From NCBI GenBank assembly GCA_029245525.1, contig JAQWPD010000018.1, forward strand, positions 1-32,624: a stretch of 32,624 bases of DNA. The letters are read 5' to 3'. Shown here piece by piece: positions 1-32,624 of this stretch. The notes under the pieces were generated by a model. The model made no database searches and was not told the DNA's origin. It saw nothing but the letters and a program-made list of their open reading frames with translations. Source of the stretch: Gammaproteobacteria bacterium. Lineage in GTDB: Bacteria > Pseudomonadota > Gammaproteobacteria > Steroidobacterales > GCA-2729495. The number at the start of each line of letters is the position of its first letter. Position 1 is the stretch's first letter. The position numbers were made by a program, and so were the translations under genes.

Positions 1-168
1 CAATGATTTTCTGGGGTCAGTGGCAAAGCAGGATGATCGGCAGTCCGGTCGCTTGATCCCGTGTCGTGGAACAATGGGTCAGCGAGCCGAGCGCTGAGAT
101 CGGACCAAGTCTGCTGGGCCCGGTTATGAGTTAACCTGCGAGCAATGCTGGCGGATTCGCCGCTCGCC

Positions 169-192
169 GCCCTCGGTGAGGGCTTGTATTTT
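169..192 (+). terminator. Possible Rho-independent terminator
   Basis: A 6-bp stem GCCCTC / GAGGGC with a GGT loop (169-183) is followed by the T-rich tail TTGTATTTT. It would end a plus-strand gene lying before the window. Bases 2-97 are open in one frame and end in TGA, so they might be the tail of such a gene, but nothing in that peptide is recognisable. The rest of 1-289 shows nothing else clear. Confidence 0.35.
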
Positions 193-289
193 AACTGTTC
201 GGGTTTTACAGGCAGAATAGAGCCTCACTCCAGTGCCTTCATCACTGCCATTCAAAGAACCGCCTACTTCAGGAATACAACAGCATCGC

Positions 290-2833
290 ATGCGCTCGAT
301 TTTTGCCACCCTACTCGATCGTTTGATTTTGACCAAGCCGTTATGGGTTCTGGCAGTCGTGGCTGTTCTTGGTGCGTCTATTATATCTTTTGCACCGGAT
401 ATCGATCTTGATGCTTCGGCCGATTCGTTGTTGTTAGAAGATGATGCTGAGTTGCGCTACTACCGCGGCATAGCCGCGCGTTATGGCTCTACGAGCAATC
501 TGGTCATCACCTATACAGTTCCAGATTTGTTTGCACCTGAGGCCTTGCGCGACCTGCAAAGGCTCCGCGATGAGTTATTGGTCTTGTCCAGCATCGATAG
601 CGTTGTGACAATGTTGGATGTCCCGCTAATTAATAGTCCGGCAGTTACTCTGGCACAGCTCCAATATGACGTGCCAACGTTGCTGAGCGATTCGACAGAT
701 CTGAGGTTAGCCCGCGCGGAGTTAACCGAAAGTAGCTTGTACCGCGAACTGATTATGAGTCGGGATGGCACAACTACCGCATTGCTGGTGAGTTTTGTCC
801 AGAACCCTGAGCGGGCGGCCCTGGTGTTTGAGCGGGATGCTCTCCGTGAAAAGCGCATGACTGCCGATCTCAGTGCGGATGAATCTAAAGCCATTTCAGT
901 TCTTTCAGATCAAATTCAACAAATCAATATTATAGCCAAGGCCAATGAGGCCCAATCAATTGAGCGGATACGTAACATCCTCCGCCAGTACAGTGACCGT
1001 GCCGAGCTGCGCCTAGGCGGTGTGCCTATTATTGTGGCGGATATGATCTCGCTGATTAAAACCGATGTGGTGGTTTTCGGTGCAGGTATTCTTGTGTTTC
1101 TCATTGTTCTGCTGACGTATATTTTCCGTCAGGCCCGATGGGTTTTTGTTTCGATGACTTGCTGTCTGCTTTCCGCACTGGTGGTTGCGGGCGTGCTCGG
1201 GCTGATGCAGTGGCGCGTTACGGTTGTCTCATCCAATTTTATAGCGCTGGTCGTTATTTTTAGCCTGTCACTCACCGTGCATTTGATTGTGCGCTATAGA
1301 GAGCTGCAACGCCGCAACCCTCAGGCCAGTCAGCATTGGTTGCTGCGCAATACCCTTATGGACAAACTAGAGCCATGCTTCTATACCGTGCTTACTACGA
1401 TGGTTGGTTTTGCCTCATTGTTAGTGAGCGGTATTCGTCCGGTAATTGATTTTGGCTGGATGATGGTCATCGGCATGGCGACAGTGTTTGTGGTGTCATT
1501 TTTGCTGTTTCCTGTGATGCTCATATTTATGCGCCCTGTTATGCCGGCGCACGGCGATCACATTACAACGGTTGTGACAGCGCAATTGGCCCGTTGGGTG
1601 AGGCTGATGCCGGGTCTTATCCTCGGGCTGTTCTGTCTGTTAGTTGTGTTAAGTATTATTGGTATCGGTAGGCTGCAAGTTGAAAACCGCTTTCTGGATT
1701 ACTTCGCCAAATCAACCGAGATATATCAGGGGCTGGCGAAGATAGACAGTGAGCTCGGAGGTACGATGCCTTTTGATGTTGTCCTCGATGCCGATCCTGC
1801 ATTCTATAAGGCCCCTGTCATAACAGCGACTGCTGATGAAGCAGAATTTGGCGATGATGAGTTCGGCGACCAGGCATTTGGCGATGATCCCTTTGGTGAT
1901 GATAGTTTTGAGTCTGCTGAATCGGCAGTAGCCAATGCAGTTGATTTGGGCGCGACCAGTTATTGGTATAACAGTTACCAGTTGCAGATTGTCCGTGATG
2001 TTCATAACTACCTGGAGTCACTGTCCGAGACAGGGAAGGTCTTGTCGATGGCGACAGCGCTTGATGCATTGGAGACGCTGAACAACGGTAAAACGCCCGG
2101 AACTTTCTCATTGTCGATACTGTACAAGCAGTTGCCCGAGGCGATTAAGGCAGCAATGATTTATCCCTATATGTCGGATGATGGGAATCAGATGCGGTTT
2201 TCTGTTCGGGTTTACGAGGCCAACCCAGGTTTGCGTCGGGGCGAGTTAATTGATGGTATCCGTGCTCATCTGATTGATGATATGGGGTTTGAACCTGAGC
2301 AGGTTCATATTACCGGCATGTTGGTTTTGTATAACAACGTATTACAAAGTTTGTTTACGTCACAGATAATGACAATTGGTGTGGTTTTTATAGCCATCCT
2401 ATTTATGTACCTCGTGCTGTTTCGCTCGTTAACTATTGCCTTTGTAGCGACAGTTCCAAGTATTGTTGCTGCAACGACTGTGCTGGGGTTGATGGGCTGG
2501 TTAGGCCTGTCTTTAGATATCATGACGATCACCATCGCAGCAATTACTATCGGCATTGGCGTTGATGATTCAATTCATTATGTTCATCGATTCAGAGAAG
2601 AAATAGCTATTGATGATGATGCAATCGAGGCCATGGAACGCAGTCATTTAAGTATTGGACATGCGATTTACTATACGTCATTGGTTATCACAACCGGCTT
2701 TTCGATTCTGGCGATTTCAGATTTTATACCAACCATCTATTTTGGCTTGTTTACCGGCGTGGCCATGATTTTAGCACTGGTTGCGAACCTAACGCTGTTG
2801 CCAGTTTTGTTGATTAAGGCGCGGGTGCGTTAA
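290..2833 (+). CDS. RND/MMPL-family membrane exporter
   Basis: An 847-residue inner-membrane protein of the RND superfamily (MMPL/SSD-like branch), which normally exports lipids or other hydrophobic substrates using the proton gradient. The layout shows the family's internal duplication: one membrane helix at about residues 15-33, a periplasmic domain, five further helices, then a second helix near 445-465, a second periplasmic domain and five C-terminal helices. The C-terminal half has the typical GVDDSIHYVHRFREE stretch. I start at the ATG at 290 because it precedes the first helix directly; an in-frame GTG at 233 would add 19 residues with no matching role. AGGAA upstream is a weak, rather distant ribosome site. 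The second periplasmic domain carries an acidic pentapeptide repeat. Its stop codon overlaps that of the convergent lipoprotein gene. The substrate is unknown. Confidence 0.9.
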   Translation: MRSIFATLLDRLILTKPLWVLAVVAVLGASIISFAPDIDLDASADSLLLEDDAELRYYRGIAARYGSTSNLVITYTVPDLFAPEALRDLQRLRDELLVLSSIDSVVTMLDVPLINSPAVTLAQLQYDVPTLLSDSTDLRLARAELTESSLYRELIMSRDGTTTALLVSFVQNPERAALVFERDALREKRMTADLSADESKAISVLSDQIQQINIIAKANEAQSIERIRNILRQYSDRAELRLGGVPIIVADMISLIKTDVVVFGAGILVFLIVLLTYIFRQARWVFVSMTCCLLSALVVAGVLGLMQWRVTVVSSNFIALVVIFSLSLTVHLIVRYRELQRRNPQASQHWLLRNTLMDKLEPCFYTVLTTMVGFASLLVSGIRPVIDFGWMMVIGMATVFVVSFLLFPVMLIFMRPVMPAHGDHITTVVTAQLARWVRLMPGLILGLFCLLVVLSIIGIGRLQVENRFLDYFAKSTEIYQGLAKIDSELGGTMPFDVVLDADPAFYKAPVITATADEAEFGDDEFGDQAFGDDPFGDDSFESAESAVANAVDLGATSYWYNSYQLQIVRDVHNYLESLSETGKVLSMATALDALETLNNGKTPGTFSLSILYKQLPEAIKAAMIYPYMSDDGNQMRFSVRVYEANPGLRRGELIDGIRAHLIDDMGFEPEQVHITGMLVLYNNVLQSLFTSQIMTIGVVFIAILFMYLVLFRSLTIAFVATVPSIVAATTVLGLMGWLGLSLDIMTITIAAITIGIGVDDSIHYVHRFREEIAIDDDAIEAMERSHLSIGHAIYYTSLVITTGFSILAISDFIPTIYFGLFTGVAMILALVANLTLLPVLLIKARVR
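1850..1909 (+). repeat. 15-bp in-gene repeat coding FGDD-type pentapeptides
   Basis: Inside the RND exporter gene a 15-bp unit occurs four times in a row and codes for pentapeptides of the form F-G-D-D/Q-x at about residues 519-542. Third-position differences between copies show that the protein repeat has been kept while the DNA has drifted. It lies in the second periplasmic domain, so the acidic loops may bind divalent cations; that is inference. Confidence 0.8.
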
Positions 2834-3537
2834 CGCAGGCCTTGCCCACAGCCGGTATATAGCATGCCGTTGAATTCAATTTCGACGGTGGTTTCAAAGC
2901 GCTTTTCGCTGACGCCATTGCTGCAGGTTTTGCCTATGATGCGTGTGCTTATGGTGTTGTTTGGCGTGCTGCTGGTATAAGTTACGGTGCGTGTTTCTCG
3001 GTTTAGATCGTGACCAGATATGGCAAATTCATGGGGGTTTTTTCCATAATCAGAGATGAACACCATGTTACCGCCGGCTATTTCCATTACCCATGCCGGC
3101 TTGTTACCACTGGCCCTATAATCAACCCCACGCAACTTGGCATCCTCTAGTACTGACGCCTGCCGGTCTTCGATACAGTGATCTTTGCTGTCTGTTGCCT
3201 CAACAAAGGCTTCGCTGCCTTTGCTAAAGAATGTGACAGTGCCATTGCTGAATTTGACACCTGATGCCGAGACCTGTTTTGCGAGTTTGAGAGACTCCCC
3301 GGGCAGAAATAGCGTGATGCTTTCAGCTGATTGGCTGAAATCAGCAACAATATTGCCATTTATGAGGCATTTGTATGCAAATATCCCTAGCCTATTGTTG
3401 GGTGTTATTGCCTCTGCTTCCACTTGCGGCGGTGGTGGCGCCTCGGGCGGTGGTTTCGTATCACAGGCTACTAGGGTCGCCGTTGCGAAAAGAACGGTCA
3501 GTGGCAAAGGCCCCGCATTAAACATAGTTTGCATCAT
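2830..3537 (-). CDS. MliC-like lysozyme-inhibitor lipoprotein with COG3650-like C-terminal domain
   Basis: A 235-residue lipoprotein. The N-terminus has a hydrophobic stretch and lipobox LVAC with the lipidated Cys at residue 25, then a proline-rich linker (28-38). Residues about 53-125 (YKC..., with a partner Cys near 121) look like the MliC/PliC C-type lysozyme inhibitor fold. Residues about 138-235 (YRASGNKPAWVMEI, two late cysteines) resemble the COG3650-type domain often found in such envelope proteins. Likely role: protecting peptidoglycan from lysozyme at the outer or inner membrane. AGGG sits 5 bases before the ATG. It is convergent with the RND gene, the two stop codons sharing the TTAA at 2830-2833. 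The domain calls rest on motif memory only; the lipoprotein nature is clear. Confidence 0.75.
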   Translation of the reverse strand: MMQTMFNAGPLPLTVLFATATLVACDTKPPPEAPPPPQVEAEAITPNNRLGIFAYKCLINGNIVADFSQSAESITLFLPGESLKLAKQVSASGVKFSNGTVTFFSKGSEAFVEATDSKDHCIEDRQASVLEDAKLRGVDYRASGNKPAWVMEIAGGNMVFISDYGKNPHEFAISGHDLNRETRTVTYTSSTPNNTISTRIIGKTCSNGVSEKRFETTVEIEFNGMLYTGCGQGLR

Positions 3538-3561
3538 TAAGCCCTGAGATCAATTAAAGAC

Positions 3562-3697
3562 TATTATGCCTTGCCTCAGTCGGAGGCGGGAATGCTTTTG
3601 GATTGCTGAGGCGCTTGATGGGTGTATCGCCTGTCGATACTAGAAAAATATCCAGTCTTTGCTGTCTGATAAGACTAAGTCAGTCGTCTTGTTTTTT
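3562..3697 (+). ncRNA. Candidate small RNA or attenuated leader
   Basis: Plus-strand stretch with a possible -10 box TATTAT (3562-3567), hairpin GCCTC/GAGGC (3573-3587), hairpin GTATCG/CGATAC (3624-3640) and a terminator-like hairpin AAGAC/GTCTT (3671-3690) followed by six T. The AAGACT at 3671-3676 can instead pair with AGTCTT at 3654-3659, so two mutually exclusive stems exist, as in attenuators. It could be a free small RNA or the leader of the small ORF at 3837. No known RNA family was recognised and no expression is shown. Confidence 0.35.
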
Positions 3698-3836
3698 AAG
3701 ATCCAGCTCAGGCCGCTGATCAGTCTTCGCGTTCATCAGCCGGTGGAAGCGTGGGGGAGCGGCTGCTGGGGGGAGAGGGCCTTGCTTTGAAGGCTTGGCG
3801 GAGACTGGTTCAGCGACTCAAGCTGGAGGGTAAAAC

Positions 3837-3932
3837 ATGAGTGGTTTTGATGAGGGTGGCACGCCTGTGGACTTAAGCCCTGACAGTGTTGCAATGTTAA
3901 CGGTGATTGTCAGGGCAATGTCACTGTCTTAA
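3837..3932 (+). CDS. Possible 31-residue peptide with strong ribosome site
   Basis: A short frame encoding 31 residues beginning MSGFDEGGTPVD. The reason to list it is a GGAGGG ribosome-binding site 6 bases before the ATG, stronger than those of most genes in this window. The product has an acidic start and a mildly hydrophobic end (MLTVIVRAM), no signal peptide and no recognisable motif. It follows the attenuator-like hairpins at 3654-3697 and ends exactly where the convergent small ORF on the minus strand ends. It could be a leader peptide, a small protein or chance. Confidence 0.3.
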   Translation: MSGFDEGGTPVDLSPDSVAMLTVIVRAMSLS

Positions 3933-4046
3933 TCAAAATACCATTGAGCTCAGCGTAGCCAGCGGAATCAGACTGGTAAGTAGAAGCAGAATGATTTCGT
4001 CACGAAGTTCAAGGTTGCGGGTTGAATAGGTTTTTGATTGTGTCAT
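3933..4046 (-). CDS. Small single-pass membrane protein
   Basis: A 37-residue frame starting MTQSKTYSTRNLELRDEI, then one hydrophobic segment (about residues 19-36) that fits a single transmembrane helix. AAGGA lies about 10 bases before the ATG. A soluble charged N-terminus followed by one helix at the very C-terminus is a common layout for bacterial small membrane proteins. A dyad AACAAA / TTTGTT lies about 55 bases upstream and could be an operator. No family is recognised. It would normally be missed because of its length; the ribosome site and clean hydrophobic profile make it more likely real than its convergent neighbour. Confidence 0.45.
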   Translation of the reverse strand: MTQSKTYSTRNLELRDEIILLLLTSLIPLATLSSMVF

Positions 4047-4098
4047 GGTCTTAAGTCCTTTCTGCAAATTGGCATGTAAAGCTGCTCGTGCTCTAAGA

Positions 4099-4115
4099 AA
4101 CAAATGGTCTTTGTT
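4099..4115. promoter_or_regulatory. Dyad upstream of the small membrane ORF
   Basis: AACAAA and TTTGTT form an inverted repeat with a 5-base spacer. It lies about 55 bases upstream of the minus-strand start at 4046, a position that suits a repressor or activator site. No known binding consensus is recognised. Confidence 0.25.
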
Positions 4116-4228
4116 TTGTATGGTTGAACTTTACGTGGTGTATGAGCAGAAGACCTTTCATAAGGGTTACGCTTTGTAGCCAAATGTAACAGTCATTATT
4201 CTTATTTAAATCAATGGAATGCCTTTCG

Positions 4229-4285
4229 CTTTGCTGAGGCTTCAGCAAAGTGGACTATGAAATAGTGACGATTTGCTCAGCAAAT
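4229..4285. repeat. Pair of related palindromes
   Basis: The first palindrome (4229-4250) is CTTTGCTGA / TCAGCAAAG with a 4-base loop; the second (4271-4285) is ATTTGCT / AGCAAAT around one base. Both share the TTTGCT...AGCAAA core, with centres about 38-39 bases apart. No T-run follows on either strand, so they are not ordinary terminators. They lie just beyond the 3' end of the SDR gene. Possible roles are a two-site operator or a REP-like element. Confidence 0.5.
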
Positions 4286-4331
4286 ACGCGTGAGGCATGC
4301 AGGGTATTACGTCAGATAAAGGAGTGCATGC

Positions 4332-5195
4332 CTACCAGGGCAGGGGGGTTCCGTCGGCATTGAGGAACACGCCGGACTGTTCTGGAGTCAGTTCATCGAT
4401 GAGTGTAATCATGTCGGTAACAGCAGTTTCAGGTGTGGTCAGTTGAATAACGCCCGCTTTTATGAGATTAACGATCTTTTGAAACTTTGGGGGCGTGGGT
4501 GCTGTTCCATCAAGCATTGCAGCGAAGCCGCGAGTGTCTACCAGTCCAGGATTTATAAGGCCTACAACAATACCATCATCCGCGAGCTCGAATGATAAGT
4601 TGCGCATGAGGAGATGCAGCGCCGCTTTGCTAGCCCGATAGGCGTAAAGGTCTGGATTACCATTGATTGATGCAATTGATCCGGCAGAACTGCCGAGCGT
4701 AATAATTTTCTTTTGAGTGCCCAGTTTGATATTGGGCGTCAGTGATTCCGATAACTTCATGGTGCCAATAGTGTTAACCGCAAGAATTTGTGCAAACTGC
4801 TCATAATCTATCTGACCAAACATCTGATTTTTTAAGTCACCAAGCAGAGCCGCATTGTTGATTAATACATCAATGGGTTTGCCGTTAAGCGATTGAGCAA
4901 ACTGATCGATGCCAGCGCTGTTAATGAGGTCAATTTGCACAAGCTGCAGGTTTGCATAATTGCGTTGCAGAGCTTGCAGGTCTTTAGCTGAATCAGGATT
5001 TCGGCAAGATGCAATAACAAGCCAGCCACGCTGTGCATATTGCTTTGCAAATTCAATTCCAATGCCCCGGTTGGCACCCGTGATGAGTACGGTAGGCATT
5101 GCGGCAGATTCAGCAGCAATAACGGGCTCAAGCTGTGCCCACAATAGCGTCCCAAGGATTGTCAGTAGGGAAAAAAGTTTGCGTATGATTGGCAT
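4332..5195 (-). CDS. Exported short-chain dehydrogenase/reductase
   Basis: A 287-residue classical SDR with all key motifs: TGANRGIG (39-46) for NAD(P) binding, NNA (113-115), active-site Ser at about 169-170 and YRASK (Y186, K190). It would oxidise or reduce a hydroxyl/carbonyl substrate that cannot be deduced. The oddity is the N-terminus: MPIIRKLFSLLTILGTLLWA then EPVIAA, a convincing Sec-type signal peptide or membrane anchor before the Rossmann fold. A start at Met33 would give a normal cytosolic enzyme, but that Met has no ribosome site, whereas GGGAG lies about 5 bases before the chosen ATG. It lies downstream of the ABC exporter gene on the same strand with a 109-base gap, so co-transcription is possible. 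Confidence 0.85.
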   Translation of the reverse strand: MPIIRKLFSLLTILGTLLWAQLEPVIAAESAAMPTVLITGANRGIGIEFAKQYAQRGWLVIASCRNPDSAKDLQALQRNYANLQLVQIDLINSAGIDQFAQSLNGKPIDVLINNAALLGDLKNQMFGQIDYEQFAQILAVNTIGTMKLSESLTPNIKLGTQKKIITLGSSAGSIASINGNPDLYAYRASKAALHLLMRNLSFELADDGIVVGLINPGLVDTRGFAAMLDGTAPTPPKFQKIVNLIKAGVIQLTTPETAVTDMITLIDELTPEQSGVFLNADGTPLPW

Positions 5196-5304
5196 TGAGG
5201 GCTCCCGCGTTGCTTTTTATGTCAATTGCCGGACTGTAATCACCAGAGACGTTTGCCGGTTAACAGAGTTTATCTCACCGGCGATCTGTTATGTGAGCTT
5301 TAGC

Positions 5305-7101
5305 TTATGGGTATGTCTCATCCGGATGCGTGAACTGCAGTTCGGCCAGTCGGGCATACAGTGGGTTGCGCTTTACCAGTTCGGTATGGGTGCCCGCATC
5401 AACTATTTTGCCCTGATCCATTACGACAATGCGGTCCGCTTTCAGCACGGTAGCAAGTCTGTGAGCAATGATAATCGTGGTGCGATTTTGCATCAGACGC
5501 TCTAAGGCCACCTGAACCAGTTGCTCGCTTTCGGCATCTAGTGCACTGGTTGCTTCATCGAGTAGCAGTATCGGTGGGTTCTTTAGCATGGCTCGCGCAA
5601 TCGCAATACGTTGCCGCTGACCACCAGAAATCCGCATACCACGCTCACCAAGGAAGGTGCCATAGCCTTCCGGCATCTGTTCGATAAACTCATGCGCCGC
5701 AGCAGCTTTAGCGGCAGCAAAGACCTCTTCATCGGTGGCATCAGGTCGGCCATAGCGAATGTTTTGCATTGCGCTGGTGCCAAATATTACGGTTTCCTGA
5801 GGCACCACACCGATGCGGCCACGCACAGCTACCGGGTCCGCAGCAGCAATATCAACGCCATCGATCTTGAGACGGCCTGTAAGTGGGTCATAAAAACGCA
5901 ACAACAGATGGAAGGTCGTCGACTTACCTGCACCTGAGGGTCCCACAAAGGCAACGGTTTCCCCTGGCGCAATACTGATACTGAAGTCATTAATAGCCAC
6001 ATGATCGGGTCGCGATGGGTAGCTGAAGTTGACACCTTCGAAGTCGACGCTACCGACGCCTTGCTTAGGCAGCGCAACTGGATTATCCGGAATTTTGATT
6101 GTGGGTTGCGCCCCGAGCAATTCTAGGAGTCGTTCCATGGCTCCCGCGGCACGCTGAACTTCCCCCCACATCTCACTGAGCGATGCACCGGAGGTCGCCA
6201 CAAACATGGTATAGAGGATGAATTGCCCAAGCTCACCCGCGCTAATTTCACCAGTGAGTACCGAGCGGGTACCAATCCATAGCACCAGAATAATGGACCC
6301 GAACAATGCCACGATAGTGAGTCCGGTCATCGCTGATCGAACTCGGATACGCCTGGCCGCAGTATCAAAGGCCTCTTCGATATAACCGCTAAAGCGATCG
6401 CTCTGAATTTTTTCCAGGGTGAAGGCCTGGATGGTTTGTACGGCATTTAGTGTTTCGCCAGCCATACCGCTTGAGTCAGCAACCCGGTCTTGCGAGTCGC
6501 GCGATAGACGTCGTACCTTGCGACCGATAACAATAATGGGAATTACTACCAGTGGCACCAGAACCAGAATATAACCCATCAGTTTAGGGCTGGTGATACC
6601 CAGCATTACCAGTGCGCCGATCAGGGTAATCACGCCCCGCAGCGCGATGGAAATACCGACACCTGCTATCGACTGAACCAAAGTGGTATCGGTAGTCAGT
6701 CGTGACAGCACTTCGCCCGTTTGTGTGATCTCAAAAAATGCCGGATCAAGCCGAATAACTTGCCGATAAACTTTATCTCGCAGATCAGCAACCACTCTTT
6801 CACCAAGCCAGGTGACCCAGTAAAGGCGCAATGCCGCAAACACACCGAACAAGCATGTCATCAAAAAAAGCACAATAAAGTAATAATTTATGGTGCTTGC
6901 ATCTTTATCGACTAAACCCTGGTCGATGACGTCCCTCACAGCTATTGGTAATGCCAGCAGAGCGCCAGCCGCAACCAGCAGCGCCACTAACGCGAGTGTC
7001 AGTGTGCCCTTGTAGGGACGAATAAACGGCCAGAGTGCCTTCAGTGGTTTTAATGAAGAACCAGCGGCGCGCTCAGTATTGTCGGTTTCGGGGGGAGGCA
7101 T
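5305..7101 (-). CDS. MsbA-like ABC exporter, fused permease and ATPase
   Basis: A 598-residue half-transporter that would act as a homodimer in the inner membrane, exporting a lipid or hydrophobic compound with ATP. Residues about 25-330 hold six membrane helices. The ATPase part has Walker A GPSGAGKST (387-395), signature ISGGQ (491-495), Walker B ILLLDE (511-516) and switch His 547, all intact, so it should be active. Length and order match the MsbA/HlyB-type exporter family; the specific substrate is not evident, and I do not name it msbA because no lipid A genes are adjacent. AGGAA lies about 8 bases before the ATG, inside a perfect 12-bp palindrome. The exported SDR gene follows on the same strand. 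Confidence 0.92.
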   Translation of the reverse strand: MPPPETDNTERAAGSSLKPLKALWPFIRPYKGTLTLALVALLVAAGALLALPIAVRDVIDQGLVDKDASTINYYFIVLFLMTCLFGVFAALRLYWVTWLGERVVADLRDKVYRQVIRLDPAFFEITQTGEVLSRLTTDTTLVQSIAGVGISIALRGVITLIGALVMLGITSPKLMGYILVLVPLVVIPIIVIGRKVRRLSRDSQDRVADSSGMAGETLNAVQTIQAFTLEKIQSDRFSGYIEEAFDTAARRIRVRSAMTGLTIVALFGSIILVLWIGTRSVLTGEISAGELGQFILYTMFVATSGASLSEMWGEVQRAAGAMERLLELLGAQPTIKIPDNPVALPKQGVGSVDFEGVNFSYPSRPDHVAINDFSISIAPGETVAFVGPSGAGKSTTFHLLLRFYDPLTGRLKIDGVDIAAADPVAVRGRIGVVPQETVIFGTSAMQNIRYGRPDATDEEVFAAAKAAAAHEFIEQMPEGYGTFLGERGMRISGGQRQRIAIARAMLKNPPILLLDEATSALDAESEQLVQVALERLMQNRTTIIIAHRLATVLKADRIVVMDQGKIVDAGTHTELVKRNPLYARLAELQFTHPDETYP

Positions 7102-7113
7102 AGGAATATTCCT
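7102..7113. promoter_or_regulatory. Palindrome covering the ABC exporter ribosome site
   Basis: AGGAATATTCCT is a perfect 12-bp palindrome ending directly at the start codon of the ABC exporter gene and containing its AGGAA ribosome site. It could be a repressor site or form a small hairpin that hides the ribosome site; chance is also possible. Confidence 0.3.
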
Positions 7114-7257
7114 GAATTTAGCGCGGCAACCCTAACAGATGCAGGCAGGTATTCGCCCGCTTTAATGCGCTGGATTCAGATAGTGGTCAATGAGCTTATC
7201 AGTGGCAGCCGTATTTTGGCGTAATACCGGGGTCTCGAACGCCACATCATCTCTGGC

Positions 7258-7728
7258 TTAAGCCGTTTTTGTGTTTTTTCCTGGTCCGCGCCACAAAATA
7301 ATTCCGACGAAACCAAAAGCCGCTCCCAGCATGAACCAGAATTCATAGATACCTGCGCTGACGCCGATGCGGGCGATGTATTCGAAGCCAATGAAAGCGA
7401 TAGTGAACACTATGGCACAGAGTGTAGCTGCAATTTTCCAAGCAACACCCCGTTGTTGCTGTCTGACCGCAATAAAGTACCACGCAATAAAAAAGCACAG
7501 GGAATAGCCATTGAGCAGCACCATATAAAAATCAGCTCCCTGAAAGTAGTGATTCACCCAGAACGCGAAGCAGCCAAGAAATGTTAGCAGTATGTATCTC
7601 CATTCCTGGAGAGGGGCGCGCAACACTTTTTCAAACAGCAAGACTACAAAAATGTAGGTCAGCCAGCTGCCGAAAATCAGTTCATAAAACGCAACATCGC
7701 CTTGCCAGGCCGGATCGATGTAAATCAT
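7258..7728 (-). CDS. Small polytopic membrane protein, function unknown
   Basis: A 156-residue protein, mostly hydrophobic, with about five predicted membrane helices (near residues 15-32, 42-60, 68-86, 98-118 and 130-147) and a short polar tail ending GPGKNTKTA. Many aromatic residues (Trp, Tyr, Phe) are spread through the helices. I start at 7728 because AAGGA sits about 7 bases before that ATG; an ATG 24 bases earlier lacks such a site. No family is recognised. It lies upstream of the ABC exporter gene on the same strand with a gap of about 156 bases, so co-expression is only possible. Confidence 0.75.
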   Translation of the reverse strand: MIYIDPAWQGDVAFYELIFGSWLTYIFVVLLFEKVLRAPLQEWRYILLTFLGCFAFWVNHYFQGADFYMVLLNGYSLCFFIAWYFIAVRQQQRGVAWKIAATLCAIVFTIAFIGFEYIARIGVSAGIYEFWFMLGAAFGFVGIILWRGPGKNTKTA

Positions 7729-7853
7729 AGGTGTTTCCTTATGCGTGGGCATGTATCAGCCACTCATGATACAAGCACCGTGTGCATTCGCAGAGCATGC
7801 CGAGGTATTATATCCAAAGCAGGGTCGCAGTTGTGCCGCTCTGTGGTCTGCCT

Positions 7854-7892
7854 TCTCGCGGGACTAACAAGTTCTCTCGCGGGACTAACAAG
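7854..7892. repeat. 21-bp direct tandem repeat upstream of fbp
   Basis: The 18-base unit TCTCGCGGGACTAACAAG occurs at 7854-7871 and again at 7875-7892, a period of 21 bases, i.e. two helical turns. Both copies are identical. This could be a recent slippage duplication or a paired protein-binding site in the divergent promoter region. Confidence 0.8.
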
Positions 7893-7983
7893 GTCTATAG
7901 TGGTGTCCGAAAATTCAGCTTGCAGCTCGCCAAAGCGCGAAAACGAATGAGCAATTGCGAATTATCTATGCGCTGTATTCCGA

Positions 7984-8012
7984 TTGAAACCGCTTTGTCG
8001 GGAAAATATCAA
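7984..8012 (+). promoter_or_regulatory. Possible sigma-70 promoter for fbp
   Basis: TTGAAA (7984-7989) and TATCAA (8007-8012) are separated by 17 bases, the best -35/-10 match seen upstream of fbp, about 80 bases before its ATG. The resulting leader would include the hairpin and T-run at 8051-8073. Confidence 0.3.
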
Positions 8013-8050
8013 AGACACCGTTGACTGAAATGCATACCTTTCAACAAAGT

Positions 8051-8073
8051 TCAGGCCCAACCTGACCTTTTTT
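8051..8073 (+). terminator. Short hairpin with T-run in the fbp leader
   Basis: TCAGG / CCTGA with loop CCCAA is followed by CC and six T, ending 17 bases before the fbp start codon. The stem is only 5 bp, so termination would be inefficient; it might act as a weak attenuator. fbp itself lacks a good ribosome site. Confidence 0.3.
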
Positions 8074-8090
8074 ACGGACAACTAACTAAT

Positions 8091-9080
8091 ATGAGTATAT
8101 CTGACCGTCATAAAGATGCTGTAACGCTGCAGAGTCATATTCTTAGCAGCGAAGCGCGGCAGGAAAATGCTACCGGCACTTTATCCTGGATTCTGTCGGC
8201 CTTATCTATCTCGGCCAAGATGATTGCAGCGAGTGTGCGGCGCGCTCGACTTGATGATGTGCTTGGCGAAGCGGGCAATGAGAATGTTCAGGGCGAGGCT
8301 CAGCAAAAGCTGGATGTAATTGCCAACGATATTCTTTTGCGTATTCTCGCTGCACGCGAAGGCGTGGCGATTGTTGCGTCAGAAGAAAACGAAGAGCCGG
8401 TGATTATCGGTGAAGAAGATGATGATCAAAAATATTGCATTTTATTTGATCCGCTGGACGGCTCTTCAAATCTCGATATTTGCGGTGGTGTCGGTACTAT
8501 TTTTAGTATCATGCGTAACCGGTCTGGATTATCTGCAAAAGATTCTCTGTTGCAGAAAGGTTTTGAGCAGGTTGCTGCGGGCTATATTCTCTATGGTTCA
8601 TCAACGATTTTCACGCTGACGGTTGGCGATGGCGTTGATATGTTTGTGCTGGACCCCGCCATTGGCGCGTTTATGCGCGTTGAAACCAACCTGAAGATTC
8701 CGCAGAGTAACAAGAGTTATTCACTTAACGAAGGCAACCGGCTGAGCTTTCCAGAGGGCTATAAAAATTACTTACACTGGGCCCAGAGCAACGGCTATTC
8801 AGCACGCTATGCGGGGGCTATGGTGGCCGATGTGCATCGTATTCTATTGAAGGGCGGTGTCTTTATGTACCCGCCTACAGTGAAAGCGCCTATCGGCAAG
8901 TTGCGCCTAATGTATGAGGCTAACCCGATGGCCATGCTGGTTGAACAGGCAGGTGGCAAGGCCATGTGTGATCCGCAAACGCCGATTCAGAAGATACAGC
9001 CAACGGATATTCATCAGCGAGTGCCTGTCATTATGGGCAGCCCAGCGGAAGTCGAGAAGGTGCTTCAGTTTTTGCAGTAA
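8091..9080 (+). CDS. fbp: Class I fructose-1,6-bisphosphatase
   Basis: A 329-residue cytosolic enzyme that hydrolyses fructose-1,6-bisphosphate to fructose-6-phosphate and phosphate, a committed step of gluconeogenesis. The metal- and phosphate-binding motifs are present: SEEN (97-100, the ASEENEEP region) and DPLDGSSN (120-127). The late KLRLMYEANPMAMLVEQAGG stretch is typical of the family's substrate-binding C-terminal half. Length matches class I enzymes (about 330). The start is the only in-frame ATG near the conserved N-terminus; its ribosome site is poor (GGA about 14 bases away). It is a single gene, convergent with the NAD(P)-binding protein gene. The neighbouring glycerol-phosphate genes would feed triose phosphate into this step. 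Confidence 0.95.
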   Translation: MSISDRHKDAVTLQSHILSSEARQENATGTLSWILSALSISAKMIAASVRRARLDDVLGEAGNENVQGEAQQKLDVIANDILLRILAAREGVAIVASEENEEPVIIGEEDDDQKYCILFDPLDGSSNLDICGGVGTIFSIMRNRSGLSAKDSLLQKGFEQVAAGYILYGSSTIFTLTVGDGVDMFVLDPAIGAFMRVETNLKIPQSNKSYSLNEGNRLSFPEGYKNYLHWAQSNGYSARYAGAMVADVHRILLKGGVFMYPPTVKAPIGKLRLMYEANPMAMLVEQAGGKAMCDPQTPIQKIQPTDIHQRVPVIMGSPAEVEKVLQFLQ

Positions 9081-9152
9081 ACGATTTGTTGTTTGCTTGG
9101 CAGCAGGTCGGGGCAAGCGCTGCTTTGCTTTTGCCGGACTGTGGCATAGGCA

Positions 9153-9950
9153 TTATTGAAAGATCCACGCGCGAGTTTCGTCAGCAGCATGGTAGGTTTT
9201 GCCGATACTTTCATCATCATCCAGCGCACCGACTATGAGGCGCGCTAAATCAGTACGGTCGATAAAGCCAAACGCCTCCCGGTTTTCAGAAAGATAGCCA
9301 TAGCCGCTGGATGTGCCCGTTTTAAGGCCGCCCGGGCGAATAATGGTGTAATCCAGTTCGCTGGCAACCAGATATTCTTCGGCCTGCGTTTTAAGGGGTA
9401 ATACTTTTGCAAGTGCCTTGCGTGAAATCCATGGTGCAGCGTTAACACTGTCTCCCGCACCGATGCTGCTTACCTGAATTATGCGTTTAATACCGGCAAG
9501 TTTTGCGGCATCGGTAATTATTTTATTGCCCACATAATCTGCCGGTGGGTCACAACTGAAGCAGCCAATTGTGCTGACAACGGCGACATAATTGCCATCG
9601 TTAAAAATTAACGCCATATCATCCGGATTGGTGGCATCACCCGCGACTAAGTTCACACCGAGATCTTTCAGGTGATCTGTTTTCTCAGGCGTTAGCGAAG
9701 AGGGGCGGATCACTGCGGTAACCCTCTCACCGCGTGCCCGTAGCTCTTTGATTACCTCAAGCCCAGTGCCCTTACGGCCCCCTATTACGAGATAAGAGCT
9801 GTCGCTATTGGCGGTTCGCGCCATTGGTGAGGGACTCGGCTGATAAAGGGCATCAGGGACATGCGCGCCCATGGAGATGATGGCTCCAACGATAACAACA
9901 ACAAGTAACAGCATTATTCCGGCAATGACTTTTGCAATGAGTTTTAGCAT
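9153..9950 (-). CDS. Membrane-anchored NAD(P)-binding atypical SDR
   Basis: A 265-residue protein with one strongly hydrophobic N-terminal helix (about residues 8-28) followed by an NAD(P)-binding Rossmann domain of the atypical SDR (NAD(P)H-binding, NmrA/SDR_a5-like) type. The dinucleotide loop is GGRKGTG (57-63). The body has the family's usual features (VAGDATNPDD, VVSTIGC, IIRPGGL) but no YxxxK catalytic pair, so it may be a redox sensor or reductase rather than a classical dehydrogenase. AAGGA lies about 8 bases before the ATG, supporting the anchored form. The signs of the N-terminal charges suggest the fold faces the periplasm, but topology cannot be settled here. It is convergent with fbp. 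Confidence 0.8.
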   Translation of the reverse strand: MLKLIAKVIAGIMLLLVVVIVGAIISMGAHVPDALYQPSPSPMARTANSDSSYLVIGGRKGTGLEVIKELRARGERVTAVIRPSSLTPEKTDHLKDLGVNLVAGDATNPDDMALIFNDGNYVAVVSTIGCFSCDPPADYVGNKIITDAAKLAGIKRIIQVSSIGAGDSVNAAPWISRKALAKVLPLKTQAEEYLVASELDYTIIRPGGLKTGTSSGYGYLSENREAFGFIDRTDLARLIVGALDDDESIGKTYHAADETRAWIFQ

Positions 9951-10107
9951 GGGAAGTGTCCTTAGCGCTTAATGGCGATACCTGAGGCTACCTTATCAAC
10001 TGCATCGCCAGATTTGAACAGAGGGGCTGATGAAATCCAAGTTTATCTTCGCGTATTATCAGGTAATGTGTTATCGATAAACGCCATCCTGGGAAGCCGC
10101 ACAGATT

Positions 10108-10890
10108 ATGAGTAAGCCGTATGTTCGCCATCCGCTGATGGCCCACCGGGGCTATGCCAGTATGCATCCCGAAAATACACTGGAGGCACTGCGCGCTGCA
10201 GCTGAAGCCGGGGTTAACCTGCTGGAGTTTGATGTCCAGCTTACCCGTGACCATATCCCGGTGCTATTGCATGATGAGAGTTTAAAACGCACAGCCGGAA
10301 TTGATCGTTCAGTTTGCCAAAGTACATTGGCGGAGCTCGAGGCAGTCCGAGTAGGTCTTCCCACACGGTTTGGCGACAGCGATAAGAATGTTCGTTTGCC
10401 GACTCTTGAGCAGGCGCTGGAGCTGTTGCCCGCGAATTCTGATTGGATTTACTTTATTGAACTGAAGCATGAAAGTCTTCGGGCTTTCGGTATTGAGCTT
10501 GTGGTGGATGAGGTTTTGCCTCTGATCTATGAGCATTTAGCTCAGTGTGTAATTATTTCATTTGATTACCCATGCTTGCTTGAAGTGTGCCGTCGCTCCG
10601 ATGTGCATGTGGGGTGGGTGCTCAAGCAATACGACGATGTATCCCAGCAGCAAGCCGAGGCCCTTGATCCCGATTACTTATTTGTAAACAGCCAGCGCTT
10701 GCCTGAGTCTGGAACGCCATTATGGCGGGGAGCCTGGCAATGGGTCTCTTATGAGGCAGCTGACGCAGATCATGCACGAGCTCTTTATGCACGTGGGGTC
10801 GATATCGTTTCGAGTATGGCAGCCCCTGAACTGCAGAGAGAGTTATCTCAATCTTATCTATCAGATGCTCGAGATACGCCGCTTGGCTGA
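10108..10890 (+). CDS. Glycerophosphodiester phosphodiesterase
   Basis: A 260-residue GDPD-family enzyme that cleaves glycerophosphodiesters (phospholipid head-group breakdown products) to glycerol-3-phosphate and an alcohol. Key motifs: HRG (13-15), PENT (21-24), E40 and D42 for the metal, and HD at 55-56. No signal peptide is seen, so it is a cytosolic (UgpQ-like) rather than a periplasmic (GlpQ-like) form. It is the first gene of a glycerol-phosphate operon: its last 26 bases overlap the next gene, whose product consumes the glycerol-3-phosphate it releases. The ribosome site is weak (GGGAAG well upstream). Confidence 0.93.
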   Translation: MSKPYVRHPLMAHRGYASMHPENTLEALRAAAEAGVNLLEFDVQLTRDHIPVLLHDESLKRTAGIDRSVCQSTLAELEAVRVGLPTRFGDSDKNVRLPTLEQALELLPANSDWIYFIELKHESLRAFGIELVVDEVLPLIYEHLAQCVIISFDYPCLLEVCRRSDVHVGWVLKQYDDVSQQQAEALDPDYLFVNSQRLPESGTPLWRGAWQWVSYEAADADHARALYARGVDIVSSMAAPELQRELSQSYLSDARDTPLG

Positions 10891-12106
10891 TTACGATCTC
10901 ATTGTTATAGGCGGCGGCATCAATGGAGTTGGCGTTGCGCAGGCGGCGGCAGCTGCCAACCACTCGGTTTTACTGCTTGAGAAGCAGGCATTGGCATCCG
11001 GCACTTCAAGCAAATCCAGCAAGCTGATCCATGGTGGTCTGCGTTATCTCGAGTCATGGGAAATGGGCTTGGTGCGCGAGGCTTTGTTGGAGCGAGCTTT
11101 GCTGCTCCGTCTTGCACCAGATTTGGTAAAGCTCAGAGACTTTAATTTGCCAGTTTATGCCGGAATGCGTCGCGGTCCCGCCCTGCTGTACGCAGGTTTG
11201 AGCTTTTACTATGGCTTAAGTGGTTTCGATAAATCGGCGCGCTTTTCGACAGTGGCAAGGGAGCATTGGGGTAGCCTCGACGGATTGCGAACCGATGGGC
11301 TCAAAAAGGTATTCCGCTATCACGATGCGCAGACAGATGATGTGGCTCTGACTAAGGCGGTTATGCAGTCGGCAATTGATTTAGGTGCGGAGCTGATTTG
11401 TCCGGCAAGAGTGACCCAAATTGAGCTTACGGCAACAGGCTGTGAGATTGTTTTTCACGATGGCAGTGCTGAAAAAATGGTAAGCGCAAAAGTGTGTGTG
11501 AATGCCGCCGGTCCCTGGGCGAATTCGGTCCTAGATCATGTTAGCCCCACTGTACCTCAACAGCAGATAGAGTTGATTCAGGGCACACATATTGTTGTGC
11601 CCGGCAAGATAAAGCAGGGCTGTTATTACGTAGAAAGCCGTCGTGATGGCCGCGCAGTGTTTGTATTGCCATGGCAAGGTCAGCTGATGGTGGGTACTAC
11701 TGAAACCCGCTATAAAGGCCGTGCCGATGATGTGCAGGCGCTGCGCAGCGAGCGTCAGTATTTGTGCTCGGTGCTGCAATATTACTTTCCGGATTATGCC
11801 GGTTTGAGTGCAGCCGATTCCTCGGTATCGGACTTTGCCGGTTTGCGGGTTTTGCCGGGTGGCGATAGCCATGTGTTTCATCGATCGCGCGAGACGGTTT
11901 TGCACCCCGACAGGCCGATTGCGGCGGGGGCACCGAGGTTGCTGAGCATTTACGGCGGCAAGCTCACCGCTTACCGTATAACCGCAGCAAAGGTGATGCA
12001 GCATGTGCAGTCCGCTCTCCCTGAGCGGCGTGCCTGGGCGCGCACCGATGAGTTGCCTTTGTCGCCGGTTGATGATTCGCCAATCGGATGTGCGTTGCGG
12101 CCATGA
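10865..12106 (+). CDS. glpD: FAD-dependent glycerol-3-phosphate dehydrogenase, short form
   Basis: A 413-residue flavoprotein that oxidises glycerol-3-phosphate to dihydroxyacetone phosphate and passes electrons to the quinone pool. The FAD site GGGINGVG lies near residues 16-23; HGGLRYLESWEMGL, FVLPWQG...GTTETRYKG, SDFAGLRVLPG and YGGKLTAYRITA are all GlpD signatures. It is about 90 residues shorter than GlpD of Escherichia coli because the helical C-terminal domain is nearly absent: the frame stops about 40 residues after the GGKLTAYR motif. The next gene starts at once (ATGA overlap), so this is the true end rather than a sequencing break. I start at the ATG at 10865, just before the FAD fold; the frame is open further upstream inside the phosphodiesterase gene but that part is not GlpD-like. 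Confidence 0.88.
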   Translation: MLEIRRLADYDLIVIGGGINGVGVAQAAAAANHSVLLLEKQALASGTSSKSSKLIHGGLRYLESWEMGLVREALLERALLLRLAPDLVKLRDFNLPVYAGMRRGPALLYAGLSFYYGLSGFDKSARFSTVAREHWGSLDGLRTDGLKKVFRYHDAQTDDVALTKAVMQSAIDLGAELICPARVTQIELTATGCEIVFHDGSAEKMVSAKVCVNAAGPWANSVLDHVSPTVPQQQIELIQGTHIVVPGKIKQGCYYVESRRDGRAVFVLPWQGQLMVGTTETRYKGRADDVQALRSERQYLCSVLQYYFPDYAGLSAADSSVSDFAGLRVLPGGDSHVFHRSRETVLHPDRPIAAGAPRLLSIYGGKLTAYRITAAKVMQHVQSALPERRAWARTDELPLSPVDDSPIGCALRP

Positions 12107-13578
12107 AGACTGTAGCTGAGGATCAGTGTGTATTGGCGCTGGATCAGGGCAGCCAATCGTCGCGCGCCATTGTTTATTCGGCGTCCGGTCATGCCTTGGC
12201 AAAAGCGCAGATCCCCGTTACCACTAAACGTTATGGCACCACTTGTGTTGAGCAGAACCCCGATGAATTAGTGGCGTCACTATTTGCTGCAATCGCCGGC
12301 GTAGCTGGACAGATTGATCCGGGATTGATCGTTGTCGCCGGTCTGGCAACTCAGCGTTCCAGTATCGTTTGCTGGAATCGGGTCTCGGGCAGGGCGTTAA
12401 GCCCAGTGCTGTCATGGCAAGACCGTCGGGCAGAGGCTTGGCTGGAGGCATTTTCAGATTCCGGCCAGCGGGTTCAGGACATCACCGGCTTATTGCTATC
12501 GCCCCATTATGGGGTGAGTAAAATGCGTTGGTGTTTGGACAACAACAAAGCGGTGCAAACCTGCGCCGCTAATGGTGAGTTGGTGATGGGCCCTTTATCC
12601 AGTTATCTGACCTATCAGTTATTGGATGAGCGACCACTGTTAGTTGATCCGGCGAATGCTTCACGCACCTTGCTGTTTGATTACCGCGCAGGCCGTTGGT
12701 CAGAAGAGCTTGCTAATCTGTTCGGTATTTCTGAGAGTGTTTTACCGGAGCCTGTCACCTCGAGTTACAGTTATGGCATGCTCAATGCCTCTGGCGTGTC
12801 TGCGTCGCTGCAGATAGTCACCGGTGATCAGTCGGCAGCCTTATTTGCTTTTGGTGAGTTGCGCAGCAACACTGTCTACGCCAACTTAGGTACTGGCGCA
12901 TTCTTGCAGCGTCCATTAGGGTCCGAGCCCGTTAGTGTTCCGGGGTTGCTTAATAGTGTCGTGTACAGTGATAACACACGGACTGATTACGTCCTTGAGG
13001 CCACAGTGAATGGCGCTGGAAGCGCTGTGAACTATATCGCACACGAGCTGCAGTTGGAGCCGAAGTGGGTCGAGACATATTTGGCGCAATCACTCAATCA
13101 AGTAGCCGACCCTCCGCTGTTTTTAAATGGTGTTTCTGGTCTCGGTGCACCCTGGTGGATAGCCGATTTCCGCTCGCACTTTTTTTATGCCGCAGAAGAA
13201 TCTACGAACTTGCCTCATGATGCAGCAGAGAAGATGACTGCGGTAATTGAAAGCATTGTTTTTATGCTGCAGACTAACTTTGAATTGTGCGTGAGTGCTG
13301 CAGGTATGCCGGATCACTGGGTTTTAAGCGGTGGGCTATCGGCACTAAACGGCCTGTGCCAAAGGCTCGCCGATATCAGTGGTGTGCCAGTGATACGACC
13401 TGATGTTGATGAGGCTACGGCATACGGGGTAAGTAATTTGCTTGGCATTGGCTCATCGTTACCCGCATCAACTAATAATGAATCGGTTTTTGTCCCCCAG
13501 ACGAACGCTAATCTAGAGAGTCGTTACTTGCGGTGGCAAGATGCCATGGCTGACTTTATAGCTGTAGAATGCTGCTAG
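12103..13578 (+). CDS. glpK: Glycerol kinase-like FGGY carbohydrate kinase
   Basis: A 491-residue cytosolic kinase of the FGGY family, most like glycerol kinase, which makes glycerol-3-phosphate from glycerol and ATP. Signatures: LALDQGSQSSRAIVYS at the N-terminus (usual DQGTTSSRA), SWQDRRA in the substrate pocket, GVSKMRWCLDN, VTGDQSAALF followed by YANLGTGAF, and a late ATP-binding LSGGLSALNG. Several positions differ from the standard glycerol kinase motifs (for example SQ for TT), so a related polyol substrate is possible. The ATG overlaps the glpD stop as ATGA, indicating translational coupling; an ATG 15 bases earlier is an alternative. Operon context with the phosphodiesterase and GlpD supports glycerol use. 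No glycerol facilitator gene is nearby. Confidence 0.85.
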   Translation: MKTVAEDQCVLALDQGSQSSRAIVYSASGHALAKAQIPVTTKRYGTTCVEQNPDELVASLFAAIAGVAGQIDPGLIVVAGLATQRSSIVCWNRVSGRALSPVLSWQDRRAEAWLEAFSDSGQRVQDITGLLLSPHYGVSKMRWCLDNNKAVQTCAANGELVMGPLSSYLTYQLLDERPLLVDPANASRTLLFDYRAGRWSEELANLFGISESVLPEPVTSSYSYGMLNASGVSASLQIVTGDQSAALFAFGELRSNTVYANLGTGAFLQRPLGSEPVSVPGLLNSVVYSDNTRTDYVLEATVNGAGSAVNYIAHELQLEPKWVETYLAQSLNQVADPPLFLNGVSGLGAPWWIADFRSHFFYAAEESTNLPHDAAEKMTAVIESIVFMLQTNFELCVSAAGMPDHWVLSGGLSALNGLCQRLADISGVPVIRPDVDEATAYGVSNLLGIGSSLPASTNNESVFVPQTNANLESRYLRWQDAMADFIAVECC

Positions 13579-13605
13579 CACGATTATTCGATCAGGAGTT
13601 ATTGT

Positions 13606-14661
13606 ATGCCCCCTAAAATTCAAGAAACAGAAAAGCCCCCTGCTGCAATACAACTGAGTCGTCGGCGGTTTATTGCCGGCGGTGGCGCGGTTGTTGCCGC
13701 GTCAAGTTTATCGGGTTGTATTGATACCGACGGTGATGATTTCGGCGTGCCGCCTGGGGTGCCGGTCAGTCCATTTGGTAAGACATCGACTGCGCTCGAA
13801 GTAACAGCGGGGCTTGACCTCTCGGGGAAGGTGGCGCTGGTTACCGGCTGTAACTCTGGGCTGGGGTACGAAACGATGCGGGTGCTGGCACTTCGCGGCG
13901 CGACCGTGATTGGGGCCGCCCGCACCGCGGAGAAAGCGCAACTGGCCTGTGAGAGCATAGAAGGCAATGCGATACCGGTAGTCTGTGAACTGGCCGATCT
14001 GCAATCTGTTGCTGATTGCGGTGCGGCAGTCCGCGAGCTGGGGTTACCGATTGATATGCTCATATTGAACGCAGGCATCATGGCCTTACAGGAGCTCGAG
14101 CAGGTTGATGGCATTGAGAAGCACTTTTTCGTTAATCATCTGGGCCATTTTGTTCTGGCCAACCAAGTGATGCCCCAGGTGTTGCTGGCGGACCAGGGTC
14201 GCGTTGTTGTTTTAAGCAGCAGCGGTCATAGTTTTGCACCTGAGAGTGGTATTGAGTTCGACAATCTTTCAGGTGAAACGGAATATGAACCCTGGAAAAT
14301 GTATGGACAGTCTAAGCTCGCAAATGGGCTGTTTTCTTTGGAGCTGAATAAGCGATTACAGGGTACCGGCGTCACCTCCAATGCGGTCCACCCCGGTGTC
14401 ATTAACACTAATCTAGGGCGTCATTTTCCGTGGTGGCAGAAGGTTGCCGCAGACTTAATTGGCTGGTCGTTTATGAAAACGACTGAAGAAGGCGCGGCCA
14501 CAGAAGTCTATGTGGCCACTGCTCCTGCATTGGCGGGTTATGGCGGTTACTACTTTTCCGATTGCAATGCAGTGAATCCGGATCCGCAGATGCAGAACGA
14601 GGTGCTTGCGGCAGAGTTGTGGAATGTATCCGTTGAGCTAACCCAAGGTTATCTAATCTGA
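13606..14661 (+). CDS. Tat-exported SDR lipoprotein
   Basis: A 351-residue classical SDR preceded by a twin-arginine signal SRRRF (18-22), a hydrophobic core and a lipobox LSGC with the lipid Cys at residue 38. The dehydrogenase part is complete: TGCNSGLG (80-87), NAG (155-157), catalytic Ser near 205 and YGQSK (Y233, K237), with a WWOX/retinol-dehydrogenase-like body (NHLGHF). Tat export allows the protein to fold and take up NAD(P) in the cytoplasm before crossing, as known for glucose-fructose oxidoreductase. Its substrate is unknown. AGGAG sits 7 bases before the ATG. It follows the glycerol kinase gene by 27 bases and may be the last gene of that operon. The nested inverted repeat directly after its stop may end the transcript. 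Confidence 0.88.
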   Translation: MPPKIQETEKPPAAIQLSRRRFIAGGGAVVAASSLSGCIDTDGDDFGVPPGVPVSPFGKTSTALEVTAGLDLSGKVALVTGCNSGLGYETMRVLALRGATVIGAARTAEKAQLACESIEGNAIPVVCELADLQSVADCGAAVRELGLPIDMLILNAGIMALQELEQVDGIEKHFFVNHLGHFVLANQVMPQVLLADQGRVVVLSSSGHSFAPESGIEFDNLSGETEYEPWKMYGQSKLANGLFSLELNKRLQGTGVTSNAVHPGVINTNLGRHFPWWQKVAADLIGWSFMKTTEEGAATEVYVATAPALAGYGGYYFSDCNAVNPDPQMQNEVLAAELWNVSVELTQGYLI

Positions 14662-15004
14662 ACGCAGCTGAACTCACTCGTAGGCTCTGGATACATATCG
14701 GAGCCGAGTGAAATAGAAATAAAAGTTCAGCTGATGCGATCGGCGTGTTTTACAGCAGCCGCTGCTTGAGCCTTAACGGTATCCCATGTCCACCCTGAGA
14801 CGCAGCATTCCTGCGAATAACGCAGCGAGAGCAATGGTTTTAAAAAGGTGTAAAATAAAGCCTTATCAGCAATTTAAAGCCTTTAGCCCAGCGGCTTTTA
14901 GCGAAAAACTAAATTTAAATCAGCCCTCTCAGCCCTCTAATGGGTTTGGCGGGTGGGCGATTGCTGTCGGTATTGGATTGCCTCGTTAGAGCGGAGAGTT
15001 GGTT
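14662..15004. other. Structured intergenic region
   Basis: A 343-base gap holding a run of hairpins: a nested inverted repeat (14665-14733), AGCAG/CTGCT (14754-14766), CGCAG/CTGCG (14801-14815) and AAAGCC/GGCTTT followed by TTTTA (14876-14899). An open frame at 14786-14989 on the plus strand has no ribosome site and no familiar features. A minus-strand frame (14727-14873) reads ...WDTVKAQAAAAVKHADRIS and stop, protein-like but without a proper start; it could be a gene remnant. Confidence 0.5.
14665..14733. repeat. Nested 69-base inverted repeat after the Tat SDR gene
   Basis: Outer arms CAGCTGAAC (14665-14673) and GTTCAGCTG (14725-14733) are perfect complements. Inside lie TCACTC / GAGTGA and GGCTC / GAGCC, separated by a 3-base bulge, around a 13-base loop. 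It starts 3 bases after the stop codon. No T-run follows, so it may stabilise the 3' end of the mRNA or be a small mobile-type repeat rather than a plain terminator. Confidence 0.65.
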
Positions 15005-15922
15005 TTGAGAATATGGAGTGTTGTTCCTGCGTTGTTTGCGGTTGCGCTGTTGCCCGGTTGCACGTCGGTTAATTTGCCGCCTGTTAGTGAAACTCCTACC
15101 AGTCTGTCGTTGCCCGGTAAGATTGTCTGGCACGATTTGATTACTGATACGCCAGAGGCTTCCCAGCTTTTTTACAGTGAGTTGTTTGGCTGGGAGTTTG
15201 AGGAGGTTGGCCGAAAGTATGGTCTTGGCGACGATATTAATTATTCAGTGATCCGGCATAATGGTCGGCTAATAGGGGGCATGGTCAACGAAAATAAACT
15301 GCAGCGTAGTGAAGAAATTTCTCAGTGGATTCCGTTGATGTCTGTCAGCGATATCTACGCGGCCATTGTTAAAGTCGAATTGGCTGGAGGCGCTATCTAT
15401 TCGCGACCCGTTGAATTTTCTGATCGGGGTTGGCTTGCCCTAATTGCTGATCCGCAGGGCGCTATTCTCGCTTTAGTGCAGACTGCCGCTGGTGATCCGA
15501 TCGATCGCACACCTCGTGTTGGCGACTTTCTGTGGACAGAGGTTTGGACCAACGATGTTGCTGCAGCAACGGATTTTTATGGTTCGCTGGGCAACTACTC
15601 AGCAGAAACTGAAGTGCTTACTGATGACTCTACTTATCGAATCCTTGGCGAGAAAAACAAACCCCGCATTGGTTTAATAAAGAATCCCATCCAGGAGCTC
15701 GACCCGGTTTGGGTCAGCTACATTCGGGTTGAAGATCCTGATCCAATACTTGCTAGAGTGGCAGAGCTGGGTGGCCAGGTTTTACTCAAAGCTCGTGAGC
15801 GCGGCATTGGCGGTGAGGTGGCATTAATCGCAGGCCCTTCCGGAGCCGCTATTGCATTGCAGACATGGGATCCTAGTAAGCGAGTCCTTGTGCCAAAGGA
15901 GGCAGCAGCAAATGAAGACTAG
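15005..15922 (+). CDS. Lipoprotein with two glyoxalase-fold (VOC) domains
   Basis: A 305-residue exported lipoprotein: hydrophobic N-terminus with lipobox LLPGC (Cys19), then two tandem VOC/glyoxalase-like domains (about residues 38-160 and 170-295), the first beginning KIVWHDLITDTPEASQLFYSELFGW. VOC domains bind a metal or small ligand and act as lyases, dioxygenases or binding proteins; no specific reaction can be assigned. I choose the TTG at 15005 because GGAGAG lies 6 bases upstream, while another TTG at 14999 is too close to that site. It starts a five-gene plus-strand cluster of redox and envelope proteins, and its last 11 bases overlap the next gene. Confidence 0.82.
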   Translation: MRIWSVVPALFAVALLPGCTSVNLPPVSETPTSLSLPGKIVWHDLITDTPEASQLFYSELFGWEFEEVGRKYGLGDDINYSVIRHNGRLIGGMVNENKLQRSEEISQWIPLMSVSDIYAAIVKVELAGGAIYSRPVEFSDRGWLALIADPQGAILALVQTAAGDPIDRTPRVGDFLWTEVWTNDVAAATDFYGSLGNYSAETEVLTDDSTYRILGEKNKPRIGLIKNPIQELDPVWVSYIRVEDPDPILARVAELGGQVLLKARERGIGGEVALIAGPSGAAIALQTWDPSKRVLVPKEAAANED

Positions 15923-16079
15923 ATGGATGAAATTTATATTGCTGGCAACAGTATGCAGTTTGCTTACCGCCTGCGATGCACCTCAGGTCTATGGTTCTGT
16001 GGGTGTGTCGAGCTTCGGTGGCTACAGTGGCAGTTCAAGAATGCATGGCAGTATTGCTATGGGCGGGCGAATTTATTAA
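15912..16079 (+). CDS. Very small lipoprotein
   Basis: A 55-residue lipoprotein: MKTRWMKF, hydrophobic stretch, lipobox LLTAC with Cys21, then a short Gly/Ser/Tyr-rich tail ending MGGRIY. AAGGAGG lies about 9 bases before the ATG, inside the end of the preceding gene, which it overlaps by 11 bases. The mature peptide would be about 35 residues. No function is known; the position between an exported VOC protein and a DsbA-like protein suggests an envelope role. Confidence 0.75.
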   Translation: MKTRWMKFILLATVCSLLTACDAPQVYGSVGVSSFGGYSGSSRMHGSIAMGGRIY

Positions 16080-16084
16080 GGATT

Positions 16085-16747
16085 ATGACAGAGCCTCTGC
16101 ACATACAGATTGTTTCCGATTTTGTTTGTCCTTGGTGTTTTGTTGGTAAGCGCAGACTTGACCAAGCGTTGGCGACAAGGCCTGAGCTCGATGTCGCTAT
16201 TGAGTGGTTGCCGTTCCAGCTCAGTCCGGATATGCCTCGTGAAGGCAAGCTGCGTAAAGAGCACTACCAGCAAATTTTTGGTGAGGAGCGTGCCGGGGTG
16301 ATCATGGCGAACATGCATGATACCGGCAAGGAAGAGGGCATCGATTTCGGTGTTTCAGCTACGGCAATGTCGCCGAATACCCTAGCGGCCCACTGTCTGC
16401 TTTATCAGGCATCACGCAATGCTGCGATTGATGTAAATGCATTGGTAGAGCGGTTGTTTTCGGCACATCATGAGGCCTGTCTCGATATAGGCAGCACCGA
16501 GGTGCTGGCGGGCATTGCCGCAGATTCCGGTATGGATAGAAGCGCTACGTTGGCGAGGCTGGAGTCTGGCGCAGACGAGGCCGCGGTAACGGACATGATG
16601 CAGCAGATACGCTCAAGCGATGTGAGTGGCGTGCCATTTTTTGTCATCGATGGCCGTTTGGGTTTGTCCGGCGCTCAACCAGCGGATGTATTGCTGCAGG
16701 CCTTTGATCAATTGAATGAGGTTCCCTCGAGCGAGGTTGCGGAATGA
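16085..16747 (+). CDS. DsbA-family FrnE-like thiol oxidoreductase
   Basis: A 220-residue thioredoxin-fold protein of the DsbA/FrnE group (2-hydroxychromene-2-carboxylate isomerase/FrnE branch). The active site is CPWC (C15-C18) in the context SDFVCPWCFVGKRRLDQAL, and the late GVPFFVIDGRLGLSGAQP segment carries the cis-proline loop typical of the family. It has no signal peptide, so it is cytosolic, unlike DsbA proper. Likely role: thiol-disulfide exchange or redox stress response. I start at the ATG at 16085, with AAGGA 5 bases upstream and only 5 bases after the small lipoprotein stop; the frame is open earlier but that part has no thioredoxin-fold features. Confidence 0.92.
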   Translation: MTEPLHIQIVSDFVCPWCFVGKRRLDQALATRPELDVAIEWLPFQLSPDMPREGKLRKEHYQQIFGEERAGVIMANMHDTGKEEGIDFGVSATAMSPNTLAAHCLLYQASRNAAIDVNALVERLFSAHHEACLDIGSTEVLAGIAADSGMDRSATLARLESGADEAAVTDMMQQIRSSDVSGVPFFVIDGRLGLSGAQPADVLLQAFDQLNEVPSSEVAE

Positions 16748-16780
16748 CTCTGAAGCCTCCTGTAACTCGGAGCAGTTTCT

Positions 16781-17362
16781 GTGCTAGCTAATACCAATGA
16801 GTCTTGGGGCGTCGTATCACGAAGCTTTCATTGGTTGACCTTTGGATTAGTGCTTATTCAAATTCCGTTAGGCTTCTACATGGTTGACGCCTATGAGGTC
16901 TATAAGATTGACTATGCCGATGATACCGTTTTCATGCGCGCATCTCTGGCCCACAATACTCTGGGATTTTTGTTTTTACTGCTGGTGCTTGCTCGTTTGA
17001 GTTGGCGATTGAAGCACAGTGTTCCTGCCATGTCTGTTGCCTTGTCGATTTATCAGCGAGCACTCGCGCGACTCACTCATTGGGCTTTTTATTTGTTGAT
17101 GATAGTTTATCCCTTATCGGGCTGGGCGGCCTTGTCTGCATATCAATTCGATTTTCCGATATTCTTTTTTGGTTGGGATTCTGTTCCTGGCATAGTGCCC
17201 TCAGTAAAGGAAGGAGCACCCTTTGATTACGAATTCTTCGCTGATATCCATAAATTGTGCTGGCAGTTTGGCGCAGGCTTATTAGGCCTTCATGTGATAG
17301 CTGCGCTCTGGCACGGTTTTGTGCGGCGCGATGGCGTTCTCGAGCGAATGCTGCGTGGATGA
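16781..17362 (+). CDS. Cytochrome b561-family protein
   Basis: A 193-residue inner-membrane dihaem cytochrome b561 (bacterial CybB type) that moves electrons between quinols and a periplasmic or membrane partner, often in superoxide scavenging. Four hydrophobic helices carry the likely haem-ligand histidines: H17 (FHWL), H58 (AHNTLG), H100 (LTHWAFY) and H157/H171 (DIHKL, GLHVIAALWHGF). Start is the GTG at 16781 with GGAG 8 bases upstream; no in-frame ATG fits. It lies 33 bases after the FrnE-like gene and overlaps the flavoprotein gene. Its likely partners in the operon are the flavoprotein and the exported lipoproteins. Confidence 0.9.
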   Translation: MLANTNESWGVVSRSFHWLTFGLVLIQIPLGFYMVDAYEVYKIDYADDTVFMRASLAHNTLGFLFLLLVLARLSWRLKHSVPAMSVALSIYQRALARLTHWAFYLLMIVYPLSGWAALSAYQFDFPIFFFGWDSVPGIVPSVKEGAPFDYEFFADIHKLCWQFGAGLLGLHVIAALWHGFVRRDGVLERMLRG

Positions 17363-18176
17363 TTCGGCGCTTCATATCTATGCCATCATTGGTTCTCCCC
17401 GCAATGAGGAAAGTTATACCTATAAGGGTTTGCGGATTCTTGAAGAGCAGATGAATGAAATTCGTGCGACGAAATTTGAGTTCCTCTTTCTCCAGCAATT
17501 GGCGTTACCTTTTTGTGATGGCTGTCTTTACTGTGTCAGCAAGGGTGAGCAGCATTGCCCCGATTTCGCTAAAATTGGCCCCGTGGTGAGCAAAGTTGAG
17601 GCGGCCGATGGCATTATTCTTGCTGCCCCTGTCCACACTTTTAATGTTGCCGGGTTGATGAAGAATTTCGCTGAATACTTTATGTACAAGCGCAATCGTC
17701 CCAGCTTTTTTGGCAAGAAGGCGGTGGTTTTTGCCACAGCAGCGGGCGGGGGCCACAAAGTGGTGCTGGACTTTCTCGAGGGTACGGCAGAAGGCTGGGG
17801 CTGTGATGTTGTGTCACGCATCGGTATATCAAGTTCGCAAATGGGGTTAAAGCACGGCGAGTCGGCAAAGCCTCAGTACATGGATCGTTTGAATGAAGCC
17901 GCTGCTGATGCAGCAGCAAAGTTTGTGGCGGCTATAGAAGATCAGACTCTGCAGGCAGCAGATTTTAAGCAAGTTATGAATTTTCGCGCTATGCAGAATA
18001 TGACCCGTAGGCAGAAAGATAGTGTTAACTATAATTACTGGCAAGATCGCGGTTGGCTGAATGCGGATTTCTACACTAACGCACCGGTTGGCTTTTTTGC
18101 CTATTGGATGGCGCGTTACATCGGGTCACGAATTCGCAAGGCTATGAAGAAAGGAAACGTTAAGCCTGTAAGATAA
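17331..18176 (+). CDS. Iron-sulfur flavoprotein-like NADPH:FMN reductase
   Basis: A 281-residue flavodoxin-fold protein of the NADPH-dependent FMN reductase family (HIYAIIGSPRNEESYTYKG for the FMN phosphate). The cysteine pattern C62-x2-C65-x2-C68-x7-C76 matches the compact CX2CX2CX4-7C cluster motif of archaeal/bacterial iron-sulfur flavoproteins (Isf), so a [4Fe-4S] cluster beside FMN is likely. A C-terminal extension of about 70 residues after the flavodoxin core, rich in Arg and Lys with an aromatic stretch (VGFFAYWMARYIG), may dock to the membrane. It overlaps the cytochrome b561 gene; the start could be the ATG at 17331 or the GTG at 17355, which overlaps the b561 stop and is preceded by a weak GAG. 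Together with b561 it suggests a flavin-to-quinone electron path. Confidence 0.85.
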   Translation: MAFSSECCVDDSALHIYAIIGSPRNEESYTYKGLRILEEQMNEIRATKFEFLFLQQLALPFCDGCLYCVSKGEQHCPDFAKIGPVVSKVEAADGIILAAPVHTFNVAGLMKNFAEYFMYKRNRPSFFGKKAVVFATAAGGGHKVVLDFLEGTAEGWGCDVVSRIGISSSQMGLKHGESAKPQYMDRLNEAAADAAAKFVAAIEDQTLQAADFKQVMNFRAMQNMTRRQKDSVNYNYWQDRGWLNADFYTNAPVGFFAYWMARYIGSRIRKAMKKGNVKPVR

Positions 18177-18198
18177 GAGACTCAAGCGAGTAAGCCTG

Positions 18199-18214
18199 CG
18201 CAATACCTATTGCG
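18199..18214. repeat. Perfect 7-bp inverted repeat between convergent genes
   Basis: CGCAATA and TATTGCG are separated by two bases, 23 bases after the flavoprotein stop. No T-run follows, so a terminator role is uncertain. The rest of 18177-18334 shows nothing more. Confidence 0.4.
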
Positions 18215-18334
18215 GAGATCATGCGCTATTAATACCGTGCTGTGACATGTTGCTCTTCTGATAGAGCTTGGTTGCAAAGTTGACCAGCACTAAACCCCCC
18301 ACCTTTGGTCGGGTTGATCCGATGTTTGCCAGAG

Positions 18335-20002
18335 CTAGACTTGGCGCCAATTATCCAGCAGTTGACCAAGTTGCTGGTCGACCTGATCCATCACGCCAGG
18401 CGCCCCTTGTTCCAATAACGCGCGGTTGGTTTTAGGGAACTCTGCACGTCCGCCTTCCGCTGCAAGCTGCCGTGTGGCATCGATAACAATTTTGCTGGTC
18501 CGGTTCGGTTCGACCTGGCTGGGATCGGTCTGCAGGCCCCAGGTGTCTTCGATTACCGCGGAAGCGGGGTAGGGCTGCCAACGCGAGCCCATCGCAAATA
18601 ACACCTGTGACTTGTCGAGTATGTTGATATCACTGTCCACAACAATTACGACTTTCGCAATGGGATTTCGGCGCGCAACAGCCATACCGGCATTCAGCCC
18701 CTGACCGGCTTCTGTTTTCTCAATGCTCACAACGATCACGCCCATCATGTCGTGGAAGTTGGTGTACTCGATGAACCCCGGAATACTTTTGGCAAGACTA
18801 ATGCTGTAAAGGGCATCCATCGGTGCGGTTACCATGCCGCGCTGCATGCCAGTAAATGCATTCATGATCCATGGGTTTTTACGGTGCGTTATAGAGGTGA
18901 TTTCAATGACGTAGTTCTTTTCTTTATAAGGGCCGAGGTAGCCGAACATTTCGCCAAATGGCCCTTCCGGGGCACTTTGATCGAGACGCACAAGACCTTC
19001 AATAATCATTTCTGCATGGGCCGGAATAGGCATGTCATTGGTTTCTGACTTGACCACTTCAATGGCTTTGCCACGCATACCGCCGGCCACAGCCAGTTCA
19101 TTGATTGGAATTGGTTTGTTCGGGCGTGGTGCAACCCGTGACCCACTGACCATCCATATATAAGGGTCCTGACCGATAACAATGGATATTGGCGCGGTGT
19201 TTTCGCCGCGTGCAATGGCTCGCTTCATCATTTTGTCGGCCGTTTGATTGGGCTCCGGATTAAAACCAAGGCTGCGCGGCCCGTTGATCATACAGCGATA
19301 GGTCCCGAAGTTAAGGCCCATTTCAGGGTCAGAAGTAAACACCGAACCGGTATTGACATAGCGGCCCCCATCGGCCGGATTGGTTTTGATAAATGCGAAT
19401 TTGGTGATGTCGATTTGATCGCCCGTAAGCTTGATCTCTTTACAAGGTGCAGTGGCGGCATCAACCTCAATGGGCGCGATCTCCGGATAGCGTCCGCCAT
19501 TCTCGATAAGCATTTCTTTCATGTATTCTCGGGCATTCCGATAGGTGGCAAAGTGATCGCCTGGCACCGGTTTTAAGCCCCAGATAATGGCATCGGTATT
19601 CCAATGGCCCTGATAATTTGCGTACACAGGACCGTCGACCCACTGCCCGTCAATTTTAATGCGATTGAACTTCATCGCTGGCGCACCGTACATGGAGTAT
19701 TTGTCGGTGGCTTTAAAGAACATCCCGGTCATCAAGTATTTGTCCTGATCGACCTCGTCAACTTCAAGCAGAAGGCCATTGGCATCAAGGGCGGCTATGT
19801 AGTCCCGCACGCTGTCGAATGGCGCTTGAGGTGCACTCTCGCTGGCGGCTGTCAGCCCCGCTTTGTTGCTGTTGCCGGTATCACAGCCAGCAAGGCTTAA
19901 TGCTGCAAGACCTGTTGCTGAGCCCAACACAGTGCGTCGAGACAGTGTGGTTTGTGTTTGCGATGATTCCTCTATTGCTTTTTCGGTAGTTTTTTCGTTC
20001 AT
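18335..20002 (-). CDS. UbiD-family decarboxylase with Tat lipoprotein signal
   Basis: A 555-residue UbiD-family protein. UbiD enzymes use prenylated FMN to add or remove a carboxyl group on aromatic, heteroaromatic or unsaturated acids. The catalytic residues appear intact: R236 (FGTYR) and the EGPFGE motif (E346, E351), matching the Arg-Glu-Glu set of fungal Fdc1. The N-terminus is unusual: SRR (21-23) in LSRRTVLGSATGLAALSLAGC, a twin-arginine signal with a lipobox Cys at 40, so it should be exported folded and lipid-anchored. I start at the ATG at 20002, with GGAG about 6 bases before it; an ORF extension of 33 residues upstream lacks features. No ubiX-type flavin prenyltransferase is in the window. 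It stands alone, convergent with the redox operon, which might supply or accept electrons. Confidence 0.9.
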   Translation of the reverse strand: MNEKTTEKAIEESSQTQTTLSRRTVLGSATGLAALSLAGCDTGNSNKAGLTAASESAPQAPFDSVRDYIAALDANGLLLEVDEVDQDKYLMTGMFFKATDKYSMYGAPAMKFNRIKIDGQWVDGPVYANYQGHWNTDAIIWGLKPVPGDHFATYRNAREYMKEMLIENGGRYPEIAPIEVDAATAPCKEIKLTGDQIDITKFAFIKTNPADGGRYVNTGSVFTSDPEMGLNFGTYRCMINGPRSLGFNPEPNQTADKMMKRAIARGENTAPISIVIGQDPYIWMVSGSRVAPRPNKPIPINELAVAGGMRGKAIEVVKSETNDMPIPAHAEMIIEGLVRLDQSAPEGPFGEMFGYLGPYKEKNYVIEITSITHRKNPWIMNAFTGMQRGMVTAPMDALYSISLAKSIPGFIEYTNFHDMMGVIVVSIEKTEAGQGLNAGMAVARRNPIAKVVIVVDSDINILDKSQVLFAMGSRWQPYPASAVIEDTWGLQTDPSQVEPNRTSKIVIDATRQLAAEGGRAEFPKTNRALLEQGAPGVMDQVDQQLGQLLDNWRQV

Positions 20003-20168
20003 GACCCGCTCCGCTTTCAAGGATTTACTGACTCTACAGTAGTCCCGATATTGCCAATTTGCACCTTCTGCAGGTAACTTCGATGCAGAGGCTGTCCGCA
20101 TTGCGAATACGGCCTATGCTTGCGGCGATGTAGGTTGACGGTTACCCTTTAATATTAAGGAGGTTTTT

Positions 20169-20405
20169 ATGAACATATTTCGTTTTTTGGTGATATTTGC
20201 GGCCCTGGGGTCGCTGACTGCGTGTATGGGCTACTATCAGGTCACCGATACGGTTAACGGCACCCGGTATTACACCAAGAGCGTAAAAGACCTTAAGAGT
20301 GGTGCGGTGGCATTCACTGATGCCGAAACCGGATCTCGGATTACGTTGCAGAAGCACACCGTCATAAAACTCGAGCGCAATGCGTACGCAGAGAAGGTTC
20401 GATAA
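20169..20405 (+). CDS. Small lipoprotein
   Basis: A 78-residue lipoprotein: hydrophobic start, lipobox SLTAC (Cys19), then a compact beta-rich region (YYQVTDTVNGTRYYTKSVKD) that looks like a small SH3-like or OB-type fold. AAGGAGG lies 6 bases before the ATG, a strong ribosome site, so it is probably well translated. It is divergent from the UbiD gene, sharing a 166-base upstream region. No function is recognised. Confidence 0.8.
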   Translation: MNIFRFLVIFAALGSLTACMGYYQVTDTVNGTRYYTKSVKDLKSGAVAFTDAETGSRITLQKHTVIKLERNAYAEKVR

Positions 20406-20623
20406 GCCGTTTTGCAAGTCTAAAATGACCGACTGGGGCTGGGTGGGCGCGCACTCAGTCCGCGCTTCTAGCTAACTTTATTGCTTTCGCGAAGAGAGTT
20501 CTCCGAAGCTTTCCGTTAGACTTCATGTTCAATAGTGCCGTGCCCCAACTGTTCTTGCTGTGCTGAGGTTTGCGGCATGATGCGTATCTCTGTTTTTCCA
20601 GCCCCCGAAGTGGATTACTGTTC

Positions 20624-20986
20624 ATGCCTATTTATGATTATCAATGCCAATCCTGTGGCCACACGTTTGATGTCTTGCAACGTTTAAGTGAAGACTTGTT
20701 AAGAGAGTGTCCCGCGTGCGGTAAACCCGAACTGAAAAAGTTGGTGTCCACGCCAAAAATCCATTTTAAGGGTAAGGGCTGGAATTCAACTGACTGGAAG
20801 AATCAGCCGCCCCAAGCTCGCAGTCTCGCCCATCGGTTTGATTCGGCCACGCCTCATGATGATCATCATCATGACCATGGTCATTCCCATGGTGGTGGCC
20901 ATAGCCATGATCACGACAACAATGATGCGAAGGGTGATTCTACCTCAGGGCATTCACATCCGCCGGGCCACAAACACGATCACTAG
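20624..20986 (+). CDS. FmdB-family zinc ribbon protein with His-rich tail
   Basis: A 120-residue protein whose N-terminus MPIYDYQCQSCGHTFD is the FmdB/CxxC zinc ribbon, with CQSC and CPAC pairs binding zinc, followed by the family's KIHFKGKGW segment. The C-terminal third is unusually rich in His, Asp and Gly (HHHDHGHSHGGGHSHDH), a likely metal-storage or metal-sensing tail binding zinc, nickel or cobalt. Start at 20624 is set by the conserved MPIYDY; the frame opens 54 bases earlier without features. It is a single plus-strand gene. Confidence 0.9.
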   Translation: MPIYDYQCQSCGHTFDVLQRLSEDLLRECPACGKPELKKLVSTPKIHFKGKGWNSTDWKNQPPQARSLAHRFDSATPHDDHHHDHGHSHGGGHSHDHDNNDAKGDSTSGHSHPPGHKHDH

Positions 20987-21085
20987 CCTCTTCTCTGCCC
21001 GAGTTACATAAGGTTACATGGTGAAACATCTTTAAGGCCTGTCGCACCGAATTCTGTTGTGAAACTTAACAACGAGGATTTTGTG

Positions 21086-21724
21086 ATGAAAATATTCAGT
21101 GCTTTACCAGTGTTACTGGTTGCCGGTATTTTTTTAGGAGGACAAGCCATGGCCATCGAATCACCCGACTACACTGTTGTTTACGAGACAGATGACGTTG
21201 AGTACCGTCAGTATGAAGCGTATCTTGTCGCAGAAACGGTGGTTGTCGGTGATGTGGCTTACAAAGCGTCGGGCAATGAGGGTTTCCGCCGTTTATTCCG
21301 TTATATCACGGGAGCTAACACGGCCAATCAGTCCATAGCCATGACTTCTCCAGTGTCACGTGAAGTGACCAGCGAAAAAATAGCCATGACCTCACCGGTG
21401 GCACGCCGCCAAGTGGGTGCCGGTGAGGCGGTGGCGTTTATGTTGCCTACCGAGTACACCTTGGACACTGCTCCACAGCCTTCGGATGACCGTGTAACAC
21501 TGCGTGAGGTTCCTGCCAGACTGATGGCGGTTGTTCGTTACAGCGGGCGTTGGACCGATGCCAATTACATGAAGCGGAAAAATATCCTACTGACTGCTTT
21601 GGCAGCTACGGACACAGAAACGCTGGGAGAGGCCCAGAGCGCTTTGTACGATGCGCCCTATATTCCACCGTTTCTCCGTCGCAATGAGGTAATGATTGAA
21701 GTGCGGGACTTGCCCACTCAATAG
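21086..21724 (+). CDS. Exported SOUL-family haem-binding protein
   Basis: A 212-residue protein with a clear Sec signal peptide (MKIFSALPVLLVAG..., likely cut after AMA near residue 25) and a SOUL/HBP-type domain (YTVVYETDDVEYRQYEAYLVAETVV at its start, IAMTSPV repeated twice, then the C-terminal FLRRNEVMIEV). SOUL proteins bind haem or other tetrapyrroles. Here it would act in the periplasm. GAGG lies about 8 bases before the ATG at 21086; an upstream GTG at 21059 would add nine polar residues. It is next to the Rieske gene but on the opposite strand. Confidence 0.9.
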   Translation: MKIFSALPVLLVAGIFLGGQAMAIESPDYTVVYETDDVEYRQYEAYLVAETVVVGDVAYKASGNEGFRRLFRYITGANTANQSIAMTSPVSREVTSEKIAMTSPVARRQVGAGEAVAFMLPTEYTLDTAPQPSDDRVTLREVPARLMAVVRYSGRWTDANYMKRKNILLTALAATDTETLGEAQSALYDAPYIPPFLRRNEVMIEVRDLPTQ

Positions 21725-21848
21725 AGCAGCTTCAGTTTATGCCAACGGTGGCTGGTGGGCTATAAACCCGGTCTACTGCGAACGCGGCTGGCGTTCATTA
21801 AATAGGTTCGGGTCGTTGTTTAAGCCTTGGTATTGGAAGAGCAGCGGG

Positions 21849-22955
21849 CTACGATTTTGCCGGCACCAATGGCACCGTATCGAGAACCCAGCTTTTAGAT
21901 GTGCGACGTCCCGGTGAAGGGATGGCCAGGGCTGAGTCTTGATTGTTCTTACCGAGAGCGTGCATGTCAATCCGCCAGCCCTTTTCTTCCCACGTTTTCA
22001 GGTATTGACGATAACGCACAACTGACTCATCGCCAGGCAGCAAAAGTTCTTTGGTTAGCGTATCGGGTGTATTGCGGGGCCGTAGGTGCTCGATTACATT
22101 CTTATCCTCAATGGCTATGCCCATTAAGGTTTTATTGATGTATTCATCGGCACTTTCTTCCAGCGTGTTGTTTCGCGCATTAAGGAAGAAAATACGTGTC
22201 CGATCTTTACTAATCGGCGCTTCAAAAAAGTATTGAATGAAACTGATTTCATTCATCAAGTGAATACCGGTCATCAAATGGTTGGGACCGATATGCCATG
22301 AACCCGCATGCAAGTCTTTAGCGCTGTCATCGCTATCTGTAATTTTCTTGCGGTTTTCAGACTGCGTGTAAGCGCCGAACTTCGCATCGAACCAAGCGCC
22401 CCATTTCAGGTCTTTGAGTTCGATGTCGTTCTGATCAAGAGCCGGAGCGCCTTGATTGGGATGGACAAATTCGTTGTGCAGCGGATCCATCCCGTTTTCC
22501 ACGGAACGCTCGTAGTAAGCATCTATTTCAAAAACCACAGGCCCTGTGCAGCGCCAGCCTTCCTGATCCCATTCTTCAACGAGCGGAACTGGCGGCCGTT
22601 CGCTTTCGGGGGCATCGCCTAAGAAAGCAAAAACTACACCGTAGGCCTCGTGGACTGGATACGCATCAACCTTTGCGCGCCCAGGAATTTTGCCATCTTT
22701 AATTTGCGGAATTTTGATGCACTTTCCTGAGCCATCAAATGACCAGCCATGATAAGCGCAGGTAACGCCGTCGCCTTCAATCTTGCCTTGGCTCAGTGCG
22801 CCACCACGATGGATGCAGGTATCACTGATAACCTGAGCTGCGCCAGCGGAATCACGGAAGGTGGCAAGTCGCACGCCGAGTAATTCGACCAATTTAGGTG
22901 CGTCACTAGTGAGCTCTTCACTGGTGCAAATGGGATACCAGAAATTGATATACAT
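21849..22955 (-). CDS. Rieske-type non-haem iron oxygenase, alpha subunit
   Basis: A 368-residue terminal oxygenase. The Rieske [2Fe-2S] site is CIHRGG (C47, H49) and CAYHGW (C66, H69). The catalytic iron site is DPLHNEFVH, with bridging D157 and ligands H160 and H165. It would add oxygen to, or demethylate or desaturate, an aromatic or sterol-like substrate, using electrons from a reductase not found here. Start is the ATG at 22955 (MYINFWYPI), which fits the family's N-terminus; the ribosome site is weak. It lies downstream of the luciferase-like monooxygenase gene on the same strand after a 222-base gap that shows no gene. The substrate is unknown; the neighbouring acid symporter hints at a carboxylate. 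Confidence 0.93.
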   Translation of the reverse strand: MYINFWYPICTSEELTSDAPKLVELLGVRLATFRDSAGAAQVISDTCIHRGGALSQGKIEGDGVTCAYHGWSFDGSGKCIKIPQIKDGKIPGRAKVDAYPVHEAYGVVFAFLGDAPESERPPVPLVEEWDQEGWRCTGPVVFEIDAYYERSVENGMDPLHNEFVHPNQGAPALDQNDIELKDLKWGAWFDAKFGAYTQSENRKKITDSDDSAKDLHAGSWHIGPNHLMTGIHLMNEISFIQYFFEAPISKDRTRIFFLNARNNTLEESADEYINKTLMGIAIEDKNVIEHLRPRNTPDTLTKELLLPGDESVVRYRQYLKTWEEKGWRIDMHALGKNNQDSALAIPSPGRRTSKSWVLDTVPLVPAKS

Positions 22956-23177
22956 GATGAAATTCAGCCTTTTTATTTTTTGTGTTGATTTCTTGCTGGG
23001 ACCAATCGCAGACACTAAGGCGTGGTGGGTCTTGCAGGGAATTTAGCGATACTAGCAAAAGTCGGCAACGGGCGAGTCACTTTTTACCGTCTTGCAGCGA
23101 GAATAATAGTGTTTCAAGGGCAGTCTGGAGCCACTGCAAGTTTGCAAGCCCTTTATCCATTTGGCTTTCGAGCTGTC

Positions 23178-24263
23178 CTAGCGCAGGGCTGGCAGTACGT
23201 GCTCACCGACAATTTTCAGGCTATCCCATGGCTTGTCATGGAAACGCAGCGCCAGTTCTGTGAGCCCACTCGAAGCAAAGCTTTTGTAACGTTGGATTTC
23301 GCGGTCAATATTACTGATATCACCGGCCGATGCCATGCCATCAACTAAGCGATTGGCCAGTTCATCAGGTATGTTATTGATATGCCCTTGTTTCATTAAA
23401 AATGCTTTTCTGAAGTCCATGACGCTATCCATAACCAGATTAGCTTCGGCCTCATCATGACAGAATTTTTCAATCTGCTCGCGCTCTCTGCCAACAATTC
23501 CACCGCGCACATACAGCTCACGGCGTCCTTCCCAGTACGATGCCTCGCGGTCTTCATTGATGTGAAAAGCCCAGAAATTGCCGATACGAAAGTCCGCGGG
23601 TTTGTCATCCCGCTTGCTGAAGCCTACAGCGAGGTTGTCCATGGCCAAGGGCATCATGTCAGGGGTGTAGTCACTGAGCTGGATCCCATCAGCATATTGC
23701 CCACCCATACGAATCATCATCGGACCAGAAGAGCAGCTGTAGAGAAGGGGGCCATCATGAGTGGCCCAGTTCATTTGGAAGGGCCGCGTAACATCAAAGA
23801 TGCCTGCTTCATAACCCATGCAAACTTCGCCACTGCGGGCCAGATTTAAAATCTCCAGCGCTTCACGAACGCCGAGTACCCGCCGATCGGGCATACGGGT
23901 GCCTTTAACGGGGTGTTTGCCCGGCCAGATCGGTCCGCCGGCACGGGCACGCCAGCCCAATGCACCAATTAGAGCGCCACCACCACCGACGGCTATCATT
24001 GCCCGACCCTTAGCTACTTCATTAAGGCTAAGCAGTGCATTAGCCATTTTTAGCGGATGCATTTCCCAGGGGCAGACCGCCAGTGCGCCGAGAATTATTT
24101 TTGATGTTGCCATTGCTGCCGGTACCAGCGAAACAAAGGGATCCCAGTTGCTATGATAATTGGAGGCCCAGAGCGCCCTTACGCCCATTTTCTCAGCAGT
24201 CACTGCTATTTCTGCTAATTCTGCGGGAGTTACACTCGGTTCAATAATGACATCTATATCCAT
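23178..24263 (-). CDS. Luciferase-like flavin-dependent monooxygenase
   Basis: A 361-residue protein of the bacterial luciferase-like monooxygenase (LLM) superfamily, a TIM barrel using reduced FMN (or F420 in some branches). Family traits: IDVIIEPSVTPAELAEIAVTAEKMGVRALWASNYHSNWDPF at the start, ILGALAVCPWEMHPLKMAN, GRAMIAVGGGG and YADGIQLSDYTPD. No chemistry can be assigned; members hydroxylate, desulfonate or cleave alkane, sulfur and heterocyclic substrates. I start at the ATG at 24263; a TTG two codons earlier is possible, and neither has a good ribosome site. It is upstream of the Rieske gene and divergent from the symporter, sharing a 153-base promoter region with a 9-base direct repeat. 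Confidence 0.88.
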   Translation of the reverse strand: MDIDVIIEPSVTPAELAEIAVTAEKMGVRALWASNYHSNWDPFVSLVPAAMATSKIILGALAVCPWEMHPLKMANALLSLNEVAKGRAMIAVGGGGALIGALGWRARAGGPIWPGKHPVKGTRMPDRRVLGVREALEILNLARSGEVCMGYEAGIFDVTRPFQMNWATHDGPLLYSCSSGPMMIRMGGQYADGIQLSDYTPDMMPLAMDNLAVGFSKRDDKPADFRIGNFWAFHINEDREASYWEGRRELYVRGGIVGREREQIEKFCHDEAEANLVMDSVMDFRKAFLMKQGHINNIPDELANRLVDGMASAGDISNIDREIQRYKSFASSGLTELALRFHDKPWDSLKIVGEHVLPALR

Positions 24264-24278
24264 GGTCAAGAATCATAG

Positions 24279-24339
24279 CCGAAGCATGGCTAGAGCCGAT
24301 TTGATCTTGATAAAATGACCGAAGCATAGACACATCGGC
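24279..24339. promoter_or_regulatory. Repeats in the divergent oxygenase/symporter promoter region
   Basis: The 9-mer CCGAAGCAT occurs at 24279-24287 and 24319-24327, exactly 40 bases apart (about four helical turns). GCCGAT (24295-24300) and ATCGGC (24334-24339) form an inverted repeat across the same interval. Such a layout suits a regulator controlling both divergent units; no regulator gene is nearby. Confidence 0.4.
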
Positions 24340-24416
24340 CGGTATTGGCTTGAGACAAAGCAGCTGGTGCGGAATTCTGCGACTATTGAAGCCATGAAAC
24401 GTGTCGGTAAGGAAGT

Positions 24417-25694
24417 ATGGTTAAGAAACTAACGAGCAATTTGAGCCTCTGGGTGCTGTTGGGTGGAGTTCTGGGCTATGTCTCGGCGCTGTGGTTTGGC
24501 GATCCAGCGTGGGTGCAGGAGCCGGCGCAGTCATTGTTTTATGAAGTTGTTGTTATTGTCAAAACCAGCTTTCTTGCTTTGCTTAAAATGCTGATAGCAC
24601 CAATTATTTTCTTTTCATTGATTGGTGGGTTGCTGAGTATCGGCGATGCCAGCCGTTTAAAATCTCTGGGTGGGATTACGATCCTCTATTATTTATTGAC
24701 TACAGCCATAGCTATTTCGATCGGCCTTAGTGTAGTGCTTTTTTATCACCCCTGGGTAGGTACTGTAGAGCAGATTAGCATTGCGACATTAAGTAGCGAT
24801 CCCAACTATATCCCACCGGCGAGTTTTATTGACCACAGCAGCGACTCGCTCATGGCGGTCTTACAAAATCTGCTGTCAATTGCATTCACGAATCCATTTA
24901 CTGCGCTTGCAGAGCTCAATATTTTGGGTATAGCCACCAACGCTTTTCTATTTGGCTTAGCGCTGGTAATCGCTGTGCCATCGACAAGCCCGATTGTCAC
25001 GGGGATTCACCATATCAACATCATGCTGCATAAGGTTTTGTCATGGGTGATTTTGGTAACGCCCTTTGGTGTATATGCTATTTTATTTGATATCACTCTG
25101 AAAAGCGGTGGAACGCTGATCAGTTCATTGTTGGGTTTTGTCGGAGTAGTGGTCGGGGCAACGCTATTCCATGGACTTGTTGTGCTGCCGCTGATAGCCA
25201 AGTTTTTTGGTGGCGTAAGTCCGCTACGGCTGTTCACTAAATCGGCAAAGCCTTTGATGGTGGCATTCGCTACATCTTCAAGTTTGGCGACCTTGCCGGT
25301 CAGTATTGCAACAGCAGAGGACGACTTAGGCGTATCGCAGACTGTAGCGGGCTTTGTGTTGCCGTTGGGTGCAACCATGAATATGGATGGCACCGCATTG
25401 TTTGAGGGTATTGCCGCGGTATTTCTTGCGTACCTGTTTGGTATTGAGTTGAGCACTGTGGCAATGATCACAGTATTTTTGATGGCGATGGTTTCATCCA
25501 TTGGTGCCCCGGGTATGCCCTCTGGTTCAATGGCGGGTATGCAGATGGTACTACTGGGTGCCGGTATACCATTAGAAGCTATAGGGATTTTGTTAGTGAT
25601 TGAACGACCTCTGGATACCATTCGGACGGCAGTGAATGTGGAAGGCGATATGGTCGGCTCGTTGGTCGTGCAGCGCCAGCTAGGTCGGGTTTAG
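24417..25694 (+). CDS. Dicarboxylate/amino-acid:cation symporter
   Basis: A 425-residue DAACS (SDF) family carrier that imports a dicarboxylate, acidic amino acid or related acid with sodium or protons. Family signatures are complete: the serine-rich hairpin FATSSSLATLP, NMDGTALFEG in helix 7, and IGAPGMPSGS in hairpin 2. About eight membrane helices plus two re-entrant loops fit the length. AAGGA lies 4 bases before the ATG. It is divergent from the flavin monooxygenase/Rieske pair and followed after 41 bases by the NTF2-like gene. Its substrate may be the acid that the oxygenases act on; that is inference from position. Confidence 0.93.
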   Translation: MVKKLTSNLSLWVLLGGVLGYVSALWFGDPAWVQEPAQSLFYEVVVIVKTSFLALLKMLIAPIIFFSLIGGLLSIGDASRLKSLGGITILYYLLTTAIAISIGLSVVLFYHPWVGTVEQISIATLSSDPNYIPPASFIDHSSDSLMAVLQNLLSIAFTNPFTALAELNILGIATNAFLFGLALVIAVPSTSPIVTGIHHINIMLHKVLSWVILVTPFGVYAILFDITLKSGGTLISSLLGFVGVVVGATLFHGLVVLPLIAKFFGGVSPLRLFTKSAKPLMVAFATSSSLATLPVSIATAEDDLGVSQTVAGFVLPLGATMNMDGTALFEGIAAVFLAYLFGIELSTVAMITVFLMAMVSSIGAPGMPSGSMAGMQMVLLGAGIPLEAIGILLVIERPLDTIRTAVNVEGDMVGSLVVQRQLGRV

Positions 25695-25735
25695 CGGTGG
25701 CGTTGATTTTATTTCCGATAAAAAAGGAGTAGATA

Positions 25736-26365
25736 ATGTATAGATTATTATCAGGTGTATTGCTGTATTTTGTTTCGCTGGTGGTGTTGGCAGGTGGGCA
25801 CAAGGTGGTAATGCCGATGGTGCCTATTCCCGTTGACCCGGCAGTTGAAAAGGCAGTCACGGAGGTAGTGTATGACACAGCGGCCCGCTGGAATTCACAG
25901 GATTTTTCTTCGGTGCTTGAGTTGTGGGATCCGAATGAGGCTTACCCCACTTATCTCGCAGAAGAGCAAGCACAGTGGTTTGTCGGTTGGCCGCGTTTGC
26001 AACAGTACCTTGATCCGCCACGACCTAATCCCGCTATTGAGGTAATTCGAGAGCAGATGCGTGATGTACAGGTGAAGCAAATTGGTCCTGGGCTCGCAAT
26101 AGCGATTTGGGAAATGCAGTTCGAGATGAAATCTATTGCATCGAAGCCGATTGGCGAGAGTGTGCGTGTGAGCGCGGTACTGCGCGAAACCGATGAGGGC
26201 TGGAAGTATATTCATTGGGCAGAGTCCCCACAGACTGCCATGGTGTATATAGAAAATATGTATGAGGACGACATCAGCGACGATTGGGATGAGTTTTACG
26301 AGCAGGCGCTTAAAGATCGTAAAGCGGTTTGGCAGCGCAAGCGGGAAGCAGCCAAACAACAGTAG
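25736..26365 (+). CDS. Exported NTF2/SnoaL-like protein
   Basis: A 209-residue protein with a short signal peptide (MYRLLSGVLLYFVSLVVLAGG) and a domain (about residues 38-170) resembling the NTF2/SnoaL fold, with WDPNEAYPTYLAEEQ and the late GWKYIHWAESP typical of SnoaL-like/DUF4440 proteins. Such cone-shaped domains bind small hydrophobic molecules and sometimes isomerise or hydrate them. AAGGAG lies 8 bases before the ATG. It is the second gene of the symporter operon and ends at a strong terminator, so it could be a periplasmic binding or processing partner for the symporter's substrate. Confidence 0.8.
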   Translation: MYRLLSGVLLYFVSLVVLAGGHKVVMPMVPIPVDPAVEKAVTEVVYDTAARWNSQDFSSVLELWDPNEAYPTYLAEEQAQWFVGWPRLQQYLDPPRPNPAIEVIREQMRDVQVKQIGPGLAIAIWEMQFEMKSIASKPIGESVRVSAVLRETDEGWKYIHWAESPQTAMVYIENMYEDDISDDWDEFYEQALKDRKAVWQRKREAAKQQ

Positions 26366-26397
26366 CGGTTGCCCTTGAGCTCTAACTTAAGCGAATA

Positions 26398-26425
26398 AAG
26401 GCCGGCGCAGTAATGCGCCGGCCTT
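26398..26425 (+). terminator. Strong Rho-independent terminator
   Basis: A perfect 12-bp G+C-rich stem (AAGGCCGGCGCA / TGCGCCGGCCTT) with a GTAA loop, followed by a T-rich tail (TTGTTTGGTTTT nearby). It lies 33 bases after the NTF2-like stop and ends the symporter operon. The stem could also serve the convergent greB transcript. Confidence 0.85.
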
Positions 26426-26535
26426 GTTTGGTTTTGTGGACTGGTCTGCGGGTACAGTTTATTTGATCTGTAAGCCGGCTAAAAAATTTACCGCATTAGA
26501 GTATTATTTAATGGTGATTGCATCGCATCTCGGAT

Positions 26536-27030
26536 TCATTCGTAGCGTATAGCCGTAATAAAAAACAGACGATTTTTATTATCAGTTAGTAGCTTAACTT
26601 CATCACCAACTGTTTTTTTTAGTAGCGCTTTTGCCATTGGTGAATCCATACTGATGCTATTGTTCTTCGGGTTTGACTCATCTGCACCAACAATACGATA
26701 GAGCATTTCACTGTCGTCAGCATCGCTTTTGAGGGTTACCCAGGCGCCAAAAAAAATCCGATTGGTTTTGGGCAGTTCGTGGACAATATTAAGTTCTGGC
26801 ATTCGTTTTTGCAGATAATGAATGCGTCTATCGATACCGCCCAGCTCTTTTTTACGATACTGATATTCGGCATTCTCTGATCTATCGCCTTCCGCCGCCG
26901 CCGCGGCAAGTGCTGTCACCACATCGCGACGTCGCAGCCACAGATTCTTTTGCTCTTTCTCAAGTGCAGCAAACCCGGCCGGTGTGATATACGGCGAGTG
27001 TTTCTCTGCGGGTGGTTTCCAGCGGCCCAT
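26536..27030 (-). CDS. greB: Transcription elongation factor GreB
   Basis: A 164-residue factor that enters the RNA polymerase secondary channel and stimulates cleavage of backtracked transcripts. The start GRWKPPAEKHSPYITPAGF is the conserved GreB N-terminus; the coiled-coil tip carries GDRSENAEY with the acidic catalytic pair D49 and E52; the IDRRIHYLQKRM and C-terminal FKBP-like domain follow. I place the start at the ATG at 27030 by homology to GreB; the frame is open upstream with ATGs at 27087 and 27123, which would add 19 or 31 residues, and none has a clear ribosome site. It is divergent from the GGDEF/EAL gene. Confidence 0.92.
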   Translation of the reverse strand: MGRWKPPAEKHSPYITPAGFAALEKEQKNLWLRRRDVVTALAAAAAEGDRSENAEYQYRKKELGGIDRRIHYLQKRMPELNIVHELPKTNRIFFGAWVTLKSDADDSEMLYRIVGADESNPKNNSISMDSPMAKALLKKTVGDEVKLLTDNKNRLFFITAIRYE

Positions 27031-27213
27031 GTCGCAATAGTGCCAGAAATAGGCTTGAGCTGCCTGTTTCTGCTCACTATTTGTCATAATGCAAAAGCTG
27101 CGATAGCGGGCTGACAGGGGCATGTGAATGCCGTAATTCGTGAACCAGTCCACGTAATTTTAAGCCCTAACTCACTACTATTCTTAACGTTACGATCGTT
27201 TCGAATAATATTT

Positions 27214-29589
27214 ATGCGAAGTTTGAGATCAAAAATACTTCTTTTGGCTATTTGCGTAGTTGTCGGCGCTCAGGCGTTTACTGCGGGTGGGATTCTTTAC
27301 AACGCTAAAGAGAAATCCCGTGAACAGGCCTACGACAACCTGAAAGTTGGCGTAGCAGCCGTCGATAACTTTATGATCAAGCAAGCGCAGAGCATGCGGC
27401 TGTTGCTTTTATCAATACTGGATGACCCCAGGTTTCAAAAAAATATTTCGTCGGATGACTCACCGCAGATAGTTGCCGAGTTGGCGAAGCACACATCGCG
27501 TTTAATGTCCGATGTCGTTGTGATTGTCGATACATCGGGAAGTGTGCTGTATTCCGCTACCGATGACTTGTCTGTGGGAACCATGATTTCCGAAGTCCCA
27601 TTAGTGAGTGGAGTATCTTTTACCTCGGTGATAGATGGCCGAGCTTACGAGATGGTCGCAGACGATATGATGTTTGCAGGCAAGCCCGCGTATTTGGTTG
27701 TGGGTGCCTTAATTGGTAATGAGTATGCATTGCAGATTGCCAGTGTAACGGGGCTGCAGACAAGCTTTGCAACCGGCAGTAAAGCAGGGCGCTTGTTTCT
27801 TGGTAGCTCACTGGACCCATTAGATCGCAACCTTATGATCGCCAGTATTGAAGAGATGCGTTCCAGTGGAACCGTCTATAACGCACTCAATGAGGTTAAT
27901 CGTCGTTTCGTTTCTACACGGACACCGTTTGTCTCTAAACAGGGACAGGTGTATCTATTACTGCATCAGTCTCTTGATATTGCTTTGGCACCGTATAAGA
28001 GCCTGCAAATGTTTTTGCTCTATCTTGTCGCAATCACCCTGTTGGTGGTCGGTATTATTGTGTGGGTAACTTCAACATTGATGACACGACCTTTGCATAA
28101 GCTTTCCGATGCCGTAAAGCGTATTACGATTGGCGACTACACCAAGAAAGTTGCAGTCAATACACGTGACGAAATTGGTGCGCTTGCGCATGTATTTAAT
28201 GCCATGCAGGATGGTATTGAGCATCGTGAGAGCAGTATTTTGCAGCAATCGCTTACAGACCCAGTAACCGCTTTGCCTAATCGACAACATGCCCTCTCAA
28301 TATTAAAAGAGCGCATTGGGCGAGGTAATGAGATAGCGGTATTGCTACTGGATTTGGGCCGCTTCCAGCATATCCGTTCAACCCTGGGTCATAAAGTGGC
28401 CGATGAAATGTTACGCTTGAGCGCTGCTCGGATTAAGCGCAGCCTCCATGAAGACGCGATGCTAGCCCGTTTAGAAGGCGATGAGTTTCTATTGGTAATG
28501 CCAGTTTCTGGTGTCGATGCCGCTATTAATGAGGCCGAAACCATTTTGGCGTTATTGGAATCAGGGCTTAGTATTCGCAAGGCGCGTGTGGGTCTCGAAG
28601 TGCATATTGGTATTGGCCTGTATCCGGAACATGGTGATTCGGCAGACGACCTACTGCGCCATGCATCAGTGGCCAAGCATGAGGCAATTCGTTCTCGTTC
28701 GCCGATAAAGATCTATCAGCAAGGTAAAGGAGAGGCGCATGCGCGCCGCTTGCAGATTATGAGTGATTTGCGAGTTGCTATTGATGAGCATCAGCTTGAG
28801 CTTTACATGCAGCCGAAGGTTTGCATGACGAGTGGCGATGTCGTGGGCGCTGAGGCGCTTGTGCGCTGGAACCACCCTGAGCTCGGTATAATCATGCCGG
28901 ATGAATTTGTTCCGATGCTTGAAGAGTCAGGCAGTATCTCTCAGCTGACCCATTGGGTTCTCGCCGAAGCACTGCATCATTGCGCGCTCTGGAAACATGA
29001 TGAGATTGATTTGCCTATATCTGTCAATTTATCAGTACAGGACCTGAAAGATGAGGGTTTGGAAATAGTAATTGATCAGATGCTGCATGACCTTGGTCTT
29101 AAATCCAGCAACCTTGTTTTGGAAATTACAGAGCAGGCGCTGACACAGAATCTTGCTTCTGCGGTGGATGTGCTTAATCAGCTGCGTAATCGCGGCATTC
29201 GTATTTCTATGGATGACTTTGGTACTGGCTATTCATCTTTGCATCAGCTAAAGCATTTGCCGATCGATGAACTTAAGATTGATCGTGATTTTACTCGTGA
29301 GCTTCCTTCCGATGAGGTCGATATTGCGATTGTGCGTGCCACGATTCAGTTAGCCAGAACTATGGGTCTGGATGTGGTCGCAGAAGGTGTTGAAAGCGAA
29401 GAGGGCTGGCACTTCCTTGCCGGCGAAGGCTGTAAAGAGGCGCAAGGGTATCTGATAAGCAAACCTATGCCTGCAACGTCTTTTGCCACATGGAAACAGA
29501 GTTACGTGAGAGCGCGGAGCACCCCGGCTGATAAACGAACGCCTCTAACACCCAGTTCAGTAACTAAGCTGCCAAACCGATCAGCTTAA
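27214..29589 (+). CDS. Membrane GGDEF/EAL protein, predicted c-di-GMP phosphodiesterase
   Basis: A 791-residue sensor. Order: membrane helix (8-26), a periplasmic sensor domain (about 30-265, double-Cache-like), second helix (about 267-287), HAMP (about 288-340), GGDEF domain (about 341-500) and EAL domain (about 510-770). The GGDEF site reads EGDEF (421-425) and the usual FKxIND reads FQHIRS, so cyclase activity is probably lost. The EAL site is intact (EAL 547-549, ITEQAL, DDFGTGYSS, KIDRDF, EGVE), so it should hydrolyse c-di-GMP in response to an outside signal, with the GGDEF part perhaps binding GTP. Start is the ATG at 27214, directly before the first helix; an earlier in-frame ATG at 27124 lies in the region shared with greB. 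The ribosome site is weak. Confidence 0.92.
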   Translation: MRSLRSKILLLAICVVVGAQAFTAGGILYNAKEKSREQAYDNLKVGVAAVDNFMIKQAQSMRLLLLSILDDPRFQKNISSDDSPQIVAELAKHTSRLMSDVVVIVDTSGSVLYSATDDLSVGTMISEVPLVSGVSFTSVIDGRAYEMVADDMMFAGKPAYLVVGALIGNEYALQIASVTGLQTSFATGSKAGRLFLGSSLDPLDRNLMIASIEEMRSSGTVYNALNEVNRRFVSTRTPFVSKQGQVYLLLHQSLDIALAPYKSLQMFLLYLVAITLLVVGIIVWVTSTLMTRPLHKLSDAVKRITIGDYTKKVAVNTRDEIGALAHVFNAMQDGIEHRESSILQQSLTDPVTALPNRQHALSILKERIGRGNEIAVLLLDLGRFQHIRSTLGHKVADEMLRLSAARIKRSLHEDAMLARLEGDEFLLVMPVSGVDAAINEAETILALLESGLSIRKARVGLEVHIGIGLYPEHGDSADDLLRHASVAKHEAIRSRSPIKIYQQGKGEAHARRLQIMSDLRVAIDEHQLELYMQPKVCMTSGDVVGAEALVRWNHPELGIIMPDEFVPMLEESGSISQLTHWVLAEALHHCALWKHDEIDLPISVNLSVQDLKDEGLEIVIDQMLHDLGLKSSNLVLEITEQALTQNLASAVDVLNQLRNRGIRISMDDFGTGYSSLHQLKHLPIDELKIDRDFTRELPSDEVDIAIVRATIQLARTMGLDVVAEGVESEEGWHFLAGEGCKEAQGYLISKPMPATSFATWKQSYVRARSTPADKRTPLTPSSVTKLPNRSA

Positions 29590-29625
29590 GATTAGACGAT
29601 CTGCTTAGCCCGAATAAAAATAAGT

Positions 29626-29642
29626 AGCCTAAAAGGCTTTTT
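29626..29642 (+). terminator. Terminator after the GGDEF/EAL gene
   Basis: AGCCT / AGGCT with an AAA loop is followed by four T, 37 bases after the stop codon. The gap to rdgC is short, so this small hairpin may serve as the end of the plus-strand transcript. Confidence 0.5.
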
Positions 29643-29669
29643 GAAACCTATTGCAGTTTAGTAAGCTGC

Positions 29670-30566
29670 TTAAACGTAGCTGCCCAGAGATTGTTTAAGT
29701 CCGTTAATAAACCGCGTGAGCGTACCGGTAAGCAATACGAACTGTGCATCTTGTTTGGCGATCTGGCTTTCATCTGAGGATTCAATTTCAGCAGAGGCTT
29801 CGTCACCGACAAACTTCAATTTGCTAACCGCTCCACTCTGATCGAGAACGAAACTCATTAAATCGTCAAACTCAAGTGCAAGTCGCTCAACGCGCATCCC
29901 ATCAATAACGTGCTTGCGTACACTGGCATCGCTTAGGTCGATATCTTTCCAGTTGACTACGGCACCGCCCATTGCGGGCTCTTGCATGCGGCACTCGCGA
30001 CCGAGCCTGAAGTTCTCGGGTACGCTGCCCAGAAACATTGTATTGAGCCAGTCACTGACGGGTTTGTTGAAAATTAGTGGTAGAGCTTCGAGTTCGCCAA
30101 AAGCGATGCGCAGACAATCCAGAAAGCGCTCTGCCTTGGTCTCGCTGCCGGCTTCGATGCCGAGGAGCCCAAGGGCATGTATATAGAAGCCGTTGACCCG
30201 CTCTGATTTAACCAGCGCTTTCGGCAGCAGTTCTTCACGCAACTCTGCTTTGAGACGACGTTTTTGCTTGGCGCTGGGTTTTTCCTGCATTCTGATTTCG
30301 TAATCTTTCAGCCTATCGCCTAGGGCTTCGTTGATTGCGGCAGCTGGAAGAACTCGTGTTTGTGTTCGTAAACGCAGCAGGTCAGCACCATTTAGCCGGC
30401 GGCACAGGCTGTCGGGCAATTCGGTTGCAGGGGCTTCCCAGCCAGAACTCGTCTCCGAATATGGGCCGCAGGGCTTAAACGCAAGCTTGCTGAGCCGCTC
30501 TGAGAGCTCATCTTCGGTTTTTGGCCAGGGGGCTTTGATGCGATAGAAGCGGACATTGCGAAACAT
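29670..30566 (-). CDS. rdgC: Recombination-associated protein RdgC
   Basis: A 298-residue DNA-binding protein. RdgC forms a ring dimer around DNA and restrains RecA. The family's start (MFRNVRFYRIKAPWPKTEDEL), the FKPCGPYSETSSGW region and LPAAAINEALGDRL are all present, as is the late VRKHVIDGMRVERLALEF block; length matches (about 300). AAGG lies 8 bases before the ATG. It stands alone, convergent with the GGDEF/EAL gene and divergent from the DUF6159-like gene. Confidence 0.95.
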   Translation of the reverse strand: MFRNVRFYRIKAPWPKTEDELSERLSKLAFKPCGPYSETSSGWEAPATELPDSLCRRLNGADLLRLRTQTRVLPAAAINEALGDRLKDYEIRMQEKPSAKQKRRLKAELREELLPKALVKSERVNGFYIHALGLLGIEAGSETKAERFLDCLRIAFGELEALPLIFNKPVSDWLNTMFLGSVPENFRLGRECRMQEPAMGGAVVNWKDIDLSDASVRKHVIDGMRVERLALEFDDLMSFVLDQSGAVSKLKFVGDEASAEIESSDESQIAKQDAQFVLLTGTLTRFINGLKQSLGSYV

Positions 30567-30664
30567 GGGTATTGCCTTAATAATTGATCCAAAAGAGGTG
30601 CCGCTACTCTGCGGCAGCAGAAGTATGGTTTGTCAGAGGCAGCTTGTCACCATTGACATGTGAC

Positions 30665-30688
30665 GCGATGAGATTTTTGCATCATCGC
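30665..30688. repeat. Inverted repeat between rdgC and the next gene
   Basis: GCGATGA and TCATCGC form a perfect 7-bp inverted repeat around a 10-base A/T-rich spacer, in the divergent promoter region. It resembles a regulator site; no family is recognised. A TTGACA lies at 30653-30658 but without a well-placed -10. Confidence 0.4.
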
Positions 30689-30741
30689 ATATGCTAGGTT
30701 ACTGACTGTTAAGGCAATCGGTTTATTGGGGGGCATGAGGG

Positions 30742-31596
30742 ATGTTTGATCGCTTGGGGCGCAGTTGGAATCTGGTTAAATTCAGCGTGTCAGTCTTACA
30801 GCAGGATAAAGAGCTGCTGGTCTTTCCACTGCTGTCAGCGATTGCCGCAATGGCTGTGCTGGGATCTTTTTTACCGCTAATCCTTGCCGATGTTGCCATT
30901 AGGGATGAGGGCAGCGGAGCGCCGATGAACGATCAGGTCGATATGGCGTTGATTTTTATCATTTATGTGATTGAGTATTTCGTGATGTTCTTCTTTAATG
31001 CCGCGTTGGTCTCTGCTGCGCTGGAGCGGATTCATGGCGGCAATCCGACGGTGGCTTCCGGACTGAAAGTTGCTTTTGCTAAAATAGGCATTATTTTCTT
31101 TTATTCAATAATAGCGGCAACAGTGGGCGTTTTATTGCGCAGTATTGGTGAAAGGGGCGGACTAGTGGGGCGCCTGCTTTCGGGTATCACCGGCATTGTT
31201 TGGTCGCTCGCAAGCTTTCTGGTAGTGCCAGTATTGGTCAGTCGCAATGTCGGGCCCATTGATGCGGTTAAGGAAAGCCTAAGCCTTATGCGTCGCACCT
31301 GGGGTGAAAACATTATTGCTAATGCTGGTTTGGGCATAGTGTTCTTTCTTGTGTATATCGGCGTAACGATGATGATGTTCGCACTGATGGCGCTGAGCAG
31401 TTCGTTAGGCAGTGGCACTGGAATTATTGGCTTGTTGGCCGTATTTGTTGTGCTGTTTGTGGTGATCGCTTTAGTGCAGGCAACTCTGCAGGGTATCTTC
31501 TCCGCAGCTTTGTATCACTATGCCATTGATGGTGAGGACGATGCGGGCATTCCAGCCGCCATACTCGGTGGTGCATTTTCACCGAAAAAGCCCTAA
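30742..31596 (+). CDS. DUF6159-like polytopic membrane protein
   Basis: A 284-residue integral membrane protein with about six hydrophobic segments (near 26-50, 66-92, 112-132, 145-165, 193-215 and 225-255). It resembles the DUF6159 (glycerophosphoryl diester phosphodiesterase membrane-domain-like) proteins, with WNLVKFSVSVLQQDKELLVFPLLSA at the start and a SLSLMRRTWGENI motif before the last helices. Function unknown. A G-run lies 7 bases or so before the ATG. It is a single gene. Confidence 0.8.
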   Translation: MFDRLGRSWNLVKFSVSVLQQDKELLVFPLLSAIAAMAVLGSFLPLILADVAIRDEGSGAPMNDQVDMALIFIIYVIEYFVMFFFNAALVSAALERIHGGNPTVASGLKVAFAKIGIIFFYSIIAATVGVLLRSIGERGGLVGRLLSGITGIVWSLASFLVVPVLVSRNVGPIDAVKESLSLMRRTWGENIIANAGLGIVFFLVYIGVTMMMFALMALSSSLGSGTGIIGLLAVFVVLFVVIALVQATLQGIFSAALYHYAIDGEDDAGIPAAILGGAFSPKKP

Positions 31597-31757
31597 AGGC
31601 AAGCTGTCTTTGCGCAATCTATCCGGATTACGTTCTCCCGCTTGAGCGCGACTTAGCTGTGTGAGGCTCATTCCACTGCTTATAAGTTATGGTTTTGTCA
31701 CCGCCAACGGAATAGGTTTGACACTCGTCTGCAGCAGGTCTTAAAGTAGCTCAACCT

Positions 31758-31886
31758 AGACAGGTGCCTGTGCGGCTTCGGCCAAGCAGGTTAAACGGGA
31801 AGTACGGTGAGTGCGTATGCACAAATCCGACGCTGCCCCCGCAACGGTAAGCAGAGCATTCTGTAAGCCCGGAACCGGCCTGAATA
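31758..31886 (+). ncRNA. Cobalamin (AdoCbl) riboswitch
   Basis: The stretch carries the conserved B12-riboswitch blocks in order: AGGTGCC (31762-31768), GGTTAAACGGGAA (31789-31801), the GGTG...ATCCG region, the highly conserved core GCTGCCCCCGCAACGGTAAG (31832-31851) and the closing AAGCCCGGAACCGGCCTG (31865-31882). It lies about 170 bases upstream of a TonB-dependent receptor start, the usual arrangement for btuB, which would be shut off when cobalamin is plentiful. The 160 bases before it, after the DUF6159-like gene, show nothing else. Confidence 0.92.
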
Positions 31887-31984
31887 GTGCGTTTTTAGTT
31901 GTTCGCGGAGGGCGGCATGACAGGCGATATGAGGCTTAAATACCAGCCTTTATCACGGCCGCTCTGGCCGATACCTGCTCAGTA

Positions 31985-32023
31985 ACTTCTCTTCAGTACA
32001 ACGTTCAGTTGATGAAGAGAAGT
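31985..32023 (+). promoter_or_regulatory. Hairpin in the riboswitch expression platform
   Basis: ACTTCTCTTCA and TGAAGAGAAGT form a perfect 11-bp stem with a 17-base loop, between the riboswitch and the receptor start. The tail CAGATTGTTTC is only mildly T-rich, so it is a weak terminator or a structure controlling translation. An additional short stem CGGCC/GGCCG lies just upstream (31957-31971). Confidence 0.65.
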
Positions 32024-32054
32024 CAGATTGTTTCTAGCTAGCAGCAAAAAAATT

Positions 32055-32624
32055 ATGCATCGAATAGCGCGCGCCCTCCAGGCTGCTGCCTTGCTTTGCC
32101 TGTGTGTTGCTGCTCACGCCGATGATGTGCTCGAAGCCAATGCGCGTATTGATGAGTTAATTGTTACCGGCATGCGCGCCAAGCGCCTTGCCGAGCTTCC
32201 CCGGAGTGCCAATGTGATTACTGCGGAAGATATCGCTTTATCGCCGTCCACCAATATAGTGGATTTAATCGCCCGCGAAGCCAATGTGCAACTGCGTTCT
32301 ACTGTGGGCAATGACAAGTTCAGCGGCGTTGATATCCGCGGACAGGGCGATACCTACACCAGCAATGTCCTGGTATTGGTGGATGGTATTCGTTTAAATT
32401 CCGAGGATCAGGCAGGCCCCGATTATTCTTCTTTGCCTCTTGAGCAGGTTGAGCGCATTGAGGTTATCCGCGGAGCTAACAGTGTGCGTTACGGTAATGG
32501 TGCGGTGGGCGGCGTTATTAACATAATTACCCGCAGGGCAGGCGGCGATGCAGCAGGTATCAATGCCAATGCACGGTTGCGCACCGGCAGTTACGGCACC
32601 TGGGATGCTGGCGTGGGTGGTTCT
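32055..32624 (+). CDS. btuB: TonB-dependent receptor (BtuB-like), cut by window end
   Basis: The first 190 residues of an outer-membrane TonB-dependent receptor. A signal peptide (MHRIARALQAAALLCLCVAAHA) is followed by a TonB box (DELIVTG, 33-39) and the plug domain, with VDIRGQGDTYTSNVLVLVDGIRLN, LPLEQVERIEVIRGANSVRYGNGAVGGVINIITR matching the plug signature. The frame is open to the window edge; the beta-barrel lies beyond. The upstream cobalamin riboswitch indicates vitamin B12 or cobinamide uptake, hence BtuB-like. The ATG at 32055 has no clear ribosome site (A-rich only), and a stop lies in frame just upstream, so it is the earliest possible start. Confidence 0.88.
   Translation, partial: MHRIARALQAAALLCLCVAAHADDVLEANARIDELIVTGMRAKRLAELPRSANVITAEDIALSPSTNIVDLIAREANVQLRSTVGNDKFSGVDIRGQGDTYTSNVLVLVDGIRLNSEDQAGPDYSSLPLEQVERIEVIRGANSVRYGNGAVGGVINIITRRAGGDAAGINANARLRTGSYGTWDAGVGGS

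Follow-up and report, generated by a model that had tools for sequence, protein, structure and literature searches.

Gene content of the locus and identity of the UbiD-family protein

The window, by which we mean the whole 32,624-nucleotide stretch of DNA analysed here from a gammaproteobacterial genome (G000) assembled in 123 contigs, carries on its minus strand a gene of 555 codons plus a stop, read from 20002 to 18335 and encoding a UbiD-family (de)carboxylase of 555 aa (18335..20002) with a predicted twin-arginine lipoprotein signal. Within this protein, a putative Tat signal peptide spans residues 1-39 (19886..20002, minus strand), with the motif SRRTVL at 21-26, and is followed by a predicted mature protein of residues 40-555 (18338..19885, minus strand), in which the UbiD fold begins at about residue 60. 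A cytochrome b561 gene (16781..17362, plus strand) lies 1.0 kb away from the UbiD gene, a Rieske oxygenase gene (Rieske plus VanA_C; 21849..23015, minus strand) 1.7 kb away, a luciferase-like monooxygenase gene (23178..24269, minus strand) 3.1 kb away and a SnoaL-like gene 5.6 kb away; the window also encodes an FMN reductase and a SOUL protein. A separate feature of the window is a short-chain dehydrogenase (PF00106; 13606-14661, plus strand) with SRRRFIAGGGAVVAASSLSGC, a candidate Tat lipoprotein signal on a normally cytosolic cofactor enzyme, which is also present at L077:65-1135.

Profile searches place the window protein in the UbiD family, with 180.9 bits against a cut-off of 23.3 for Pfam PF01977 (UbiD) and 61.5 bits against a cut-off of 24.2 for PF20696 (UbiD_C). 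Among the NCBIfam models, TIGR00148 and VdcC match it best, and since the score for the UbiD subfamily model TIGR00148 (230.9 bits) falls slightly below the cut-off of 244.85, the protein is a divergent member. This assignment is further strengthened by an AlphaFold2 model, built on an alignment of 31 sequences, with a mean pLDDT of 84.6, in which residues 1-51, the segment that holds the predicted signal, are the sole listed segment below 50. Comparison of the model by VIA-align gave Z 41.6 for VdcC (7ae4; residues 60-551, 26% identity over 459 residues), 41.0 for HmfF (6h6v; residues 62-545, 26% identity over 438 residues) and 40.2 for E. coli UbiD (5m1d), and the window protein is accordingly modelled with a UbiD fold across its whole mature chain. 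As to the start of translation, a second in-frame ATG lies further upstream, at 20101; because L014, a relative of 96% identity, has a stop codon 10 codons before its matching ATG, 20002 is taken as the conserved start.

Distribution and phylogeny of signal-bearing UbiDs

When one genome per species was scanned, 33 loci were recovered, in 27 of which an RR motif lies upstream of the core, the others being the truncated L033 and five loci of actinobacterial type (L040-L044), two of them recorded as Bifidobacterium breve, that have a proline-rich N-terminal extension instead of a signal. Within the window's own bacterial family, 37 of 40 genomes hold a UbiD of this kind, signal-bearing or not (E 1e-50), and at least 33 of the 40 encode signal-bearing ones, with up to 6 copies each among the fetched loci; since the 130 family stretches fetched, with contig-edge fragments mostly and one near-duplicate left out, come from a longer list that itself covers part of the matches, these per-genome counts are lower bounds. 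At class level, a strict search (E 1e-185) matched 2 of 369 genomes, both from the window's family, and none of the 367 genomes outside it, at a threshold that signal-bearing UbiDs as distant as L175 or L180 (602 and 592 bits) might not reach. Three signal-bearing loci carry other record names (L019 Thermodesulfobacteriota, L024 Alphaproteobacteria, L045 Steroidobacteraceae), and these three, together with L023 and L038, lie outside the fetched family loci; transfer, wrong binning or wrong names are possible origins of the signal-bearing loci in other-named records. The signal-bearing clade is thus concentrated in one bacterial family and is not restricted to records so named. A scan of viral contigs with the window protein found no relative.

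The fetched stretches and the earlier loci yielded 150 different UbiD frames with a length of 250 aa or more, from which an alignment of 148 rows was prepared (147 frames plus E. coli UbiD, with three short-matching outgroups omitted), along with a tree of 151 rows in which the three were restored as outgroups. On this tree, which was computed with FastTree only, gave long-branch warnings and has some weakly supported inner branches, one clade of 108 with a local support of 100 comprises 105 proteins with a signal, 2 without (L141 and L170) and 1 truncated (L033). Signal-less groups branch off successively outside this clade and leave it nested among them, and 3 changes suffice to explain the signal label, compared with an average of 38.0 after shuffling. 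One nested signal-bearing clade whose nearest relatives are signal-less fits a single gain of predicted export, with up to two losses; for L141 and L170, no signal was seen in the three reading frames upstream, and an assembly error is a possible cause. In the residue comparisons that follow, 105 signal-bearing rows, which include near-copies, are set against 34 signal-less relatives (484-654 bits against a three-protein profile). Neither group includes E. coli UbiD, the minus-strand frame of L007, L205 (two frames), L206, two truncated proteins (L033 and L203) or the signal-less clade members L141 and L170, which together make up the remaining 9 of the 148 rows.

Conservation of the twin-arginine signal

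The N-terminal sequence, TTLSRRTVLGSATGLAALSLAGCDT, has Arg22-Arg23 and Cys40 where the initial annotation placed them; residues 21-40 read SRRTVLGSATGLAALSLAGC, and the next residue is Asp. The stretch RRTVL satisfies the default TatP expression, RR.[FGAVML][LITMVF], as it stands in the excerpted text of PMC1182353, and the h-region that follows the pair is moderately hydrophobic. By the figures in the same excerpt, this expression alone yields 15% false positives among cytoplasmic proteins with RR in their first 30 residues (PMC1182353). Among the proteins compared here, the expression is found in 102 of the 105 signal-bearing rows vs 3 of the 34 signal-less relatives. Of the 107 clade proteins whose N-terminus is intact, 104 pass a lax rule of RR plus a hydrophobic stretch; the background of this rule was 85 of 1052 for ORFs in the neighbourhood and 116 of 5200 for N-termini after shuffling. 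The 105th signal-bearing row, L038, was counted by eye, a Glu in its hydrophobic stretch having defeated the rule.

Scans with the Tat-signal models of Pfam and NCBIfam, which are short, reported no match for the window protein itself. At a lax E of 10, the NCBIfam model matches 10 and the Pfam model 12 of the 31 members of the alignment around the window protein (A3), with best E-values of 0.001 and 0.00027, respectively. In this alignment RR22-23 is near-invariant within an otherwise variable N-terminus, and the pair is kept in homologues of about 44-55% identity to the window protein, while the start codon stands immediately before the core in many signal-less relatives. A chance RR as the source of the signal was rejected in view of the clade-wide conservation together with the background rates, and a signal confined to one gene in view of the paralogues in the genome and the homologues with RR. 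Overall, the predicted Tat export of the window protein is well supported by the conserved pair, the single nested signal-bearing clade and the presence of TatC, Lgt and LspA in the genome. Signal-bearing rows have fewer Cys in the core than signal-less ones (mean 3.5 vs 4.7), which agrees with export and is given little weight, since one clade counts as one event.

Lipobox and predicted location

The predicted lipobox, L37-A-G-C40 (19883..19894, minus strand), is followed by Asp41, and the same LAGC-D is found in L014. Across the clade, a lipobox is present in 35 of the 105 signal-bearing rows, a distribution that takes a minimum of 16 changes on the tree, where shuffled labels need 29.7 on average; less regular boxes include ANAC in the C71 protein of the window's genome and TAAC in L032. 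With the lipobox scattered in this way, lipidation would come and go, while the Tat signal seems to go back to the common ancestor of the clade. The residue after the lipobox Cys in the 35 rows is Ala in 16, Ser in 6, Thr in 5, Glu in 4, Asp in 2, Val in 1 and Gly in 1. Under the classical Lol rule, as worded in the excerpt of PMC5727369, Asp after the lipidated Cys retains a lipoprotein on the inner membrane. With Asp41 after Cys40, the periplasmic face of the inner membrane is therefore a better guess than the cell surface for the window protein, if it is lipidated, and other lipobox-bearing members of the clade could reach the outer membrane.

These results allow the earlier reading of the gene, as a Tat-exported lipoprotein acting at the cell surface, to be revised. 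The twin-arginine signal at 21-26 is present and shared across the clade, and the claim of Tat export gains from this clade-wide signal and from TatC, although the window protein itself is missed by the Tat-signal models. The initial annotation had named conservation of the arginine pair and of the lipobox Cys in close homologues as a check: the pair is kept in 105 of the 107 intact clade members and is lacking in homologues outside the clade and in L141 and L170, while the Cys, found in 35 of 105 rows with its many changes on the tree, had to be given up as a conserved feature. The lipoprotein designation keeps its footing in the LAGC of the window protein and L014 and in the encoded Lgt and LspA, but does not extend to most of the clade, and a cell-surface location was rejected on account of Asp41, a Lol-avoidance signal that predicts the periplasmic face of the inner membrane. 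The main claim of Tat export is thus stronger than before, since it is now clade-wide, and the lipid and cell-surface parts are weaker.

Active site and metal position

In the excerpts of PMC4947166, the cofactor residues of Aspergillus niger Fdc1 are R173, E277, E282 and Q190 and its Mn2+ residues N168, H191, E233 and K391, with residue roles also taken from excerpts of PMC5818171. The window protein carries N231, R236, Q253, E302, E346 and E351, all conserved among relatives, and the spacings within blocks equal those of Fdc1 (N-R 5, R-Q 17, E-E 44, E-E 5), the distance R236-E302 being 6 residues longer than R173-E233 in Fdc1. Specifically, Arg236 (19295..19297, minus strand), the counterpart of the catalytic Arg173, is Arg in 148 of 148 aligned rows, and E346-G-P-F-G-E351 (18950..18967, minus strand) supplies, by sequence and alignment, the counterparts of Glu277 and Glu282. 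Among the 105 signal-bearing rows, R236, E351, N231 and E302 are conserved in all 105, Q253 in 100 and E346 in 99, the remaining 6 having Asn at the E346 position. K450, which is invariant in a small alignment with E. coli UbiD and Arg in 9 of the 105 rows, is the likely counterpart of the metal residue K391.

The metal position departs from this pattern. Thr254 (19241..19243, minus strand), the counterpart by spacing of the Mn2+-binding His191, belongs to a position that is Thr in 78, Ser in 7, Arg in 6, Gly in 5, Ala in 4, Gln in 3, Met in 1, Val in 1 and His in 0 of the 105 signal-bearing rows, vs His in 26, Asp in 6, Asn in 1 and Gly in 1 of the 34 signal-less relatives. The actinobacterial-type L040-L044 have Asp at this position. 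With a sister protein as the query, its His254 aligns with the His of HmfF and VdcC, and with the window protein as the query, the HmfF His falls on Q253 and the 7pda His on T254, so that the counterpart position is certain only to within one residue; His at position 253 occurs in 5 of the 105 signal-bearing rows. As the signal-less pair adjoining the clade (L160 and L183) retains His254, the His was lost and the signal gained on one branch or on adjacent ones, which makes their coincidence a single event rather than a statistical association. We treat this metal site as a variant of the UbiD site and not as grounds to exclude the protein from the family. The site that holds the cofactor metal appears changed, perhaps to suit a metal with oxygen ligands only, and prFMN binding may differ in the signal-bearing set, where no His stands at 254. 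The catalytic Arg and the EGPFGE glutamates recorded in the initial annotation are indeed present, and its expectation of an active enzyme is favoured by the intact Glu-Arg-Glu network and qualified by Thr254.

Genome inventory and gene neighbourhood

The window's genome encodes five UbiDs, three with an RR signal (C60, C71 and C61) and two without (C61 and C84). The C71 protein has SRRTML with the ANAC box, and the signal-bearing C61 protein has GRRNFL and no lipobox Cys; these two share 47 and 49% identity with the window protein, and the two signal-less ones 27 and 23%. A single UbiX gene lies between the signal-bearing and the signal-less UbiD of C61, and TatC, Lgt and LspA are all encoded. 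Across the family, UbiX scores above cut-off in 31 of 40 genomes, comprising 31 of the 37 with such UbiDs, signal-bearing or not, and none of the 3 without (G014, G015 and G023, two of which share a genus); of the 6 UbiD-bearing genomes in which it is missing above cut-off, five are at most 88% complete and G001 is 92% complete. TatC is found in 36 of the 40 and missing from 4, all with such UbiDs, G006 and G016 among them being 92% complete.

No neighbour type recurs in more than 15 of the 101 signal-bearing loci, each locus being typed by one UbiD; L007, which has both kinds, went to the signal-less group, and 3 loci whose typing UbiD was a distant one were assigned to neither. The Rieske type lies within 5 kb of the UbiD in 14 of 101 signal-bearing loci vs 0 of 40 signal-less ones, and the cytochrome b561 type (10 of 101 vs 0 of 40), the luciferase-like type (10 of 101 vs 2 of 40) and the SnoaL-like type (8 of 101 vs 2 of 40) also occur nearby, whereas a CoA-transferase-like type, named by eye, is found at 8 of 40 signal-less and 0 of 101 signal-bearing loci. 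Recurrent neighbours also include DUF1838 and CN hydrolase types, and several neighbour proteins have Tat-like signals too. The neighbours suggest a catabolic role, partly outside the cytoplasm, and point to no single substrate.

Several of these neighbours merit separate mention. DUF1838-type proteins with Tat-like signals lie near signal-bearing UbiDs at L111:7964-8959, L119:6627-7622, L129:8837-9808 and L135:3992-4939, the name resting on a Pfam match for L111 only. A CN-hydrolase-type gene identified by Pfam (L007:15580-16644) directly follows the signal-bearing C61 UbiD, and one from the same BLAST cluster (L008:7917-9020) directly follows the signal-less C84 UbiD of the same genome; a further cluster mate, L177:1634-2797, has DRRRLI as a Tat-like signal and a signal-less UbiD in its neighbourhood, and judging from these sequences CN hydrolase and UbiD partners may be able to swap sides. 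The cluster of the signal-less C61 UbiD (L007:3387-8802) holds what we take by eye to be aconitase/LeuCD-like and isocitrate-lyase-like genes, a set presumably reminiscent of dimethylmaleate/dimethylmalate steps.

Proposed role and alternative explanations

UbiX makes prFMN in the cytoplasm and Tat accepts folded proteins, so loading before export would be the simplest route for an exported UbiD. We accordingly favour, with a probability of about 70%, a reading of the window protein as a Tat-exported, prFMN-loaded (de)carboxylase lipidated at Cys40 on the periplasmic face of the inner membrane, whose export was gained once and whose gene was then duplicated. The protein would fold in the cytoplasm and take up prFMN there, supplied by the single UbiX of the genome, cross the inner membrane in folded form through Tat, be lipidated at Cys40 and retained on the periplasmic face, and there (de)carboxylate an aromatic, heteroaromatic or unsaturated acid, and the lineage would have multiplied the gene into several paralogues after the one gain of export. 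The sequences themselves show the UbiD fold, the Glu-Arg-Glu network, the conserved RR signal, the nested clade and the genes for UbiX, TatC, Lgt and LspA; export as such, lipidation, the inner-membrane position, cofactor loading ahead of export, activity and substrate are inferred. E. coli UbiD and HmfF are hexamers according to the excerpt of PMC7976604, and because a hexamer is large for Tat, the window protein would presumably have to cross as a monomer or dimer. A broader and more tentative proposal, to which we lend less than even credence, is an extracytoplasmic (de)carboxylation pathway based on prFMN: a UbiD ancestor would have acquired a Tat signal a single time, lost the Mn2+ His in that part of the tree and expanded to as many as six exported paralogues in a genome, which would act alongside other Tat-signalled enzymes (DUF1838 and SnoaL-like) with a metal site re-tuned from Mn2+ to metals with oxygen ligands, such as Mg2+ or Ca2+.

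One alternative to this reading accepts export by Tat and holds that the protein is no longer a prFMN enzyme, binding another flavin, another metal or nothing and carrying out a different extracytoplasmic chemistry. The complete absence of His254 from the signal-bearing rows, set against its presence in most signal-less relatives, speaks for it, as Fdc1 His191 binds Mn2+ (excerpts of PMC4947166) and HudA activity peaked with Mn2+ and K+ together (excerpt of PMC7976604), and so do the replacements at the K450 and E346 positions. On the other side stand the near-invariant catalytic Arg and Glu, the fully conserved N231 and E302 and almost fully conserved Q253, the UbiX found in most genomes with such genes, and the consideration that a lost function would not be expected to preserve such conservation across as many as 6 paralogues in one genome. 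On balance we consider this explanation unlikely; nevertheless, the missing Mn2+ His is a reason to test the cofactor instead of assuming prFMN.

The remaining explanations question the export itself. UbiDs are generally taken as cytosolic, which favours a view of the N-terminus as a Sec or membrane-anchor sequence, or as not serving export at all, with the enzyme in the cytoplasm or on the cytoplasmic side of the membrane. The chance RR implied by the 15% TatP false positives in RR-bearing cytoplasmic proteins (excerpt of PMC1182353) and the failure of the Tat models on the window protein are compatible with such a view, but the arginine pair near-invariant in a variable N-terminus, the TatP expression in almost all signal-bearing rows, the many signal-less relatives that start just before the core and the lax-threshold model matches among the 31 relatives argue against it and leave it improbable. 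Still less can be said for translation beginning further in, which would make the RR or the whole signal an annotation artefact: in-frame GTG and TTG codons do stand at codons 25 and 26, directly after the pair, and would leave a Sec-like signal with a lipobox, and a GTG stands at codon 65. Retention of the pair in 105 of 107 clade members requires that it be translated, codon 65 lies within the conserved core (F62, R66), where a start would cut the fold, and the stop in L014 falls shortly upstream of its matching ATG, so that we give this possibility hardly any credence.

If the favoured reading of a Tat-exported, prFMN-loaded UbiD is true, its meaning extends beyond this locus. UbiDs have been studied as intracellular enzymes, since prFMN is synthesised inside the cell and matures in a delicate process; a holo-UbiD would here survive Tat transport, the oxidative maturation of prFMN might finish outside the cytoplasm, and acids would be (de)carboxylated without import. 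The clade would likewise offer a natural series of UbiDs minus one metal ligand, useful for studying the role of the metal, and a source of exported decarboxylases.

Comparison with known systems

Among the literature matches listed, which cover few subscription journals, no prFMN enzyme is reported as a Tat substrate and no UbiD as exported, and in the excerpts of the papers that mention both 'UbiD' and 'twin-arginine' the terms are used in unrelated contexts, in line with the statement of the initial annotation that no such case was known. HmfF (6h6v/6h6x) and VdcC of the vanillate decarboxylase VdcCD (7ae4) share the mature fold, the Arg and the paired Glu with the window protein; in the aligned ranges they have no counterpart of the first 59 to 61 residues of the model, and they carry a His aligned with the sister protein's His254 where the window protein has Thr. 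Fdc1 (4za4 and others), with positions as in the paper excerpts cited above, is matched in the window protein at N168, R173, Q190, E233, E277 and E282, and differs in having His191 where the window protein has Thr254 and in lacking the predicted export signal. The signal-less family sisters (L160, L178 and L183) and the actinobacterial L040-L044 have the same Arg/Glu residues, and the signal-less relatives differ in the absence of a signal, in a 254 position that is mostly His and in partly other neighbours. Tat-exported cofactor enzymes in general combine an RR signal with cytoplasmic cofactor insertion, as is likewise proposed for the window protein. Unreported among the matches listed, the combination is probably a lineage-specific variant of UbiD that joins a known fold to a known export route.
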